A stretch of DNA of 64,000 nt from Terriglobia bacterium. Lineage in GTDB: Bacteria; Acidobacteriota; Terriglobia; Terriglobales; Acidobacteriaceae. Under the pieces are notes generated by a model. It did no database searches. It was given only the letters and a program-made list of their open reading frames with translations, and had not been told where the DNA came from. Location: the NCBI GenBank assembly GCA_020073495.1, contig JAIQFD010000002.1, positions 434,001-498,000 of the forward strand. The letters run 5' to 3'. Of the stretch, positions 1 through 64,000 are shown in pieces; position 1 is the first letter of the stretch; every line of letters begins with the position of its first letter. A program made the position numbers and the translations under genes.

Positions 1-681
1 GATCACCTTCATCAGGTCCTGCTCGATCTTCTGCGGGTCATCGTTCTTGGTCAACTCCAGCCGCCGCGAGATGCGGTGTACGTGGGTATCGACCACCACC
101 CCTACCGCTTTATGGAACCACGTACCCAGGACCACATTCGCGGTCTTGCGGGCAACGCCGGGCATCTCCAGCAGCTCTTCCATCGTGTCCGGCACCTGCC
201 CTCCGTGCCGTTCCACCACCGCCTTGGCCGCGCCGACGATGGACTTGGATTTGTTCCGGAAAAATCCTGTTGAGCGGATATCCGGTTCGAGCTGCTCGGG
301 CTTGAGTCGCGCAAAATCCGCTGGAGTCGGATACTTTTCAAAGATGACTGGCGTGACCATGTTCACGCGCGCGTCCGTGCACTGCGCCGATAGGATGGTC
401 GAGACCAGCAGCTCCCACGCGGATTTGTGGTGCAGCGCACAGGTAACGCCCGGATACCGTTCGTCCAGCCGCCGCAGGATCTCGCGCACGCGATCCGGCG
501 CAACCGGGTTGTAACCCGCGGGTGGCTGGCCTGTCGCCGGCTTCGGTGCCTTCGCCTTGGCGGCCGGCCGGACTTCTTTTCTTCCCTTCGTGGGCGTGAT
601 CGTGGGGCGGGCCAGCGCCTTGCGCGCTCCTTCGTGCCGTCCCGTCTTTGCGGGCTGTCGGGGGATGACTCCTCGGACCAT
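1..681 (-). CDS. nth: Endonuclease III, C-terminus cut by the window edge
   Basis: DNA glycosylase/AP lyase that removes oxidised pyrimidines in base excision repair. The leftward frame stays open to base 1, so 227 residues are visible and the C-terminal 4Fe-4S cysteines lie outside. Seen: the family motif SAQCTDARVN (about residues 98-107), the helix-hairpin-helix MPGVARKTANVV with the expected catalytic lysine at about 179, and VVVDTHVHR with the catalytic aspartate at about 198. The ATG at 681 gives a basic, Ala/Lys/Pro-rich extension of about 50 residues before the glycosylase fold, longer than in E. coli Nth, so a later start is possible. It is divergent from hemQ with only 53 nt between them. 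Confidence 0.93.
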   Translation of the reverse strand, partial: MVRGVIPRQPAKTGRHEGARKALARPTITPTKGRKEVRPAAKAKAPKPATGQPPAGYNPVAPDRVREILRRLDERYPGVTCALHHKSAWELLVSTILSAQCTDARVNMVTPVIFEKYPTPADFARLKPEQLEPDIRSTGFFRNKSKSIVGAAKAVVERHGGQVPDTMEELLEMPGVARKTANVVLGTWFHKAVGVVVDTHVHRISRRLELTKNDDPQKIEQDLMKVI

Positions 682-734
682 AGCGACCCACGAGATTACA
701 ATGGCGCCTGTACCCGCTACAATGACCGATTCCT

Positions 735-1607
735 GTGGGAAAAAGAACGCCGATCACGAATGCTGACATACAGGCCGCCCGTAAACCCCTGCCCGCGCTG
801 CCCCTGACCATCGAAGGCTCCAGCGTCTTGCACCAGATGATGCGCGTCCGGTGGTCTGCTTGGCGCAAGGTTCCGGCAGGCGAAAAGCAGGCCTTGGTCA
901 AGGAAGCCGCTGCTGCCCTCGAGCCACTCGAGCAGACCGGCGAGACGGCTCTCTACTCCATGCTCGGGCACAAGGGTGACTTGATGCTTGTCCACTTCCG
1001 CGACTCCTTCGATGAGCTCAACGCGGCCGAGATACGACTGCAGAACCTGCAGCTGGCCGACTACCTGGAACCCTCGACTTCGTACCTCTCCGTCGTTGAG
1101 CTCGGTCTCTACGAATCTACCGTGAAGCTCTACAGGTCCCTGGTCGAGCGCGGTGTCGAGCCCAACACACCGGAGTGGAACAAGGAAACGGAAGAAGTCA
1201 TGGCCCGGCAGAAGCAGGCGATGTCGGCGCGCCTGTTCCCCAAGATCCCCGATTCGCGCTACATCTGCTTCTACCCCATGGACCGTCGCCGCGGGGAAGA
1301 CAAGAACTGGTACACCCTCCCCATCGAAGAGCGGCAGCGCCAGATGGACGAGCACGGCCAGGTCGGCCGCCGCTATGCCGGCAAAGTGCAGCAGATCATC
1401 ACCGGCTCCATCGGCTTCGACGACTGGGAGTGGGGCGTGGACCTCTTCGCCCAGGACCCGATGATCTTTAAGAAGCTGATCTACGAGATGCGTTTCGACG
1501 AGGTCAGCGCCGTGTACGCGCTCTTCGGCACCTTCTACGTCGGCATTCGTGTGCCCGGCGCTCAACTCGGCAAACTGCTCAGCGGGGAGGCGCCCGGCAG
1601 GGGCTAG
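735..1607 (+). CDS. hemQ: Coproheme decarboxylase HemQ (chlorite dismutase family)
   Basis: Converts coproheme III to protoheme in the coproporphyrin-dependent heme pathway of Gram-positives, Acidobacteria and relatives. It is 290 aa, in the family range. FYPMDRRRG near residue 180 supplies the reactive tyrosine region, and RQMDEHGQVGRRY near 207 carries the proximal heme histidine. The block GSIGFDDWEWGVDLFAQDP and the C-terminal ALFGTFYVG are typical of HemQ rather than true chlorite dismutases. The start is a GTG with a poor Shine-Dalgarno; the next in-frame ATG would remove the conserved first strand (LTIEGSSVLHQM). A TACAAT at 718-723 could be the -10 box. The coproheme role is family knowledge; no other heme gene lies nearby. 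Confidence 0.92.
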   Translation: MGKRTPITNADIQAARKPLPALPLTIEGSSVLHQMMRVRWSAWRKVPAGEKQALVKEAAAALEPLEQTGETALYSMLGHKGDLMLVHFRDSFDELNAAEIRLQNLQLADYLEPSTSYLSVVELGLYESTVKLYRSLVERGVEPNTPEWNKETEEVMARQKQAMSARLFPKIPDSRYICFYPMDRRRGEDKNWYTLPIEERQRQMDEHGQVGRRYAGKVQQIITGSIGFDDWEWGVDLFAQDPMIFKKLIYEMRFDEVSAVYALFGTFYVGIRVPGAQLGKLLSGEAPGRG

Positions 1608-1655
1608 CGCGGCGGTCATTGACGCCGCGCCTCACGGCGGCTACCCTGATGCCCT

Positions 1656-1883
1656 ATGGCAGTCAAATCCATACAGCTCGGACAAGTCTGGCGTAATAAC
1701 GAAGACGGGCAGAACTACCTTGTGACCAAGCTCTACAACGAACTGTTCACGCAGTACGCCATGCTGCGCCCGGCCAGCGCGGCGGCCGCCTCGACCGACA
1801 CCATTCGCGTCAAGGTGCTGAAGGGCGCCGATGGCGCTTCACTGCCGGGGTATACCTACGCGCAGGAATCCCAGGAGTTCTGA
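1656..1883 (+). CDS. Small conserved-looking hypothetical protein, 75 aa
   Basis: I do not recognise this protein. It is 75 aa, soluble, without a signal peptide or cysteines. The first 40 residues (GQVWRNNEDGQNYLVTKLY) look like a short beta-rich fold, followed by an alanine-rich loop and another predicted strand. It lies 48 nt after hemQ and 19 nt before the next small zinc-ribbon gene, all rightward, so it may be cotranscribed with hemQ. The ATG at 1656 is the first in frame. Base composition matches its neighbours. Coding status is supported by the operon-like spacing and the absence of a better overlapping frame. Confidence 0.6.
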   Translation: MAVKSIQLGQVWRNNEDGQNYLVTKLYNELFTQYAMLRPASAAAASTDTIRVKVLKGADGASLPGYTYAQESQEF

Positions 1884-1902
1884 TCGCACCCAACGAGCCC
1901 TT

Positions 1903-2175
1903 ATGCAACCGTTCGCTTGCCCGCACTGCGGCTCCCACAGCTACACGATCCGGCTCGCCGGGTGCAATGTGACCAATGCTACGCTGGAAGAGACCCTCGT
2001 CTGGAACGAGGAGGCGCAGGAGTACGGCACCAGCGGGACCATCCTGGTGGAGAGCGAAGGAGTCGAACCCCAGGACAGCCACGCGCTCTGCGCCGAGTGT
2101 GAGCAGGACGTGACCGAGGCTGTCGCCGATTTCGAGGCCGCCCTCGCACCACCCGAAGAAGCGGCGGGCGCCTGA
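1903..2175 (+). CDS. Small zinc-ribbon-like protein, 90 aa
   Basis: Unassigned protein with two CxxC knuckles, CPHC at residues 6-9 and CAEC at about 63-66, the layout of a structural zinc ribbon. Between them is a beta-rich stretch (TSGTILVESEGVEP), and the C-terminus is acidic and Ala/Pro-rich. The ATG at 1903 puts the first knuckle six residues from the N-terminus; the longer open frame upstream overlaps the preceding gene and has non-protein-like composition. It sits between the 75-aa gene and a DedA gene, all rightward. Zinc binding is inferred from the cysteine pattern only and the partner is unknown. Confidence 0.65.
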   Translation: MQPFACPHCGSHSYTIRLAGCNVTNATLEETLVWNEEAQEYGTSGTILVESEGVEPQDSHALCAECEQDVTEAVADFEAALAPPEEAAGA

Positions 2176-2197
2176 GCGGCCGCACCCAATCCGACTC

Positions 2198-2821
2198 ATG
2201 ATCGCGAAGATTATCGCGGCTCTCAGTTCCTTCGTCATCGCTGTGATCTCCACTCTGGGCTATCCCGGGATCGTCGCCCTGATGGCCATCGAATCAGCCT
2301 GCATCCCTCTGCCCTCAGAAGTCATCATGCCGTTCTCCGGCTACCTGGTATACACCGGGACCTTTCGGCTGCTGTGGGTGGCGCTGGCGGGCGCCTTCGG
2401 CTGCAACGTGGGGTCGCTCCTGGCTTATGAGATCGGCGCCTACGGCGGGCGCCCGCTGGTCGAGCGCTACGGTTCCTACATCCTGCTGAATCGGCGGGAA
2501 CTCGACCTCGCCGACCACTTCTTCGCCCGCTATGGCAGCATGACCGTGCTCATCAGCCGCATGCTGCCGGTGGTCCGGACCTTCATCGCGCTGCCCGCCG
2601 GCGTCGCACGCATGCCGCGCCTGCACTTTCACCTGTACACGTTCGTCGGTTCTTTCCCCTGGTGCCTGGGGCTGGCCTACCTGGGGATGAAGGCAGGGGA
2701 GAACTGGCACTACCTCGGCAAGTACTTCCACCAGTTCGACGCTGTGATCGGAGCCCTGCTGGTCATTGGGGCCATCTGGTTCGTCTGGTCGCGCTGGTCC
2801 CACCGCATCCGCTCGGCTTAG
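2198..2821 (+). CDS. DedA family membrane protein
   Basis: Integral inner-membrane protein of the DedA/VTT family, members of which flip undecaprenyl phosphate or phosphatidyl lipids and support membrane-potential homeostasis. At 207 aa it is the usual length. Seen: an N-terminal hydrophobic helix, the acidic re-entrant segment ESACIPLPSEVIMPFSGYL, the glycine-rich GSLLAYEIGAYGGRP, the arginine-containing SRMLPVVRTFIALPAGVARM typical of the family, and two C-terminal membrane helices. Its stop overlaps the stop of the convergent SDR gene by 4 nt (TTAG shared on both strands). The specific lipid substrate cannot be told from sequence. Confidence 0.9.
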   Translation: MIAKIIAALSSFVIAVISTLGYPGIVALMAIESACIPLPSEVIMPFSGYLVYTGTFRLLWVALAGAFGCNVGSLLAYEIGAYGGRPLVERYGSYILLNRRELDLADHFFARYGSMTVLISRMLPVVRTFIALPAGVARMPRLHFHLYTFVGSFPWCLGLAYLGMKAGENWHYLGKYFHQFDAVIGALLVIGAIWFVWSRWSHRIRSA

Positions 2822-3663
2822 CCGATCCCTGAAACCTTCCGGACGATCCGCTCATACGTGTTCCACGGCAGGATCGTTCTGAGGAACCGCTGGATGTGCG
2901 CGTCCTGGCCCACCATATATCGCAATCGGGGATTCGGGTCCCGCGCCACGCGCGCAATCAGCTGCGCGACTACCACGGGATCTTTCTTGCTGACCTTTTT
3001 CTTTACGAACTCTGCATAGCGCTGGATGCGTTCATAGTTCGGGGAGCGCTGGCCGCGTGCGTCCTCGCCGATGCGCAGGTTCCGGTCCCAGATATCCGTC
3101 TGGAACGAGCCCGGCTCGATTAGCACCACGTGTACCCCGACCGATCGCATCTCCAGCCTCAGCGCTTCGCTCCAGCCTTCCAAGGCAAACTTCGATGACG
3201 AGTATGCGCTCGCCACGGGCTGGCCCGTGCGCCCGCTGATCGATGACACCATGATCACGTGCCCCGACCGCCGCTCCCGCATATGGGGCAGCACGGCGAG
3301 CGTGAGCGCCACCGTCCCGAAGTAGTTCGTCTCGAACTGTTCTCGGATCTCCGATAGGCGGAGGTCTTCGGCGAAGCCGGCCATGGGGAACCCCGCGTTG
3401 TTAACCAGCACGTCGATTCCCCCGTGGCGGCGGACGATCTCGCTCACCAGGGCGGGCAGGGAATCGATCTCCGTGATGTCGAGCCTGCTGATGTCGAGAC
3501 GCTCGCTCACCCCGGCTTTGGCCGCGGCTTCGTCCAGACGCCCGCGCCGCTCAAGGCTCCTCATGGTGGCAACCACTTGGAATCCCGCCTTCGCCATCTC
3601 GACCGCCGTCAGCAAGCCGATGCCGCTCGACGTTCCTGTGATGACCGCGATTTTCTCCTTCAG
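2818..3663 (-). CDS. Short-chain dehydrogenase/reductase with apparent CTG start
   Basis: NAD(P)-dependent oxidoreductase of the classical SDR family, 281 aa from the chosen start. The cofactor loop TGTSSGIG is near residue 10, NNAG near 85, the catalytic Ser in SSISG near 138 and YSSSK near 151. The substrate is unknown. No ATG, GTG or TTG fits before the glycine motif. The CTG at 3663 overlaps the TGA stop of the upstream gene as CTGA, and GGAAGGAG lies 7 nt upstream. This resembles the common ATGA coupling with C replacing A. The open frame runs farther upstream, but that part is a shadow of the preceding gene. The distal half of the protein is typical SDR. Confidence 0.87.
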   Translation of the reverse strand: MKEKIAVITGTSSGIGLLTAVEMAKAGFQVVATMRSLERRGRLDEAAAKAGVSERLDISRLDITEIDSLPALVSEIVRRHGGIDVLVNNAGFPMAGFAEDLRLSEIREQFETNYFGTVALTLAVLPHMRERRSGHVIMVSSISGRTGQPVASAYSSSKFALEGWSEALRLEMRSVGVHVVLIEPGSFQTDIWDRNLRIGEDARGQRSPNYERIQRYAEFVKKKVSKKDPVVVAQLIARVARDPNPRLRYMVGQDAHIQRFLRTILPWNTYERIVRKVSGIG

Positions 3664-4226
3664 CGCCGTTCTCCTTCCGGGAGCTGTTCTTTTCCGACCG
3701 AGGTGCTCGACTGTGCCTCGTTGTAGATAGCGCGAGCGACTCTCCAGGTGCCATCCTCTGCGCGCTGGAGGATGCGCATGGCATTCACCAGCGTGCTGCT
3801 TTCCGCCCTGCTCTGGCCGGTGCGCATGCGCGCGTGGATCTGCCCCCACTGGTACGCGTACTTCCCCATCACCCGTACTTCCTGCCACTGCTCCTCGTAT
3901 CCCAGGATCTCGGCGTTGCCCGTCGCATCGCGCTGCTGCTCGTAGAACTTCCGCAGGGCCGCCCTTCCCGAGATCGGCCCATGCTGAGGGGCCAGCAGAA
4001 CCCCGTCATCTGTCCACAGCGAAAGTAGGGCATCGACGTCAGAGGCCATGCTGGCGGCAATGTCCTTGCGCTGCAATTCCTCGATGGCCGCGCGGTCTTC
4101 TGCCGCGCGCGCCTTCTGCTCGGTGGCCGACGCTTCCATTACCGGCCGGGACGGCCTCCGCTTCGTCTGTGGCGTCGCTGCCGTCAGCATCGTCAGTACC
4201 AGCACCGCGATCGCGCTCCCGCGCAT
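3660..4226 (-). CDS. Exported DUF4440/SnoaL-like protein
   Basis: 188 aa with an N-terminal hydrophobic signal segment (AIAVLVLTMLTAA) and no lipobox cysteine, so probably periplasmic. The rest resembles the NTF2-like SnoaL/DUF4440 fold: a helix of charged heptads, then DVDALLSLWTDDGVLLAPQHGPISGRAAL and a late strand WQEVRVMGKYAYQWGQ. In this superfamily the cone-shaped pocket binds small molecules or acts as an enzyme; no specific function can be read here. It is translationally coupled to the SDR downstream, suggesting a shared operon. It begins divergently from ino1, with 120 nt between the starts. Confidence 0.8.
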   Translation of the reverse strand: MRGSAIAVLVLTMLTAATPQTKRRPSRPVMEASATEQKARAAEDRAAIEELQRKDIAASMASDVDALLSLWTDDGVLLAPQHGPISGRAALRKFYEQQRDATGNAEILGYEEQWQEVRVMGKYAYQWGQIHARMRTGQSRAESSTLVNAMRILQRAEDGTWRVARAIYNEAQSSTSVGKEQLPEGERR

Positions 4227-4346
4227 GGTGAACCTCCGCGGCGTGCATTCTCCAATGAGCGCGACCTATTTGCAAATCTCCCGGCGATACGAGAAGATAA
4301 CGAGTTTTCCTGTCAGGGATGCTTCTTTCATAGAGGGACGGGACTG

Positions 4347-5696
4347 ATGCCGAAGACTGCGAGTGACAAGAAAAAACCCGGGGCAAGCCACATCGAGCCG
4401 GCCAAGGGCAAGCTTGGGGTGATGATCCCGGGCATGGGCGCCGTGGCCACTACCTTCGTCGCCGGGGTCGAAGCCGTGCGCCGCGGCTCGGCCACACCCA
4501 TCGGCTCTCTCACCCAGATGGGCACCGTCCGTCTCGGCAAGCGAACTGACGGCAGATCGCCGATGATCCGCAAGTTCGTTCCCCTCGCGGGTCTCAAGGA
4601 TCTTGTCTTCACCGGCTGGGACATCTTCGAGGACAACATGTACGAGGCCGCGGTCAATGCCGGCGTTCTCGAGCGCTCGCTTCTCGATCCCATCAAGGAC
4701 TTCCTACAGTCGGTCACACCACGCCCGGCGGTCTTCGATCGCAACTATGTGAAAAAGCTCGACGGCCCCAACGTCAAGAAGGGCAAGAACAAGATGGAGC
4801 TCGCCGAGCAGCTCCGGCAGGATATCCGCGACTTCAAGAAGAATTCCGGCGCAAAGCGCTTCATCATGATTTGGTGCGGATCGACCGAGATTTTTCTGCG
4901 ACCCGCGGCGGTGCACCAGTCGCTGAAAGCGTTCGAGAAGGGCCTGTTGAAGAACGACCCGAACATCGCCCCCTCGATGATCTACGCCTACGCCGCCCTG
5001 AGTGAAAACGTGCCTTTCGCCAATGGTGCCCCCAACCTGACAGTGGACCTCCCGGTCATGCACGAACTGTCTCGCCGTAATCACGCTCCCATCTGCGGCA
5101 AGGACTTCAAGACCGGCCAGACCCTGATGAAGACCGTACTGGCGCCAGCCTTCAAAGCGCGCATGCTCGGCCTCAGTGGCTGGTACTCCACCAACATCCT
5201 CGGCAACCGCGACGGAGAGGTGCTGGACGATCCCGAATCATTCAAGACCAAGGAAGAGTCCAAGCTGGGCGTGCTGGAGCACATCCTCCAGCCCAAGATC
5301 TACCCCCAGCTCTACGGCAACATATTCCATAAGGTCCGCATTAACTATTATCCGCCGCGTGGTGATAACAAAGAGGGTTGGGATAACATCGACATTTTCG
5401 GCTGGCTCGGTTATCCCATGCAGATCAAGGTGGACTTCCTCTGCCGCGACTCCATCCTGGCCGCCCCCATCGTCCTCGACCTGGTCATGTTCATGGATCT
5501 GGCCCAGCGCAGCGACGAACTCAAGGGAATCGGCATCCAGGAGTGGCTCAGCTTCTACTTCAAGTCACCCATGACCGCGCCCGGCCTCTACCCAGAGCAT
5601 GACTTGTTCATCCAGCTCATGAAGCTGAAGAACACCCTGCGTCACCTCAGGGGCGAGGAACTGATCACCCACCTGGGCCTGGAATATTACGACTAG
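4347..5696 (+). CDS. ino1: Inositol-3-phosphate synthase
   Basis: Converts D-glucose 6-phosphate to 1D-myo-inositol 3-phosphate using NAD+ as a catalytic cofactor, the first step to inositol and phosphoinositol lipids. It is 449 aa. The N-terminal Rossmann loop is PGMGAVATT at about 28-36. Recognisable core segments are VFTGWDIFEDNMYEAA, IWCGSTE, NGAPNLTVD, GKDFKTGQTLMKTVLAP and WYSTNILGNRDGEVL; these include the asparagine- and lysine-rich active-site loops known in the family. The start ATG lies after a lysine-rich lead of about 20 residues. It stands alone between a divergent operon and the M48 protease gene. Confidence 0.95.
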   Translation: MPKTASDKKKPGASHIEPAKGKLGVMIPGMGAVATTFVAGVEAVRRGSATPIGSLTQMGTVRLGKRTDGRSPMIRKFVPLAGLKDLVFTGWDIFEDNMYEAAVNAGVLERSLLDPIKDFLQSVTPRPAVFDRNYVKKLDGPNVKKGKNKMELAEQLRQDIRDFKKNSGAKRFIMIWCGSTEIFLRPAAVHQSLKAFEKGLLKNDPNIAPSMIYAYAALSENVPFANGAPNLTVDLPVMHELSRRNHAPICGKDFKTGQTLMKTVLAPAFKARMLGLSGWYSTNILGNRDGEVLDDPESFKTKEESKLGVLEHILQPKIYPQLYGNIFHKVRINYYPPRGDNKEGWDNIDIFGWLGYPMQIKVDFLCRDSILAAPIVLDLVMFMDLAQRSDELKGIGIQEWLSFYFKSPMTAPGLYPEHDLFIQLMKLKNTLRHLRGEELITHLGLEYYD

Positions 5697-6022
5697 CGCC
5701 CTGCCGTCCCAGAGTCGTTATTCGTGACTGCGCCCGCAGCCGCTCGGGGGGTGCATTTCCCAATCGCGAACCGCAAATCGCCCATGGCTCGTGTCCTCTG
5801 ATTCTTTCCGGTCGCGCATCTTGTTGTCGAGTACTGGGTTTGTATCTTTGGGCCCCAGATGCGACGTCTGTCCGGAACGGAAAGATTCCCGGGCTGTCGG
5901 ATAACGCCAAGTGCTCGTTCTAGCGTCTAACTGGGTGGAGGGGATTCATTCACTGATACGGGCGTGACAAGAGGGCTATAATTTAAATAACCACGACTCG
6001 GATGGGTCAAGGGAGTCTCACT
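5697..6022. other. 326-nt intergenic region with inverted repeats and a promoter
   Basis: The only gene-free stretch above 300 nt. At 5804-5884 two nested inverted repeats could fold as one long hairpin: CTTTCCG (5804-5810) with CGGAAAG (5878-5884), and GTCGCGCATCT (5811-5821) with AGATGCGAC (5857-5865). It may be the ino1 3' end or a small structured RNA; no U-run follows. At 5977-5982 a TATAAT box with a poor -35 probably serves the M48 gene, whose Shine-Dalgarno AAGGGAG is at about 6009-6015. Nothing protein-like was seen. Confidence 0.4.
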
Positions 6023-7135
6023 ATGAAGTTTCGCGCGCTGATCGCACTGGGTGTGGTGTTGTTCGCCGCTCCGTTCCTGCTGGCGCAAAACCAGACAGGT
6101 TCCTCCGCCCCTGCGCCTGCGGCCCAGTCGGGGAGCACGGCACAGGCCCCCGACACGTCCGCCCCGCCCCCCGACGCTGCCTCCACGCCCCAAGCCACCG
6201 CCCCGAACGCGAGCCATGACGGCGGCAAGAACGACGTGGACGACATCGGCAATCGCAAGGTCGGGAAGGGCAGCAAGCTGGGCAATTGGTACTCGCTCGA
6301 AAAAGAGATCGCTATGGGCAAGCAGTATGCCGCCATGGTCGAGCAGACCGCCAAGCTGGTGCAGGATCCGGTCGTGACCGAGTACGTGAATCGCATCGGC
6401 CAGAACCTGGTACGTAACTCCGACGCGCGCGTCCCCTTCACCATCAAGGTGATCGACTCCGACGAGATCAACGCCTTCGCCCTTCCGGGCGGTTTCTTTT
6501 ACGTCAACTCCGGCCTCATCCTGGCCGCCGATGAGGAAGCCGAACTGGCTGGGGTCATGGCCCACGAGATCGCGCACGTCGCGGCCCGCCATGCCACCCG
6601 CCAGATGACCCGCCTCAACTGGGCCAACCTGGCCAGCATCCCCCTGATCTTCATCGGCGGTGGGATCGGCTATGCCGCCCAGAGCGTCGCCTCAATCGGC
6701 CTGCCCCTGACCTTCATGAAGTTTAGTCGCGGTTTCGAGGCCGAGGCCGACTACCTCGGGCTCCAGTACATGTACGCCACCGGGTACGATCCGCAGGCCT
6801 TCATCGCGTTCTTCGAAAAGGTTCAGGCCAAAGAGAAGAAGAAGCCCGGCACGCTGGCCAAGGCCTTCGCCTCGCATCCGCAGACGCCAGAGCGCATCGA
6901 AACCACTCAGCGGGAGATTAACAACGTACTTCCGCCCAAGCCGCAATACATCGTCACCACATCGGAATTCGATGAGGTCAAAGCCCGTCTGGCTGCGATC
7001 GAAAACCGCCACAAGATCGTCGACAACCAGGAGAACCGTCCCAGCCTGCGGCGCACCTCGTCTCCCAGCAAGACCAGCGACGATTCCTCCAAGGGCCAGG
7101 ACGAGGACCGGCCCACACTCAAGCGCCGCGACTAA
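6023..7135 (+). CDS. M48 family metalloprotease, exported
   Basis: Zinc endopeptidase related to BepA/LoiP-type periplasmic M48 proteases involved in outer-membrane quality control. It is 370 aa. The signal peptide covers residues 1-21 (MKFRALIALG... ending LLAQ), followed by a Pro/Ala/Ser-rich linker to about 65. The zinc motif HEIAH is at 181-185 and the third ligand is in the conserved FEAEADYLG downstream. The C-terminus is charged and low in complexity (SSPSKTSDDSSKGQDEDR). The ATG at 6023 has AAGGGAG upstream and puts the signal peptide at the N-terminus; an in-frame ATG at 6002 would add seven residues without a ribosome site. Confidence 0.92.
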   Translation: MKFRALIALGVVLFAAPFLLAQNQTGSSAPAPAAQSGSTAQAPDTSAPPPDAASTPQATAPNASHDGGKNDVDDIGNRKVGKGSKLGNWYSLEKEIAMGKQYAAMVEQTAKLVQDPVVTEYVNRIGQNLVRNSDARVPFTIKVIDSDEINAFALPGGFFYVNSGLILAADEEAELAGVMAHEIAHVAARHATRQMTRLNWANLASIPLIFIGGGIGYAAQSVASIGLPLTFMKFSRGFEAEADYLGLQYMYATGYDPQAFIAFFEKVQAKEKKKPGTLAKAFASHPQTPERIETTQREINNVLPPKPQYIVTTSEFDEVKARLAAIENRHKIVDNQENRPSLRRTSSPSKTSDDSSKGQDEDRPTLKRRD

Positions 7136-7239
7136 GCGCGTATCGCACGCAGAATTCGAACGCCGGTGGTCAAGCCACCGGCGTTGCTGCTTGCGGCCTA
7201 TTCGGGCGTGAGCTGCCGGAACTTGCGCCGTATCTGGCA

Positions 7240-7268
7240 TTGAGCGCTGCGCCGACCAGTGCTAAAAT
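7240..7268 (+). promoter_or_regulatory. Sigma-70-type promoter for the CBS gene
   Basis: TTGAGC (7240-7245), a 17-nt spacer, then TAAAAT (7263-7268). Predicted initiation near 7275 excludes the GTG at 7259 as start of the CBS protein and supports the GTG at 7301, which has AGGGAGA just upstream. Confidence 0.65.
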
Positions 7269-7300
7269 CCGCCGCGAACCAGCCGAATCAGGGAGAACCC

Positions 7301-7798
7301 GTGAAAAAGAAGAAGGACGGCACGCCGCTACCCGCCGAAGAGGCCACGCCGGCCAGCTCGTTGTGTGTCCGTGACTACATGACCACCAACGTCACTACGC
7401 TCAACGACCAAGCCCGCCTGCTCGATGCCGCCCTCCTCATCCGCCGCACCGGCAAACGGCACGTTCCTATCGTGGACGAGTCGGGCCGTCCTGTTGGCAT
7501 CATCAGCGACCGCGACGTCTCCCGCATGGCCCCTTCCATGCTGGCCCGCATGACCCCCGATGAGTACAACCAGATCTTCGAAGCCACGCCCATCACGGTC
7601 GCCATGACCAAGAATCCCATCACCGTCGCGCCGGAGACAGCCATCCGCGACGCTGTGGGCATGCTCTACGAGAAGAAGATCGGAGCCATTGTCGTGATCG
7701 AGAACGACAAGGTGGTCGGCATCCTTACCGTGACCGATATGCTAGGGCTGCTCAACCAGCTGCTCTCCGACGACCTCTCTGCCGGAGCCGGGGCGTGA
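7301..7798 (+). CDS. CBS-domain pair protein
   Basis: 165-aa cytosolic protein consisting almost entirely of two CBS domains (about 22-80 and 100-157), separated by RMTPDEYNQIFEATPITVAMTKNP. CBS pairs bind adenosine nucleotides and regulate partner enzymes or channels; the partner is not visible here. Repeat hallmarks are RHVPIVDESGRPVGIISDRDV and GAIVVIENDKVVGILTVTDML. The GTG start at 7301 is chosen because the promoter at 7240-7268 lies across the longer frame. The N-terminus is lysine-rich. It is monocistronic, convergent with the anti-sigma gene. Confidence 0.88.
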   Translation: MKKKKDGTPLPAEEATPASSLCVRDYMTTNVTTLNDQARLLDAALLIRRTGKRHVPIVDESGRPVGIISDRDVSRMAPSMLARMTPDEYNQIFEATPITVAMTKNPITVAPETAIRDAVGMLYEKKIGAIVVIENDKVVGILTVTDMLGLLNQLLSDDLSAGAGA

Positions 7799-7868
7799 AG
7801 GAAACGGCACGAAGTGTCCTTCGTGCCGCAGGTCCAAAATGTCGAGACGGGAAAACTAGAACTGCAAA

Positions 7869-8114
7869 CTATGAGGTCTTCTTCTTCGCCTTGCACTTGC
7901 TGATGATGGCCGATTCCAGCCGGGTGCGGAGGTCTTCGGGAAGTTCGTACATCTTCGAATCGCGGTAGATCTCAATGGTCTTCTTGGTGGTATCGCAGAC
8001 GACGTAGCAGTTGTGGCACCACTGCAGGTGTTCTTCGAGCTCGGCGCGCGTGGAGGAATCCATCGCGTCGTCGAGATAATCGGTCAGCTCCTTCAGAAAC
8101 TCCTTGCAGGTCAC
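7869..8114 (-). CDS. Zinc-finger anti-sigma factor, 81 aa
   Basis: Small putative zinc-finger (ZAS) anti-sigma protein, here without a transmembrane segment, so cytosolic. It begins MTCKEFLKELTDYLDD, typical of the family, and carries the zinc signature HLQWCHNC (H-x3-C-x2-C) at about residues 29-36, with an early cysteine at 3 as possible fourth ligand. The GTG start overlaps the TGA stop of the sigma gene (GTGA), so the two are translationally coupled and presumably act as a pair. A redox or metal trigger is possible through the CxxC but is inference. Confidence 0.88.
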   Translation of the reverse strand: MTCKEFLKELTDYLDDAMDSSTRAELEEHLQWCHNCYVVCDTTKKTIEIYRDSKMYELPEDLRTRLESAIISKCKAKKKTS

Positions 8115-8743
8115 TGTGCGCCGTCTCCGCTGTTCTTCCGTCTCTTAAAGTACTTGTTCAGCCTTTCGCGCAGCTGCAAACGGGCCCGCAACAGCCGCGA
8201 TTTTACCGCCGGAACGCTTAGCCCCAGCGCCTCGGCTGTTTCCTCGGTAGATAACCCCTCGACGTCTCGCAGCACGAACACCGTCCTAAAGCTCGCCGGC
8301 AGGCCGTTGATCGTCTTCGTCAGGATCTCTTTCAGCTCGCCCTGCTTGTAGAGCTGCTCCGGGTTCGGCGACCAGTCCGCGACCTCGCGCGGCATGGTGT
8401 CTTCCTCGGTCTCGATCTCCTGATCGAGCGACACGGTCTTGTCCGTGCGCCGCCGCCGCAGCTTCATCAGGCTTTCGTTGACCGCGATCCGAACCAGCCA
8501 CGTGTAGAACTTCGAGTTCCCCTGGAACTGCTCGAGGTTCTCGTACGCCTTCAGGAACGCGTCCTGCATGACGTCTTCTGCGTCTTCGCGGTTCTGCGTG
8601 ATGTGCTGCGCGATCCGGAAGATATTCCGGTCGTACCGCTTCACCAGCTGCTCGTAGGCGGAAACGTCGCCCTTCTTCGCAGCCTGGACTAATGCCAGTT
8701 CGTCGCTGGCTTCGTCCTTCACTTTGGATTCGATGATAGCCAT
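8111..8743 (-). CDS. ECF RNA polymerase sigma factor (SigW/RpoE-like)
   Basis: 210-aa sigma-70 family extracytoplasmic-function factor. Region 2 covers about 20-90 (YEQLVKRYDRNIFRIAQHITQNREDAEDVMQDAFLKAYENL, of which the DAEDVMQDAF helix binds core enzyme), and region 4 spans about 140-195 with GLSTEETAEALGLSVPAVKSRLLRARLQLRE. The ATG at 8743 has GGAGA close upstream; a TTG at 8761 would add six residues. A TACAAT at 8784-8789 on this strand could be its -10 box. The anti-sigma gene follows with a 4-nt overlap. The regulon is not visible in the window. Confidence 0.93.
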   Translation of the reverse strand: MAIIESKVKDEASDELALVQAAKKGDVSAYEQLVKRYDRNIFRIAQHITQNREDAEDVMQDAFLKAYENLEQFQGNSKFYTWLVRIAVNESLMKLRRRRTDKTVSLDQEIETEEDTMPREVADWSPNPEQLYKQGELKEILTKTINGLPASFRTVFVLRDVEGLSTEETAEALGLSVPAVKSRLLRARLQLRERLNKYFKRRKNSGDGAQ

Positions 8744-8877
8744 GGTCTCCGGATGCAACAATTTCGCTGCCGGCGAATCTAGTATTGTACCCGCTTCCGC
8801 CCCCTCCGTCGCCGTTCCGGGGGGACAGGTATTGGACGAGCCTACCCCGTCTCTGTTAGAGAACTATTAAACGCGTG

Positions 8878-9249
8878 ATGACAAAATCCCTCCCGGTGTT
8901 ACGTAAATCGTTGGTTTTGTGTTCCATCGCCGTCTCCCTTGCGCTGGTCCCGGCGGGCTGCAACTCCGGCAAGCCCGACGTGGTCATTCCCGTGGTGATG
9001 AAGAAATACTCCTTCGATCCTCCCGTGATCCGGGTCAAGAGAGGCCAGCTCGTCGAGCTCGATGTTTCGACCGCCGACGTCCAGCACGGCTTCACCGTCC
9101 GCGACCTCGGCATTAAGGAACCCATTCCGCCGCATCGCCCCGCCAAGATCATTTTCAAGGCCGACCGTGCTGGCGTCTTTCCCATGACCTGCTCGATCAT
9201 CTGCGGTCCCGGCCACGATGACATGGTGGGGAAGATCATCGTGGAATGA
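8878..9249 (+). CDS. Stand-alone CuA-type cupredoxin lipoprotein
   Basis: 123-aa lipoprotein: the signal peptide ends at the lipobox VPAGC (cysteine about residue 28), followed by a single cupredoxin domain. The copper motif CSIICGPGHDDM reproduces the C-x3-C-x3-H-x2-M pattern of CuA centres in oxidase subunit II and N2O reductase, and an upstream QHGF could give the second histidine. Unlike subunit II there are no membrane anchors beyond the lipid. It could shuttle electrons or donate copper. GTG and ATG are adjacent (8875 and 8878); I take the ATG. It is divergent from the sigma gene and 3' of nothing in an operon. Confidence 0.85.
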   Translation: MTKSLPVLRKSLVLCSIAVSLALVPAGCNSGKPDVVIPVVMKKYSFDPPVIRVKRGQLVELDVSTADVQHGFTVRDLGIKEPIPPHRPAKIIFKADRAGVFPMTCSIICGPGHDDMVGKIIVE

Positions 9250-9259
9250 GGCCCTGCGG

Positions 9260-9287
9260 TTGACACCCCGGCGATTCACCATATAAT
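9260..9287 (+). promoter_or_regulatory. Consensus sigma-70 promoter
   Basis: TTGACA (9260-9265), 16-nt spacer, TATAAT (9282-9287): both hexamers are perfect. It drives the GAF-domain gene at 9339, and probably the transglycosylase gene 8 nt after it. Confidence 0.8.
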
Positions 9288-9338
9288 CGCGGCACAGGCG
9301 CTGCCGGACTCCCGGCTGGTCTGCGCCCGTCCATAACC

Positions 9339-10400
9339 GTGGCCGATCCCAAGAAGATCGCAGAAATCGTGGAACGTGTGGTGGGCGAGCAGCTCGATAC
9401 CCACCTCTCTCAGTTGCGCCAGGACATCGTGGCGCGCGTCTTGGCCGAAGTGAAGCCAGCGCTCGAAGAGAAAGGCCCTGTCTTCACCTCCGCGCCGCCC
9501 AGCGCCGAACTCGATGGCGCCGTCTCCGCCATCCAGGACGTCACCGCTCAGACCGACATCCTGCGCAACCTTCTAGAAGGCTGCGCCAAGTTCTGCAGCC
9601 GCTCCGCCCTCTTCGTGATCCGTGGCGGCATAGCGAACGGCTGGCAGGCCCGCGGTTTTGCCGACGATTCCGTGGTCAAGAATGTCCAGGTGGACACGGG
9701 CAAGGGTTTGGCCGCGCGCGCCTTCCAGACGCAGAATCCGGCCGCGGCCGCCGCCATCGAGTTTGACTCTGGGTTCAACCAGACGGTCGGCAATCCGGCT
9801 GACGGGAACGCGCTCATCCTGCCCCTGGTCGTGAAAGAGAAAGTCGCTGCCCTGGTCTATTGCGATTGCGGGACCGAGAAGGCCTGGCAGATCGACAACT
9901 CCGCGCTGCAACTGCTGGTACGAAGCGCCGGTCTGTGGCTCGAGGTTCTGTCGCTGCGCAAGACCGCGGGTCCGGAGAAGGCCGAGGCTGAAGCCCCGGC
10001 TGCCGCCGCGCCCGCTCCACCGCCTCCGGTCGCCGCCGCCCCTCCGCCGCGCGCGCCGGAACCCGAAGTCGAGGTTCCTCCGCCACCACCGCCTCCGCCT
10101 CCGGCAGCGGCCGCAACCGCTATCGCTCCTGGCGACGAGGAGGTTCACAAGAAGGCCAAACGCTTCGCCAAGCTGCTGGTGGACGAGATCAAGCTCTACA
10201 ACAAGGACAAGGTTTCCAAGGGCCGCGAGCACAAGGACCTTTACGAGCGGCTCAGGGAAGACATCGAGAAGAGCCGCGCCACCTACGACAAACGCTATGG
10301 CTCGACGCCAGCCGCCGCCGCTGATTACTTTTCTAAGGAGGTCGTGCGCATCTTGGCAGACAACGACCCCTCCTTGCTGGGAGACACATTCCCGCGGTAA
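9339..10400 (+). CDS. GAF-domain protein with proline-rich linker
   Basis: 353 aa, cytosolic. The N-terminal 40 residues form a helix (KIAEIVERVVGEQLDTHLSQLRQDIV). A GAF-like domain follows at about 55-215 (CSRSALFVIRGGIANGWQARGF; LILPLVVKEKVAALVYCDCG), then an Ala/Pro linker at about 222-262 with runs of proline. The highly charged C-terminal helical domain of about 90 residues (HKKAKRFAKLLVDEIKLYNKDKV) is of a type seen in acidobacterial PilZ/GAF regulators. Ligand and partner are unknown. The start is GTG at 9339, under a consensus promoter. Eight bases separate it from the transglycosylase gene, suggesting cotranscription. Confidence 0.8.
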   Translation: MADPKKIAEIVERVVGEQLDTHLSQLRQDIVARVLAEVKPALEEKGPVFTSAPPSAELDGAVSAIQDVTAQTDILRNLLEGCAKFCSRSALFVIRGGIANGWQARGFADDSVVKNVQVDTGKGLAARAFQTQNPAAAAAIEFDSGFNQTVGNPADGNALILPLVVKEKVAALVYCDCGTEKAWQIDNSALQLLVRSAGLWLEVLSLRKTAGPEKAEAEAPAAAAPAPPPPVAAAPPPRAPEPEVEVPPPPPPPPPAAAATAIAPGDEEVHKKAKRFAKLLVDEIKLYNKDKVSKGREHKDLYERLREDIEKSRATYDKRYGSTPAAAADYFSKEVVRILADNDPSLLGDTFPR

Positions 10401-10408
10401 GTTGGAAT

Positions 10409-12694
10409 GTGATCTTCCGGTCGCTTGTGACCCAGGTAGTCTTTGTTCTCGCGTCGTTTCTCGCGTTCGGACAGTCCGACGCGGCCCCTGCATCTTCGCA
10501 GACACCTGGCAGCGCTGCCAAACAATCCACCAACAGCTCCACTAAGAGATCGCGCAAGAAGAAGCCGGTTATCCCGCTACGCCTGCGCAAGATCCACCGC
10601 GCGTTCATCGCGTCTGCCGATCTGAAGCCCATGGCGATGCAACTGGTGTCCGACCGCACGCCGGCGGCCTACGCCGGAGTGGAGAAGTTTGCGCGCAGCC
10701 ATCCGGGAGATCCCGGCGCGCTGGCCTGGCTGGCTATCGCCTACGCCCACCATCTCGATCAACAGTCTCCCCAGGAGATCGAGGCGCTGAAGAAGGCACG
10801 TCTGCATGCCGATGAGTTGGGCGACTACGTTGATTACCACCTGGGCGAGGCATACGTCTCCACGGGCAAGGACGAGGCAGCGGTGGAGGTTCTGCGCGAT
10901 TTTGATACCCGCCATCCCGGCTCGATCCTTTCACGAGACGCCCTCGTCGCGTATGCGAACGCGCTGGTCACTACGGGCAACGGCAAGCTCGCCATCGAAC
11001 TGCTCGAAGCGCGGCGCATGCCCACACGCGCGGATATCGAGCTGACGCTGGGCCACGCCTACGCCGCGGAAGGGCAGAGCACGAAGGCGCTCACCACCTT
11101 GCGGAACGTCTACTACACCATGCCGTTGAGCCCGCAGGCGGACGCCGCGCGCGCCTCGCTCGACACCCTGGCGCGATCCGTCGCGCTGCCGCCCGTTTCC
11201 TTCACCGAGCGCAAGACGCGCGCCGACCTGCTGGTTCAGGGGCGTCGATACTCCGACGCGGTCCAGGAATTCCGCTTGTTGCAGCGTGAGGCGGCACCGG
11301 ATGATCTGCCCGCGCTCAAAGCGGGATTGGGCTACGCACTTTTCAAGTCTGGACGGGAGAGGGAGGCGCGCGAGCTTCTGGAGAAGCTCCCGGGCGCAAC
11401 GGAGGAAGTCAACGCTCAGCGTCTGTATGTGCTGGAGCAGATGGCCCACTCCGATCAGAAAAAGGTCAGCCAGTACCTCGACCAGTTCCGGGAGCAGGCA
11501 CCCAAGAGCCTGTGGTTCGCGGATGCGCTGCTCTCCTCCGCCAACATGTTCCTGCTCGACCGCGAGTACGAGCGGGCCGCCGCGCTCTACACCGAGATTG
11601 ACGACCGGTTCCCGGGCGGCAAGTACTCGCCCTACTCGCACTGGCGAGCCGCCTGGCTCACCTACCGGCTGGGTCGCCGCGACGAAGCCAAGTACCGATT
11701 CGAACAGCAGGTGTCGCTGTATCCGCAGTCGCAGGAGGTGACAGCGGCGCTGTACTGGCGCGGCCGCATCGCCGAGGATGAGAAGGACTGGGGACGCGCC
11801 CGGGCCTATTACCAGAAGCTCATCGAGCGCTACCGCAGCTACTACTACGCCGAGATGGCGCGGCAGCGGCTGGCGCTTTTTCAGCCCGGCGAAGCGCAAT
11901 CCGACGGCACGCTGGCCCGTGTGCCTGCGCTGCCCGTGCGCTCCGTCCCTGCGGATCTGACGCCGCCGGCCGACAGCCTGCGCGCCCAGAAGGCGTTGCT
12001 GCTCGAAAACGGCGGGCTGCTGGAGCTCGCGGTCCGCGAACTTCAAGCCGCCAACGCCGCCGATTGGGCGCTGGCGGAAATCGCCAAGATTTACCAGGAT
12101 AGCGGCCAGTACTACCGCGCGCTGCAGACGCTGAAGCGCGCCTATCCCGGCTATTTCGCGCTCGACCTCCCGCAACTCCCGCGCGATTTCTGGCAAACCC
12201 TGTTCCCGCGGCCCTACTGGCCCGACCTGAAGCGAAGTTCCAGCGACAACGGGCTTGACCCGTACTTAGTGGCGTCCCTCATCCGCCAGGAATCGGAATT
12301 CAATCCCGGCGCCGTTTCGCGGGCCAATGCCCTCGGCCTGATGCAGTTGCTGCCCGGCGTGGGCAAGAAGCTGGCGAAGGAAACCAAGATGCGCGGCTTC
12401 AGCTACGGTATGCTGCTTACCCCGGCGGTCAACCTTCGTCTGGGGACGCGCTATTTCCGGCATATGCTGGACAAGTACGACGGGAACGTCGAGTACGCGC
12501 TCGCCGCCTACAATGCGGGCAGCGAGCGGGTCGCAGAGTGGCGTGGCCACGGCGGCTTCCGCGACGTCGCGGAATTCGTCGAATCTATCCCCTTCACCGA
12601 GACCAGGGAGTACGTGCAAGCCATCGTGCGCAATGCTGCGGTGTATCGGCGCCTGTACGGCGACTCAGCAGTCGAGTCGGCGTCGCAGCATTAG
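10409..12694 (+). CDS. Soluble lytic murein transglycosylase (Slt70-like)
   Basis: 761-aa exported enzyme that cleaves peptidoglycan between MurNAc and GlcNAc forming 1,6-anhydro ends. A signal segment occupies residues 1-25 (VVFVLASFLAFGQ), then a lysine-rich patch and a long alpha-superhelix of TPR-like repeats (about 60-590; e.g. YSPYSHWRAAWLTYRLGRRDEAKYRFEQQ, recorded here by position about 405-435). The C-terminal SLT domain spans about 610-750: IRQESEFNP with catalytic glutamate about 628, ANALGLMQLLP, and AAYNAGSERV. The start is GTG at 10409. A weak TTGGA precedes it. The end is convergent with lspA, 37 nt away. Confidence 0.92.
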   Translation: MIFRSLVTQVVFVLASFLAFGQSDAAPASSQTPGSAAKQSTNSSTKRSRKKKPVIPLRLRKIHRAFIASADLKPMAMQLVSDRTPAAYAGVEKFARSHPGDPGALAWLAIAYAHHLDQQSPQEIEALKKARLHADELGDYVDYHLGEAYVSTGKDEAAVEVLRDFDTRHPGSILSRDALVAYANALVTTGNGKLAIELLEARRMPTRADIELTLGHAYAAEGQSTKALTTLRNVYYTMPLSPQADAARASLDTLARSVALPPVSFTERKTRADLLVQGRRYSDAVQEFRLLQREAAPDDLPALKAGLGYALFKSGREREARELLEKLPGATEEVNAQRLYVLEQMAHSDQKKVSQYLDQFREQAPKSLWFADALLSSANMFLLDREYERAAALYTEIDDRFPGGKYSPYSHWRAAWLTYRLGRRDEAKYRFEQQVSLYPQSQEVTAALYWRGRIAEDEKDWGRARAYYQKLIERYRSYYYAEMARQRLALFQPGEAQSDGTLARVPALPVRSVPADLTPPADSLRAQKALLLENGGLLELAVRELQAANAADWALAEIAKIYQDSGQYYRALQTLKRAYPGYFALDLPQLPRDFWQTLFPRPYWPDLKRSSSDNGLDPYLVASLIRQESEFNPGAVSRANALGLMQLLPGVGKKLAKETKMRGFSYGMLLTPAVNLRLGTRYFRHMLDKYDGNVEYALAAYNAGSERVAEWRGHGGFRDVAEFVESIPFTETREYVQAIVRNAAVYRRLYGDSAVESASQH

Positions 12695-12731
12695 TCGTTC
12701 CAGATTCCAAGCGCCAGGGTGTCCGGCTCGG

Positions 12732-13235
12732 TCAGCTGGGTCGCCGCTGACTGGCGGCGTGCTGCGCCGGGGGCTTGGCGAAGAGGATCTCTCCGACCAG
12801 AAGGAAAGCGCCCACGACGATCGCAGTGTCGGCCACGTTGAAGGCGGGCCACTGGTAGCTGCCGACATAGAAGAGCAGGAAATCCACGACGTGGCCGGTG
12901 ACGATCCGGTCCCAAAGGTTGCCCAGGGCGCCGCCCAGGATCAGCGCCAGCCCCACGCCGGTGGTGGTGAGGGTGTGGCTGTTCTTCCACAGCAGGGCGG
13001 AGACCACGACCAATGCCATCAGCGAGAAGAGCACCAGCACGGCGACCTTGTACTCCGAAGGCGATTCGGAAAAAAGGCCAAAGGCCGCGCCGCGGTTCTG
13101 CACGTGGGTCAGACGGAAAAATCCGGGTATGATGTTGATGTTCTCGTGCAGCGCGATCCTTCCGGAGACGACCCACTTGCTGAGGCGGTCCAGCAGCAGG
13201 ACCGCAACGGCGATCAGCAGATGGGCCTTTCGCAT
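12732..13235 (-). CDS. lspA: Lipoprotein signal peptidase II
   Basis: Aspartyl protease in the inner membrane that removes signal peptides from diacylglyceryl-modified prolipoproteins. It is 167 aa with four membrane helices. Family motifs seen: NRGAAFGLF (about 47-55), GGALGNLWDR (101-110), GHVVDF with catalytic Asp about 118, and FNVADTAI with catalytic Asp about 136. The ATG at 13235 puts the first helix at residues 4-20; the longer open frame enters ileS. It follows ileS by 46 nt in the same direction, the classic ileS-lspA arrangement. Several lipoproteins in this window would be its substrates. Confidence 0.96.
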   Translation of the reverse strand: MRKAHLLIAVAVLLLDRLSKWVVSGRIALHENINIIPGFFRLTHVQNRGAAFGLFSESPSEYKVAVLVLFSLMALVVVSALLWKNSHTLTTTGVGLALILGGALGNLWDRIVTGHVVDFLLFYVGSYQWPAFNVADTAIVVGAFLLVGEILFAKPPAQHAASQRRPS

Positions 13236-13281
13236 GGCATGGGGCGAGTTTGTCGGCACCTTATGACCCAATTGAACCACA

Positions 13282-16101
13282 TCATCCTGCAGCAGCGATC
13301 TCTTCCAGGGCAGCCGTGCAGCGCTCGCAGACGGTGGGATAGGCCGCATTCTGGCCCACACGGCTCGAGTAGTTCCAGCAACGCTCGCATTTCTGGCCCG
13401 GCGCCTTGCTCACCTCTACCTTGATGCCCGCACCGCCATTGCCGCCGGCAGCACGCTCCACCTCGACGGCAGAGACGATGAACAAGTATCGCAGCTCGGG
13501 CGCGTACTTTTGCAGCACCGAGTAGATGGCTTCCGCTGCGACGACACTTACCCTGGCTTCTAACCCGCTTCCGATCAGCTTGTTGTTGCGGGCGGACTCG
13601 AGAGCCTTCAGGACCTCGTCGCGCACGGCGAGCAGCGAAGCCCAGTCGGTACGCAGCTGGTCGAGGCCGGTTGTGGAGACAATCTTCCCGGTGACCTCTT
13701 CCGCCTGGGGAAAGAGCGCCAGGTGGACGCTGTCGGCGCGGCCCTCGACCTTGGGAAGGTATTGCCAGACTTCTTCGCAGGTGAAGCTCATGATGGGCGC
13801 CAGCAGGCGGACCAGCGCTTCGCCGATGCGCCAGATGGCGGTCTGGGCGGAGCGGCGCGCCTCGTTGTCGGGCGCGAAGGTGTAGAGTCGGTCCTTGAGC
13901 ACGTCGAAGTACACGGCGCTGAGGTCGGTAATGCAAAAGTTCAGCACCGCCTGGTAGACCTTGTGGAATTCGAATGTTTCGTACCACTTCTGCACGTCGC
14001 GGCTGAAATCGGCGGTGCGCAGAAGCATGTGCCGGTCGATGGGCGGCATGCGATCGAATGAAACGACATGCCGCGCCGGGTCGAAGCCGTCGAGGTTCCC
14101 GAGGATGAAGCGGAAGGTGTTGCGGATCTTGCGATAGAGTTCCGCCAGCCGCTGCATCATCTCATCGGAATTGCGCACGTCTTCCCGGAAGTCGACTGAG
14201 GAAACCCAGAGGCGCAGAATCTCCCCGCCCAGCTTGTCCGCCACTTGCACTGGATCGACGGTGTTGCCGAGGGACTTCGACATGGCGCGCCCCTGCGGAT
14301 CGAGGGTCCAGCCGATGGTCGACACAGTGCGATAGGGCGCTGCGCTCTTGGAACCGACGGCGCACAGAAGGGAGGAGTGGAACCAGCCGCGATATTGGTC
14401 ACCACCCTCGGCGTAGAGATCGGCGGGCCAGGGCAGCCCGGACTCGTGCCCCAGCACAGCCGCGTGGCTGCATCCGGATTCGAACCACACGTCGATGATG
14501 TCCATCTCCTTGCGGAACTTTGTGCCGCTACACTTGGGGCACTTGGTGCCGGAAGGAAGGATGGTGGCAGCTTCCCTGGTGTACCAGGCATCCACGCCTT
14601 CGCGCGCAACCAGGTCGACTACCGCTCCGTTCACGTCCTTTGACTTGAGCAATTCGTCGCAGGCCGCGCAGAAGAAAAAGGCGATGGGCACGCCCCAGAC
14701 GCGCTGGCGCGAAATGCACCAGTCGGGCCGCTCGGCCACCATGTTGGTGATGCGCTCTTCGCCCCACGCCGGGTCCCATTTTACTTTCTTGATCTCTTCC
14801 AGCGATCGCTGGCGCAGGCTGCTTCCGTCCATGGGTGCGTCCATGGAGATGAACCACTGCTCGGTGGCGCGGAAGATGACCGGGTTGTGGCAGCGCCAGC
14901 AGTGTGGGTACGAATGTTCGATGTTGTCGCGGCCCATGAGCACGCCGCGCGACTTCAGGAGCTCGATGATCGGCTCATTGGCCTTGAATACCGTAAGGCC
15001 TTCGTACTCAGGCAAGCCGTTGTGCAGCCGCCCAGCCGCATCCACGTTGCAGGTCTGGTCGAGCTTGTACTTCACGCCGGTATAGAAATCGTCGGCGCCG
15101 TGCGAGGGAGCCGTATGCACCGCGCCCGTGCCTTGGTCCGTCGTGACGTAAGTCGCCAGTACGCCGAGGATCTTGCGGTCGAGGAATGGGTGGGCGAAGG
15201 CGGCGTACTCCAGGTTGCGGCCGGAGAACTTCGCCACGGAGTGAGTGTTGGCCAGTTTGCAGGCCTGGACGGTGGCTTCCGCCAGAGGCTCGGCAACGAG
15301 GTACACCTCTCCTCCGGACTCCAGCGCGACGTAGTCAAGATCGGGATGAAACGCCACCGCCATGGAAGCCGGCAGGGTCCAGGGGGTGGTCGTCCAGATG
15401 ATGGTGTTGACCTTCTTGCCGGCTAGTGCGGGATCGATCTTCGCCGGGTCGCTGGTGAGCGCGTATTTCACCCAGATGCTGGGGCTAGTGTGCGGTTCGT
15501 ATTCGACCTCGGCTTCGGCCAGCGCGGTGCGGTCGTGGATGCACCAGTACACGGGGCGAAGGCCTTTGTAGACCAGGCCCTTCTCGAAGATATCGTAGAG
15601 CGTGCGCAGCACCCAGGACTCGTACTGCGGCGACATGGTCAGGTAGGGGTCGTCCCAGCGTCCGAAGGTCCCGATGCGCTTGAATTGCTGCCGCTGTATG
15701 TCCACGTACTTCTCGGCATGGGCGCGGCAGGCCCGGCGCACCTCGATGGCCGGCATGTCCCGCTTCTTGCCGCCGAGCTGCTTGTCCACCTTAATTTCGA
15801 TGGGCAGGCCGTGGCAGTCCCAGCCGGGGACGTATGGGGCGTCGAAGCCGGCCATGGTCTTGGTTTTCACCACCAGGTCTTTGACCGTCTTATTGAGCGC
15901 CGTGCCCAGGTGTATGACGTCGTTGGCGTAAGGCGGGCCGTCGTGCATCACGTAGATGGGCGCACCCTTCCGGGCCTGCCGGATGCGGTCGTAGAGGCGC
16001 ATCTGGTCCCAGCGCTCGAGCATCTTGGGCTCGTTCTGCGGCAGGTTGGCCTTCATGGGAAAGGCGGTCTTAGGAAGGTTGATCGTAGCCTTCAGGTCCA
16101 G
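13282..16101 (-). CDS. ileS: Isoleucyl-tRNA synthetase, probable CTG start
   Basis: Class I synthetase charging tRNA-Ile, with an editing domain. HIGH-type motif is HLGTA in PYANDVIHLGTALNKT; KMSKS-type is AMSKSLGN; WCISRQRVWGVPIAF and the C-terminal zinc module (CERCWNYS, CERC) are present. The first ATG (16056) would begin at MKANLPQNEP and drop the usual N-terminal INLPKTxFPM segment. That segment is encoded in frame upstream with no ATG, GTG or TTG before the TGA stop. CTG at 16101 has GGAGG five bases upstream, giving 939 aa and a normal N-terminus. An ATC or other rare codon is the alternative. lspA follows. Confidence 0.93.
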   Translation of the reverse strand: MDLKATINLPKTAFPMKANLPQNEPKMLERWDQMRLYDRIRQARKGAPIYVMHDGPPYANDVIHLGTALNKTVKDLVVKTKTMAGFDAPYVPGWDCHGLPIEIKVDKQLGGKKRDMPAIEVRRACRAHAEKYVDIQRQQFKRIGTFGRWDDPYLTMSPQYESWVLRTLYDIFEKGLVYKGLRPVYWCIHDRTALAEAEVEYEPHTSPSIWVKYALTSDPAKIDPALAGKKVNTIIWTTTPWTLPASMAVAFHPDLDYVALESGGEVYLVAEPLAEATVQACKLANTHSVAKFSGRNLEYAAFAHPFLDRKILGVLATYVTTDQGTGAVHTAPSHGADDFYTGVKYKLDQTCNVDAAGRLHNGLPEYEGLTVFKANEPIIELLKSRGVLMGRDNIEHSYPHCWRCHNPVIFRATEQWFISMDAPMDGSSLRQRSLEEIKKVKWDPAWGEERITNMVAERPDWCISRQRVWGVPIAFFFCAACDELLKSKDVNGAVVDLVAREGVDAWYTREAATILPSGTKCPKCSGTKFRKEMDIIDVWFESGCSHAAVLGHESGLPWPADLYAEGGDQYRGWFHSSLLCAVGSKSAAPYRTVSTIGWTLDPQGRAMSKSLGNTVDPVQVADKLGGEILRLWVSSVDFREDVRNSDEMMQRLAELYRKIRNTFRFILGNLDGFDPARHVVSFDRMPPIDRHMLLRTADFSRDVQKWYETFEFHKVYQAVLNFCITDLSAVYFDVLKDRLYTFAPDNEARRSAQTAIWRIGEALVRLLAPIMSFTCEEVWQYLPKVEGRADSVHLALFPQAEEVTGKIVSTTGLDQLRTDWASLLAVRDEVLKALESARNNKLIGSGLEARVSVVAAEAIYSVLQKYAPELRYLFIVSAVEVERAAGGNGGAGIKVEVSKAPGQKCERCWNYSSRVGQNAAYPTVCERCTAALEEIAAAG

Positions 16102-16137
16102 CGGTGCCTCCAGTTGCAGGACTAGAACTCAATTATA
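16099..16137 (-). promoter_or_regulatory. ileS -10 box, Shine-Dalgarno and CTG start
   Basis: On the minus strand TATAAT (16137-16132) is followed by GGAGG (16111-16107), 5 nt, then CTG (16101-16099). No good -35 is visible. The short leader has no T-box features. This arrangement decides the ileS start. Confidence 0.55.
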
Positions 16138-16345
16138 GAGGCACCTAAGTCCCTCGTGCGCGGAGAAGCCGAGGGCGTCCGGATGTACATGTCCCACAGC
16201 AACTTTCCAGGATTCCTAGGGTTTGGCATAGTGGCATCGGGGGTGTTTTTTTCTCTTCGTTCCTGGGCTGGGACGCATCTAATGCGTTGACCAGCAACTC
16301 GGCTGATCGATAGCCGGAACGGGGGCAAGCGGGTCCAAACAACTT

Positions 16346-17368
16346 ATGGCGAATTCGATGTCCATCCTTCCCAAGGAAATCAACTCTTCGGGCCACGCGT
16401 CCGATGCGAGCCTGCACTTGGCGCGGCTCATGGAGAACGTCGAACAGTCCTGGTGGAGTTCGCTCAAGAGCAACCTGCACGATGTCTTCTTTCCGGAGAA
16501 GCTGCCACCGCTGCAACTAACCTCGAAGCCGGTAAAGGTGCGCGACATCTGGGGCGCGTACGACAATCGCAAGCAGGCGACAGCCACTTCGCTAGTCATC
16601 CACGCAGGCATGGTGGTGTTGCTGATCGCGATGTCCCTCGCAGGCGCCAAGGTAGTGCAGCAGGTCAGGACGCAGGAGTCGGTGCAGTTGGTAGCACCTG
16701 ACCTATCGGACTACGTTCCCATCTCTGCGAAGAAGAATGACACCATCGGCGGTGGCGGTGGCGGCGGTGACCGCGACAAGTTACAGGCCCCCAAGGGTAA
16801 GCTGCCCAAGCTTTCGATGGAGCAGATCACGCCCCCGGCGGTAGTGATCCGCAATGAGAACCCGAAGCTGGCGGTGGAGCCCACGGTCGTGATCCCGCCG
16901 CAGGTGAAGCTCCCGGCGAATGGGCTGCCCAACCTGGGCGACCCGTTGTCGAAGGTGGTGGGCCCGCCGTCGAACGGCGTGGGCTCTGGTGGCGGGATCG
17001 GATCCGGCTCCGGCGGAGGGGTTGGATCTGGCAGCGGACCTGGCGTAGGCCCCGGCTCCGGGGGTGGGATCGGCGGCGGCGTCTTCCGCGTGGGCGGAGG
17101 CGTATCGGCGCCGCGGGCGATCGCCACGCCTGATCCGGAATACTCCGAAGAAGCCCGCAAGGCCAAGTACCAGGGCGTGGTTTTGCTGTGGCTCGTCGTG
17201 GGGCCGGACGGCAGGCCACACGACATCCGCGTGTCGCGCAGTCTGGGCATGGGGCTGGATCAGAAGGCGGTCGAAGCCGTCAAACAATGGAAGTTTGAGC
17301 CCGCGATGAAGGACGGCCGTCCGGTCGCGGTGCAGATCAACGTGGAAGTGAATTTCCGGCTGTACTAG
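16346..17368 (+). CDS. TonB-family energy transducer with Gly/Ser-rich linker
   Basis: 340-aa protein with a cytosolic N-terminus of about 75 residues, one membrane helix at about 80-100 (SLVIHAGMVVLLIAMSLAG), a long periplasmic linker and a C-terminal TonB domain (about 255-340: ATPDPEYSEEARKAKYQGVV, VSRSLGMGLDQKAVEAVKQWKFEPA, VEVNF). Canonical TonB linkers are Pro/Lys-rich; here residues about 210-250 are Gly/Ser repeats. It would couple proton-motive force to outer-membrane receptors, though ExbB/ExbD are not in the window. It is monocistronic with a terminator after it. A second in-frame ATG lies at 16358. Confidence 0.88.
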   Translation: MANSMSILPKEINSSGHASDASLHLARLMENVEQSWWSSLKSNLHDVFFPEKLPPLQLTSKPVKVRDIWGAYDNRKQATATSLVIHAGMVVLLIAMSLAGAKVVQQVRTQESVQLVAPDLSDYVPISAKKNDTIGGGGGGGDRDKLQAPKGKLPKLSMEQITPPAVVIRNENPKLAVEPTVVIPPQVKLPANGLPNLGDPLSKVVGPPSNGVGSGGGIGSGSGGGVGSGSGPGVGPGSGGGIGGGVFRVGGGVSAPRAIATPDPEYSEEARKAKYQGVVLLWLVVGPDGRPHDIRVSRSLGMGLDQKAVEAVKQWKFEPAMKDGRPVAVQINVEVNFRLY

Positions 17369-17384
17369 GTGGATCAACACTCCG

Positions 17385-17417
17385 AAGGGGAAGGCGAAGC
17401 CGCCTTCCCCTTCTTAT
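17385..17417 (+). terminator. Intrinsic terminator after the TonB gene
   Basis: A perfect 12-bp stem, AAGGGGAAGGCG (17385-17396) with CGCCTTCCCCTT (17401-17412), 4-nt loop, then CTTATT. It sits 16 nt after the stop codon and may also work for the leftward iron operon ending at 17468. Confidence 0.8.
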
Positions 17418-17467
17418 TGCGCGAAGAACTGTCGTGCTGCGGTGTGAGGAGCCTTCCGGATCTTAGC

Positions 17468-18697
17468 TCAGTCGCCGTACACCGGGGTGTTGGCTGCGAC
17501 CGCTTTCGCAGCGCGGACCTTTGTGCAGCACGTTCCAGCCGGGATGGGCGCGCCGTGCGGGCACTTCTCCGGGTGGCCGAGGAAGGTGCAGATCTTTTCG
17601 GTGGCCTCGGGCGAGAGGATGTGCTCGAACTTGCAGGCCTGCTGCTCGATCTCGGCTTCGTTCTCCATCTCCAGCGTCTGGGTGAAGAGCCGCTCGGCCA
17701 GGCGGTGGCGGCGGATGATGTCGGCGGCCTTGGCGCGGCCCCGGTCGGTGAACTCGACGAGCAGGCTGCCGTCAGCCGTGCCAACCTCGCCGGGATGGAT
17801 CTGATCGTGGCAGGGATTTACCACGTGTTTGTGGTCGTGCGGCTCCGGGGGATGCGGCCGCACGCTGATCAGGCCCAGCTCCGCCATCTTCTCGACCGCA
17901 AGGGAGACCGGCAGCACGCCGTCCACCGACATGCGGCCGACCTCCGCAAGCTCGCCATGCTCGTGGAGCACCCACATTTCCTCCAGCACCTCGTCAAACT
18001 GCTCTTCGTCGGACATAGAGAAGATCTCGTGCGCGGCGATGCGGCCGTGGTGCAGGTCGATGCGGCGCTCGGCCAGCCGCGCCATGACCGGGTCGTGGGT
18101 CACCATGATGATGGTGCACCCTTGGGCGTGGAGCTCACGCAGCAGGCGCAGCACGATCTCCTCGTTCTGTGCGTCCAGGTTGCCGGTGGGCTCATCGGCC
18201 AGGACGATCTTGGGGTCGTTGATCAGCGCGCGGGCGATGCAGACGCGCTGCTGCTCGCCGCCGGAGAGGTGTGCCGGCAGATGATGCGCGCGGTCGGCCA
18301 GGCCTACGCGTTCCAGCGCCTCGAGCGCTTCTTTCTCATCGGTCATGCTGTGGAAGTACTGCGCCAGCATGACGTTCTCTAGCGCGGTGAGATAGGGGAT
18401 CAGGTGGAACTGCTGGAAGACAAAGCCGATCTTTTCGGCGCGGAAGCGGGTCAGTTCGGCGGCCGACAGGGCGCCAACGTTCTCGCCTTCGAGCCAGATC
18501 TCGCCCGAGCTTGGCTGGTCGAGGCACCCGATCAGGTTCACCAGCGTCGATTTCCCGGAGCCGGAGGGGCCCATGATAGCGAGCCACTCGCCGGGCGTCA
18601 CCGACAGCCCTACGTCGTCGAGCGCGCGGATCACTCCACCATTGCCTTCCGCCCGTGCCGGATAAACCTTGCTGACGTGTTTGAGCTCGATGGACAC
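17468..18697 (-). CDS. ABC transporter ATPase fused to a DtxR/MntR-like metalloregulator
   Basis: 409-aa two-part protein. Residues 1-225 are a MacB/LolD-type ATPase: Walker A GPSGSGKS (43-50), signature LSGGEQQ (144-150), Walker B IVLADEP (164-170) and the switch histidine HD at 201. Residues about 228-395 resemble DtxR: a winged-helix part (EEQFDEVLEEMWVLHEHGEL, VEKMAELGLISVR), a His-rich insert (HPPEPHDHKH), the dimer/metal helix ACKFEHILSPEATEKI and the end HPEKCPHGAPIPAG. The GTG start shares one base with the permease stop (TAGTG) and has GAGAGGAG upstream. Final gene of the FTR1 operon; the fusion suggests an iron sensor tied to the transporter. An internal ATG near 18015 lacks a ribosome site. 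Confidence 0.9.
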   Translation of the reverse strand: MSIELKHVSKVYPARAEGNGGVIRALDDVGLSVTPGEWLAIMGPSGSGKSTLVNLIGCLDQPSSGEIWLEGENVGALSAAELTRFRAEKIGFVFQQFHLIPYLTALENVMLAQYFHSMTDEKEALEALERVGLADRAHHLPAHLSGGEQQRVCIARALINDPKIVLADEPTGNLDAQNEEIVLRLLRELHAQGCTIIMVTHDPVMARLAERRIDLHHGRIAAHEIFSMSDEEQFDEVLEEMWVLHEHGELAEVGRMSVDGVLPVSLAVEKMAELGLISVRPHPPEPHDHKHVVNPCHDQIHPGEVGTADGSLLVEFTDRGRAKAADIIRRHRLAERLFTQTLEMENEAEIEQQACKFEHILSPEATEKICTFLGHPEKCPHGAPIPAGTCCTKVRAAKAVAANTPVYGD

Positions 18698-19800
18698 TAC
18701 TCTCCTCTCAAAATCGTGGCCGGCTGTACCCGCTTCAGCAGGGCCAGGGGAACGAGCGCGGATCCCAGAGATACCAGCACGCTTCCCAGCAACACAGCAG
18801 GGAAGATGGCGAACCGTGGCGAAACCGCAGCATTGAAGTTCAATCTGCCGATCAGGAAGGCGATCCCCAGCCCGGCGAGGAAGCCCAGCACGGCGCCGAG
18901 CGCGCCCAGGGTGGCGGCTTCCGCGGCGAAGACGGCGTTGACCGTCCGCTCCGATGCGCCCAGCGCCTTCATGACGGCAAAGTCCTTGCGGCGATCGAGC
19001 ACAGAGGCGGTGAGCGTAGCCAGCATGCAAAGCGCTGCTGTCAGAACGATGAGCAAGGTCGAGGCCAGCAGTGCCAAGCGGGTCTTGTTCAGGACGCGTC
19101 CTTCGGCCTCGACGATCTGGCGCACTGGCTCGACCTTCGCCCCGGGGACAGCCTCCGCGATCTTGGCAATCATCTGCGAGATTTCCACGGTGGAGCCGGT
19201 CACCGCGATCTCGATGGTGGAGGTGGGCACGCCGGACCAGGCGACGAACTCGTCGAGCGCAAGATATACGCGGCTATCTTCGCCAGAGCCAGTCTTCAAT
19301 ATCCCCGTTGCAGCGAAGTTTACAGGGTGATTATTAAAGATAAGCTTGAAGTTCTTGTCCCTCGATGAGAGGGCCGCGAGAGCGCGTACTCCAACCAGCC
19401 CCTGGCCGCTTCCACTAGGCCACGCGGTCACGGACCACCAGTTGTTCAGCCTGCGGACTCGCTCGAAGTCAACCCCGGCTGCGACGATCGGTGTGCCATC
19501 CGAGGTTTTGGCGACGACATACGAGTAGGGAACCGCCATGCCGTGCCCGGCGAGCAGGGAATCGATGCGGGAGAGAGCGTCGGAGGGAAGCGACTGGCCG
19601 TCCCTCGCGGTCACGACGACGTTGGCGCCGTAGCTGCGGAACTCCTTGTGCAGCTTCGCCTGTACGTCGGTATACAGGTTCAAGGTGGCCGTGGCGACCG
19701 AAGCCGCAACCACTACTGCAAGCAACGCCGTCAGGGTGCGACCGCGGCGCACCAGTGTGGGCTGGGTGAGCAAGCGCAGGAACATCTGCCTCTTGGTCAT
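18697..19800 (-). CDS. FtsX/MacB-type ABC permease, second of the iron operon
   Basis: 367-aa permease of the MacB/FtsX superfamily: one N-terminal helix (about 23-43), a large periplasmic domain (about 50-240, starting RSYGANVVVT) and three C-terminal helices (about 245-350, with RRKDFAVMKALGASERTV, the coupling region). It presumably pairs with the neighbouring permease and the ATPase. MacB-like systems move substrates across or drive periplasmic proteins rather than importing ions directly. The ATG overlaps the previous gene stop (ATGA). Permeases of this type accompany FTR1/DUF2318 in the Campylobacter P19 iron system, which supports the iron assignment. Confidence 0.88.
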   Translation of the reverse strand: MTKRQMFLRLLTQPTLVRRGRTLTALLAVVVAASVATATLNLYTDVQAKLHKEFRSYGANVVVTARDGQSLPSDALSRIDSLLAGHGMAVPYSYVVAKTSDGTPIVAAGVDFERVRRLNNWWSVTAWPSGSGQGLVGVRALAALSSRDKNFKLIFNNHPVNFAATGILKTGSGEDSRVYLALDEFVAWSGVPTSTIEIAVTGSTVEISQMIAKIAEAVPGAKVEPVRQIVEAEGRVLNKTRLALLASTLLIVLTAALCMLATLTASVLDRRKDFAVMKALGASERTVNAVFAAEAATLGALGAVLGFLAGLGIAFLIGRLNFNAAVSPRFAIFPAVLLGSVLVSLGSALVPLALLKRVQPATILRGE

Positions 19801-21050
19801 GCGTCACCTCGCAGGACGATCGCCGGGTCGAACCGCATGGCCTTCCGGATGGACGCCGCGCTTCCAGCAAAGGTCACCAACACGGCCACAGCCAGCACCA
19901 CGGGGAAGAGAACCGGTTGAACGGCGACTCGCGACGAGAAGATCCAGCGGCCGATCTGTTGCGCCATGCCCACACCTGCGGCGAATCCGACCACGCCCCC
20001 GAGCAAGGCCAGCAATGCGGCCTCGGTGAAGAACAGCGCGCCCACAGCGAAATTGCCGGCGCCAATGGCCTTCATCAGGCCCACTTCACGTTTGCGCTCG
20101 AAGATAGCAGTAGCCATGGCCGCCGACACCGCCAGCGCCGAGGCGATCAGCGCGGCCAACGTGACCAGCAGCATCAGGCCCTTGATGCGCGAGAGGACTA
20201 CGCCCTCGTTCTGCGCTACCTGGCGGATCTGCTCCGCCCGGGCGTGCGGGATCACTTCCATGATCTGGAAGGCGATGGCGTTCGCGTACGGCGAGCAATA
20301 CCAGCGGTCTCGGTCCACCGGGCTCATGCTGTTGGGATCCCGGCGGCCGAAGGCGTCTTCCGGCTTGGTCATGGCGCTGACCAGGATGCGGCGTACCGCG
20401 CCGGGGCGGCCGACGACTTGCTGCGCAAGCGAGAGGGGGCCGACGATCTGCTGGTCCTCCGGACCTCCGGTGCTGAGCAGGCCGGAGATCTGTAGCTTTC
20501 GTCCTGCAATCTCGATCTGGTCACCGGTCTTGATGCCGAGCTTGGCGGCGAGCGATTCGCCGGCCAGGACCTGCGTGGAATCGTCGGCCGGCCAGGCTCC
20601 CTTCACCTTCCACCAGGGATGGGTGATGATCACGCCGGTGCGGAATGTGTCGTCGCCGTACTTGAGCTCCTTGTTGAAGTACGTGCCGACCAACTCGACG
20701 TCGGTCATGCCCACTTTCGCGCGCGCCGGCAGGAAGGGCGAGAAACCGGCGATGTTGTGACGCCAGAAGGTGCCCTTGATCGCCGGCAGGTCTTTCTCGT
20801 CTAAGAAGGCGCCATCGCTGGCGGGCTTCAGGTTCACTCCGCCGATCTCGACATCGAGCGTGTCCTCTTGCGGATAGACGACGATGTTGGCGCCGTAGCT
20901 GCGCAGCTCGCGATTCATCTTGTCGCCGATGTCGGTGGCGACGGCGATCATGGCCGTGGCCACGGCCACGCCCAGAGTGATGGCCACACCGGCCAGCAGC
21001 TTGCGCCGCTTTTGCCGCAGGAACGATTGATAGACGAGGCGGAGGAACAT
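19797..21050 (-). CDS. FtsX/MacB-type ABC permease, first of the iron operon
   Basis: 417 aa, same architecture as its neighbour: helix at about 15-38, periplasmic domain beginning with RSYGANIVVYPQED and ending near 265, then three helices (about 280-405) with the coupling motif KREVGLMKAIGAGNFAVGALF. Both permeases share the RSYGAN segment right after helix 1, so they look like diverged paralogues forming a heterodimer. The ATG lies 2 nt after the FTR1 stop (TAG-cc-ATG) and the gene ends in a 4-nt overlap with the next. Substrate is inferred to be iron or an iron-linked process from context. Confidence 0.88.
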   Translation of the reverse strand: MFLRLVYQSFLRQKRRKLLAGVAITLGVAVATAMIAVATDIGDKMNRELRSYGANIVVYPQEDTLDVEIGGVNLKPASDGAFLDEKDLPAIKGTFWRHNIAGFSPFLPARAKVGMTDVELVGTYFNKELKYGDDTFRTGVIITHPWWKVKGAWPADDSTQVLAGESLAAKLGIKTGDQIEIAGRKLQISGLLSTGGPEDQQIVGPLSLAQQVVGRPGAVRRILVSAMTKPEDAFGRRDPNSMSPVDRDRWYCSPYANAIAFQIMEVIPHARAEQIRQVAQNEGVVLSRIKGLMLLVTLAALIASALAVSAAMATAIFERKREVGLMKAIGAGNFAVGALFFTEAALLALLGGVVGFAAGVGMAQQIGRWIFSSRVAVQPVLFPVVLAVAVLVTFAGSAASIRKAMRFDPAIVLRGDA

Positions 21051-21052
21051 GG

Positions 21053-22309
21053 CTACTGCGCCTTGAAGTGCGCTGCGCCCTCCGCTAGATCAGCCTGGGC
21101 GATGACCAGGTTGTCGCCTGCGACCGTGGCCTTCAGCGGGATGGGATTGCAGCCGCCTGCCTGTCCCACGGTCTGCGGATTGATGGGCGCGGCGCAATTC
21201 TTGCAGATCACCCCGCCGTTCGGTCCTTTGAAGAAGCCCACCGGGCCGCAGATCTCGCAGGCGTCGAAGAGAGCGACGACGTTGTTGTCCGGTTTGCGAT
21301 AAAGGAAGAACCGTACCTCGGTACCGTTCACGTTGGTCTGGAAGCGCTGGAAATCGTCCTTACCCAGCGTGTTGATCGGGAGCGTGACCTGGCCGTTGAC
21401 GAACTGCACTTCGGTCGCGGGCGACAACGCGGAGGTGCTCTTGGCGTAGATGAACTCCGCCGTCACCAGGAGGATGAAGAGGAACGAGCTGGCATAGATC
21501 GAGGCCATCCACAGGCGCTCCCGCCGGGCCGTCCAGTTGGCCTTGCGGCGCTCCGCTCTGGAGGCGTCGGGGGCGACCACGGGAACGCGCCGCCGATACT
21601 CGAACAGCGCCATCATTGCGGCCAGGGCCAGGATCGTAATGAAGAAGAACAGGTCGTTGCGCACGATGGGGCCGATGAGCGCCATCTCCTTCTTGCTGGA
21701 GGGAAGAACGCCGTTTTCCGAGAGCTCATGCAGGCCGGCGATGGTCAACTGGATCGCAACAAATACCAGGATCACTGTGGTGACCTTGAAGAACTTGCCC
21801 AGGTTGATGCGCACGCTGCCCTTGACGAACATCACGCCAAAAACCACCGCCAGGGTGACGCCCACGAGGGTCCCGAGGAAGTTCATCAGCTCGGTGGAGT
21901 TGAGCGAGACAGCGGAGAGGATCAGCACGGTCTCGACTCCCTCGCGCAGCACCATGATAAAGACGAAGGCGAACAGTCCGATACGGGAGCTCCGCGTAGC
22001 CAACGACCCGACCTTGCTCTCGATGTTTCCCTTGAGCGCCTTGGAGGTCCGCGCCATGAAGATGATCATGGTGACCACGAAGAAAGCGGCCGCCAGCATG
22101 ACCCAGCCTTCGAAGACGTCCTGGTTGAAGCCGGTGCGGGAGAGCAGGACGGCAACGCCGATGCTGCCCAGAAAGCCTGCGGCCAGGGCGGCGTAGACGC
22201 TCTTGCGCAGGTCCTGCCGCCCGATCTTGGCCAGGTAGGCGAGGGTGATGCCGACGATGAGGGCGGCCTCGACGCCTTCGCGAAGGGTGACGATCAGTGC
22301 CTGGAGCAT
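21053..22309 (-). CDS. FTR1 iron permease fused to a DUF2318 domain
   Basis: 418-aa membrane protein. Residues 1-280 form the FTR1/EfeU permease with the two iron-binding motifs REGVE at 10-14 and 122-126 in membrane helices. The C-terminal ~130 residues, after one more helix (SSFLFILLVTAEFIY), match the periplasmic DUF2318 pattern: CEICG, GGVICKNC and GGCNPIPL, probably a metal or electron-transfer site. In Campylobacter these are separate genes beside P19. Chosen start ATG 22309 places the first motif normally; an upstream ATG at 22393 would cover the promoter and Fur-like box. First gene of the operon. No P19/Tp34 protein is nearby. Confidence 0.93.
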   Translation of the reverse strand: MLQALIVTLREGVEAALIVGITLAYLAKIGRQDLRKSVYAALAAGFLGSIGVAVLLSRTGFNQDVFEGWVMLAAAFFVVTMIIFMARTSKALKGNIESKVGSLATRSSRIGLFAFVFIMVLREGVETVLILSAVSLNSTELMNFLGTLVGVTLAVVFGVMFVKGSVRINLGKFFKVTTVILVFVAIQLTIAGLHELSENGVLPSSKKEMALIGPIVRNDLFFFITILALAAMMALFEYRRRVPVVAPDASRAERRKANWTARRERLWMASIYASSFLFILLVTAEFIYAKSTSALSPATEVQFVNGQVTLPINTLGKDDFQRFQTNVNGTEVRFFLYRKPDNNVVALFDACEICGPVGFFKGPNGGVICKNCAAPINPQTVGQAGGCNPIPLKATVAGDNLVIAQADLAEGAAHFKAQ

Positions 22310-22323
22310 GGTGCCACGATTAT

Positions 22324-22380
22324 GAAAATGATTTTCAATTTCAACTTCATAGGATACGCGCCGCGGCGGGCGGCGGTCAA
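22324..22380 (-). promoter_or_regulatory. Iron-operon promoter with Fur-like box
   Basis: Minus-strand TTGACC (22380-22375), 18-nt spacer and TATCCT (22356-22351). Just downstream, 22324-22342 reads GAAAATGATTTTCAATTTC on the plus strand, matching 14 of 19 positions of the classic Fur box GATAATGATAATCATTATC. The box would cover about +2 to +20, a repressor position, 15 nt before the FTR1 ATG. Whether Fur or the fused DtxR-like domain binds it is unknown. Confidence 0.7.
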
Positions 22381-22400
22381 TCACCCATATCACGCCCCGT

Positions 22401-22416
22401 TGTGACGGCCGTCACG
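22401..22416. promoter_or_regulatory. CRP/FNR-like palindrome upstream of the iron promoter
   Basis: TGTGACGGCCGTCACG: perfect GTGAC-N4-GTCAC, resembling TGTGA-N6-TCACA. Its centre is about 64 bp upstream of the predicted transcription start, a usual activator distance. A near-identical site lies before the oxidase operon at 35819. Confidence 0.45.
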
Positions 22417-22438
22417 CCGCGGAGGCCTCCCCCGCAGC

Positions 22439-23146
22439 TTACATCCGCTGGAGAAAGCGTTTTGCCTCGTCGAGGCGGGGGAACAGCTTCTCCTCTGCCT
22501 GGAATTCCCGGGAGTGGAAGCAGCGGCGGCTGCCGCGCAGCTTCACCGGATGCTTCAGGTGCAGCATCTCGTGGTAGACGAGATACTCGATGGCGCAGCG
22601 GGGGACCTCGTGGCGGTCAAAGGCGCGGCTGACCACGATGGTGTTGTGGGCGGGGTCGTAGTGCCCCAGGTTCTTGCGCGCGTGATCACGGCTCCAGGTC
22701 ATCTCGGGCCGCCCCAGCAGGCCGTGGAAGAAGCGGCGGTTCAGGTCGTCGAAGATCTCGTGCAGGTCGTACACCTGGCCGCGGGCGCCGTTCCGCTGCT
22801 TCCGCCCGCGGACCTGGCGCACGACGTGGGATTTGGCGGCGAGGTCGCGGCTGGAAATGTAGCGCCGGTAACGCTGGGCGCACGCGGGCTCGATCTGCTT
22901 GCGGTAGATCTTGGCCAGCAGGATGTGGACGATGGCCTTCAGCACCGCCTCCGGAGCGCCTTGAAGAAGGTCGGAGAGGCGCACCAGGAGCCGGTCCTGG
23001 CGCAGGCGGATGGTGTTATTGATGTTGGCGAAGGCGTAGAACTCGACCTGGAACTCGGGCATCCGCGTGCGCGGACACAGCTCGCGATGCGCCTCCTGAA
23101 AGAGGCGGGAGAGGTCGGGGGTCACTGCGGATAGATTACCAGACAC
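22439..23146 (-). CDS. SprT-like zinc metallopeptidase
   Basis: 235-aa cytosolic protein of the SprT/WSS1-like gluzincin group. The zinc motif HEMLH is at 192-196 in EYLVYHEMLHLKHPV, with a probable third ligand in CFHSREF. The region DDLNRRFFHGLLGRPEMTWSRD (about 133-154) is the usual conserved lead-in to the SprT fold. Roles in the family include DNA-protein crosslink proteolysis; not established here. It is very basic in the middle (RGRKQRNGARG). It is on the same strand as the FTR1 operon but that operon has its own promoter. It begins 28 nt after the end of the preceding gene. Confidence 0.82.
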   Translation of the reverse strand: MSGNLSAVTPDLSRLFQEAHRELCPRTRMPEFQVEFYAFANINNTIRLRQDRLLVRLSDLLQGAPEAVLKAIVHILLAKIYRKQIEPACAQRYRRYISSRDLAAKSHVVRQVRGRKQRNGARGQVYDLHEIFDDLNRRFFHGLLGRPEMTWSRDHARKNLGHYDPAHNTIVVSRAFDRHEVPRCAIEYLVYHEMLHLKHPVKLRGSRRCFHSREFQAEEKLFPRLDEAKRFLQRM

Positions 23147-23173
23147 CAGGGCCGGAACAGGAACGCCCGCCGG

Positions 23174-23731
23174 CTAGTCCTTGCTCTTCTCTTTGCCCTT
23201 ATTCTTGGCTTCCTGTTTTGCCTTGGCAATTTCGCGGAGCAGGTCCTGGGCGTCCTGCTCGCTGGATTTGACGGCCTCAAAGGCGTTCTCCAGCACGTAC
23301 TGGTAGTCCTTCGACTCCTGCGCGTTCCTGGCATCGGACTGGGCGGCGTCTCTGAGAGCCTGCAGCCGCGACTGAAAAGCGCCATCGGCGATGATGACCT
23401 CGCCCAGCGATTTGCTGATGTCGTCCTTGCGCTTCGCATACATGTCGACGTTGTCGTCGAGTTCGTCCACGATCACGGTGAAGTCCTCGAGCAGATCGTG
23501 GATCTTCTTGCCGCGGCCCTCGGCCATCTTAGGATCACCGCGGAGTTGCTCGATGGCCTCCAGGCGCGCTTGGGCGAATTTGATGATGAGTTTGATGCGC
23601 TTTTCCGGCTCCTGTGCGACTTCGCGCAAGTGGTCGGCTTCGGCTTCGGTGAGAGGGTCGCGGCGGAGTCGCTGGGCGGACGCGAGCGCGGCGACGAGCA
23701 GGAGCAGCACGAGCAAAGTTTGGGGTCTCAC
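23174..23731 (-). CDS. Exported coiled-coil protein, 185 aa
   Basis: No recognised family. Residues 1-19 form a signal peptide (LLVLLLLVAALASAQ), with the rest almost entirely charged helix, suggesting a periplasmic coiled coil (VDELDDNVDMYAKRKDD; KAKQEAKNKGKEKSKD at the end). The GTG at 23731 has GAGGTG upstream and lies 5 nt after the upstream stop. It belongs to a run of three exported-protein genes (24176-25504, 23736-24176, 23174-23731) downstream of uvrA. Upstream extension of the frame is a shadow of the neighbouring gene. Confidence 0.72.
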   Translation of the reverse strand: MRPQTLLVLLLLVAALASAQRLRRDPLTEAEADHLREVAQEPEKRIKLIIKFAQARLEAIEQLRGDPKMAEGRGKKIHDLLEDFTVIVDELDDNVDMYAKRKDDISKSLGEVIIADGAFQSRLQALRDAAQSDARNAQESKDYQYVLENAFEAVKSSEQDAQDLLREIAKAKQEAKNKGKEKSKD

Positions 23732-23735
23732 GGCT

Positions 23736-24176
23736 TCACCTCTGGTGCCTGGGTGCGAACAGCAGGTCGAGGAGCTGTTTGCGAATGGCGGCGATCTGGT
23801 CCACTGCGGCCTGGACGTCGGGCTGGTCTTCGAGCGCCAGGGTGCGCCGGATGTCGTTGAGGCGGTGCTCGGCCTTGCGCAGGGCGATCTCGGTGTCCTT
23901 GATCCTGCGCGGGTGCTCGCGGACGGAGTCGCGGGCTTTTTCAGCGTAGCCGACCGCCTCCCTGACCAGGGCATGTGCTTTCTCGGCCTCACCACCGGTG
24001 AAAAGCTGGTTGGCAATCTCAATCTCGCGCTGCACCACCTCGGCATAGAGCAGGGCCTTGCGTGCTCCAGTTGTAGCTTCGGTGCGTGCCTTCAACTGCT
24101 CCAGCGTCTCCGGTTCCTTGGCGGCCGCCCCGGTCACCAGCAACGCCAGGCTGAGGATGATCAGCATCTTCCGCAT
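23736..24176 (-). CDS. Exported helical protein, 146 aa
   Basis: Unassigned. Signal peptide at residues 1-17 (MRKMLIILSLALLVTGAAA), then a soluble alpha-helical domain of about 125 residues with TPR-like spacing (LYAEVVQREIEIANQLFTG, AHALVREAVGYAEKARD). The ATG at 24176 shares a base with the TPR gene stop (TGATG). Its downstream neighbour is another exported helical protein; the two and the TPR protein probably function together at the envelope, but the role is unknown. Confidence 0.75.
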   Translation of the reverse strand: MRKMLIILSLALLVTGAAAKEPETLEQLKARTEATTGARKALLYAEVVQREIEIANQLFTGGEAEKAHALVREAVGYAEKARDSVREHPRRIKDTEIALRKAEHRLNDIRRTLALEDQPDVQAAVDQIAAIRKQLLDLLFAPRHQR

Positions 24177-25504
24177 CAGTTCTTCTTCCCCTTGGGTTCG
24201 ATCGCGAGCAACCGATGGCGCGCCTGCCATTCCTGGTCGGGGTACTTGCCCGCCGAGACGACTAAGAACTTATGATAAAAATCGGCGGCTTGAGGATACG
24301 CCCGGAGATTGTCGTAAGAGGTGGCACGCAGGAAGTAAGTGCCGGGCATCTCAGGAAGGGAACGCCCTCTCTCGTCCAAGGCCCGGATGGCCAGCTCGTA
24401 GTGCTTGTTTTCCGCGGCCGCGACGGCCAGGTCGCCGTAAGCTTCCGGAAAATCGGGCTTCAGCTTTACCGCGCCGAGGATCTGTTGCTCTGCTTCGGGG
24501 AAGTTCCTTTGCTGCAGGAGAACCGAGCCGAGCGCATAGCGCAGGTCGGGGTCGTCGGGCTGCTGCTGGACAAGGGCGCGGTAGCGGGTTTCGGCCTCGG
24601 GAAACTTTCCCTCCAGGGAGTAGCCGGCTGCCAGTTCACGCAGGACGGCCCCGTCGGACGGAGCCAGTTTCGCCGCGGTTTCGAACTCGGCGCGTGCCTC
24701 CGGGGCGTGGCCTAGTTCGCGAAGGATGCGTCCCAGCTGGAGATGCGCGTTGACGTTATTGGGATTGCGTTCCAGGTACTTGCGCAACGCGGTCTCCGCC
24801 TCAGGCAGACGCTTCGAGCGCATGTAGACATTCGCCAGTCCCGCCTGCGCTTGATCGGAGTTGGGATCCAGCCGGATTGCCGCCTGGAACTCCCTCTCGG
24901 CATCATCGTAGTTGCCCAGCTTCTCCAGGAGCATGGCAGCGGTGAGGTGCGGCTGGGAATCGGCTGGCGTCAACAGGGAAGCTGCCTGGAATGCGCGAAT
25001 GGCTTCGGCCGGATTCCTGTTCTCAAGGAACAATCCCAGCGCGATCCAGGCGCGTGCCTGACCTTGCTCGGGCTTGGACATGGCAGGCTTGAGCCGGGTG
25101 GCAGCGCGCAAGTACTTTTCCGCGTCGGCGTCGCCGCGGGCGGCAAGCAGCACCCCAAGATTCGCGTTCGGCTCGAAGGCGTCGGGCTTCAGGTCGACAG
25201 ATTTCCGGTAGGCTTCGATCGCCTGCGGCTTACGATCGGTCGAGCTGTACACAAAGCCGAGGTCGTACCATCCGCGGTAGTCCTTGGGATCGGCGGCCGT
25301 GGCCTGCTGGAGTTTGGCTTCGGCGGTGGTGTAGTCGTTCTTGTCGATGGCCGCTTCAGCGTCGCGCACCAGAGCGGAAGGGTCCGTCTCCTGGGCGGGG
25401 ACGCGGTGCGGGCGCGCGGCCTTGTCCTTGCCCGCGGACTGTGCCGCGGCGGGCAGAGACAGCGCCAGCAACAACAGTAGCGCGATCGCTCTATTGGCGG
25501 CCAT
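24176..25504 (-). CDS. Exported TPR-repeat protein, 442 aa
   Basis: Signal peptide at 1-22 (LLLLLALSLPAAAQ), then at least nine tetratricopeptide repeats from about 45 to 420, for example WYDLGFVYSSTDRKPQAIEAY and ANVYMRSKRLPEAETALRKYL. TPR superhelices mediate protein interactions; the partner is unknown. The start overlaps the last 14 bases of uvrA, indicating cotranscription, and its end overlaps the next gene. Length and repeat regularity argue for an intact gene. Confidence 0.88.
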   Translation of the reverse strand: MAANRAIALLLLLALSLPAAAQSAGKDKAARPHRVPAQETDPSALVRDAEAAIDKNDYTTAEAKLQQATAADPKDYRGWYDLGFVYSSTDRKPQAIEAYRKSVDLKPDAFEPNANLGVLLAARGDADAEKYLRAATRLKPAMSKPEQGQARAWIALGLFLENRNPAEAIRAFQAASLLTPADSQPHLTAAMLLEKLGNYDDAEREFQAAIRLDPNSDQAQAGLANVYMRSKRLPEAETALRKYLERNPNNVNAHLQLGRILRELGHAPEARAEFETAAKLAPSDGAVLRELAAGYSLEGKFPEAETRYRALVQQQPDDPDLRYALGSVLLQQRNFPEAEQQILGAVKLKPDFPEAYGDLAVAAAENKHYELAIRALDERGRSLPEMPGTYFLRATSYDNLRAYPQAADFYHKFLVVSAGKYPDQEWQARHRLLAIEPKGKKN

Positions 25505-28439
25505 TGGAACGTGAGTTCCCGTTGCTACTTAAGATGCGCGAGAGCCACTTTCCAGTGTACGACTTGGCGTTCCGGGCGACCATTTCGGGGGAGCCGGCGG
25601 TCACCACCTGGCCGCCGCGCTCGCCGCCTTCGGGGCCGAGATCGATGACCCAATCGGCGGTCTTGATGACTTCCAGATTGTGCTCGATGACGATGATGGA
25701 GCCGCCGGAGTCGATCAGCTTGCGGAAGGCAGCCAGGAGCTTGCTGACGTCGTCGAAATGAAGGCCGGTAGTGGGTTCGTCGAAGATGTAGAGTACGCGG
25801 CGCCGCGCTTTGCCTTCCTTGCCGTCTCCGTGGCCGTTGCCCGGCTCGCCCCTGAAGCGGGCGATGTCACGTCTCGGCTGGAGGTGCGCCGCCAGCTTCA
25901 TGCGCTGCGCTTCGCCTCCCGAGAGAGTAGTGGCTGACTGTCCCAGCCGCAGGTAACCGAGCCCGACCTCCTCGAGCACTCGCAGGCGGTCCGTGATCTT
26001 GGATACGTCGCGGAAAAATCCGAGGGCTTCCTTGACCGTCAGGTTCAGCACCTCGTGGATGTTCTTCCCCTTGTACCGGATCTCGAGGACGGCCGGTTTG
26101 TAACGCGTGCCCTTGCATTCCTCGCAGATGAGCTCGACGTCGGCCAGGAACTGCATCTCCACCACCACGGTGCCGTCGCCCTGGCAGGCCTCACAGCGTC
26201 CGCCCGGGATGTTGAACGAGAAATGGCCGGCGGTATAGCCGCGCTTGTGCGCCTCGGGCTGAGAAGCGAACACTTCACGGATGGAGTCGAACGCCTTGAT
26301 GTAGGTGACCGGATTGGATCTCGGCGTGCGCCCGATGGGCGACTGGTCCACCAGGATGACCTCTTCTACGAACTGCCCCCCTTCGAGCTTATCGAAGGAG
26401 CCGACGGGTGCGGTCATGCCCTGGCCCTTGATGGCGCCCAGCGCGTGGTACAGGACATCATGCACGAGGGTGGACTTGCCCGAGCCGGAGACCCCGGTCA
26501 CGGCGACGATCATGCCCAGGGGGAAGCTGACATCAATGCTCTTCAGGTTGTGCGCGCGGGCGCCGAAGAGCTTGACCTGTTGCGGTCCCGCTTTACGCCG
26601 CGCGGGAGGGAGCTGGATGCGCAGTTCTTCGGCCAGGTAGCGACCGGTGAGGGAATTGGCCATGCGGCGGATCTGGTCGAAGGTCCCGGCGCCGATCAGG
26701 CGTCCTCCGTTCTCGCCCGCCCCCGGGCCGAGATCGAGGATGCGGTCGGATGCCTTCATGATCTCCGGATCGTGCTCGACCACCAGGATGGTGTTCCCCA
26801 GGTCGCGCAGGTCGTGCAGAATGCGGATGAGGCGTGCGGTATCGCGAGAGTGCAGGCCGATGGAGGGCTCGTCCAGTACATAGAGTGCGCCCACCAGGCG
26901 CGATCCCAGTGAGGTCGCGAGTTGGATGCGCTGCGCCTCGCCGCCTGACAGGGTGGAGGCCAGCCGGTCGAGCGTCAGGTACTCGAGACCGACGTCGTTC
27001 ATGTACTTCAGGCGGGAGCGGATCTCGTCGCGGACCTCCTTCGCGATGGCCTCCTGTTCGGGTGAAAGCTGGATGGAGGCGACGAATCGCGCCGCTTCTT
27101 CGACCGTCATGGAGGTCACATCGGTGATGTTCTTGTCCTCGATGCGCACGTGTCGGGCCTCGGCGCGGAGGCGGGCCCCGCCGCAGGAGGAGCACAGGGC
27201 GTAGCCGCGATAGCGGCTCAGGAACACGCGCACGTGCAGCTTGTACTTCTTGCGCTCCAGATAGGCGAAGAATCCCTTGATGCCGGGAAACTTGCCGTCG
27301 CCCTCCAGCACCATCTGCTGATCGTCGAGGTGCAATTCCGACCAGGGAACGTCGGGCGGAATGTTGTGCTGCTTGGCATAGCGCTTCAGGTCCGCGGTCA
27401 ACGACTTGTACTTGGGCTTCGTCCAGGGTTCGATGGCGCCTTCTGCCAATGACTTCGATTTGTCCGGGATCACCAGGTCGAGGTCGAAGTCGATGGTGTT
27501 ACCAAAGCCCTGGCAGCGCGGACACGCGCCGTATGGGTTATTGAAGGAGAACAGGCGCGGCTCCGGCTCTTCGTAGCGGATGTGGCAGCGTTTGCACTCG
27601 AAGCGCTGGGAGAATCGCAGGCGCTCGGGCGGCGTCCCGTTCGTGGCCGGGCTTTCGAAGATGACTTCGCCGGACTCCCGGTACGAAGTCTCGAGGGCGT
27701 CTACCAGGCGCGCGCGGATGTCGGGCGCGACGCCCAGCCGGTCCACCAGGATGAACACCGGCTCGTTGAAGTTCACGTCCAGAAGCGACTCGGGCGTGGA
27801 GAACTCGAAAACCTGGCCATTCTGGAAGAGCCGGTTGAAGCCTCGCTTGCGCAGCTCGAACAGACGCGCCTTGAGCAGGTCGGCGTCGGCTGCCGGCTGC
27901 TCCGCTCTAAGGCTGGCGCGCCGCTTGTTGCGCTCTTTCTCTTCCGCCTGGACAGGGTGTACGGGCTGGCGAAGCGGGAAAAGCACGTTGAAGCGCGTCC
28001 CTTCGGGCAGGGCAAGGACGCTTGTGACGATTTCGTCCACCGTGTCTTTCTTGACTTCACCGCCGCATTGCAGGCAGAAGGTCTTTCCCACGCGCGCGAA
28101 GAGCAAACGAAGGTAGTCGTATATCTCGGTGGCGGTAGCGACGGTGGAGCGCGGGTTCCGGGTGGTGTTCTTCTGGCGGATGGCGATGGACGGCGCGATG
28201 CCGTCGATCAAGTCCACGTCCGGCTTTTCGATGCGTTCCAGGAACTGGCGTGCGTAGGCGGAAAGGGATTCGACGTAGCGCCGCTGCCCCTCAGCGTAGA
28301 TGGTGTCGAAGGCCAGGGAAGACTTGCCCGACCCGGAAACCCCGGTCACGACCGTAAGGGTATTGTGCGGGATCTCAAAATCGATGTTCTTGAGGTTGTG
28401 AACGCGCGCGCCGCGTACAACGATACTTTCTGTTGCCAT
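25491..28439 (-). CDS. uvrA: Excinuclease ABC subunit A
   Basis: Damage-recognition ATPase of nucleotide excision repair, 982 aa from the ATG at 28439 (the frame extends 22 residues farther without a ribosome site). Seen: first Walker [13 protein letters not shown], signature [17 protein letters not shown], Walker [11 protein letters not shown]; second Walker [23 protein letters not shown], Walker [11 protein letters not shown]; and zinc cysteines CLQCGG, CKRC, CPRC and CEAC-x-CEEC. A short insert near the end ([20 protein letters not shown]) interrupts the second ATPase. The gene heads a four-gene cluster of exported proteins. Confidence 0.97.
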
Positions 28440-28519
28440 GGGTCCCGATCGCAGAACGCCTCCGCCGAAGCCACCCATCGGGCCTGCTAGCGGTCGCGGC
28501 GCCACTGGGGAATCTTTTT

Positions 28520-28600
28520 ATTATACAGCGCGTGCAGGAGGCTCTCCGCGGCGGCCTGTGTCTGACGTCACAGGCGAGAGTGGCCGGCCCGGCATACAAT
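28520..28600. promoter_or_regulatory. Divergent uvrA / CDF promoter region
   Basis: TATAAT on the minus strand (28525-28520) for uvrA and TACAAT on the plus strand (28595-28600) for the CDF gene. Between them lies an inverted repeat, GCCTGTG (28554-28560) and CACAGGC (28569-28575), giving a CRP-like TGTG-N8-CACA. -35 hexamers are unclear. Confidence 0.4.
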
Positions 28601-28607
28601 GCGCCTC

Positions 28608-29540
28608 ATGTGGGCCGTTGCCGAGCAGACCCTGCGCGACACTCGCTTCGCCATGCGTCTCTCGTTGATCTTTGGCGTGGGCATGCTGGTGGGGAAGAGC
28701 GCTGCTTATTTTCTCACCGGCTCGGCGGCCATCCTGTCGGACGCCGCGGAATCCGTCATCCACGTCATCGCGGTCACTTTCGCCGCGTTCAGCTTGTGGC
28801 TGAGCACGCGTCCGGCGGACGACAAGTTCCTCTACGGATACGAGCGCATCACTTTCTTCTCCGCGGGGTTCGAAGGCGCCATGATCATCCTGGCCGCCTT
28901 CGCCATCATTTATTCGGCCATCCACAAATGGCTGCACGGGCTGGAACTTCAGCGACTGGGGCTGGGGACGCTCCTGGTGCTGGCGGCGTCGATCATCAAT
29001 GCACTGCTGGGTTGGTACCTTGTCCGCACGGGGAAGAAAAACCATTCGTTGATCCTGGAGGCCAACGGCAAGCACGTCTTAACCGATAGCTGGACCAGCT
29101 TTGGGGTGGTGGGCGGTCTGTGCCTGGTGCTGATCACAGGCTGGAAGCCTTTCGACCCGATCTGCGCTATAGCGGTGGCGCTGAATATCTTGTGGTCGGG
29201 TGGCGCCCTGGTGTGGCGTTCGGCGACGGGCCTGCTCGACTATGCGGACCCCGGGGTAGGGCGACGATTACGTGAGCGCCTGGACCAGCTTTGTCAGGAG
29301 TTGGGCGTCGAGTACCACGGTGTCCGCTTCCGCATGACCGGGCAGCGCCTGCTGATCGAGGTCCACCTGCTGTTCCCGCACACCACCGCGGTCGGAGAGG
29401 CGCACCGCATCGCCACCATCATCGAAGAGCGGCTGCCGGAATCGCTGGAGATCCCCGCGGAAGTGCTCACTCACCTCGAGTCGCTCGAGGACCACGCTGA
29501 CGTCCACAAGGACGCCCACTACACCGGACGCCCTTCGTAA
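28608..29540 (+). CDS. Cation diffusion facilitator family metal exporter
   Basis: 310-aa divalent-metal/proton antiporter. Six membrane helices occupy about 15-205; metal-site motifs are SDAAES in helix 2 (a D-to-E variant of the usual S-D-A-x-x-D) and HVLTDSWTS in helix 5. The C-terminal ~85 residues form the cytosolic ferredoxin-like domain (VRFRMTGQRLLIEVHLLFP). Metal (Zn, Fe, Mn, Co) cannot be fixed from the motif. The TACAAT at 28595-28600 overlaps the upstream ATG (28599), so I start at ATG 28608, which would give a nearly leaderless mRNA. It ends 5 nt from the convergent M28 gene. Confidence 0.87.
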   Translation: MWAVAEQTLRDTRFAMRLSLIFGVGMLVGKSAAYFLTGSAAILSDAAESVIHVIAVTFAAFSLWLSTRPADDKFLYGYERITFFSAGFEGAMIILAAFAIIYSAIHKWLHGLELQRLGLGTLLVLAASIINALLGWYLVRTGKKNHSLILEANGKHVLTDSWTSFGVVGGLCLVLITGWKPFDPICAIAVALNILWSGGALVWRSATGLLDYADPGVGRRLRERLDQLCQELGVEYHGVRFRMTGQRLLIEVHLLFPHTTAVGEAHRIATIIEERLPESLEIPAEVLTHLESLEDHADVHKDAHYTGRPS

Positions 29541-29545
29541 TTAGC

Positions 29546-30967
29546 TTATTTCGCCCGCGGCAGAGGCTGGTCTGTATTGCACAACGCCCAGGCCAGTGTG
29601 GCCATAGCGGCCGCGTTCTCCGCCAGACCCTGTGGCTCGACTTTGTCGAAGGTGTCTGCCGGCGTGTGGTGGTAGTCAAAGTAATGGCGGGTGTCCTGCA
29701 TCAGCCCGAACGTAGGCACGCCCGCCTTGGAGAGCGGCGCGATGTCCGATCCGGTGTGTCCCGGACGCATGGCGGTGGCGCCCTGACCACGCAGGACGTC
29801 CTGCACGGGGCGCAGGAGCGGAATCGCGTCCGGCGGTATCGCCACCTGGAAACCCGCGGGATGGCCTGCGCCGGAATCGCTTTCGATGGCGGCAACGTGA
29901 TTCGCGATCTCCGCCTGGTGGTCTTTGAAGTACGCATCATGCCCGCTGCCGCGGAGTTCCTCGTCGATCCAGGCGATGACGCGCAGGGTGCGTTTCGGCC
30001 GCAGCTTCAGCTGCTGGAAGACCGCGGCGGTCTCCATCGCCATCACCACTCCGGCGGCATCATCGATCGCGCCCGTGCCCAGGTCCCATGAATCGAGGTG
30101 ACCGGAGACGATCACGACCTGCTCGGGATGCTCGGAGCCCTTCAGGTCGGCGACGACGTTGTAGCTCTCCACGTCGGGATACTTCGCCGGCGTCAGCGTC
30201 AGATGCATCCGTGCTGGGCCTTCCTTGCTCAGGCGGGCGATCAGATCGGCGTCTTCCGCAGTGACGGAAGCATTGGGGATGCCGGCGGGCGCGCTGTATC
30301 CGGTGTGCGCGATGCGGAAGTCGGCGCCGCCTGCGGCTCGCACCAGGGCTGCTACCGCGCCCAGCTTCACCGCCTCCACGCCGCCATTACCGCGATAGCG
30401 CGAGACGGTGCCATAGGCTTCTCCCGCCAGGCCCATCTCAGCTTCACGTTCGTCGAAGGGAACGTTGAACAGGACGATCCTGCCAGTGACCTTCTCAGCG
30501 CCCAGGGCGGCCAGCTCGCGGAAGCTGCTCACGACCACGACTTCGGCGGTGATGCCATCCGGGGGCGTCGCTGCGCTGTTGCCGAGAGCCGTCAGTACCA
30601 CCTTTTGGCGCGTGTTGGGCGCCTGGCCGGGATACTGCACCAGCTCCGCCGTCTCCGTGCCACGCACCCAGTGCGGCACCATGACCTTCTCCAGGCGGAC
30701 TTCGAGGCCGAGCTTGCGCAGCTCGTCGGCCACGTACTCGATGGCCGCCTGGGCCTGCGGCGAGCCCGACGCACGCGGGCCGATGTTGTTGGTCAGGTGG
30801 TCGAGCTCGCGCAAGGCGTAATCGCTCTTCATCGCCGCCTGCTGCACTTGCGGCAATTGCGCGAGCAACTCCTGCGAGTAAAACTTGCTGAGGTCGGGTT
30901 CCGGCGCCTGTTGCGCCGCAGAGAACAGGGAACTACTGAGGAGGAGAACCGGGATCAGTCGCTTCAT
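29546..30967 (-). CDS. M28 family zinc aminopeptidase, exported
   Basis: 473-aa secreted metallopeptidase. Signal peptide 1-19 (LIPVLLLSSSLFSAAQ), a PA-like insert (about 120-260) and the M28 catalytic domain. Zinc ligands: SGHLDSWDLGTGAIDDAAG (His, then Asp), the catalytic EE in WIDEELRGSG, Asp in ESDSGAGHP, and His in YHHTPADTFDKV. The ATG at 30967 is chosen for the signal peptide; it overlaps the end of the preceding small gene by 35 nt. It is the last gene of the cytochrome oxidase transcript, though a functional link is not evident. Confidence 0.92.
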   Translation of the reverse strand: MKRLIPVLLLSSSLFSAAQQAPEPDLSKFYSQELLAQLPQVQQAAMKSDYALRELDHLTNNIGPRASGSPQAQAAIEYVADELRKLGLEVRLEKVMVPHWVRGTETAELVQYPGQAPNTRQKVVLTALGNSAATPPDGITAEVVVVSSFRELAALGAEKVTGRIVLFNVPFDEREAEMGLAGEAYGTVSRYRGNGGVEAVKLGAVAALVRAAGGADFRIAHTGYSAPAGIPNASVTAEDADLIARLSKEGPARMHLTLTPAKYPDVESYNVVADLKGSEHPEQVVIVSGHLDSWDLGTGAIDDAAGVVMAMETAAVFQQLKLRPKRTLRVIAWIDEELRGSGHDAYFKDHQAEIANHVAAIESDSGAGHPAGFQVAIPPDAIPLLRPVQDVLRGQGATAMRPGHTGSDIAPLSKAGVPTFGLMQDTRHYFDYHHTPADTFDKVEPQGLAENAAAMATLAWALCNTDQPLPRAK

Positions 30968-31196
30968 CGTCGTGGAGGTCCTGCCCGCTGTTCCTTGTCC
31001 TGAAGACCAGCAGGGCCAAGCCCCCAATCATACTCAGAGTGGTGACCATCAGTACACCGATGCCGCGATTGAGAGCTTTCTGGGCTTTCGCCCCGGCGGC
31101 GTGGGCGCCGGTGTAGCACATGGCGCAACCCTGGCCGAATGCGGGACCGGCGGCCAGGGCCAGCCACAGCGCGATGCTCGCAGCTTTTCTCTTCAA
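30933..31196 (-). CDS. Small CxxC membrane protein of the oxidase operon, 87 aa
   Basis: Signal-like helix at 5-21, then QGCAMCYTGAHAAGAKAQKALNRG, with a CxxC at about 24-27 in or next to the periplasm, and one membrane helix at about 47-65, with a charged tail. CxxC membrane proteins next to oxidase genes often bind copper or heme, but no family assignment is possible here. The ATG overlaps the stop of the cox4 gene (ATGA), so it belongs to the oxidase operon. Confidence 0.75.
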   Translation of the reverse strand: MKRKAASIALWLALAAGPAFGQGCAMCYTGAHAAGAKAQKALNRGIGVLMVTTLSMIGGLALLVFRTRNSGQDLHDDEATDPGSPPQ

Positions 31197-31528
31197 TGCC
31201 GCACTCCGATCGACAGGATGCGGGCTGCGTCGGCGAAAAACATGCTCATCAGCCCTAGGCAGATGACCAGCGCGGTCATCAGCACCCAGCGCATGCGCGC
31301 GATCTCGAACTTCATGTGCATGAAATAGCCGATGATCAGCGCCGCCTTCACGAACGACAGCACCAGCAGGATGCCGAGCATCTTGACTGGCTGAAGATTC
31401 TGATAGGCCAGCAAGACCTCCACCCCGGTCAGCACCAGCAGTCCGCCCCAGACGTAGAAGAACTGGGCGTGGCTGTGGTGGGTGTGCGCTTCCATCACCC
31501 GTTCTGTGATCTCGATCTCGTCGCTCAT
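31193..31528 (-). CDS. Cytochrome c oxidase subunit IV
   Basis: 111-aa prokaryotic subunit IV (COX4/CtaF type) with three membrane helices: about 22-40, 48-68 (KMLGILLVLSFVKAALIIGYFMHMKFE, the family hallmark) and 78-98. The N-terminus is cytosolic and His-rich (EAHTHHSHAQFF). It is small, non-catalytic, and helps assemble caa3/aa3 oxidases. It is 7 nt after the subunit III gene and overlaps the next ORF. Confidence 0.9.
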   Translation of the reverse strand: MSDEIEITERVMEAHTHHSHAQFFYVWGGLLVLTGVEVLLAYQNLQPVKMLGILLVLSFVKAALIIGYFMHMKFEIARMRWVLMTALVICLGLMSMFFADAARILSIGVRH

Positions 31529-31535
31529 GCGCGCC

Positions 31536-32327
<792 letters not shown>

Positions 32328-32345
32328 TTCATCTCCCGTTGCCCA

Positions 32346-33023
32346 TCACTTCGCGACCAGAAGCAGGGCAAAGATGTAGATCCACAACCCGTCCATGAAA
32401 TGCCAGTACAGAGCGGTCACGTCAACGACCATGGCCTTGGTTTCCAGCGGCCGCGCCAGCAGGGCGGTGACCGACGCATACAGCAACGCCAGCACGCCGC
32501 CCAGCAGGTGTAAGCCGTGGCTGACCGTCAATACGTAGAAGAACGAACTGCTTGGATTGGTGCTGATGAAAATGCCTTGCGCGGCGAGGTCTTTCCACGC
32601 CATGGCCTGCCCGGCGATGAAGCCCATCCCGAGCACGGTGGTGATGCCCAGCCAGGGAATGCTCCGCTGCTCGCCGTCGATACCGAACTCCTGGGCGGTG
32701 ACCGCGCGCTCGATGGTGCGCCGCCGCGCCAGCTCCATGGTCAAGCTGCTGAGCAGGAGAATGAGCGTGTTCACCCACAGAACGCCCGGCATCTTCAGGG
32801 AGACCCAATCGGTGACGTACTGGCCGGTCTTGGAGTCCCAGTTTCCGATGCCTTGGCGCACAATGTAGGCGCTGGTCAGCGACACAAAGAACATGACGAT
32901 CGCCGCCATGCCGATCATCACGCCCATGCGATAGCGGCGTCGCCGGTCGCGATATTGCTGAGAGCCGCCGCCCAGCTTGGGCTCCCGCTCCAGTACCGGG
33001 ATGTCGCGAAATGAAGTCGCCAT
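32346..33023 (-). CDS. Heme-copper oxidase subunit III, paralogue A
   Basis: 225 aa, five or more membrane helices; YRMGVMIGMAAIVMFFVSLTSAYIVRQG at about 30-57, THGLHLLGGVLALLYA-like segment (here VSHGLHLLGG) and the C-terminal YWHFMDGLWIYIFALLLV typical of subunit III. It lies 7 nt after ctaD. With the neighbouring paralogue, the operon carries two subunits III, as seen in some Acidobacteria and Bacteroidetes oxidases. Both keep the end motif YWHF(V/M)D. Confidence 0.92.
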   Translation of the reverse strand: MATSFRDIPVLEREPKLGGGSQQYRDRRRRYRMGVMIGMAAIVMFFVSLTSAYIVRQGIGNWDSKTGQYVTDWVSLKMPGVLWVNTLILLLSSLTMELARRRTIERAVTAQEFGIDGEQRSIPWLGITTVLGMGFIAGQAMAWKDLAAQGIFISTNPSSSFFYVLTVSHGLHLLGGVLALLYASVTALLARPLETKAMVVDVTALYWHFMDGLWIYIFALLLVAK

Positions 33024-33030
33024 AGGAAAC

Positions 33031-34788
33031 CTAGTGCGCGCTCACGGCTCCTGCCGGGTCCGTCTGCATGACGTAGTCCTTGTCCGCGCCGGGCACGCTG
33101 TATTCGTACGGTCCGTGATTCACCACCGGGACCATGCCGCCGAAATTGTCGTGTGGTGGCGGCGAAGGCACCGTCCATTCCAGGGTGGTCGCCTGCCACG
33201 GATTCATCTCCGCCTTCTTGCCCTTGAACATGCTCCAGAACAGGTTGATCACGAAGATGAACTGCGCGGCGATGGTGATGAACGCCACCACGCTAATGAA
33301 CGTCTGCAGCGGGATCAGCCCGTGCAGGTAGGACACTTCGCTCAGCTGAGAGTAGCGCCGCGGATGGCCGGCCATCCCCAGGTAGTGCATCGGCATGAAG
33401 ATCGCGTACGTGCCGATGAAGGTAAGGAAGAAGTGTGCCTTGCCCAGACCTTCGTTCATCATCCGCCCGAACATCTTGGGAAACCAGTAGTAGGTGGCAG
33501 CGAAGATCCCGAAGATCGCGGCCACGCCCATGATGAGGTGGAAGTGGGCCACGACGAAGTAGGTGTCGTGCAACTGGATGTCGAGCGCGGGCTGCGCCAG
33601 AAACGGTCCGCTCAGTCCGCCGGAGACGAACATCGAGACAAAGCCGATGGCGAACAGCATCGGCGAAGTGAAGCGGATGCGCCCGCCCCACATCGTTCCC
33701 AGCCAGTTAAAAGTCTTGATGGCCGAGGGCACGCCGATCGCCATGGTCATGACGGAGAAGGCGAAGCCGGAATAAGGGCTCATGCCGCTGATGAACATGT
33801 GATGGCCCCAGACCAGGAAGCCAAGGATCCCGATGGACAGGACGGCGTACACCATGGCGCGGTAGCCGAAGATCGGCTTGCGCGAGAAAGTCGAGAGCAG
33901 CTGCGACGCCACCCCCATGCCCGGCAGGATGGCGATGTACACCTCGGGGTGGCCAAAAAACCAGAACAGGTGCTGCCAGAGCAGGGGAGAGCCTCCGCTG
34001 TGTTTCACCAGATTGCCGCTCAGGACAAGTCCGCTCGGAACGAAGAAGCTGGTGCCGACGTTGCGATCGAGCAGCAGCAGGATGCCGGCCGCCAGCAGCA
34101 CCCCGAAGGCCAGCAGGCCGAGCATGGCGGTGACGAACCAGGTCCAGACGGTGAGCGGCATGCGCAGCAGCGTCATGCCCTTGGCGCGCAGGTCGAGGGT
34201 GGTGGTGATGAAGTTCAGAGCGCCCATCAGCGAGGCCGCGCAGAACAGCGCGATGCTGATGATCCACAGGTCGGCGCCGAGTCCCTCGCCCGGCCCGGCC
34301 GATTGCAGCGCGCTCAGCGGGGCGTACCCGGTCCAGCCGTGCAGTGGCGCGCCACCTTCCACGAAGAAGGCCGCCATCATCACGCAGAAAGCGACGAAGG
34401 TCGTCCAGAACGAGAGCATGTTCAGGACGGGGAAGGCCATGTCGGCGGCGCCGATCTGGATGGGCAGGAAGTAGTTGCCGAACCCGCCCTGCGGCGCCAG
34501 CGTCAGCACGAAGAACACCATGAAGGTGCCGTGCATGGTCAACAGCGTCAGGTAGGTCTCGGGCTTGATGTGACCCAGCCACGGGAGGTTCGCCTCCGGC
34601 CACACCAGGTGGATGCGCATCAGCAGCGACAGGGCCATGCCGACGAACACCGATAGCAGCGCTAAGAAGTAGTACTGCAGGCCGATGACTTTATGGTCGA
34701 GACTGAAGACGTATTTCCGGATGAAACCGGTGGGTGCGGCGTGTGCATGTGCCGTGTGGCCCGTCGCCGCGTTCGCCTGTGCGTCCAT
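33031..34788 (-). CDS. ctaD: Cytochrome c oxidase subunit I
   Basis: 585-aa catalytic subunit with heme a, heme a3 and CuB; twelve membrane helices. Seen: TMHGTFMVFF with the low-spin heme histidine, FGHPEVYIAILPG with the CuB His and cross-linked Tyr plus the A-type Glu, WGHHMFISG with CuB histidines, and VVAHFHLIMG with the a3/a histidines. ATG 34788 is preferred to 34803 because GGGGAGGAAC precedes it. The HPEVY glutamate suggests an A1-type proton channel. It follows ctaC by 68 nt that contain a hairpin. Confidence 0.97.
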   Translation of the reverse strand: MDAQANAATGHTAHAHAAPTGFIRKYVFSLDHKVIGLQYYFLALLSVFVGMALSLLMRIHLVWPEANLPWLGHIKPETYLTLLTMHGTFMVFFVLTLAPQGGFGNYFLPIQIGAADMAFPVLNMLSFWTTFVAFCVMMAAFFVEGGAPLHGWTGYAPLSALQSAGPGEGLGADLWIISIALFCAASLMGALNFITTTLDLRAKGMTLLRMPLTVWTWFVTAMLGLLAFGVLLAAGILLLLDRNVGTSFFVPSGLVLSGNLVKHSGGSPLLWQHLFWFFGHPEVYIAILPGMGVASQLLSTFSRKPIFGYRAMVYAVLSIGILGFLVWGHHMFISGMSPYSGFAFSVMTMAIGVPSAIKTFNWLGTMWGGRIRFTSPMLFAIGFVSMFVSGGLSGPFLAQPALDIQLHDTYFVVAHFHLIMGVAAIFGIFAATYYWFPKMFGRMMNEGLGKAHFFLTFIGTYAIFMPMHYLGMAGHPRRYSQLSEVSYLHGLIPLQTFISVVAFITIAAQFIFVINLFWSMFKGKKAEMNPWQATTLEWTVPSPPPHDNFGGMVPVVNHGPYEYSVPGADKDYVMQTDPAGAVSAH

Positions 34789-34829
34789 GTTCCTCCCCGA
34801 CATGTCCTCTTTGGTCGACTACTGACAAC

Positions 34830-34847
34830 CGGGCCCGTTGGGGCCCG
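34830..34847 (-). other. Intercistronic hairpin between ctaC and ctaD
   Basis: Perfect 7-bp stem CGGGCCC/GGGCCCG around GTTG. It is 9 nt after the ctaC stop in the leftward transcript. No U-run follows, so it is more likely an RNA-processing or stability element than a terminator. Confidence 0.45.
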
Positions 34848-34856
34848 CGAATCCCC

Positions 34857-35666
34857 TTATTGCGAAGCCTGCTTCTCCGCCAAACGCTGCGCCAACCACT
34901 TGTCGAACTCGTCCTGGCTGACCACCTTCAGAATCCCGTGCATTTTGTAATGCCCGAGCCCGCAGAGTTCGGCGCATGCGATCTCGTAATCGCCGGTCTT
35001 GGTAGGCGTGAAGTGCATCTTGATCATCAACCCGGGCACGGCGTCCTGCTTGAAGCGCATGGCGGGGATGAAGAGGCTGTGGATGACGTCCTGTGAGCGC
35101 AGGGTCAGTTCCGCCTCGCGGTTGACCGGGAGCACCAGCGTGCCGGTCACGAAATCGTCCTTGGCCGCCGGGTCGGTGTCGTCGATGCCGACCGCATTGC
35201 CCACCGAGGCGTCAGCCAGCTCCGGCTTGGTGCGCGCAAAGGCGCCGTCCGGGCCGGGATAGCGGAAGTACCAGGCGAATTGCAGCCCGGTGACTTCGAC
35301 CTTCACCGCGCTCGCCGACGCGCCCTGGAAGCGGCTCTCCGCCCAGATCTTCGAACCGGCCAGGTTCAGTCCGATGAAGATAATCGCCGTCAACACCGTC
35401 CACACCACCTCCAGCTTGGTGTTGCCATGACTGTAGGTGACCTTCGTGGCCGCGCCGCGATCCCGGGCATTCCATACGACCCAGCCCAGCCCGAGTTGGG
35501 CGGCAAGGAAGACCACGCCCACCACGATGTAGGTGACGTTGAACCAGCTGTCCATGGCGGCGCCGTGCGCCGAAGCCAGGGGGAGCATCGCCCATTTGTC
35601 GATTGCGAAGTAGTAGGTGCTGGAGAGCGTGATGAGCCAGATGACTACCAGGAGCGCAAGGCCCAT
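34857..35666 (-). CDS. ctaC: Cytochrome c oxidase subunit II
   Basis: 269-aa subunit II with two membrane helices (about 3-20 and 43-66) and a periplasmic cupredoxin domain. The CuA motif CAELCGLGHYKM (about 224-235) is complete, and HSLFIPAMRFKQD is the preceding ligand loop. No fused cytochrome c domain follows, so a separate electron donor is expected. The N-terminus starts directly in a helix at ATG 35666 and lacks an obvious lipobox. First gene of the operon ctaC-ctaD-III-III-IV-small-M28. Confidence 0.95.
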   Translation of the reverse strand: MGLALLVVIWLITLSSTYYFAIDKWAMLPLASAHGAAMDSWFNVTYIVVGVVFLAAQLGLGWVVWNARDRGAATKVTYSHGNTKLEVVWTVLTAIIFIGLNLAGSKIWAESRFQGASASAVKVEVTGLQFAWYFRYPGPDGAFARTKPELADASVGNAVGIDDTDPAAKDDFVTGTLVLPVNREAELTLRSQDVIHSLFIPAMRFKQDAVPGLMIKMHFTPTKTGDYEIACAELCGLGHYKMHGILKVVSQDEFDKWLAQRLAEKQASQ

Positions 35667-35818
35667 GATCCGTCCTCGGTGCTTGGGATTGTGCTAGGTG
35701 ACATTGGGGAAATTGCCGCCACCCCCGGCGGCAAACTTGGTCGAAAATATAACACACGCCCCCCCCAGCCAAGGCAAAAACACGCGCCGCAGCCGCGTTC
35801 CATGCATGCACACCGCAG

Positions 35819-35834
35819 AGTGACAGCGGTCACT
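35819..35834. promoter_or_regulatory. CRP/FNR-like palindrome upstream of the oxidase operon
   Basis: AGTGACAGCGGTCACT, 16-nt inverted repeat with the same GTGAC-N4-GTCAC core as at 22401. It is about 155 bp before ctaC, upstream of a TATATT-like -10 near 35748 and an 8-bp hairpin (TTGCCGCC/GGCGGCAA, 35713-35734) in the leader. Confidence 0.4.
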
Positions 35835-35916
35835 GTGGTTAGTGATTACGCGCACCCGCGGGCGCTTCAGTTTTTTCGGCGCGGGGTTCCCAAAATGGAA
35901 TGGACGAAGGAGATCG

Positions 35917-36483
35917 CTAGCGGCTGCCGTTGCGGAAGAGCTTCAGGAACTCGGCGTGCACCCGCGGATCGGCCGAGAGCTCGGGATGGAAGGTGGCGGC
36001 CATGACCTTGCCCTGGCGGACCAGGATGGGATCGTCCCGGTCTTTCGCCAGCACCTCGACGCCGGGGCCGACGCGCTCGATCTTGGGCGCGCGGATGAAT
36101 ACGGTCTCGATGCGCCCCAGCTGGCTGTCGGTCTCGTCGATGAAGCTTTCGAGCTGCCGGCCGTAGGCGTTGCGGCGCACCGCGATGTCGATCGCTCCCA
36201 GGCCTTCCTGCGCGGGATTGAAAACTTCTTTCGCCAGCAGGATGGCGCCGGCGCAGGTTCCGAAGGTCGGCTTGGCGCGCACGAAATCGCGCAGCTTCTC
36301 CAGGAACCCGCCTCGATGAAGAAATTTCAGGAAGGTGGTCGATTCGCCGCCAGGGATGACCAAGCCTTCGACTTCGTCGAGCTGCTCGGGCTTGCGGACG
36401 AGGACGACCTCCGCCCCCAACTCCTCGAGCCGGCGCCGGTGCGCGTCGAAATCTCCCTGGATGGCGAGTACACCGATTTTCAT
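35917..36483 (-). CDS. pdxT: Pyridoxal 5'-phosphate synthase glutaminase subunit
   Basis: 188-aa class I glutaminase that supplies ammonia to PdxS for PLP formation. Seen: GVLAIQGDFDAHRRRLEELG at the start, the oxyanion GGEST at about 46-50, catalytic Cys in GTCAGAILLA (about 77), and the His/Glu pair in ATFHPELS (about 168-170). The ATG at 36483 is the first codon. It lies 97 nt after pdxS; the gap is filled by a palindromic repeat. Confidence 0.96.
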   Translation of the reverse strand: MKIGVLAIQGDFDAHRRRLEELGAEVVLVRKPEQLDEVEGLVIPGGESTTFLKFLHRGGFLEKLRDFVRAKPTFGTCAGAILLAKEVFNPAQEGLGAIDIAVRRNAYGRQLESFIDETDSQLGRIETVFIRAPKIERVGPGVEVLAKDRDDPILVRQGKVMAATFHPELSADPRVHAEFLKLFRNGSR

Positions 36484-36493
36484 AAATAGAAAA

Positions 36494-36577
36494 GCAATTG
36501 GCGATTAGCCATTAGCGGTTAGCCAGCCACGATTCTCGTCAGGCGCTAAACGCTAAACGCCAATAGCTAATCGCTAG
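36494..36577. repeat. Imperfect inverted repeat of GCTAA/GCGATTAGC units
   Basis: Left arm GGCGATTAGCCATTAGCGG and right arm with GGCGCTAAACGCTAAACGCC and AATAGCTAATCGCTAG can pair across a 17-nt centre. It occupies almost all the pdxS-pdxT gap. I infer a dispersed acidobacterial palindromic element that may affect mRNA stability. Confidence 0.55.
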
Positions 36578-36580
36578 TCC

Positions 36581-37516
36581 CTACCAGCCCCTTGTCTGCA
36601 GCATGTCCGCCTCGGCTATCGCCGAGATCGCGATGCCCTTCATGGCGCCGGTCACTTCCTCGCTGGCTTCGAGCACGATCTTGGGATCGTTGAAGTGGGT
36701 GGTGGCCTTCACGATGGCGCGGGCGCGGCGCTCGGCGTCCTCGCGCTCCTCCTTGATGGACAGGTCCAGCGGCGTGGCCTTGTCCTTCATGAAGATGCCG
36801 GAGCCGACGAACACCGACTCGGCGCCCAGCAGCATCATCAGCGCAGCGTCGGCCGGGGTAGCGATGCCGCCGGCGGAGAAGTTTGGCACCGGCAGCTTGC
36901 CGTCACGCGCCACCATGCGCACCAGCTCGTAGGGCGCCTGGTGCTGCTTCGCCGCGGCGTAGAGCTCTTCGTCGCGCATCACGGTGAGGGCGCGCATCTC
37001 GCTCACGATCTGCCGCATGTGCTTGACGGCGTGCACCACGTCGCCGGTGCCGGCCTCGCCCTTGGTGCGGATCAGGGCCGCACCTTCGGCGATGCGCCGC
37101 AGGGCCTCGCCCAGGTTGCGTGCACCGCACACGAAGGGAACCTTGAAGACGTGCTTGTCCACGTGATGGGCTTCGTCGGCCGGAGTGAGGACTTCGGACT
37201 CGTCGATGTAGTCCACGCCCAGCGCTTCCAGCACCTGGGCCTCCGCGAAGTGCCCGATGCGGCACTTGGCCATCACCGGGATGGAGACCGTCTCCATGAT
37301 CTCGCGAATCTTCTTGGGGTTGGCCATGCGCGCGACGCCGCCTTCCTGCCGGATCTGCGCCGGAACCCGCTCCAGGGCCATCACCGACACCGCGCCGGCA
37401 TCCTCGGCCACCTTGGCCTGTTCCGCGCTGGTGACGTCCATGATGACGCCGCCCTTCAGCATCTCCGCCAGGCCGGTCTTCAGACGCAGGCCGCTATCGC
37501 CGTTGTTCGCTGACAT
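36581..37516 (-). CDS. pdxS: Pyridoxal 5'-phosphate synthase subunit PdxS
   Basis: 311-aa (beta/alpha)8 synthase joining ribose 5-phosphate, glyceraldehyde 3-phosphate and ammonia to PLP. Seen: [16 protein letters not shown], the catalytic lysine region [29 protein letters not shown] and [22 protein letters not shown]. The ATG at 37516 follows GGCAGGAGATCAGGT; the longer frame crosses the regulatory region. First gene of pdxST, divergent from a MocR/PdxR regulator. Confidence 0.97.
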
Positions 37517-37542
37517 ACCTGATCTCCTGCCGCGCTCGTTGC

Positions 37543-37625
37543 GCCATTTCCACGCTTTTACGGTAATGGGACAATGGACTTGTAGCAAGGGCCATTCTGT
37601 GAGTAACTGATAGAGCCATTATATA
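37543..37625. promoter_or_regulatory. pdxS/pdxR intergenic region with GCCATT direct repeats
   Basis: GCCATT occurs at 37543-37548, 37591-37596 and 37615-37620, separated by 48 and 24 nt. The last overlaps a TATATA -10-like box (37620-37625) of the regulator gene. Spaced direct repeats are the usual MocR/PdxR operator arrangement. Confidence 0.45.
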
Positions 37626-37633
37626 GCCGCGAG

Positions 37634-39112
37634 ATGCCCAAGAGCGCAGAACACGTGACCGTGGCCGGAGTGGACCTGGACCGCAGGCGTCCGGGCTCGC
37701 TGGCCACGCAGCTCTACGAAGGGCTGCGCCACGCCGTGCTGCGCGGGCAGATACGTCCTGGCGAGCGCCTTCCTTCCACGCGAGTGCTGGCTGCCGATCT
37801 CGGCGTGTCCAGAAACACGGTTACCAGCGCGTATGAGCAGCTCCTGGCCGAGGGCTACATAGAGGCGAAGGTGGGCTCAGGGACTTGCGTTGCGCGTTCG
37901 TTGCCCGACGAGCTGCTATCGGCCACTGTTGATTCCATAAAGGTCAAGAAGAAGCGCGTGCGGCGGCGATCACTCTCGACCCGTGGCAAGATGCTGTCCA
38001 GTCGCCCGGTGCGCGTGCTGACGGTGGCAGGAAGGCCACAGCCGTTTGCCTCCGGCCTGCCGGACCTGCACGAGTTCCCGTACGCCACGTGGGCGCGTCT
38101 GATGGCGCGGCATTGGCGGCGTCCTGGGTACAACCTGGTCGGTTATGGCGACCCGGCCGGCTACAAGCCACTGCGAGAAGCGATCGCTTCCTATCTGCGC
38201 GGTTCGCGTGCAGTGCGCTGCGAGACGGAACAGGTGGTCATCGTCAGCGGCTCCCAGCAGGCGCTGGACATCTCGGCGCGTCTCTTGCTCGATCCCGGCG
38301 ACACGGCACTGCTGGAAGACCCGGGATATCCGGGGGCACGTGTGGCGCTCAGCGCCGCCGGAGCATCGCTGGTCCGCCTGCCCGTGGACTCGGAAGGTGC
38401 CGACATCACTGCCGCCGCTGGTAGCAAGGCCCACGTTGCCTTCGTCACGCCCTCGCACCATTTCCCGCTTGGCGTGACCATGAGCATCACGCGGCGCCTC
38501 GCGCTACTGGAGTGGGCGGAGCGAAACGGCGCGTGGGTTCTGGAGGATGATTACGACAGCGAGTACCGATATCGCGGCAAACCCCTGCCGTCGTTGCAGG
38601 GATTGGACCCGGCGGGCCGCGTCGTGTACATGGGCAGCTTCAGCAAAACAATGTTCCCATCGCTGCGCCTTGGGTTCCTCGTGCTTCCGCCCGAACTGGT
38701 GGAAGCATTTCGCCGGGCGCGCTCGGTGATCGACGGACACTCCCCGATGACGGAGCAGGCGGTGCTTGCCGACTTCATCTCCGAAGGCCACTTCGCGCGA
38801 CACATCCGCCGCATGCGGGCGCTCTATCAAGAAAGGCAATCGGCGCTGGTGGAGGCGGCGCGCGGCGAACTCGAAGGCCTGCTCGAGATCCGTCCGTCGG
38901 ACGGCGGCATGCACCTGGTGGGCTGGTTGCCGATCGGCGTGGACGATGTGGAGGCGTCCGAGCGCGCCCTGGCTCACGGCGTGTATACGCGCCCGCTGTC
39001 GTCGTGCTCGGTGGCGAAGGTCCGTCGCGGGGGACTGCTGCTCGGCTACGCCGCCCTGACCATCCCTCAGATACGCGAGGGGGTGAGGAAGCTCGCACAG
39101 GCGCTGCGCTGA
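37634..39112 (+). CDS. pdxR: MocR/PdxR-type GntR regulator with aminotransferase domain
   Basis: 492 aa. Residues about 18-85 are a GntR winged helix (LATQLYEGLRHAVLRGQIRPGERLPSTRVLAADLGVSRNTV, given here as a span). After a basic linker, residues about 130-492 are a fold-type I aminotransferase domain that senses PLP: SGSQQALDISARLLLDPGD, EDDYDSEYRY, and the PLP lysine in GSFSKTMFPSLRLGF. Divergent placement from pdxST argues for PdxR; the regulator may activate or repress these genes. Its ATG follows the -10-like box closely, so the transcript may be leaderless. Confidence 0.88.
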   Translation: MPKSAEHVTVAGVDLDRRRPGSLATQLYEGLRHAVLRGQIRPGERLPSTRVLAADLGVSRNTVTSAYEQLLAEGYIEAKVGSGTCVARSLPDELLSATVDSIKVKKKRVRRRSLSTRGKMLSSRPVRVLTVAGRPQPFASGLPDLHEFPYATWARLMARHWRRPGYNLVGYGDPAGYKPLREAIASYLRGSRAVRCETEQVVIVSGSQQALDISARLLLDPGDTALLEDPGYPGARVALSAAGASLVRLPVDSEGADITAAAGSKAHVAFVTPSHHFPLGVTMSITRRLALLEWAERNGAWVLEDDYDSEYRYRGKPLPSLQGLDPAGRVVYMGSFSKTMFPSLRLGFLVLPPELVEAFRRARSVIDGHSPMTEQAVLADFISEGHFARHIRRMRALYQERQSALVEAARGELEGLLEIRPSDGGMHLVGWLPIGVDDVEASERALAHGVYTRPLSSCSVAKVRRGGLLLGYAALTIPQIREGVRKLAQALR

Positions 39113-39140
39113 GGCGACCGATATTCTCAGTGAGTCCGCG

Positions 39141-39632
39141 CTATTTGCTCGAAGTGCGCGACCGTCTCTTGAGGTACTTGGCGAACATTTTGTGGGGATC
39201 GATAGCGACGAAGACGGCGCGGCCGCGCGCCAGCACCTCGCCCTTCTCGTTGCGGATCTCGCCCACGTTCACGTGACGCCGGCCGCGGGCGTACTTTGCG
39301 CGTCCTTCGACCACCAGCGGCTTGTGCAGGGGAACGGGCTTGAGGTACTCGATGGTCATCTCGCGCGTCAGCGCAATGACGTGCTTGAGCTTGTTCACCT
39401 TGCCCATGGCCTCGTCGAGGATGGTGGCGATGATCCCGCCGTGGGCATGCTTGGGCGGCCCCCAGTAACGCTGGGGAAGCCGCATGCGGGCGACGAAGCT
39501 GTCGGTTTCTTCGTGATAGTGGAACTTCAGGTGCATGCCATGCGGATTGTCCTTGCCGCAGCCGAAGCAGAGGTTGCGTCGCAGCGCCTGGTGCTTGGTG
39601 ATCTCGTGACCGGGAACGCGTTTCTTGGCCAT
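39141..39632 (-). CDS. PaaI-like hotdog thioesterase
   Basis: 163-aa hotdog-fold protein probably hydrolysing acyl-CoA. The conserved HGGIIATILDEAMG (about 66-79) has the active-site His and Asp/Glu region. MTIEYLKPVPLHKPLVVEGR is the usual central strand. The N-terminus adds NLCFGCGKDNPHGMHLKFHY, a CxxC-containing segment found in the 4HBT subgroup near phenylacetate and menaquinone genes. The substrate cannot be assigned. The C-terminus is very basic. It ends convergent with pdxR 28 nt away. Confidence 0.85.
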   Translation of the reverse strand: MAKKRVPGHEITKHQALRRNLCFGCGKDNPHGMHLKFHYHEETDSFVARMRLPQRYWGPPKHAHGGIIATILDEAMGKVNKLKHVIALTREMTIEYLKPVPLHKPLVVEGRAKYARGRRHVNVGEIRNEKGEVLARGRAVFVAIDPHKMFAKYLKRRSRTSSK

Positions 39633-39655
39633 GGGGAATCCGCTGGAATTCTAGC

Positions 39656-39710
39656 AGTCGCAGGACGCAGGTCGTGCGTCGCAGGCAAATCCGCCTTGCG
39701 ACCTGCGACT
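39656..39710. repeat. Palindromic repeat, CGCAGG family
   Basis: AGTCGCAGG (39656-39664) and CCTGCGACT (39702-39710) flank internal copies of GTCGCAGG and CCTTGCGACC. It fills the gap between the methyltransferase stop and the thioesterase start. Confidence 0.55.
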
Positions 39711-40297
39711 CACGGTTTGGGACTGGGTTTCTTCGCCACCAGTTCCGCCACGCCTCTTTCTTGGACTGTCTCCCGGTAATACAGCACGTTGAGATCGCGG
39801 AAGGCCTCGAGCAGTTCGTCGCGGTCGAGGAAATACATCGGATTTCTTGGGCCCTTGGCGAACTTGCGGTGTTCCTTGGTATAAGTCTTGTACAGAAGCA
39901 TGCCACTGGGTTTGAGCGCGCGGATGAGGGCAGGGAAGAGCTCGCGCTGAAGATAGAAGAAGACGAGGATCAGATCGAAACTCTCGGGCTCGAGCCTGTA
40001 AGTATTGAGGTCGCGGACGAGGAAATCGAGCTGTAGGTGCCCTCGCCCTGCCTTGGCCAGGGCCTTCTGCGCTGCGACTTCGGAAATATCCACCACCGTG
40101 ACCTTCCACCCGCGCCGGCCAAGCCACAAAGCATGGCGTCCGAGGCCGCCGGCGACGTCCAACGCCGTCCCGGCCCTGGGGAATAGCGGACGAACGTATT
40201 CCTCGTAGGCGGATACCAGGAACGGGTCGGGGGTGAAGTTGGCGTGCGACCCTTCGCGGTAGCGCTGGTCCCAGGCTTGGCGTTCGTCTTTCGGCAT
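39710..40297 (-). CDS. Class I SAM-dependent methyltransferase (TehB-like)
   Basis: 195 aa. Motif I is TALDVAGGLGRHALWLGRRG at about 44-63, motif II VTVVDIS with Asp 69 or so, and a later FDLILVFFYLQRELFPALIRAL segment. It opens with WDQRYREGSHANFTPDPFL, found in TehB/UbiE-like small methyltransferases involved in tellurite or thiopurine methylation, but the substrate is not identifiable. It seems to be monocistronic and ends inside the palindromic repeat. There are 235 nt to the divergent radical SAM gene with no other feature seen. Confidence 0.85.
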   Translation of the reverse strand: MPKDERQAWDQRYREGSHANFTPDPFLVSAYEEYVRPLFPRAGTALDVAGGLGRHALWLGRRGWKVTVVDISEVAAQKALAKAGRGHLQLDFLVRDLNTYRLEPESFDLILVFFYLQRELFPALIRALKPSGMLLYKTYTKEHRKFAKGPRNPMYFLDRDELLEAFRDLNVLYYRETVQERGVAELVAKKPSPKP

Positions 40298-40532
40298 GCT
40301 GCTGCCTAAGTCCTTATCGGCTCCAGAGTTCCGTCCGTTCGCCTGCGAAGTTGCTCAATTCACTGTGCAATAACGACAGTACGCTGCACATACTTGGTTC
40401 CTTAATGATTTTTTGCTGTACGGGCTCGATTATCCCTGTTTATTGTAGGAGACTTATAAGGTTACGGGTGGCCACGGCAAGCTGTTGGCGGCCAGGCACT
40501 AATCTGGATTCACCCCTGCCCAAGGAGGCTAG

Positions 40533-41636
40533 ATGGCGGAGTTACAGACCCGGAGCTACCACGCGAATAACTTCGTGCGGGCGTTCCGTCGCTGGTTGGT
40601 TCCTTACGTTCAATCCCGCATCATGGCGGAACAGTTCCGCCCCCTGCTGTCGTACCTGTTCACCGAGTGGAAGTGCAACGTCGATTGCCATTATTGCTGG
40701 GCATTCAACAACAAGGTGAAGGGCATGACGGAGGAGACCGCGATCCGCTCCATCGACTGGCTGAAGTCGGTGGGATGCCGCGTGATCGCCATCATGGGCG
40801 GCGAGCCGTTGCTGCGCCGCGACATGATCCTGAAGGTCGTCGATTACGGCACCAAGAACGGCTTTTTCGTGTATCTGCCCACCAACGGCATCCTCATGAA
40901 CGAGGACTTCATCGACCGCGTGGGCGACCTGGGTGTGGCTGCCATCAACCTGGCCGTGGACGCGCTCGAAGAGAGGCCGGGCCTGCCTAAGAACCTGAAG
41001 CGCATCCGCAAGCAGTTCGACTACCTGGTGAAGCAGCAGCAGAGGTACGGCTACATGATCGTGTTCAACACGAACATCTGCCGCAACAACATCGAGGACG
41101 TGTACAAGCTCACCGAGATCGCGCACGATGCCGGCATCTCCACCGACGTGCACATCAACGAGCCGCCCTACATCGAGCAGCCGCACTTCCAGCACCTGAA
41201 CGACAACGTGACCTACATCATGAAGGAAGATTGGCCGCGGGTGGACGCCATCCTCGACTGGCTGATCGAGAAGAACGCGCAGGGCTACATCATGGTGAAT
41301 AGCAAGGACCACCTGCGTAAGATGAAGGACTTCATGCGCGGCATCACCTACCCGTGGAACTGCCGCGCCGGCCACAACTCGTGCGTGATCCGCACCGACG
41401 GTACGCTGGCGCCTTGCTTCCCGATGTATAGCGAGACCAAGGTGGACTGGGGCAGCATCGAGGACCCGAAGTTCGACAATGCCCAGCTCGACGAGATGAA
41501 GAAGGTGTGCAACTCGCACTGCCTCTCCACCTGCCAGTACGTGCTTGGCTACTACTACAACAACGCCCACGTGCTGCGCTGGATCCTCAAGCAGGGTTTG
41601 CACGGCTGGACCGGGCGCGCCACCACCGATAATTAG
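40533..41636 (+). CDS. Radical SAM protein with SPASM-like C-terminal cysteines
   Basis: 367 aa. The cluster motif CNVDCHYC (Cys 48, 52, 55) and GGEPLLR (about 91-97) are complete. The C-terminus has at least six more cysteines (NCRAGHNSC, LAPCF, VCNSHCLSTC), resembling the SPASM/twitch auxiliary cluster of RiPP maturases and PqqE-like enzymes. The strong ribosome site AAGGAGG lies 5 nt before ATG 40533. It is followed by a terminator, then the sigma-54 activator gene. The nearby repeat-peptide gene and a PqqD-like domain protein make a peptide-modifying role plausible, but the distance (1.8 kb) and separate transcription leave this open; HpnH-like functions are an alternative. Confidence 0.85.
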   Translation: MAELQTRSYHANNFVRAFRRWLVPYVQSRIMAEQFRPLLSYLFTEWKCNVDCHYCWAFNNKVKGMTEETAIRSIDWLKSVGCRVIAIMGGEPLLRRDMILKVVDYGTKNGFFVYLPTNGILMNEDFIDRVGDLGVAAINLAVDALEERPGLPKNLKRIRKQFDYLVKQQQRYGYMIVFNTNICRNNIEDVYKLTEIAHDAGISTDVHINEPPYIEQPHFQHLNDNVTYIMKEDWPRVDAILDWLIEKNAQGYIMVNSKDHLRKMKDFMRGITYPWNCRAGHNSCVIRTDGTLAPCFPMYSETKVDWGSIEDPKFDNAQLDEMKKVCNSHCLSTCQYVLGYYYNNAHVLRWILKQGLHGWTGRATTDN

Positions 41637-41655
41637 GTCCCACCTGTTTCTGTAC

Positions 41656-41687
41656 GGCCCTCGCTCGCGCGGGGGCCTTCCTCTTTC
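41656..41687 (+). terminator. Intrinsic terminator after the radical SAM gene
   Basis: Stem GGCCCTCGC (41656-41664) / GCGGGGGCC (41669-41677), one wobble pair, 4-nt loop, then TTCCTCTTT. Confidence 0.75.
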
Positions 41688-41794
41688 TGCGCTGTCGTCC
41701 CCCTCCGACGGATGGCGCCAAGAGTACGCGTCACAATTTCTTTCCCTGTTGGTCATTTTTTGACATAATCCTCTCCTCCCCCGGAAGGAACGCA

Positions 41795-43213
41795 ATGACC
41801 GCGCGCGTGTCGACCGCCGCCACCGAAACCACCCCACGGCAGTGCGTTGTGATCTTCACCACGGACGAGCTTGTGCTGCCCGAGGTCGAGCAGTTTCTTG
41901 CTGCCGATTTCGACGCGTTCTTCTTGAGCGCCTGGGACCAGGTCGTCCCCTTTCTGGAGCAGCAAACCCCGCACGCCTTGTTCCTGGACATCGACACCGT
42001 GGGGGAGACCAGCAATGACGGCCTGCGCGCCATCCAGCAAGTACGCTCGCTGGCGCCCGATATCGTTCTGATCGCCCTCACCCGTTCCAACAGCCGTAAC
42101 CTGCGACTGAGAGCAGAACAGTACGGCGCAGATGAGTATTTCATCGCGCCCGTGGACTTCCAGGAGCTGCGCATCGTGCTCGGCCGGGCACTGGAGAAGC
42201 GGGCCGCGGAGATTGAGGCGCGCAGGTTGCAGGAAGAGGTGGCGGCCAAGCAGTCCTTCTGCGACATGATCGGCGGCAGCGAATCGATGCAGATGGTATA
42301 CGACGCGGTCCAGCGAGTGGCCGCCAGCAACACCACCGTCCTGATCCGCGGGGAAAGCGGAACCGGGAAAGAGCTGGTCGCGCGGGCCCTCGTAGCGTGC
42401 AGCCCGAGGGCAGGGAAGCCTTTCGTCAGCATCAATTGCTCGGCGCTGCCCGACAGCCTCATCGAAACGGAGCTGTTCGGGCACGAGAAAGGTGCTTTCA
42501 CCGACGCACGCGAGGCCCGCGCCGGCCACATCGAGCTCGCGCACACCGGCACTCTCTTCCTCGACGAGATCGCCACCCTCGGCCTGCCGCTGCAATCCAA
42601 GCTGCTGCGGGTGCTGGAGGACCGCGTGGTGACCCGCATCGGCGGCAAGACGGCGAAGAAGATCGATTTCCGACTGATTGCCGCATCCAACGAAGACCTG
42701 GAGGAGATGGTGCAGGCGGGCCGCTTCCGCGAGGACCTCTATTACCGCATCAACGTCGTTCCCATTGTCCTGCCTCCGCTGCGCGAACGAGCCGGCGACA
42801 TCGCCATCCTGGTGGACCACTATCTCCGCCTGTATTGTTCGGCAAACAATGTGCCGCTCAAACGCATGGACCCCGAAGTCCTGGAAGTGCTCGAGCAGGA
42901 CGAATGGCCGGGGAACGTGCGCGAGTTGGAGAACCTGATCCAGAGGCTGGTGCTGATGGCGGACGGGCCGACCATCAAGATGCGCCACCTTCCGCAACGC
43001 ATCCTCTACAGCGCCACGGCCAGCCAGGAATCCATTCTCATCCCCGAACAGGGCATCCACTTCGACGAAGAGATGGAGCGCATCGAAGCCGCGTACGTGC
43101 AGGCTGCCCTGCGGCGCACCGGCGGAACGAAGTCTGCCGCCGCCGCCCTGTTGCACATCAATGCGCAGAAGATGAAATATCTCTGCCGCAAACACAACAT
43201 CACAAAGGTTTAA
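41795..43213 (+). CDS. Sigma-54-dependent activator with degenerate receiver domain
   Basis: 472-aa NtrC-type regulator. Residues 15-130 have a receiver-like fold, with Asp 65 in FLDID but without the usual acidic start and the conserved lysine (IAPVD in its place), so phosphorylation is doubtful. The AAA+ domain (about 155-385) has Walker A GESGTGKE (186-193), the sigma-54 loop GAFTDA (233-238; GAFTGA in most activators), Walker B LFLDEI, and the arginine-finger segment FREDLYYRINV. A Fis-like HTH is at 430-470. GGAAGGAACGCA precedes the ATG. The next gene has a perfect sigma-54 promoter, so this protein is its likely activator. Confidence 0.92.
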   Translation: MTARVSTAATETTPRQCVVIFTTDELVLPEVEQFLAADFDAFFLSAWDQVVPFLEQQTPHALFLDIDTVGETSNDGLRAIQQVRSLAPDIVLIALTRSNSRNLRLRAEQYGADEYFIAPVDFQELRIVLGRALEKRAAEIEARRLQEEVAAKQSFCDMIGGSESMQMVYDAVQRVAASNTTVLIRGESGTGKELVARALVACSPRAGKPFVSINCSALPDSLIETELFGHEKGAFTDAREARAGHIELAHTGTLFLDEIATLGLPLQSKLLRVLEDRVVTRIGGKTAKKIDFRLIAASNEDLEEMVQAGRFREDLYYRINVVPIVLPPLRERAGDIAILVDHYLRLYCSANNVPLKRMDPEVLEVLEQDEWPGNVRELENLIQRLVLMADGPTIKMRHLPQRILYSATASQESILIPEQGIHFDEEMERIEAAYVQAALRRTGGTKSAAAALLHINAQKMKYLCRKHNITKV

Positions 43214-43347
43214 AAATTGACCCTGATGGGGATTAATTTCTTACCAGTGTGACTTTTTGACTCCCCGTTTTGGAACGCCGGCGCAACCCCCCACACGTAA
43301 CTCCTTGCGAATCAGCGGCCAGAGATTCCAGTGGCCGCCATGGCCTT

Positions 43348-43363
43348 TGGCACGTCTCTTGCA
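43348..43363 (+). promoter_or_regulatory. Perfect sigma-54 (-24/-12) promoter
   Basis: TGGCACG (43348-43354), 4 nt, TTGCA (43359-43363), matching TGGCACG-N4-TTGCW exactly. Transcription should begin near 43375, about 60 nt before the NKLAP peptide gene. An inverted repeat GCGGCCA (43315-43321)/TGGCCGC (43332-43338) lies just upstream; activator sites farther upstream were not identified. Confidence 0.85.
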
Positions 43364-43436
43364 CTTACACTCGGCGTAACGCCGATGGGAAATCGAACCC
43401 CGGCGGCTCAAATCGAGAATTCTGAGGGAGGAAAAA

Positions 43437-43817
43437 ATGTCGGTCCAGAAAAAGTCCCTGATCAATACGCAGGCCGCCGCGAAGAAGGCCATCCTGGCCA
43501 CCAGCAAGCTGGCGACCGCGAAGCTGTCCCCGAACAAGCTGGCGCCCAACAAGCTGGCCCCGAACAAGCTGGCCCCGAACAAGCTGGCGCCCAACAAGCT
43601 AGCCCCGAACAAGCTGGCGCCCAACAAGCTAGCCCCGAACAAGCTGGCCCCGAACAAGCTGGCGCCCAACAAGCTAGCCCCGAACAAGCTGGCGCCCAAC
43701 AAGCTAGCCCCGAACAAGCTGGCGCCCAACAAGCTAGCCCCGAACAAGCTGGCCCCGAACAAGCTGGCCCCTAACAAGCTGGCGCCGAACAAGCTGGCCC
43801 CGATGAAGTTCAGCTAA
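43437..43817 (+). CDS. Cationic repeat peptide, 18 tandem NKLAP units
   Basis: 126 aa: a 32-residue N-terminal part (MSVQKKSLINTQAAAKKAIL, then ATSKLATAKLSP), 18 exact NKLAP repeats, and the end MKFS. There are 25 lysines and no acidic residue, and no classical signal peptide or cysteine. GGGAGG lies 6 nt before the ATG, and the sigma-54 promoter lies upstream. All differences between DNA repeats (GCG/GCC, CCC/CCG/CCT, CTG/CTA) are silent only in this frame, which supports coding. The protein has no classical A(D/N)Lxx pentapeptide pattern. I do not recognise the family; an exported, perhaps processed peptide is the leading idea, based on the M50/HlyD genes alongside. Confidence 0.88.
   Translation: MSVQKKSLINTQAAAKKAILATSKLATAKLSPNKLAPNKLAPNKLAPNKLAPNKLAPNKLAPNKLAPNKLAPNKLAPNKLAPNKLAPNKLAPNKLAPNKLAPNKLAPNKLAPNKLAPNKLAPMKFS
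43533..43802 (+). repeat. 15-nt tandem repeat array, 18 copies
   Basis: Eighteen 15-mers of the form AACAAGCTGGCCCCG with four main synonymous variants. Copies 3-7 and 8-12 have the same order of variants, showing a 75-nt segmental duplication. No spacers, so not CRISPR. Confidence 0.97.
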
Positions 43818-43845
43818 CGTTTCTGCGGCTGTTAGAAGGGGGAGG

Positions 43846-43880
43846 GCGAGGCGATGAAGGTTCATCGCCTCGCTTCTTTC
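43846..43880. terminator. Bidirectional terminator between peptide and M50 genes
   Basis: GCGAGGCGATGAA (43846-43858) pairs perfectly with TTCATCGCCTCGC (43861-43873), followed by TTCTTTCTT for the rightward transcript. It separates the convergent peptide and export genes. Confidence 0.8.
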
Positions 43881-46043
43881 TTACCAGAGCTTTCGTCGCG
43901 CGAAGTCGTGCACAGCTTCCAAAGTAAGTCCCGCGATACTGCGTCGCCGAACGAATATCTTGGCGTCGCCGGTCATCCCGTCTCGCAGCCGGCCGCCGCC
44001 CCCGGAAACCGTGATAGTCACAGGATAGTACCGGGTGCTCTCGACTCCTGTGTATTCCTCTTCCTCTGAGATCTTTACCGCCTCCCGGGAGGCAGCAGGG
44101 GCGATGCGGGCGACGACTCCCGGTATGGACCGGAAGTATCCCGCGGGGCGGATCACCGCCGGGGCGCCTTGGCGAACGTTGCGCACCAGGGCTTCCGGGA
44201 GATAAACGCGGGCAGAAAAGCTCGAGGTGTCCGCCACTTCGGCGATCTCGCGTCCGGCACCGACGTATGAGCCCATGAGGTCCCCCATGCGGGGCGTCTG
44301 CAGAACGCCGGCGATGGGGCTGGAGATCGTGAGCTCGGTCACCTGGTCGTGCAGCAGTTTTTCACGAACCCCCAGTTCCCGGGATCGCGCCTCAGCCGAC
44401 CCGTAGTCGGCGTAGCGAAGCTGGGCTTCAACGGTGCGCGCCTTCGCCATCGCCGCCTCGGAGCTTACGCGCTCGGCCTCGGACTGCAGGGGCAGGTTGC
44501 GCAGAATGACCAGGGGGGCGCCGGCCTGGACTGAATCGCCTTCTGCGACTCGAACTGCAACCACCGTCCCCGGCACGCGCGCTCGGACTACTGCCCGACG
44601 GGAGGGTTCCAGAATGAATCGACCGTCCACGGTTTCCCGCCACACCGGAGCGAAGAGCAGGACGAGAGCGGCGACAGCCAGAGCAGCGCGATGGCTACCC
44701 GGCCGCAGCCACTCCCGTACACGGTCTTTCTTATCCAAGTAAACAAGTTTCATAAACCTACCAAAGGTCAGGATCCGTGACTTGAAGACCAGCCATGCCA
44801 GAAGACCGGCCGGCACGAATGCCCAGTCCGGACTGTAACTGTGGGCGATGTTGTAGGCGAAATTCACCACTACGAAAAGCAGGGTATAGCCGTACGCGGA
44901 AGATAGGATGGTGTACGGTACGTAGAGCAATTTGCGACGGAAAGTGGTCGCGGGCACATCCACTGGCAAGCGGAAAATATTCCGCCGTACCCAGGCCGAG
45001 AGAAATGCCGTCGAGTTCTCCTTCAGGTCCCCGATCTCCAGCATCTCCGTGAAGATGTAGTAGCCGTCAAGTTTGATCAAAGGATTCAGATTGATGGCCA
45101 CCGGCAGCAAGCCGGATACGAGCATCAGCAGGTAAGCAAAATTGTGGACGGGGGTGCCGGCTGCCGTCCCCCACCAGATGAAGCTGGCCACCGAGCAGAT
45201 CAGCATCGTTATCCAGATCCCGGCCGTCACCGTCGCGATCCGCTGCCACTTGCTGCCGTAGACCCACGCTTCCGTCGTGTCGCAGAAGAACGCCGGCGAG
45301 AGATAGATCAGCAGAAAGCCCATCCGGTGCGCGCCTCCGCCTGTGTGCTTGCAAGCAAAGCCGTGCGCCGTCTCGTGGATCAGACCGATGGTCGCCAGTA
45401 ACACCCAGATCTCCAGGATCGACCCGAAGCCCTTCTCCGAGAAGTTGAACATCTGCATGGTGTCGCGCGCGATCGCGCTCCAGTGCGACGCGAAGATGTA
45501 GACCATGAACGCGAACATGATGAGGTTCAGGGTCACGAACCAGCGGCTGAAAACGAGGTGGCCGATGCGGTCGTGGAGCCAGGTCAGGAAGGGGTCGGGA
45601 TCCCACGCCGAGAACGAGATCTCGGACAGGTCCCCATACTTCGATTTCTTCTTGACGCGTTTTCGGCGCTCCTCCTTCAGTGTCTCCCACAACGCGATGT
45701 TCTTCTCCTGCTCCGACTTGTACCAGTACTTCTCATTGCGAGTCTCGGTGGCAAAACCCTCAATGACGTCCGGGGTACACGGGCTGCCGGTCTGCTGCGC
45801 AAAGAGGTCGGCGATCTCCTCGTAGCTGCGCTGGCCATCGAACAGCTGCAGCAGTGCCCACTGTTGGGGCTCGAACACGTAGTAGTTGTGGATCTCGGGA
45901 ATGAGCAGCAAAACCACGGGGCGGCCTTCCTGGAGCTGCTCCCGCACGATGATGGAGGGATCCACGCGCGGCGGTCGCTCCACGCGGACCGCCTCCGCCG
46001 GCAGTTCCGGCAGCGCTATGTTGAGGGCCTCAAGGATGTTCAT
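43881..46043 (-). CDS. PqqD-like / M50 site-2 protease / HlyD fusion protein
   Basis: 720-aa protein. Residues about 25-90 resemble the PqqD/RRE peptide-binding fold (PRVDPSIIVREQ, FDGQRSYEEIADLF). Helices at 165-460 form an M50 peptidase with HETAH (223-227) and the second motif NLNPLIKLDGYY (about 325). Residues about 465-720 are a HlyD-type adaptor with lipoyl-like halves (ARVPGTVVAVRVAEGDSV; SPIAGVLQTPRMGDLMGSYV). Such proteins are related to YydH/SkfC-type peptide proteases and bacteriocin export. The ATG overlaps the preceding HlyD stop (ATGA). I infer that it binds, cleaves and passes a peptide to the HlyD parts; the NKLAP peptide is the obvious candidate. Confidence 0.88.
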   Translation of the reverse strand: MNILEALNIALPELPAEAVRVERPPRVDPSIIVREQLQEGRPVVLLLIPEIHNYYVFEPQQWALLQLFDGQRSYEEIADLFAQQTGSPCTPDVIEGFATETRNEKYWYKSEQEKNIALWETLKEERRKRVKKKSKYGDLSEISFSAWDPDPFLTWLHDRIGHLVFSRWFVTLNLIMFAFMVYIFASHWSAIARDTMQMFNFSEKGFGSILEIWVLLATIGLIHETAHGFACKHTGGGAHRMGFLLIYLSPAFFCDTTEAWVYGSKWQRIATVTAGIWITMLICSVASFIWWGTAAGTPVHNFAYLLMLVSGLLPVAINLNPLIKLDGYYIFTEMLEIGDLKENSTAFLSAWVRRNIFRLPVDVPATTFRRKLLYVPYTILSSAYGYTLLFVVVNFAYNIAHSYSPDWAFVPAGLLAWLVFKSRILTFGRFMKLVYLDKKDRVREWLRPGSHRAALAVAALVLLFAPVWRETVDGRFILEPSRRAVVRARVPGTVVAVRVAEGDSVQAGAPLVILRNLPLQSEAERVSSEAAMAKARTVEAQLRYADYGSAEARSRELGVREKLLHDQVTELTISSPIAGVLQTPRMGDLMGSYVGAGREIAEVADTSSFSARVYLPEALVRNVRQGAPAVIRPAGYFRSIPGVVARIAPAASREAVKISEEEEYTGVESTRYYPVTITVSGGGGRLRDGMTGDAKIFVRRRSIAGLTLEAVHDFARRKLW

Positions 46044-46939
46044 GGTGCGTGGTCGAGCCGCACGTTAGCCGTCATCCCAGGCCGCATCTCTCCAGGATCT
46101 CCCGTAAGCTCGGCCACGACCTCGATGGTGCCGCTGGAAGGGTCCACGACAGGGCTGATGAGGATGACCTTCGCGGCGTGCTTGATCTCCGGCGCGCTCG
46201 CGGAAATGACGGTCAGCTGTTCTCCCTTCTTTAGCTTTCCGATAAAACGTTCCGGCAGAGTGAACTTCACGCGCAGCGGGGCCACGGCGGTCACCCAGAA
46301 AAGGCGCTCGCCGCTCGCCACCCGCTGGCCGGCCCTGATGTAGCGTCGCGCCACCACTCCATCGAAGGGCGCACGGATGGCTGTCTTCTCGAGCTCGAGC
46401 TCGAGCGAACGCTGCGCTGCGCTGCTCTGTGCCAGCAACTCCTCCATGTTCTTCACGTTCCACTGGTCCGAAATCAGCTTGTAGGAGGCGTGGTCCAGTT
46501 GCTCTTTGGTGATGAGCTGCGCCTCCCACATCTTCTGGGCGCGCTCAAGATCGACTTCGAGCACCTTGAGTTCGGCCTGCCAGTTCTTCAGGTCAGCTTC
46601 CTGGGCCCGGGTCTTTGCCTTCGCTGCATCGAGGTCGGCGGTCAGTTGCCGGTCGTCCAAGCGGGCCAGCAAGTCGCCCTTTTTCACCGTCATTCCCGGC
46701 TCAGCGGAGATCTTCGTGACCACACCATCTCGTTGCGCTTGCACGTCAACCTGGTTTTCCACGATCACCGGGCCCGAGGCGATGAACGGACTCTCAGCCG
46801 CGGGAGTGGACGTCAATGCGGAAGCGGCTTCGGCCTTGGTCGGCAGACCCACTGCCCGCGTCGTTTCTCGGGACGTGTCGCATGCCGTCCACGTGCACAC
46901 GGTGATTGCGACCAATGCTACCAGCAAGGCTCGCCTCAT
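46040..46939 (-). CDS. HlyD-family adaptor lipoprotein
   Basis: 299-aa periplasmic adaptor with a lipoprotein signal (LLVALVAITVCTWTAC, Cys about 19). Lipoyl halves are QAQRDGVVTKISAEPGMTVKKGD and TAIRAPFDGVVARRYIRAGQRV, separated by a coiled coil at about 110-195. AAGGAGG precedes ATG 46939 by 6 nt; the longer frame enters the upstream gene. It lies 11 nt after the GAF-HlyD gene and overlaps the M50 gene. No ABC or RND pump gene is present, which is unusual for HlyD adaptors. Confidence 0.88.
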   Translation of the reverse strand: MRRALLVALVAITVCTWTACDTSRETTRAVGLPTKAEAASALTSTPAAESPFIASGPVIVENQVDVQAQRDGVVTKISAEPGMTVKKGDLLARLDDRQLTADLDAAKAKTRAQEADLKNWQAELKVLEVDLERAQKMWEAQLITKEQLDHASYKLISDQWNVKNMEELLAQSSAAQRSLELELEKTAIRAPFDGVVARRYIRAGQRVASGERLFWVTAVAPLRVKFTLPERFIGKLKKGEQLTVISASAPEIKHAAKVILISPVVDPSSGTIEVVAELTGDPGEMRPGMTANVRLDHAP

Positions 46940-46950
46940 TTTCGGCCTCC

Positions 46951-49356
46951 TTACCACCCGACCCATGACCATACCTTCTCCCAGATCCACATTGTCGGCC
47001 GGCGCAGGAGTACAAAGCCTGCGGAGTGCCAGCCGGTACTGATCTTACTTCGGCCCTGCATACCCGCCCGGATGAGACCTTCAGCATTGGGAACGCTGAC
47101 GCGGGCGAAGAACATCCGCTGGTTCCCCACAAGCTGACTCTTGGGGCTGAGCACGACGACGTCGCCGCGGAATGTCTTGGTCGGGAAGCCCTCGAGCTTC
47201 ACGACTGCCTTCTCGCCGAGCTGAAGCAGGTTCACGTCCTTCTCATCCAGGGCGATGTCCATGACAGCGTGCGAGTTATCCACGACTTCGGCGAAGGTGT
47301 CGCCGTACGCCAAGCGTCTTCCCGCAAGGTTCTCCACATGGGGAGTGGCTACGACGCCGTTGATCGGAGAGCGCAAGTTGGTCTTCTCGAGGCGCTCCTT
47401 GGCGCGCGCAAGTTCCGCCGTCCAGTAGTTGACTTGGACCTGCTGAATGCCGGCCTCGGTGCCGTCGTTGCGGGCAAGGGCTTGGTTCATCCTCAGCGTC
47501 GACTCCTCGCGCTTGGCCTGCGCTGCCAACACCGCAGCACGGAAATCCCAGTCGTCTAGCTTGGCGAGAATGGTCCCTTGCGCGACGAGATCGCCTTCTC
47601 GCACAAGAACACGCTGTACCACTCCTTCGACCTCGGGCTGGATCTGAGCGGTATGTGCTGGGGCCACGGATGCTGTGCCGTCCACTCTCATCGGGAGGGG
47701 GAACACGGCGAGGAAGAGCACTGCAGCCGCGGCGAGGACCATGGCTGCCTTCTGCCGGCTCTTCTCCATCGCGAGGAACTTCTGTTTCCTGTGGAGCAGC
47801 GGCTCCAGCACCCCGATGAAGGGCACCTCGGTGTACATCTGCGCGTTACGCAGCGCCACCGTTGCCTGGCTTACCAGCACTTTGATCATCTCCAAATGGA
47901 CCAGGCTGAGGAACCCGGGATCGCTGCTCTCGAAACTCAGTATGCCGACCCGTCCCTGGTCATCGGTGAGAGGGAGCGCATAGAATCCCCGCGCGCCGGT
48001 TTCCGCGAAGTATTCTCTGAACTTGGCTCGCGTCTCTTCGCGTTCGGCATCGATCTCTTCATCACGTTGCGTGATCCATATCTCTTCTTTCGATATCGAT
48101 GCCCACTGCAGCAATTGATCCAGGCGTCGGATGCTCGGGTCGTTTCGGTCGATCTGGGGCATGCCTGACACGGCGCCCAGCTGCAGCTTGCCGCTCTTTT
48201 CGATCGCGATCGCAGCCCGCTCATACGGGATCACGGCCTGAGGACCGTTCACGATGGTCTGCATGACCCGATCGAGGTTCAGCGTCGAGGTGATCTCCTG
48301 GCTGACCTTGACCAGCGTTTCCAGGATCTCCACCTTGCGTTCCGCCTGGAGCAGGCTGGCATTGTGCAAGGCGTTGCTGGCCGTCTCGCACATGGTGGTG
48401 AGCAGGAACTGCTCGTCTTCGTCGAAGGCCGTGCCGTCGGTCCGGTTGATGGCCTCGACCACGCCCACCAGCGACCCACGGTCCATGACCGGGGCCGCGA
48501 CAAGGGTGAACACCGCGCCCTCTTCAACCCCCTGGTTCCGGCGCGCCAGGCGTTCGTCATTCGGGTCCTCGATGAGCACCGGTTCGCCTGAATCGGAAAT
48601 GTCTCCCGCCACGCCTTCGCCGGGCCGCTGCTGCGCGCCGATGGCGGCGGTTATGTCAACGCCCGCTTGGCTCGTCAGCGCCACGCCGTCGCCCCCCACC
48701 ATCCACAGGTTCACCGCCTGGACGTTCATGATCTCGTGGAATTTCGACGTGATCATGTTCATGAGGTCGTCCATCTCGAGGTTTGAGTTGAAGACCTTTT
48801 CCAGGTCGTACATCTGGGTGATGCGGGTCAGCGACTCGAGCTGGGTGTTGCGCTCGTTCTCGTAGGCCATGCCGGTGGCCAGTGCCACGGCGGCGTATCC
48901 TGCGATCTCCTCGATGATGCTGACGTGGGCCGCGGTAAGCGGCTTGTCGAAGGTGACGACCTCGATGGCTCCGATCAGCATGTCGTCGAGCGCCAGCGGC
49001 ACGACCGCCAGCGACGTCATGGTGCGCCGGATGTTCAGGTGCGCGTAGGTTTCGCGCGTCAGGTCTTTGACGGCATACAACACCGATTCCAGCTTGCCCG
49101 GGATGGCGCTCAGCGTGCCCGCGTCGAACGGAACCGTGGGGTCGTTCAGCGAGATGTCGCCCACGGTCGCCTTCGGTACCCACTCGGGGTTATTTTCGGG
49201 GTCGGGAACGATGTACACGACCACTCCGCTGTCGGGAATCAATTCGGCCACCTGCGCCGCGGTCAGTCGGGCACGCGGTTCGACCTCGCGTTGGGCCAAA
49301 AGGGCGGCGGCGAATTCCTCAAGCGGGACGGCGAATCCCGGTTTCTGAGTCGCCAT
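46951..49356 (-). CDS. Triple-GAF membrane protein with periplasmic HlyD domain
   Basis: 801 aa. The cytosolic half contains three GAF-like domains (about 25-165, 190-345 and 350-515; e.g. RGFYALPLTDDQGRVGILSFES in the last). A membrane helix at about 550-572 (AAMVLAAAAVLFLAVFPL) leads to a periplasmic HlyD adaptor (575-770: IQPEVEGVVQRVLVREGD; NLRSPINGVVATPHVENLAG) and a tryptophan-rich end. I know no standard family with this order; it suggests that export is gated by an intracellular small ligand. GAGGAGG lies 9 nt before the ATG. First gene of the export operon, behind a TTGACA/TATAGT promoter. Confidence 0.87.
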   Translation of the reverse strand: MATQKPGFAVPLEEFAAALLAQREVEPRARLTAAQVAELIPDSGVVVYIVPDPENNPEWVPKATVGDISLNDPTVPFDAGTLSAIPGKLESVLYAVKDLTRETYAHLNIRRTMTSLAVVPLALDDMLIGAIEVVTFDKPLTAAHVSIIEEIAGYAAVALATGMAYENERNTQLESLTRITQMYDLEKVFNSNLEMDDLMNMITSKFHEIMNVQAVNLWMVGGDGVALTSQAGVDITAAIGAQQRPGEGVAGDISDSGEPVLIEDPNDERLARRNQGVEEGAVFTLVAAPVMDRGSLVGVVEAINRTDGTAFDEDEQFLLTTMCETASNALHNASLLQAERKVEILETLVKVSQEITSTLNLDRVMQTIVNGPQAVIPYERAAIAIEKSGKLQLGAVSGMPQIDRNDPSIRRLDQLLQWASISKEEIWITQRDEEIDAEREETRAKFREYFAETGARGFYALPLTDDQGRVGILSFESSDPGFLSLVHLEMIKVLVSQATVALRNAQMYTEVPFIGVLEPLLHRKQKFLAMEKSRQKAAMVLAAAAVLFLAVFPLPMRVDGTASVAPAHTAQIQPEVEGVVQRVLVREGDLVAQGTILAKLDDWDFRAAVLAAQAKREESTLRMNQALARNDGTEAGIQQVQVNYWTAELARAKERLEKTNLRSPINGVVATPHVENLAGRRLAYGDTFAEVVDNSHAVMDIALDEKDVNLLQLGEKAVVKLEGFPTKTFRGDVVVLSPKSQLVGNQRMFFARVSVPNAEGLIRAGMQGRSKISTGWHSAGFVLLRRPTMWIWEKVWSWVGW

Positions 49357-49453
49357 GCGAGCGGTCCTCCTCGGGACTGCGCAGATCAGGACATGAGTGG
49401 GGGAGACTGTAGTACTTGCAAAAATCCTGTGCTTCTCTTACCTTGTGCGGCGC

Positions 49454-49482
49454 ACTATAACAACGGGTACATCGGGTGTCAA
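49454..49482 (-). promoter_or_regulatory. Sigma-70 promoter of the GAF-HlyD/M50 operon
   Basis: Minus strand TTGACA (49482-49477), 17-nt spacer, TATAGT (49459-49454). It directs the leftward operon starting at 49356, so export genes appear to be under housekeeping sigma while the peptide gene is under sigma-54. Confidence 0.75.
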
Positions 49483-49550
49483 CGCGCGGCCGCGGCGTGA
49501 AATGCCCGTCTATTGCGGCGTTGCCGCGTCGCCGCGCCGGAGGAGACCAT

Positions 49551-49889
49551 TTGGATATCAGCGTTCTCAAGCGTTCTGGCGTGCAGGTCATCAAGCTGAG
49601 GGGCGACCTGAAGATCGGAGAAGCGGTGGATGAGTTCCGCCACACGATCGAGGAACTGCTCGCGAGCGGCGACGCCCGGCTGGTGGTCAGCATCGGCGAG
49701 GTGCCCATGATCGACTCCAGCGGCATCGGCGTGCTGGTGCGCTCGCTGACCACGGCCAAGCAGAAGGGTGGATCCCTCAAACTGGTGAACCCCTCCAAGC
49801 TCGCCCTGCAGACCCTGAAGATCGTCGGCCTGCTCGCCCTGTTCGAAGTGTTCGATGACGAAGCCGCGGCGGTCGAGTCTTACAGCTAG
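49551..49889 (+). CDS. STAS-domain anti-sigma factor antagonist
   Basis: 112-aa SpoIIAA-like protein. The phosphorylatable serine lies in IDSSGIGVLVRSL at about 58-70. STAS proteins bind anti-sigma kinases in partner-switching. TTG at 49551 has GGAGGAG five nt upstream (AGGAG-accat-TTG) and gives a normal length; the upstream extension is Arg-rich and unlike STAS. The gene overlaps the HAD gene by 35 nt. Its partner kinase is not in the window. Confidence 0.9.
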   Translation: MDISVLKRSGVQVIKLRGDLKIGEAVDEFRHTIEELLASGDARLVVSIGEVPMIDSSGIGVLVRSLTTAKQKGGSLKLVNPSKLALQTLKIVGLLALFEVFDDEAAAVESYS

Positions 49890-50628
49890 GCGGCGGAAGG
49901 GCCCGGGGGCGCGCCGCCTTCCGCGCATCAGCGTCGCCGTCTTCGATCTCGACGACACTCTCTACGACTGCCTGACGCAGCGCGTGCGCGCCGCCCACCG
50001 GTACGCCGCCGAGGCCATGGCTCGCGCCGGCATTCCCGCCTCCAGCGACCAGATCTTCCGTCTGCGCATGAAAGCTTATGCGAGGGACCCACAGCTCGCG
50101 CACATCGATGGCGCAGTGTGCGACCGCTACGACGTCAAGAATCGTGAAGAGCTCACCCGCATATCGCGCGAGGCCTTCTTCTCCCTTCCAGTAGGGAAGC
50201 TGACGCTGTTCCGCGGGTCGCGCAAGGTGCTGCGCGAAATGCGGAGGCGAGGCGTGCGCGTGTTCGTGGTGAGCTATGGCATCCCCGAGACCCAGCGCGC
50301 CAAGGCAGCCGCGCTCGGACTGGACCGCGAGCCCGCCGTCGAGCGCATTTTCTTTGCCGACCGCGCCAGGATCGTGACCAAGGATTCGGCGTTCCAGGAC
50401 ATTCTGCGCATCACCGGCGCCGACCCGAAGAACGTGCTGGTCATCGGCGACCGCTACTCCGGCGAGATCCGGGCAGGGAACTCGCTGGGCTTGCACACTG
50501 TCCACATCCAGGGCGGCGAATTCGCCAAGCTGAGGCCGTCAGGCCCGGAGGAAAGGCCAGACTTCGAGATCCGCAAGATCGATGAAGTCCTGAAGCTTCC
50601 CTTTAAGTTCGGGACAAAAAGCACTTGA
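49855..50628 (+). CDS. HAD-superfamily hydrolase (5'-nucleotidase-like)
   Basis: 257 aa with the catalytic motif FDLDDTLYD at about 29-37, the helix cap REAFFSLPVGKLTLFRGSRKVL and motif IV VLVIGDRYSGEIRAGNSLG near 205-223. The architecture resembles pyrimidine 5'-nucleotidases and phosphoglycolate-phosphatase-like enzymes; the substrate is unassigned. ATG 49855 overlaps the STAS gene by 35 nt. The first 25 residues are basic and probably partly disordered. It is followed by an acidobacterial palindromic repeat. Confidence 0.85.
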   Translation: MTKPRRSSLTARRRKGPGARRLPRISVAVFDLDDTLYDCLTQRVRAAHRYAAEAMARAGIPASSDQIFRLRMKAYARDPQLAHIDGAVCDRYDVKNREELTRISREAFFSLPVGKLTLFRGSRKVLREMRRRGVRVFVVSYGIPETQRAKAAALGLDREPAVERIFFADRARIVTKDSAFQDILRITGADPKNVLVIGDRYSGEIRAGNSLGLHTVHIQGGEFAKLRPSGPEERPDFEIRKIDEVLKLPFKFGTKST

Positions 50629-50631
50629 CTG

Positions 50632-50706
50632 CAGAGATCACGGAGAGCGTAGAGAAGAGGAAATCTTAGGATTCCTCTGCGACCTCTGCGGTTGAATCTT
50701 TCGCTG
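50632..50706. repeat. Palindromic repeat of GCAGAG/CTCTGC units
   Basis: GCAGAGATCACGGAGAGCG faces CCTCTGCGACCTCTGCGG. The same element with the same end, CTGCGGT(T/C)GAAT(C/G)TTTC, recurs at 61003-61090. It lies between the HAD gene and miaB. Confidence 0.65.
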
Positions 50707-50724
50707 CGATATACTCACAGAGGG

Positions 50725-52047
50725 ATGGCTGCCAGCAGCGCCAGGACGTTCTACATCGAGACCTTCGGCTGTCAGATGAACTTCCACGATTCGGAGAAGG
50801 TCATCGGCACCCTGATGAGCCAGGGGTATCGGCAGGTGGAGGAGGTCGAAGATGCCGGCCTAATCCTTTACAACACCTGCTCCATCCGCGATAAGGCGGA
50901 GCAGAAGGTCTTCCACAGGCTAGCCGATTTCCGCGCCCTGCAGCGGCAGGGCAAGCGCTTCGGCGTGCTCGGCTGCGTCGCCCAGCAGGAAGGCGACAAG
51001 ATTTTCGAGCGCGCCCCGCACGTGTCGCTGGTCTGCGGCTCAGCCTCGTACCGCAACCTGCCGGATATGCTGGTACAGATCGAGGCAGGGGATTCGCGCG
51101 TCACTGGCTTGGACGATCGCCAGACCGGCGAGACCTTCGAGACCGAGTTCACGGCCCGCTCGAACCCGCACCGCGGCTACATCACCATCATCGAGGGGTG
51201 CGACAAGTTCTGCGCCTTCTGCGTGGTGCCCTACACCCGCGGCAAGGAGCGTAGCCGCATCTCGGAATCGATCCTGGCCGAAGCCCGCCGGATGGCCGAC
51301 CAGGGTTTCACCGAGGTCCAGCTCCTCGGTCAGAACGTGAACTCTTACCGCGACCCCTCCGGCAAGAAAACCTTCGCCGAGCTTCTGGCGGCCGTTGGGG
51401 AAGTCCCCGGCATCCGTCGCGTGCGTTTCACCACCTCGCATCCGCGCGACTTCACGAAGGACATCGTCGAGGCCATTGACGCGGTTCCCAGCCTATGCGA
51501 TCACGTCCATCTGCCGGTGCAGAGCGGCTCCACCCGTTTGTTGGGCCTGATGGCCCGCGAGTACTCTCGGGAGCAGTACCTGGAGCGCATCGGCTGGATC
51601 AAGGCAGGGAAGCGCCCGATCAGCATTACCACCGACGTGATCGTCGGCTTTCCGGGCGAGACCGAACAGGACTTCGAGCAGACCATCACCCTGTTGGACC
51701 AAGTTGGCTACGACGGCATCTTTTCCTTCAAGTACTCGCCGCGGCCGAATACTCCCGCCCTGACGATGCCCGACAGCATCCCCGACGCCGAGAAATCGCA
51801 CCGCCTCAGTATCCTGAACGAGCGTCAGCGCGAGATCCAGAGGGAGCGTTACCTGAAGCACATCGGCGAGACTGTTGAAGTGATGGTTGAAGGGAAGAAC
51901 GGCCGCGGCCAGGTCATCGGCCGCACCTCGCAGAACAAGACCCTCAACTTCACGCACGGGCAACTCATCGATCCGGCTCTGGGTTCTTACGTGCAGGTGC
52001 GCGTGACCCAAAGTTTTCCCAACAGCCTCGTGGGCGAGATGGTATAG
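50725..52047 (+). CDS. miaB: tRNA-2-methylthio-N6-dimethylallyladenosine synthase
   Basis: Radical SAM methylthiotransferase acting on i6A37 of tRNAs reading UNN codons. It is 440 aa. N-terminal cluster cysteines: TFGCQMN, YNTCSIR, LGCVAQ. The radical SAM motif is CDKFCAFC (about 156-163), followed by VPYTRGKERSR; TRAM domain at about 375-438. ATG 50725 has CAGAGGG upstream; the frame start at 50692 lies in the repeat. A GATATACT -10-like box precedes it. Confidence 0.95.
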   Translation: MAASSARTFYIETFGCQMNFHDSEKVIGTLMSQGYRQVEEVEDAGLILYNTCSIRDKAEQKVFHRLADFRALQRQGKRFGVLGCVAQQEGDKIFERAPHVSLVCGSASYRNLPDMLVQIEAGDSRVTGLDDRQTGETFETEFTARSNPHRGYITIIEGCDKFCAFCVVPYTRGKERSRISESILAEARRMADQGFTEVQLLGQNVNSYRDPSGKKTFAELLAAVGEVPGIRRVRFTTSHPRDFTKDIVEAIDAVPSLCDHVHLPVQSGSTRLLGLMAREYSREQYLERIGWIKAGKRPISITTDVIVGFPGETEQDFEQTITLLDQVGYDGIFSFKYSPRPNTPALTMPDSIPDAEKSHRLSILNERQREIQRERYLKHIGETVEVMVEGKNGRGQVIGRTSQNKTLNFTHGQLIDPALGSYVQVRVTQSFPNSLVGEMV

Positions 52048-52070
52048 GCTAGGCGGCATAGGAGGGCATG

Positions 52071-52559
52071 ATGGCCGAAGTCGAGATGAAAATCCGCGGG
52101 CTGATGATGGATCCCGTCACCAACATGCCCATCGTGATCCTGAAAGATGTCTCGGGGGACGCCGTGCTGCCCATCTGGGTCGGCATCTACGAGGCCAATG
52201 CCATCGCGCTGGAGATCGAGAAGGTCACCACGCCCCGGCCCATGACCCACGACCTGATCAAGAACCTGCTCACCGGGCTGGAAGCGCGCGTGCACAAGGT
52301 GGTGGTCAACGACCTTCGCGAGGACACCTTTTTCGCCGTCATATGGATGGAGCAGGACGGCAAGGTGATCAGCGTGGATTCGCGGCCCTCGGACGCCCTC
52401 GCCCTGGCCCTGCGCCTGGATTGCCCCATCTTCGTCGAGGACCAGGTGCTGAAGACCTCCAAGCTGGCCAACTCCGTCTCCGACCGCGTGTCGAATGAGG
52501 AGCTGCGCAAGTGGCTGGAGAACCTCAACGACGAAGACCTGGGGCGCTACAAGATGTGA
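52071..52559 (+). CDS. DUF151 bifunctional nuclease family protein
   Basis: 162-aa protein of the BFN/DUF151 family, first shown in Thermotoga and plants and reported to degrade RNA and DNA. Seen: MKIRGLMMDPVTNMPIVILKD, VLPIWVGIYEANAIALEIE (about 32-50), the short HDLIKNLL, VVVNDLREDTFFAVI and SRPSDALALALRL; these last blocks are diagnostic. AGGAGG lies 2 nt before ATG 52068 and 5 nt before ATG 52071; I choose the latter. Follows miaB closely (23 nt), perhaps the same operon. Confidence 0.92.
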   Translation: MAEVEMKIRGLMMDPVTNMPIVILKDVSGDAVLPIWVGIYEANAIALEIEKVTTPRPMTHDLIKNLLTGLEARVHKVVVNDLREDTFFAVIWMEQDGKVISVDSRPSDALALALRLDCPIFVEDQVLKTSKLANSVSDRVSNEELRKWLENLNDEDLGRYKM

Positions 52560-52567
52560 CGCCACTT

Positions 52568-52589
52568 GGCGGGGCGTCTGAGCCCCGCC
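52568..52589 (+). terminator. Hairpin after the DUF151 gene, possible terminator
   Basis: Perfect 8-bp stem GGCGGGGC/GCCCCGCC with a GTCTGA loop, 8 nt after the stop. No U-run, so termination is uncertain. Confidence 0.4.
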
Positions 52590-52592
52590 GGC

Positions 52593-52637
52593 GTCATCCT
52601 GAGCGAGCGGCGCCAGCCGCGAGTCGAAGGATCTCTA
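52593..52637 (+). repeat. GTCATCCTGAG...GTCGAAGGATCTCT intergenic repeat
   Basis: GTCATCCTGAGCGAGCGGCG and AGTCGAAGGATCTCT are the recognisable ends of a dispersed repeat known from many acidobacterial and other genomes. It is directly before the next small gene. Confidence 0.7.
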
Positions 52638-52640
52638 CAA

Positions 52641-52952
52641 ATGGACCCGTCCGAGCAGCTCCAGCGCATCTACGCCGCCGGATTCAACCTGGAGACATTC
52701 GATCGTTATCCCAACGCCGTCGGCGTGACCCGCGACGGCGCCATCGCCTTGCTGGCAGTCACGCCCGCGGGGCTGAGCATGATCGGCTCGCCCGGTTGGC
52801 GCATGGGCGAGGTCATGGGCGTGCTGGTGGAGAAGGACGCGCAGCAGGTGTTTCAGGCGAAGGCAGAGGTACTCGAAGCGACTCCCGAAATGCTGGAAAC
52901 GCTTAGACGTTTTCGGGAAGACCTTGACCGGCTGCTGAACCCGGAGCGGTAG
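52641..52952 (+). CDS. Small hypothetical protein, 103 aa
   Basis: No recognised family. ATG 52641 begins MDPSEQLQRIYAAGFNLETF just after the dispersed repeat; the longer frame runs through the repeat and is not believed. The chain is mixed alpha/beta with a short acidic amphipathic C-terminus (LRRFREDLDRLLNPER). No signal or membrane segment. It follows the DUF151 gene by 81 nt. Composition and codon use look like neighbouring genes. Confidence 0.65.
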   Translation: MDPSEQLQRIYAAGFNLETFDRYPNAVGVTRDGAIALLAVTPAGLSMIGSPGWRMGEVMGVLVEKDAQQVFQAKAEVLEATPEMLETLRRFREDLDRLLNPER

Positions 52953-53066
52953 GGAATGCCATCTGCCCGGGTTGATAGCGTCGTGCGGGCTCGCAGACCC
53001 GCAGATTCATTAGCCCTATTTGTTAGTTAACATAATACTTCTTATCGGACATTACTTGCAGCAGGG

Positions 53067-54749
53067 CTATTGCTGCTGCGCCGGCGGCGCGCTCGACCTA
53101 TCCGCGACCCTCGGCGTCGGCGCCGTTACCGTCCCCATCCGCCCGCTCAGGTCATCACGCAAGATGAACTTCACGGTGAAATTCCCCGGCGGTACTTTCA
53201 GAACGTCCGTGTACCCAAACCCCTGCTGCCTCAGCAGCGACAAGCCTCTGTCCTGTAAATGCGCGTCCACGTCCTTGATGAGGTCGCCGACGTGGCCCCC
53301 TTGGGCGTCCATCGCGTACGCAATGATGCTCAGCTTAAGGTGGTTGTGCTCGTTCTCGTCCACGTTCAACACGCCCGGCGGCACCATGATTTGGAACCGG
53401 TACTGCCGCTTGCCATCCTTCTCGGCCGTGTTCAGCCACTTCACGGTCATCGCTACTCCGGTGTATTCGATCGGGGAGGCTACGGCCACAGCGATGTCGT
53501 TCTTGCGCCGCTCCTCCCAGCTCTGCTCAGTGCCTGCCGTTATGTATCCGCTACGAGCACGAATGCTGACCTTCGGCACATTGACCTTCACCTGGATTTT
53601 GCGCCATGTGGGCTTCTCCGTCGGAATCGCGTAGTAGCTCAACATGTAATAACGGGATGAATCTTCCACCGCGCGTTTGAAGCAGGTGTACAGATCGCTG
53701 CGGAACGAACATATGGTCCCACCCGTGTACGTGGTCAGGCTCTCGTTCATCATCTGCCGCTGGACGGACGAAGTCATGGGCCGCGAGTTTCGAAAGGCAG
53801 GACCGGCATATGCCGGATTTTCGGTCTGCATGGGGTTGACCTGGTACACCGCAAAGTTCGCCGCGCTCAATTCGCGCCACGTGTTGACACACTGTTGCCC
53901 CATGGACACCTGTTCTCCATGAATGTTTGTCATCGAAGCGAAAAATGGGCACTCGAACCCGGGACTTACCCACACCAGCGTCTTGCGACCGGGCACACCG
54001 CGCAACCCAAATGCCAGTTGTTCGAATGCGAGCATGATCTTCTCGATGTTCTCTTCCTGGATTCGCCGCATCATGCGCTGGGCCCCGGCTTGCGGACCGC
54101 CGCCGGTCATGATTTCTTCCAGGCTTTGGGCCTCTTTTGTTACGTCCATCGCGTTCGCAATGCTGTTTGCCCCTGCCGCGTCGGCTTCCCTGGCTAGGTC
54201 ATCCTCCGACGGCCCCCGAAACTCCATTTTGCCCCGCACCTCTTTTAGCGCTGCGAGCAACACCTCACGCGACGTCGTGAAGTCATGGACAATCTTCAGC
54301 CCCGATCGCCCGACGTCGGCGACCATTGTTGGCTCGCGCTCGCCCGCGGCGCGCAACAGGAAGTTCATGAGCTCGTTCCGCGCGTTGCCTTGTTCCGAGT
54401 AACCGGCAAGGAGGTGATCAATGAGAATGATGGTGACAGCCGCCGGTCGCGGTGCATCGGTCAGCAAGTTCGTGTACTCGCCCGGCTTAGCGGCCGCATG
54501 TTGTATGGTTTGCGGTTCGGCTTTCACTTCTTCGAAGAATGCGACGCGTTTTGCTTTCCCGTCTTCGAGGACCGTGAAATCGTCCTGCTTCAGCCCTTCC
54601 ACGAATTTGTGGTCGCGAACAATCACCACCGGAACCGTTACCAGTTCCGTCCGCGCTGTGAACTTCGGCGTTCCCGGAGATGGCTTCTCCTGCGCACAAC
54701 AACATACGACGAAAATCAGCACGAATAGCAACCTGATGCTGCGCCGCAT
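53067..54749 (-). CDS. VWFA-related acidobacterial protein
   Basis: 560-aa exported protein of the VWFA-related family that is greatly expanded in Acidobacteria. Signal segment 1-19 (LLFVLIFVVCCCA), then an Ig-like start VPVVIVRDHKFVEGLKQDDFTVLEDGK and a VWA-like Rossmann part from about 95 (AVTIILIDHLLAG); the MIDAS is imperfect (DHLLAGYS). The C-terminal 150 residues are beta-rich (RKIQVKVNVPKVSIRARSGYI). Ligand unknown. It follows truB by 28 nt on the same strand. Confidence 0.85.
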   Translation of the reverse strand: MRRSIRLLFVLIFVVCCCAQEKPSPGTPKFTARTELVTVPVVIVRDHKFVEGLKQDDFTVLEDGKAKRVAFFEEVKAEPQTIQHAAAKPGEYTNLLTDAPRPAAVTIILIDHLLAGYSEQGNARNELMNFLLRAAGEREPTMVADVGRSGLKIVHDFTTSREVLLAALKEVRGKMEFRGPSEDDLAREADAAGANSIANAMDVTKEAQSLEEIMTGGGPQAGAQRMMRRIQEENIEKIMLAFEQLAFGLRGVPGRKTLVWVSPGFECPFFASMTNIHGEQVSMGQQCVNTWRELSAANFAVYQVNPMQTENPAYAGPAFRNSRPMTSSVQRQMMNESLTTYTGGTICSFRSDLYTCFKRAVEDSSRYYMLSYYAIPTEKPTWRKIQVKVNVPKVSIRARSGYITAGTEQSWEERRKNDIAVAVASPIEYTGVAMTVKWLNTAEKDGKRQYRFQIMVPPGVLNVDENEHNHLKLSIIAYAMDAQGGHVGDLIKDVDAHLQDRGLSLLRQQGFGYTDVLKVPPGNFTVKFILRDDLSGRMGTVTAPTPRVADRSSAPPAQQQ

Positions 54750-54777
54750 AATCCGCTCCTTTGTGTTTCCGTCACGA

Positions 54778-55680
54778 TTAGGGACTGGTGACCGGATCCT
54801 GGTGCCCTGCGAGCACCACCTTGGGATGGAACAGCGTCCCTGCCACCCTGGAGGCGATGGCGATAAGCTCCGACTGCCCTACGAAAACCTTTACAAACCT
54901 GGCTTTCGACATATCCGGCAGGTTGACGGCCATGCCGTGGCAGACCTTTGCCGCAACTTCTTCGGCAACCGTCACCGACGGAAATGCCGGTAAGACCCGC
55001 CGCAGATGCACGAATACACTCTCCGGATCCCCCGTTTGGGCGGCTGCCTCGACCTCGGTGAGGGTCTTGGCATCCGACAGGTCGAACTCCCCCGATGCCG
55101 TCCGGCGCAGAGTAGCCAGATGCGCCCCAACTCCCAGCGCTCGCCCCAGCTCGTGCGCGATCGATCTCAGATAGGTGCCCGCGGATACTCGCGAGCGGAA
55201 TCTCGCCCGGTCACCGTCGACCGACAGAATCTCCAGCTCTTTCACTTCGACCGTGACCGGCTGCAGTTCGACCTCTTTTTTCTTGCGCGCCAGCTTGTAC
55301 GCCGGAACGCCCGCAATTTTCTTTGCCGAGAATGGTGGTGGCACTTGCTCCAGCTTCCCCAAGAACCGCGCCGCCGCCGAGCGCACCTGTTCCAAAGAGA
55401 GGCTGACGGCTTTCGGCTCGCTCACGCGGTCTCCATCGGCGTCGTAGGTGTCGGTGGCGAAGCCGAAGCGGATCTCGCCCTCGTAGGTCTTCTCGGCGTC
55501 GCCGTAGTACTGCGCCAGGCGGGTCATGCGGCCAAGCACCAGCGGCAGGACCCCGGTGGCCATGGGATCGAGGGTGCCCAGGTGCCCGACTGAGCGCTCG
55601 TGCAGCAGACGGCGAACGCGCGCCACCACGTCGTGCGACGTCATCCCGGCCGGCTTGTCGATGACCAAGACACCGTTCAT
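54778..55680 (-). CDS. truB: tRNA pseudouridine-55 synthase
   Basis: Forms pseudouridine 55 in the tRNA T-loop. It is 300 aa. The catalytic motif GTLDPMATGVLPL is at about 35-47 with Asp 38, preceded by KPAGMTSHDVV. YEGEIRFGFATDTYDADGD and the later PPFSAKKIAGVPAYKLARKK and SAGTYLRSIAHELG are family markers. The C-terminal PUA-like part is short. ATG 55680 is the first codon of the conserved NGVLVIDKPAGM start. Confidence 0.95.
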   Translation of the reverse strand: MNGVLVIDKPAGMTSHDVVARVRRLLHERSVGHLGTLDPMATGVLPLVLGRMTRLAQYYGDAEKTYEGEIRFGFATDTYDADGDRVSEPKAVSLSLEQVRSAAARFLGKLEQVPPPFSAKKIAGVPAYKLARKKKEVELQPVTVEVKELEILSVDGDRARFRSRVSAGTYLRSIAHELGRALGVGAHLATLRRTASGEFDLSDAKTLTEVEAAAQTGDPESVFVHLRRVLPAFPSVTVAEEVAAKVCHGMAVNLPDMSKARFVKVFVGQSELIAIASRVAGTLFHPKVVLAGHQDPVTSP

Positions 55681-55767
55681 GGCTTTCTGCTATCGTGAGG
55701 TCAGAACGCGGACCGCGTCAACCATGAACGCCATTACGTGCCGGTTGTACGGCGCTCACTCTGAACG

Positions 55768-56463
55768 ATGATCCCCATTCGCGACGATACTCCGCGCACC
55801 ACCACGCCTTATGTCACCTATTTTCTGGTTGCGCTGAACCTGCTGATCTTTCTGTTCGAGGTGGTGCTCGACCCGCGCAGCCGGACTGGTTTTATTGCCA
55901 CCTTCGGCATGGTCCCGGTGCGCGTGCTCGGCTTGCTCCGCGGACATCCCGCCGCGGCGCTCGTTCCCGTGGTCACCGCGATGTTCCTGCACGCCTCCTG
56001 GCTGCACGTCATCTTCAACATGTGGGGATTGTGGATCTTTGGCGATAACATCGAGGACTACCTTGGGCACGTCCGCTACCTGCTGTTCTACTTCCTCAGC
56101 GGGTTTGCCGCCGCCGTGTTGCACATCTTCTTCAACGCTGGCTCGCAGGTACCCAGCGTGGGCGCCAGCGGCGCCATCGCCGGCGTGATGGGTGCGTACT
56201 TTCTGCTGTACCCCTCGGCCCGTGTGCTGACTTTGATTCCCTTCTTCTTTCTCTACTTCACGTGGCTGCCGGCGTGGCTGGTGCTGGGATACTGGTTCAT
56301 CGTGCAGTTCCTGAGCGGCGCCGCCACTGCGATCACTTACTCGCACCAGACCGGAGGTGGCGTTGCCGTCTGGGCGCACGTGGGGGGATTCGTCGCGGGG
56401 ATGGGGCTGATCAAGCTCTTCCCTGCCCGCGCGCCGCGGTACCGCTACACCGAGTGGTCCTGA
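55768..56463 (+). CDS. Rhomboid-family intramembrane serine protease
   Basis: 231 aa, six or seven membrane helices. The nucleophile is in GASGAIAGVMGAYFL at about 129-143 (Ser 131), the catalytic histidine in AHVGGFVAGMGL at about 207-218, and the L1 WxR-like segment is replaced by HASWLHVIFNMWGLWIFGDNIE with conserved HxxxN. Substrates unknown. ATG 55768 is the only early start. Divergent from truB. Confidence 0.9.
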   Translation: MIPIRDDTPRTTTPYVTYFLVALNLLIFLFEVVLDPRSRTGFIATFGMVPVRVLGLLRGHPAAALVPVVTAMFLHASWLHVIFNMWGLWIFGDNIEDYLGHVRYLLFYFLSGFAAAVLHIFFNAGSQVPSVGASGAIAGVMGAYFLLYPSARVLTLIPFFFLYFTWLPAWLVLGYWFIVQFLSGAATAITYSHQTGGGVAVWAHVGGFVAGMGLIKLFPARAPRYRYTEWS

Positions 56464-56473
56464 ACCTAGGCAG

Positions 56474-56528
56474 AGCGCAGAAGTCAGATCGCAGAAGTCA
56501 CTTCTGCCTTCTTCGTTCTAACTTCTTC
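56474..56528. repeat. Palindromic repeat of GCAGAAGT/ACTTCTGC units
   Basis: GCGCAGAAGTCAGATCGCAG and ACTTCTGCCTTCTTCG form a long imperfect hairpin between convergent genes. It probably also terminates both transcripts. Confidence 0.55.
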
Positions 56529-56530
56529 GC

Positions 56531-57082
56531 TTAATTCGTGCCCGCGGCCGCTGCTGCGGTCATGCGCCGCTTGAGCCGGTCGCGCAGCGCCGCAGGGGCG
56601 GCGGCATTGCACGCCACCAGGAACCACAGCGGACGGCTTGGATCAGCCGCCAACTGCTCCAACGTTTCCACGCTGGCGTTGGGATGCCGGGCGACGTTCT
56701 CCTGCACCGCGTCGTACGGGTGCTCTGAGAGCTTGTCGAGGATGGTTGCCGGGGTGTTGGGGTGCTCGGCGATGGTACGCAGCAGCAGGTAATCGTCCGC
56801 GGGCGCGCTCTCGGCCAGTAGCGCCAGCTCCTGCGAGCTGGTTTGCGGATCGCGCGCCAGTTCCAGCTTGCGGTCCCAGTCGCGGTTGATCCCGTTCAGT
56901 TCCCTGGTGCGCTCCTCGATCAGCGATTGCAGGAGATTCTTTTCCTTATCGAGCTGATCAGTCTTGAGCACGAACTTCTGGATGGAATCGAGCACCCCCT
57001 TGAGGTGCTGCCGCTCGCCGTAGATGATCTGCGTGGTGCGCCTGGTGGGATTGAATTCGCGCGGATAATCGGATCTGCGCAT
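56531..57082 (-). CDS. Coiled-coil protein with leucine-rich-variant (LRV)-like repeats
   Basis: 183 aa. Residues about 25-75 are charged helix (DQLDKEKNLLQSLIEERTREL), followed by three or four repeats of about 24 residues at 80-165 with the pattern AEHPNTPATILDKLSEHPYDAV / ARHPNASVETLEQLAADPSRPL (given as spans). The HPN-x-TPxxxLxxLAxD pattern matches LRV repeats, alpha-rich and sometimes preceded by an Fe-S cluster, which is absent here. Function unknown. Ends convergent with the rhomboid gene across a repeat. Confidence 0.78.
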   Translation of the reverse strand: MRRSDYPREFNPTRRTTQIIYGERQHLKGVLDSIQKFVLKTDQLDKEKNLLQSLIEERTRELNGINRDWDRKLELARDPQTSSQELALLAESAPADDYLLLRTIAEHPNTPATILDKLSEHPYDAVQENVARHPNASVETLEQLAADPSRPLWFLVACNAAAPAALRDRLKRRMTAAAAAGTN

Positions 57083-57186
57083 GGCCGCCTCCCGGGGAGA
57101 ACCGCATTGTACTGCGCTTCGGCCACGATTCTAAGTTACGGCGATCACAATTCGTGGAATTCTGGATGTCTGGGTGAACAACCAGC

Positions 57187-57906
57187 CTACAGGGCGCCTG
57201 CCGTGGGCGCGATCACCACTTCTTCCACGGTCGCGTTCTCCGGCAGCAGGATGGCGTTGACCACCACCGACGCCACGCTCTCCGGCGATATCATCCGGGA
57301 GCGCGGCGCATCCGGCCAGAACTGCTTCCAGATGTCGGTATCGGTCGCCCCGGGCATGAGCCCCATGACGCGGATGCCCTTCGCCCGCACTTCTTCGCGC
57401 AGCGTCAGGGTAAAGCCCATGACGCCGTGTTTAGCGGCCACGTACGCCGCCATTCCCGGAAAGTAACCTTTTGCCGCGACCGAAAGATTGTTCACGATGG
57501 TGCTGCCTCGGGCCATCAGAGGCAACGCGGCGTGGGTACAAAGGAAGGTTCCCGTCAGGTTGGTCTCGATCGTCTCCTGCCACGCTTCGATCGATAGCTC
57601 GTCAATATTCTTTAGAGGACCCGCGTAGCCGGCGTTGTTCACCAGCACGTTCACGCACCCGAACTCGCGCTTGACGGCCGCGAACAGGTGCTGCACGGAC
57701 TTGGCGTCGCGGACATCGCAGCGCTCCACCAGAACCCTGGTTCCGTGCTTCTCGACCCGTTTGGCCGCCGACGTCAGCTCGCCGGAATTGCGCGCGGTAA
57801 ACACGACATTGAACCCAGCCTTCGCCAGTCCCTCGGCGATGGCCAGGCCCATGCCCCGGCTGGCGCCGGTGACGACAGCGGTCTTGGTATCGGATTTGGC
57901 GGGCAT
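57187..57906 (-). CDS. SDR oxidoreductase of the pterin operon
   Basis: 239 aa classical SDR. GASRGMG at about 14-20, NNAGYAG near 88, active site Ser in NNLSVAAKG, YVAAKHG near 152. The ATG overlaps the folE stop (TGATG). Its location after folE and two PTPS genes suggests a pterin ketoreductase of the sepiapterin-reductase kind; closer homologues should decide. A FabG-like role is the alternative. Confidence 0.88.
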   Translation of the reverse strand: MPAKSDTKTAVVTGASRGMGLAIAEGLAKAGFNVVFTARNSGELTSAAKRVEKHGTRVLVERCDVRDAKSVQHLFAAVKREFGCVNVLVNNAGYAGPLKNIDELSIEAWQETIETNLTGTFLCTHAALPLMARGSTIVNNLSVAAKGYFPGMAAYVAAKHGVMGFTLTLREEVRAKGIRVMGLMPGATDTDIWKQFWPDAPRSRMISPESVASVVVNAILLPENATVEEVVIAPTAGAL

Positions 57907-58508
57907 CAGCTCCCGTTCCTGCCCTTGGCGCGGATCAGCGCGAGGAATTCCTGGCGGGTCTCCTGCTCGTCGCGGAAAACGCCCAGCATCGACGAGGTGA
58001 CCGCCGCCGAATGCTGCTTCTCCACCCCGCGCATCATCATGCACAGGTGGCGGGCCTCGATCACCACGCCCACGCCCTGCGGATCGATGGCGTTCTGGAT
58101 GGTCTCGGCGATCTGTACCGTCAGGCGTTCCTGCACCTGGAGTCGGCGCGCGAAGATGTCGATCAGACGCGGGATCTTGCTCAGCCCGATCACCTTGCCC
58201 TTGGGGATGTAGGCGACGTGCACCTTGCCGAAGAACGGCAGCAGGTGGTGCTCGCACAGGCTGAACATCTCGATGTCCTTCACTATGACCATCTCGTCGT
58301 AATCGACGTCGAACAGGGCTTCCCGGAGGATCTTCTCCGGGTCTTCCTGGTAGCCCTTGGTGAGGTACTGGAGGGAGCTGACCATGCGCCCGGGCGTGTC
58401 CAACAGCCCGTTGCGCGCGGGGTCCTCACCTAGCCGCACCAGCAATTCCCGCGTCAGTTCTTCGAAGCTGGCGCTGGTCAGCGTCACGGGTTCCACCGAT
58501 CTCTTCAT
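57906..58508 (-). CDS. folE: GTP cyclohydrolase I
   Basis: Converts GTP to 7,8-dihydroneopterin triphosphate. 200 aa. Seen: ED...[37 protein letters not shown] with zinc Cys/His, [24 protein letters not shown], and HLCMMMRG with the second zinc Cys. Two ATGs compete: 58526, overlapping the preceding stop as ATGA, and 58508, with AAGGGAGGG just upstream; I take 58508. Confidence 0.95.
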
Positions 58509-58522
58509 GGGCCCTCCCTTGC

Positions 58523-58945
58523 TCATCGCCTGATCTCATCACCGCCGGCGTACTCGAACGAGTTCTGCGCCGTTTCTTCGAGGCGGATCTTCTCCACCAC
58601 GGCGGCCGCGAATCCCTGTTTCAACGCTTCGTAGATCTCGACGCACAGGTTCTCGGTGGTTGGCACGGCGTCGCGGAACTGCGGCAGCGCGTTCAGGTGC
58701 TCGTGGCCAAAAGTCTCAAGGATGTTCTTCTCGACGAATCCATCCAGCTCCGCCAGATTGCACACCATCCCAGTAGCGGGATGCACCTGCCCGCCGAGGG
58801 TCACCTCCAGCGCGTAGTTGTGCCCGTGGCCGTGCGGGTTGTTGCACTTGCCGTAGGTGCGCAGGTTCTCTTCTTCGGACATCGCATCGCTGTGCAGCCG
58901 ATGCGAGGCCGAGAACCAGTAGCGGCGTGTGAGGTGCGCCTTCAT
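58523..58945 (-). CDS. 6-pyruvoyl-tetrahydropterin synthase/QueD family, copy 1
   Basis: 140 aa T-fold enzyme. Zinc and catalytic residues: FSASHRLH and [21 protein letters not shown] (as a span 32-52), with Cys 34 and the His pair; [13 protein letters not shown] and the C-terminal Glu in RLEET. This segment is closer to the eukaryotic PTPS-II form (CNNPNGHGHNY) than to typical QueD, though it also fits CxxxHGH. It sits between copy 2 and folE with 4-nt overlaps. Confidence 0.9.
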
Positions 58946-59352
58946 TCCTCTCCGAAAAAATCCGCGAACAGGTCCGGAGTCTCGTACACGCGGACGCGAT
59001 GCAGCTCCGCAGCGTGCAGCTTCGGCTTCAGCCGGTTCCAGACCACGATAGCCAGGTTCTCCGTCGTCGGAATGGCCTGGAAGAATTCCGGCACTTCCTT
59101 GTTCAGGAAGCGGTGGTCGAGCGCATCGAGCACTTCCCTGTTCAGGATCTCCTTCAGATCCTTCAGGTCAACGACGAACCCGGAGCGCGGGTCCACCGGC
59201 CCCTTCACCGTGACCTCCAGCGTGTAGTTGTGTCCGTGGCCGTGCGGGTTATTGCACTTGCCGAAGATGCGCCGGTTCTCCTCCGCGGAAAACTCCGGAT
59301 TGTGGTAGAAGTGCGACGCGGAGAACTCGGCCTTGCGCGTCAGATAGACCAT
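58942..59352 (-). CDS. 6-pyruvoyl-tetrahydropterin synthase family, copy 2
   Basis: 136 aa. [22 protein letters not shown] with Cys 33, VDPRSGFVVDLKDLKEIL, PTTENLAIVVWNRL and the end [17 protein letters not shown], which resembles the VYET segment of animal PTPS. It differs from copy 1 at many positions, so the paralogues are not recent. Start ATG 59352, overlapping the glycosyltransferase by 13 nt. The open frame continues far upstream in this phase, but that is a shadow of the glycosyltransferase. Confidence 0.9.
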   Translation of the reverse strand: MVYLTRKAEFSASHFYHNPEFSAEENRRIFGKCNNPHGHGHNYTLEVTVKGPVDPRSGFVVDLKDLKEILNREVLDALDHRFLNKEVPEFFQAIPTTENLAIVVWNRLKPKLHAAELHRVRVYETPDLFADFFGEE

Positions 59353-60482
59353 CGTGCGCCGCGCACGGGGGTCTCCTCCGGCTCGCTCCGGTTCTTGCTC
59401 GATGACTGTGGAATGCTTGGACAATACGCCCGTCCTTTCCATGTAACGCTCCGGCGCCACCTGTAATAGAAGCGCGAACGTAGCAAAAGATACGAAAAGA
59501 TTGGCAACCCCAGCGGGGCCAATGTTTGGGCAGTGATGCCGAAATGGGCCCGGGTCACGCGCTTCAAGACGCGCAACCACGCCAGCACCGCGATTCCGAC
59601 CGCCCCTAAGACTAATTCTCTGGTGGAAACGCTGCCTGCAACATCTCCTCGGTGCGTCAACGCCCAGGCGCCGATGACGACACCTGCGACGATGGCGATG
59701 AATTCCGCCAGTCTCTCTACCGCCAGTCCGCCGGTGCGGGGAAACAGCAGTGCCAGGTTCTTGCTCCAGCCTTCGACCAGCGAGGCGGTATCGCGATACA
59801 TCCGCGTGCGCACCAGACCCTTGCCGTAGCGCAGGCGAATGCGCCGCCCGGAGGCTTTGACCAGCTTCGCGAGCTCGAGGTCTTCCAACAGGCTCGACGA
59901 GACTGCTTGGTGTCCGCCCACCGCATCGTACGCCTCGCGCGCGATGAGCAGGTACTGGCCGTTGGCGGCGGCCGCGCTGGACGCCGGATCGCAGACGTCC
60001 CGCGGAGGATACACGGAAGCAAGCTCGGCAAAAATTGCCGGCATCGCGGTCCACTGCACCAAGCCGCGGACTTCCTGCTCTGGCGAATATGACAATAACG
60101 CCACGCCCTCGCGTCGCGCTTCCTGCAGGCTGCGCGCGAGCGATCCCGGCAGATGCTCGGTATCGGCGTCGGTGAACAGCAGCCACTTTCCGCCAGCTGC
60201 CTGTGCCCCGGCCCAGACCGCGTTGCACTTCCCCGACCAGCCCGCCGGCAGCTCTCCCGCGGAGATCACTTGCACCCCGGCGAATGAACCTGCGATCTCG
60301 CGCGTGCGGTCGGTCGAGCCGTCGTCCACCACGATGATCTCGAGATCCACGCCGACCTGCGCCACAAGGGAGCGCAGGCAATCTCCCAGGCAGGCCTCTT
60401 CGTTGCGCGCCGGAACGATCACCGATACCAGCGGCGACCGCGCCGGACGCGGCTCCCCACGCTCTAGCGATTCTGGCGGCAT
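59340..60482 (-). CDS. Family 2 glycosyltransferase, membrane-anchored
   Basis: 380 aa. The GT-A catalytic domain (about 18-240) shows VSVIVPARNEEACLGDCLRSL, EIIVVDDGSTDRT, the DxD FTDADTEH near 105, and a late LLEDLELAKLVK. It carries three C-terminal helices (about 265-345). Hopanoid HpnB and carotenoid CrtQ-like transferases look alike; which applies is unclear. ATG 60482 is favoured by position; the frame upstream lies in the TlpA promoter. It heads the pterin operon, perhaps making a glycosylated pterin or an unrelated lipid. Confidence 0.85.
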   Translation of the reverse strand: MPPESLERGEPRPARSPLVSVIVPARNEEACLGDCLRSLVAQVGVDLEIIVVDDGSTDRTREIAGSFAGVQVISAGELPAGWSGKCNAVWAGAQAAGGKWLLFTDADTEHLPGSLARSLQEARREGVALLSYSPEQEVRGLVQWTAMPAIFAELASVYPPRDVCDPASSAAAANGQYLLIAREAYDAVGGHQAVSSSLLEDLELAKLVKASGRRIRLRYGKGLVRTRMYRDTASLVEGWSKNLALLFPRTGGLAVERLAEFIAIVAGVVIGAWALTHRGDVAGSVSTRELVLGAVGIAVLAWLRVLKRVTRAHFGITAQTLAPLGLPIFSYLLLRSRFYYRWRRSVTWKGRAYCPSIPQSSSKNRSEPEETPVRGARWSI

Positions 60483-60508
60483 GCTGCGAATCCCTTTATT
60501 ATAGCTTT

Positions 60509-60994
60509 GTGAGACGTTTCCTCTGGTTCTTGCTTCTGCTGGCGATGCTGGCAGGATGCGACCGCGGCTCCAAGCCGGCCATGGTCGGCAATCCCGCACC
60601 GGATTTCACCGTCACCGACGCTGACCGTACCGTGTCTCTCAAGGACCTGCGCGGCAAGGTGGTGGTGCTGAATTTCTGGGCGACCTGGTGTCCGCCCTGC
60701 GTCGACGAAATGCCTTCCCTGGTCAGGATGCAGCGCGAGATGAAAAGTAAGGGCGTCACCGTGCTGGCTGTCAGCCTGGACGAAGACGCCCGCCAGTACC
60801 GCACCTTCCTGGAGAAGAACCACGTCGATCTGCTGACCGTCCGCGACCCGCGGCAGAAGAGCAACGAACTTTACGGCACCTTCAAGTTCCCCGAGACCTA
60901 CATCATCGACCGCCAGGGCGTGCTGCGCCGTAAGTTCATCGGCCCCGTGGATTGGACCAAGCCCGACATCCTCGATTACATCAGCAAGCTCTGA
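60509..60994 (+). CDS. TlpA/ResA-like thiol-disulfide lipoprotein
   Basis: 161 aa. Lipoprotein signal with MLAGC at about 14-18, then a thioredoxin fold with the redox motif WATWCPPC at about 55-62 and cis-Pro in KFPETYII. Typical of membrane-bound apocytochrome or oxidase-maturation reductants. Start is GTG 60509 behind TTTATTATAG, so the mRNA may have almost no leader. It is divergent from the glycosyltransferase by 26 nt. Confidence 0.92.
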   Translation: MRRFLWFLLLLAMLAGCDRGSKPAMVGNPAPDFTVTDADRTVSLKDLRGKVVVLNFWATWCPPCVDEMPSLVRMQREMKSKGVTVLAVSLDEDARQYRTFLEKNHVDLLTVRDPRQKSNELYGTFKFPETYIIDRQGVLRRKFIGPVDWTKPDILDYISKL

Positions 60995-61002
60995 TGGAAC
61001 CG

Positions 61003-61090
61003 CAGAGAACGCCGAGACCGCAGAGGTGATTTGTCTATTCCATTCTCTGCGATCTCCGGGGTCTCCGCGGTCTCTGCGGTCGAATGTTTC
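61003..61090. repeat. Palindromic repeat of GCAGAG/CTCTGC units, second copy
   Basis: GCAGAGAACGCCGAGACCGC on the left, then CTCTGCGATCTCCGGGGTCTC and CTCTGCGGTCGAATGTTTC on the right. Related to 50632-50706. It lies between the convergent TlpA and copper ATPase genes. Confidence 0.65.
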
Positions 61091-61094
61091 TGTC

Positions 61095-63494
<2,400 letters not shown>

Positions 63495-63496
63495 GT

Positions 63497-63862
63497 TCAC
63501 CTCGAATACCGGGAGAACAGCTCGACCAGTTCGTCGTACATCGCCTCGGCGCGCTCCGGTGAGCCCTTGATGGCGGCAGTGGCACAATTGCGCAGGTGAT
63601 TGCGCAACAACTCCCGCCCTACGTTGCGCAGCGCCTCATTCACCGCCGAGAGCTGTACCAGGATGTCGGCGCAATAGCGGCTTTCCTCAACCATTCGCTG
63701 CAGCCCCCGCACCTGGCCCTCGATCCGGCGCAGCCGGTTCAGGTTCGCCGCCCGGATCTCCGGATCCACAGCCACTGCCTTCCTGGCGCCGCGCTCCGCC
63801 CCGCTGGCGCACCCGCAGGCTGCGCCGGCCGTTGGATGCTCCGATTGGCTGGGTTTCGCCAT
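63497..63862 (-). CDS. csoR: CsoR-family copper-sensing repressor
   Basis: 121 aa. The C-H-C metal triad is present: Cys in RYCADILVQ (about 65), His and Cys in RNHLRNC (about 90 and 94). It has a longer N-terminus with CGC and a basic patch. Cu(I) binding releases the repressor from DNA. The ATG at 63862 is where transcription should begin, given the -10 at 63869-63874; GTG 63868 is the alternative. It heads the csoR-copA pair. Confidence 0.93.
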
Positions 63863-63868
63863 ATCCAC

Positions 63869-63897
63869 ATCATATACCCCATGGGGGTATTAAGCAA
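63869..63897 (-). promoter_or_regulatory. csoR-copA promoter with CsoR operator
   Basis: Minus strand TTGCTT (63897-63892), 17-nt spacer, TATGAT (63874-63869). The spacer holds the palindrome ATACCCC-ATG-GGGGTAT (63874-63890), matching CsoR operators; bound repressor would block polymerase. Autoregulation is implied. Confidence 0.85.
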
Positions 63898-63956
63898 CGA
63901 ATGGATGTCCACCGGCGGTATGCCATCCCGAAATTTCCAGGAGGCCTGCCCTCGCG

Positions 63957-64000
63957 TATATTGATGGGTACGGTCCAGGAGGGATGGATCCGATGACCGC
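63957..64000 (+). other. Probable promoter, ribosome site and start of a rightward gene
   Basis: TATATT (63957-63962) then AGGAGGG (63977-63983) and ATG at 63993 (another ATG at 63984). Only the first codons are inside the window, so nothing can be said of the product. Confidence 0.4.

What the first reader, a model, noticed from the sequence alone, without database searches (positions are those of the whole stretch)
43437..43817. A cationic peptide of 18 exact NKLAP repeats, coded in a protected frame
The 126-aa product has 25 lysines and no acidic residue. Every difference among the 15-nt repeats is synonymous in this frame but not in the overlapping frames, which read EQAG-type or GASLF-type peptides. 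A copy order shared by units 3-7 and 8-12 shows segmental expansion. This indicates selection on the exact pentapeptide. The peptide could be a RiPP precursor, an antimicrobial or surface polymer, or a signal.
Basis: partly seen in the sequence, partly recalled or inferred. Interest (0 to 1): 0.92.

Follow-up and report, generated by a model that had tools for sequence, protein, structure and literature searches.

The report
Leader-guided secretion of species-specific repeat peptides
Soil Acidobacteria carry a small gene whose protein starts with a shared tag but ends in a short motif repeated many times, the motif differing between species, next to a membrane protease and export-type protein predicted to recognise the tag.

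Summary
In detail: 43437-43817 encodes 126 aa with 18 exact NKLAP units, all differences third-codon. It belongs to a precursor family that my searches found undescribed. In 60 distinct precursors, window included, the N-terminus (consensus M..QKKSLI.......KKAI.A) is shared, while the core is a tandem repeat that differs between lineages: LKPGA in the congener, elsewhere SPLSN, GLSGGK, TPHARV, acidic DAGSMAA. Adjacent and convergent lies a 720-aa protein: a predicted leader-binding RRE domain, an M50 intramembrane protease resembling the daptide protease, and a HlyD adaptor. Leader and protein occur in the same 12 of 61 relatives. Sigma-54 sites precede the peptide gene, not the other module genes. 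No modifying enzyme or ABC transporter was seen in more than a few of 39 neighbourhoods. Core similarity tracks the RRE-M50 protein. Best reading: a sigma-54-induced precursor bound by its leader to RRE-M50-HlyD, cleaved, and exported as a lineage-specific repeat polypeptide. Binding, cleavage, export and activity are inferred. Cationicity is common (56 of 60), not universal. New variant of RRE-dependent, RiPP-like systems.

The parts
43348..43363 (+). sigma-54 (-24/-12) promoter TGGCACGTCTCTTGCA, starting 89 bp before the ATG
   Evidence: Full consensus match. A site with GG...GC at this spacing is the best hit before 60 of 60 peptide genes; 39 of 60 score >=17.5 against 1 of 116 upstream regions of the other module genes.
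43424..43431 (+). ribosome-binding site GAGGGAGG
   Evidence: Sequence itself; GGAG-like stretches before homologues.
43437..43499 (+). leader MSVQKKSLINTQAAAKKAILA (21 aa)
   Evidence: K5 K6 L8 I9 K17 A18 A21 invariant in 12 aligned leaders (the KK.LI part was also the search motif, so its invariance is partly by selection; K17, A18 and A21 were not selected for). The leader profile finds exactly the 12 of 61 relatives that have the M50 protein.
43500..43532 (+). transition TSKLATAKLSP; a cut after the conserved Ala21 is proposed by inference
   Evidence: Translation; the cleavage site is inference only.
43533..43802 (+). core: 18 x NKLAP (270 bp)
43803..43817 (+). C-terminal tail MKFS and stop
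41795..43213 (+). sigma-54 activator (receiver-like + AAA + HTH_8)
   Evidence: Pfam Sigma54_activat 7e-68, Response_reg 8e-7, HTH_8 5e-6; clustered in 33 of 39 long loci.
43881..46043 (-). RRE-M50-HlyD protein, 720 aa, convergent with the peptide gene
   Evidence: NCBIfam daptide intramembrane metalloprotease profile E=2.6e-45, 155 bits, below its cutoff of 300; HlyD_3 3e-12; HExxH and NP..LDG invariant in 11 sequences. The comparison loci were fetched by this protein.
45717..45980 (-). predicted RRE domain (residues 22-109 of the M50 protein)
   Evidence: AF2 model, 10-residue block means of pLDDT over 90 from 31 to 100; best structural matches are RRE proteins, 6jx3_B Z 9.4, rmsd 3.1 A over 83 residues.
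45363..45377 (-). HETAH zinc motif (residues 223-227)
   Evidence: H223, E224, H227 invariant in 11 sequences.
46040..46990 (-). HlyD/RND-type periplasmic adaptor, possible lipoprotein
   Evidence: TIGR01730 RND_mfp E=1e-49, above cutoff; clustered in 33 of 39 loci; the lipoprotein reading is by eye from the N-terminus.
46951..49356 (-). GAF-HlyD fusion (GAF domains + adaptor)
   Evidence: GAF_2 8e-28, HlyD_D23 5e-20; 38 of 39 loci.
49476..49889 (+). STAS-domain protein, frequent neighbour, accessory
   Evidence: STAS 2e-15; 19 of 39 loci.

Best explanation
The gene encodes a two-part precursor: a conserved N-terminal leader that acts as an address tag, and a lineage-specific tandem-repeat core that is the product. 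A sigma-54 activator encoded next door switches on the peptide gene specifically. The predicted RRE at the N-terminus of the neighbouring membrane protein binds the leader, its M50 intramembrane zinc protease domain cuts the leader off (perhaps after the conserved Ala of KKAI.A), and its HlyD adaptor domain, with the other HlyD adaptor and the GAF-HlyD fusion, passes the repeat polypeptide across the envelope, where it acts outside the cell or at its surface. Shown: the gene module, promoter, leader conservation, co-occurrence, within-array constraint, core turnover, covariation of core with the RRE-M50 protein. Predicted: RRE fold, protease class. Inferred: leader binding, cleavage and its site, export, extracellular action.
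For: Shared leader with replaced core in 60 distinct precursors; congener leaders 20 of 21 identical with different cores; in a second genus (G130/G177, genus label) the first 21 residues are identical with different cores. The same 12 of 61 relatives hold leader and M50 protein. Of the 60 loci with at least 37% identity, 50 have more than 300 nt beyond the M50 match and 49 of these have the peptide convergent and adjacent. RRE fold by AF2 with Foldseek and VIA-align. M50 match to the daptide protease profile; published daptide MpaP is an RRE fused to an intramembrane site-2 protease proposed to remove the leader (PMC10036551, passages). Sigma-54 sites before the peptide gene only. Third-codon bias 802 of 1027. 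Core similarity tracks M50-HlyD identity after control for the other three genes (partial r 0.60 in 33 loci, 0.47 in 27, p 0.001), strongest in residues 161-300 (0.47) and absent in 456-590 (0.07).
Against: No modifying enzyme, ABC transporter or outer-membrane channel is conserved near the module, so energy source and exit route are unknown. Cleavage, export and activity are untested. No Foldseek match reached E<=0.001; VIA-align's own note warns that Z under 8 may mean a common arrangement; overall pTM 0.54. By sequence the RRE is weak: PqqD hits in 8 of 42 (best E 0.014), fewer than the unrelated MRP-L47 (10 of 42, best 4e-4). Partial Mantel tests are anticonservative for related sequences, the 33 loci were my selection, and core and M50 gene are neighbours, so linkage may contribute. 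One pair with partly different cores (L174/L176) shows no excess M50 divergence (69% against GAF-HlyD 68%). In G001 leader and M50 gene lie on different contigs, joined only by the shared LKPGA array, so a wrongly binned contig is not excluded. In the phylum sample only 8 of 12 same-family genomes with a strong M50 hit have a leader-profile hit: three have diverged leaders seen by eye and in one (G318) the M50 gene is cut by a contig end. Three of 60 cores are not significantly repetitive; L125 has flank but no recognisable peptide.
Confidence: 0.6

Rival explanations
1. Multi-core precursor: after leader removal the repeat is cut into many copies of one short peptide (for NKLAP up to 18 pentapeptides per chain), which acts as a signal or toxin.
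For: Exact units with third-codon-only variation in the window and a strong third-codon bias in the family.
Against: Some cores have no clearly separable unit (LGK, APKVAPKI, TVKSTVRS), best protein periods range from 3 to 13, and no second protease is conserved in the neighbourhoods (clusters judged by eye).
Confidence: 0.13
2. Regulated proteolysis switch: the peptide is a substrate of the M50 protease whose cleavage feeds back on the sigma-54 activator or the GAF-HlyD sensor; the core is a spacer.
For: M50 site-2 proteases often serve signalling (established knowledge); activator, GAF and STAS proteins are neighbours.
Against: A spacer would not need an exact unit within each array; by eye no transmembrane segment in the peptide; HlyD domains point to export.
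Confidence: 0.1
3. A surface or matrix polymer for which only bulk physical properties matter, so units drift neutrally between lineages.
For: Small, flexible, mostly cationic residues (A, S, K, G, L, V, T, P lead), 33 aromatics and 2 Cys in 3988 core residues; a single-sequence AF2 model shows no fold for the core (pLDDT 63, pTM 0.17; such models are weak evidence).
Against: Units are kept exact within arrays although third positions have diverged, and core type covaries with the RRE-M50 protein. As a final role it is compatible with the best explanation.
Confidence: 0.1
4. Cytosolic histone-H1-like or nucleic-acid-binding Lys-rich protein.
For: Weak hits to HC2 (E=0.028) and a histone-H1-like family (5e-7, 30 bits against a cutoff of 80), probably from composition.
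Against: Acidic (DAGSMAA, net -18 to -20) and Lys-poor (GGLQG) cores in the same family; pairing with the RRE-M50-HlyD gene.
Confidence: 0.04

Closest known systems
Daptides (MpaA precursor, MpaP protease)
   Same: Leader-core precursor next to an RRE fused to an intramembrane site-2 protease; the NCBIfam daptide protease profile is the best match for the M50 part; published MpaP architecture (PMC10036551 passages).
   Different: No daptide modifying proteins among the conserved neighbours; no ELExMEAP motif and no invariant C-terminal Thr in the precursors; extra HlyD domain; tandem-repeat core; sigma-54 promoter.
Epipeptides YydFGHIJ
   Same: Membrane-bound protease YydH thought to release the peptide (PMC7026026 passages); YydH/LiaK profile matches weakly (E 4e-9).
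   Different: No module-associated radical SAM gene, no conserved ABC transporter seen, repeat core, periplasmic adaptors.
RRE-dependent RiPPs in general (lasso peptide B1 proteins, PqqD, heterocyclases)
   Same: Predicted RRE fold, residues 22-109.
   Different: The RRE is fused to protease and HlyD adaptor; no installed modification predicted.
HlyD/RND periplasmic adaptor systems
   Same: Three adaptor-domain proteins.
   Different: No cognate ABC, RND or TolC gene conserved in the neighbourhoods (an RND pump appears near 2 of 39 loci by eye); one adaptor is fused to GAF domains, one to RRE-M50.

Membership tests
RRE-dependent RiPP precursor/processing system | Conserved leader and variable core in a short precursor | tested here: met
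   12 aligned leaders, 60 precursors.
RRE-dependent RiPP precursor/processing system | RRE domain in an adjacent protein | tested here: met
   By predicted fold only: matches to solved RREs; sequence profile weak; binding not tested.
RRE-dependent RiPP precursor/processing system | A post-translational modifying enzyme | tested here: not met
   None conserved in 39 neighbourhoods, clusters judged by eye; the radical SAM gene is in 6 of 12 relatives with the module and 14 of 49 without. An unlinked enzyme is not excluded.
Daptide | RRE fused to intramembrane site-2 protease | tested here: met
   (prediction).
Daptide | Invariant C-terminal Thr and ELExMEAP motif | tested here: not met
   Precursors end in S, N, K, L, I, E and others; leader is KKSLI...KKAI.A.
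Daptide | Decarboxylase, aminotransferase and methyltransferase genes | tested here: not met
   Not among the conserved neighbours. The window's methyltransferase (39710-40297) and GntR/aminotransferase (37634-39112) recur only near a few loci.
Epipeptide (YydF) | Linked radical SAM epimerase | tested here: not met
Pentapeptide-repeat (HetL-like) proteins | A(D/N)LXX pattern with five-residue period (recalled) | tested here: not met
   Best periods 3-13 across the family; HetL profile E=0.074 for the window and 4.7e-4 for L126, both far below cutoff.

The most novel reading that the evidence does not exclude
A bacterial secretion system, distinct from known RiPP classes, in which a leader-reading RRE, an intramembrane protease and a periplasmic adaptor are one polypeptide that matures and exports unmodified repeat polymers, the sequence of the repeat acting as a rapidly diversifying, lineage-specific identity (for kin recognition, antagonism or self-assembly) that coevolves with, and may be exchanged together with, the protease-exporter.
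Probability: 0.33. Interest if true: 0.93.

Novelty: new variant of a known kind. Interest (0 to 1): 0.84.

Why it matters
It points to a family of precursors in Acidobacteria, abundant but little understood soil bacteria, in which a fixed address tag is attached to a repeat motif that changes between congeneric species yet is kept exact within each gene. That pattern, with covariation between core and the RRE-M50 protein, suggests sequence-specific function and offers a natural collection of repeat polypeptides with one tag-directed maturation route, testable in cultured Edaphobacter and Granulicella (named isolates). If the route works as inferred it would be a modular way to secrete repeat peptides.

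Tried and rejected
Radical SAM/SPASM gene (40533-41636) as the modifying enzyme: found next to the module in the window, G001 and G026 only, of 12 genomes compared; genome-wide in 6 of 12 relatives with the module and 14 of 49 without. Rejected as a module part.

Overlapping ORFs (43241-43792 minus, 43331-43774 plus): by-products of the array; the differences are non-synonymous there.

Histone-like protein: rejected because of acidic and Lys-poor homologues. Pentapeptide-repeat fold: rejected because periods range from 3 to 13.

Codon-position count over whole cores gave a weak result (pooled pN/pS 0.78; pN<pS in 26 of 57), because it includes the non-repetitive transition and uses lags chosen on protein. 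It was replaced by the frame-blind nucleotide-lag test, limited to the 48 of 60 arrays above the score threshold.

Defence library: only pVip hits, to the radical SAM gene. Peptide family libraries: no family above cutoff for the window peptide or eight others; among the weak hits is a RiPP precursor family, TigB, for the DAGSMAA peptide (E 0.0088).

Non-acidobacterial M50 relatives (L128-L137, 10 loci): no repeat ORF under 350 aa above my threshold; other precursor types are not excluded. Loci with weaker M50 matches (L156-L165, L167, L168): no repeat ORF; L151 and L152 end too soon. L115: none found. L120/L153 and L124/L155 (the same genomes) have an LT..Q leader but no repeat.

Selections and dropped rows: one search kept the best 80 of 242 relatives; its 60 loci with at least 37% identity form my close group, a cut made after seeing the data. 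Peptides were found by a KK[S/N..]LI-type motif, with near-misses examined by eye. One search used 35 loci that I chose; L071 (same genome as L172) and L055 (broken M50 gene) were dropped before alignment, leaving 33; L171, L173, L175, L177, L108 and L112 were dropped for the dereplicated test (27). Of the 13 pairs I quote eight. In the phylum sample the leader profile at E<=0.01 hits 11 of 396 genomes, three weakly (E 0.006-0.007, probably chance), and misses KKSLT and KKSIV leaders.

Literature: eight searches found no paper describing this system; most subscription papers are not held. PMC13252029: outline, abstract and find passages; PMC12710340, PMC7470986, PMC10036551 and PMC7026026: passages only. 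Other papers: search listing only.

Full report
WHAT IS THERE. The window holds an ORF at 43437-43817 (126 aa): MSVQKKSLINTQAAAKKAILA, a short transition, 18 exact NKLAP units and MKFS. All nucleotide differences between units fall on third codon positions (columns 9, 12 and 15), and units 3-7 and 8-12 share the order BACAC. There are 25 Lys and no acidic residues. A consensus sigma-54 promoter starts 89 bp upstream. It is the only hit with at most one mismatch in 64 kb, but shuffles give 1.64 on average, so its weight comes from conservation.

THE NEIGHBOURHOOD. Upstream is a sigma-54 activator (41795-43213). Convergent and downstream is a 720-aa protein with M50 and HlyD parts (43881-46043), then a HlyD-type adaptor (46040-46990) and a GAF-HlyD fusion (46951-49356); a STAS protein follows. 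The first 165 residues of the 720-aa protein were modelled from 42 sequences (mean pLDDT 78.5, pTM 0.54, block means over 90 from residue 31 to 100). Foldseek's top six rows are TbiB1 and a lasso peptide B1 protein, solved with leader peptides (E 0.011 to 0.15, none at E<=0.001). VIA-align gives 6jx3_B Z 9.4 (rmsd 3.1 A, 83 aligned), TbiB1 8.6, TigE 7.8 and PqqD 7.4. Below follow further RRE proteins (ThcOx, TruD, PbtF, SkfB by name in the output; 4v1v and 5wgg are LynD and CteB as I recall), mixed with proteins of other function such as PKMT methyltransferases, Rv2067c, GdmN and NovN. Z under 8 alone may mean a common arrangement, by the tool's note. Sequence profiles see PqqD only weakly (8 of 42 members, best E 0.014; an unrelated family, MRP-L47, hits 10 of 42). 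The M50 part matches the NCBIfam daptide intramembrane metalloprotease profile (E 2.6e-45, 155 bits against a cutoff of 300). HExxH and NP..LDG are invariant in 11 aligned sequences.

THE FAMILY. Among 61 relatives, 12 carry the RRE-M50-HlyD protein (E<=1e-60) and exactly the same 12 carry the leader (E<=0.001). In an evenly drawn phylum sample the match is looser: of 12 genomes of the window's family with a strong M50 hit (E below 1e-170), 8 have a leader-profile hit. G286, G373 and G404 have diverged leaders (KKSLT, KKSIV) before repeat cores, and in G318 the contig ends inside the M50 gene. A genome-contig scan found 242 relatives and kept the best 80. Sixty of these have at least 37% identity. 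Ten of the 60 end within 300 nt of the M50 match; of the other 50, 49 have the convergent peptide and one (L125) does not. Together with 11 precursors from other loci, the window included, this gives 60 distinct precursors: 57 have a significantly repetitive core (best periods 3-13), net charge is positive in 56 and negative in 4, 24 cores lack acidic residues, and the 3988 core residues hold 33 aromatics and 2 Cys. More distant acidobacterial M50 loci have convergent repeat peptides with other leaders: LQR-type repeats in L114, L117 and L126 behind a Lys-rich leader; KAPLRVGG, LRAGDQEA, AAPRV, SAKSMR and ASKSAL types in L118/L121, L119, L127, L150 and L154 behind a leader of the form V.I.LT..Q...I..ATG.

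REGULATION. A sigma-54-like site with GG...GC at the right spacing is the best upstream hit for 60 of 60 peptide genes (TGG...TGC in 58), starting 59 to 107 bp before the start codon. Mean score is 17.9 of 19.5 against 13.6 for mononucleotide shuffles; 39 of 60 reach 17.5 against 0.6% of shuffles. The score favours GG and GC, so the comparison with shuffles and with other genes is what counts: for the other module genes 1 of 116 upstream regions reaches 17.5 (29 each for GAF-HlyD, activator, HlyD adaptor and M50 gene).

SELECTION AND TURNOVER. In a frame-blind test 48 of 60 arrays passed the score threshold. All 48 have a lag that is a multiple of three, and mismatches by codon position are 165/60/802. 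A cruder count over whole cores gave no clear signal (pooled pN/pS 0.78; pN<pS in 26 of 57) because it includes non-repetitive stretches. Between congeners the unit is replaced: the window has NKLAP and G001 has LKPGA with leaders 20 of 21 identical; G130 has RLAES/KLAES and G177 has SPLSN with the first 21 residues identical. In L053 (the same peptide as L088), L108 and L112 the unit is largely kept and the number varies.

COVARIATION. Where the unit differs between congeners, the RRE-M50-HlyD protein is unusually diverged: window/G001 44% against activator 81% and GAF-HlyD 68%; G130/G177 62% against 87% and 85%. In same-unit pairs it diverges like GAF-HlyD (91/91, 90/91, 87/81, 96/95). A counter-example is L174/L176, with partly different cores but 69% against 68%. 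The activator tree joins window and G001 (SH-aLRT 100), while the M50 data reject that clade (AU p 4.4e-5, difference in lnL 149). In the M50 and GAF-HlyD trees G001 groups with L068 and L051, although by plain identity the window's GAF-HlyD is closest to G001 (68%), and no AU test was run for it. G001's core resembles L068's (similarity 0.46, sixth of all pairs). So core and M50 gene may have been exchanged together behind a retained leader and activator. Caution: in G001 the leader and the M50 gene are on different contigs that both end in the LKPGA array, so wrong binning is not excluded. Over 33 loci that I chose, core similarity correlates with M50-HlyD identity after control for activator, GAF-HlyD and HlyD adaptor (partial r 0.60; 0.47 in 27 dereplicated; Mantel p 0.001), not with GAF-HlyD or HlyD adaptor, and weakly with the activator (0.11-0.12, p about 0.03). 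By region: residues 1-21 0.27, RRE 0.36, linker 0.31, M50 161-300 0.47, M50 301-455 0.33, HlyD 456-590 0.07 (not significant), HlyD 591-720 0.31. Leader similarity shows no such trend except a marginal 0.19 (p 0.045) with HlyD 456-590. Simple linkage would predict the strongest signal nearest the peptide gene, at the HlyD end; that is not seen, but related sequences make such tests optimistic.

HOW IT PROBABLY WORKS. Sigma-54 activation makes the precursor; the leader docks on the RRE; M50 removes the leader; the adaptor complex passes the core outward. Published daptide MpaP is an RRE fused to an intramembrane site-2 protease proposed to remove the leader (PMC10036551, passages), the closest precedent. 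Among ORFs of at least 90 aa within 10 kb in 39 loci, the clusters beyond M50, GAF-HlyD (38), HlyD adaptor (33), activator (33) and STAS (19) reach at most 6 loci; I judged these clusters by eye, and saw no conserved modifying enzyme, ABC transporter or TolC. So the system fails the modification criterion of RiPPs as far as the neighbourhood shows, and it fails daptide and epipeptide criteria. It works like an RRE/site-2-protease maturation system but is not a member of either class. The final role (antagonism, recognition, surface polymer) is open; acidic and neutral cores argue against a purely cationic antimicrobial. A single-sequence AF2 model of the peptide gives a leader helix (4-23) and no core fold (pLDDT 63, pTM 0.17; weak evidence).

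NOVELTY. Eight literature searches and Pfam and NCBIfam scans gave no description of the peptide family or of the RRE-M50-HlyD fusion. The two RRE survey papers checked do not mention M50 or HlyD in their main text.

Noticed in passing
40533-41636: Radical SAM/SPASM gene 98% identical in the congener and 87-90% in three other genera, far more conserved than its neighbours; not linked to the module; function unassigned.
   Followed up: partly
46951-49356: GAF domains fused to a HlyD adaptor, an unusual sensor-adaptor fusion, in 38 of 39 loci; a STAS protein (19 loci) and in 6 loci a protein that looks RsbW-like by eye lie nearby.
   Followed up: partly
L055:5487-7596: M50-HlyD gene of G008 falls into two tblastn segments with a short gap: frameshift or sequencing error, although the peptide gene is intact.
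   Followed up: no
L093:10001-12142 and L109:7482-9632: Two M50-HlyD loci with different cores (VVGHSPK and RVQS) in one MAG (JAICSO01): paralogues or mixed bin.
   Followed up: no
L150:6822-7157, L154:5970-6584, L119:13013-13360, L127:13042-13488: A second leader type, V.I.LT..Q...I..ATG, before repeat cores in more distant acidobacterial M50 loci; no family above cutoff for L119 and L127 peptides.
   Followed up: partly
L046:31-174 and L057:6347-6694: Two G001 contigs both end inside an LKPGA array, so the repeat probably broke the assembly; such genes are likely under-represented in draft genomes.
   Followed up: no
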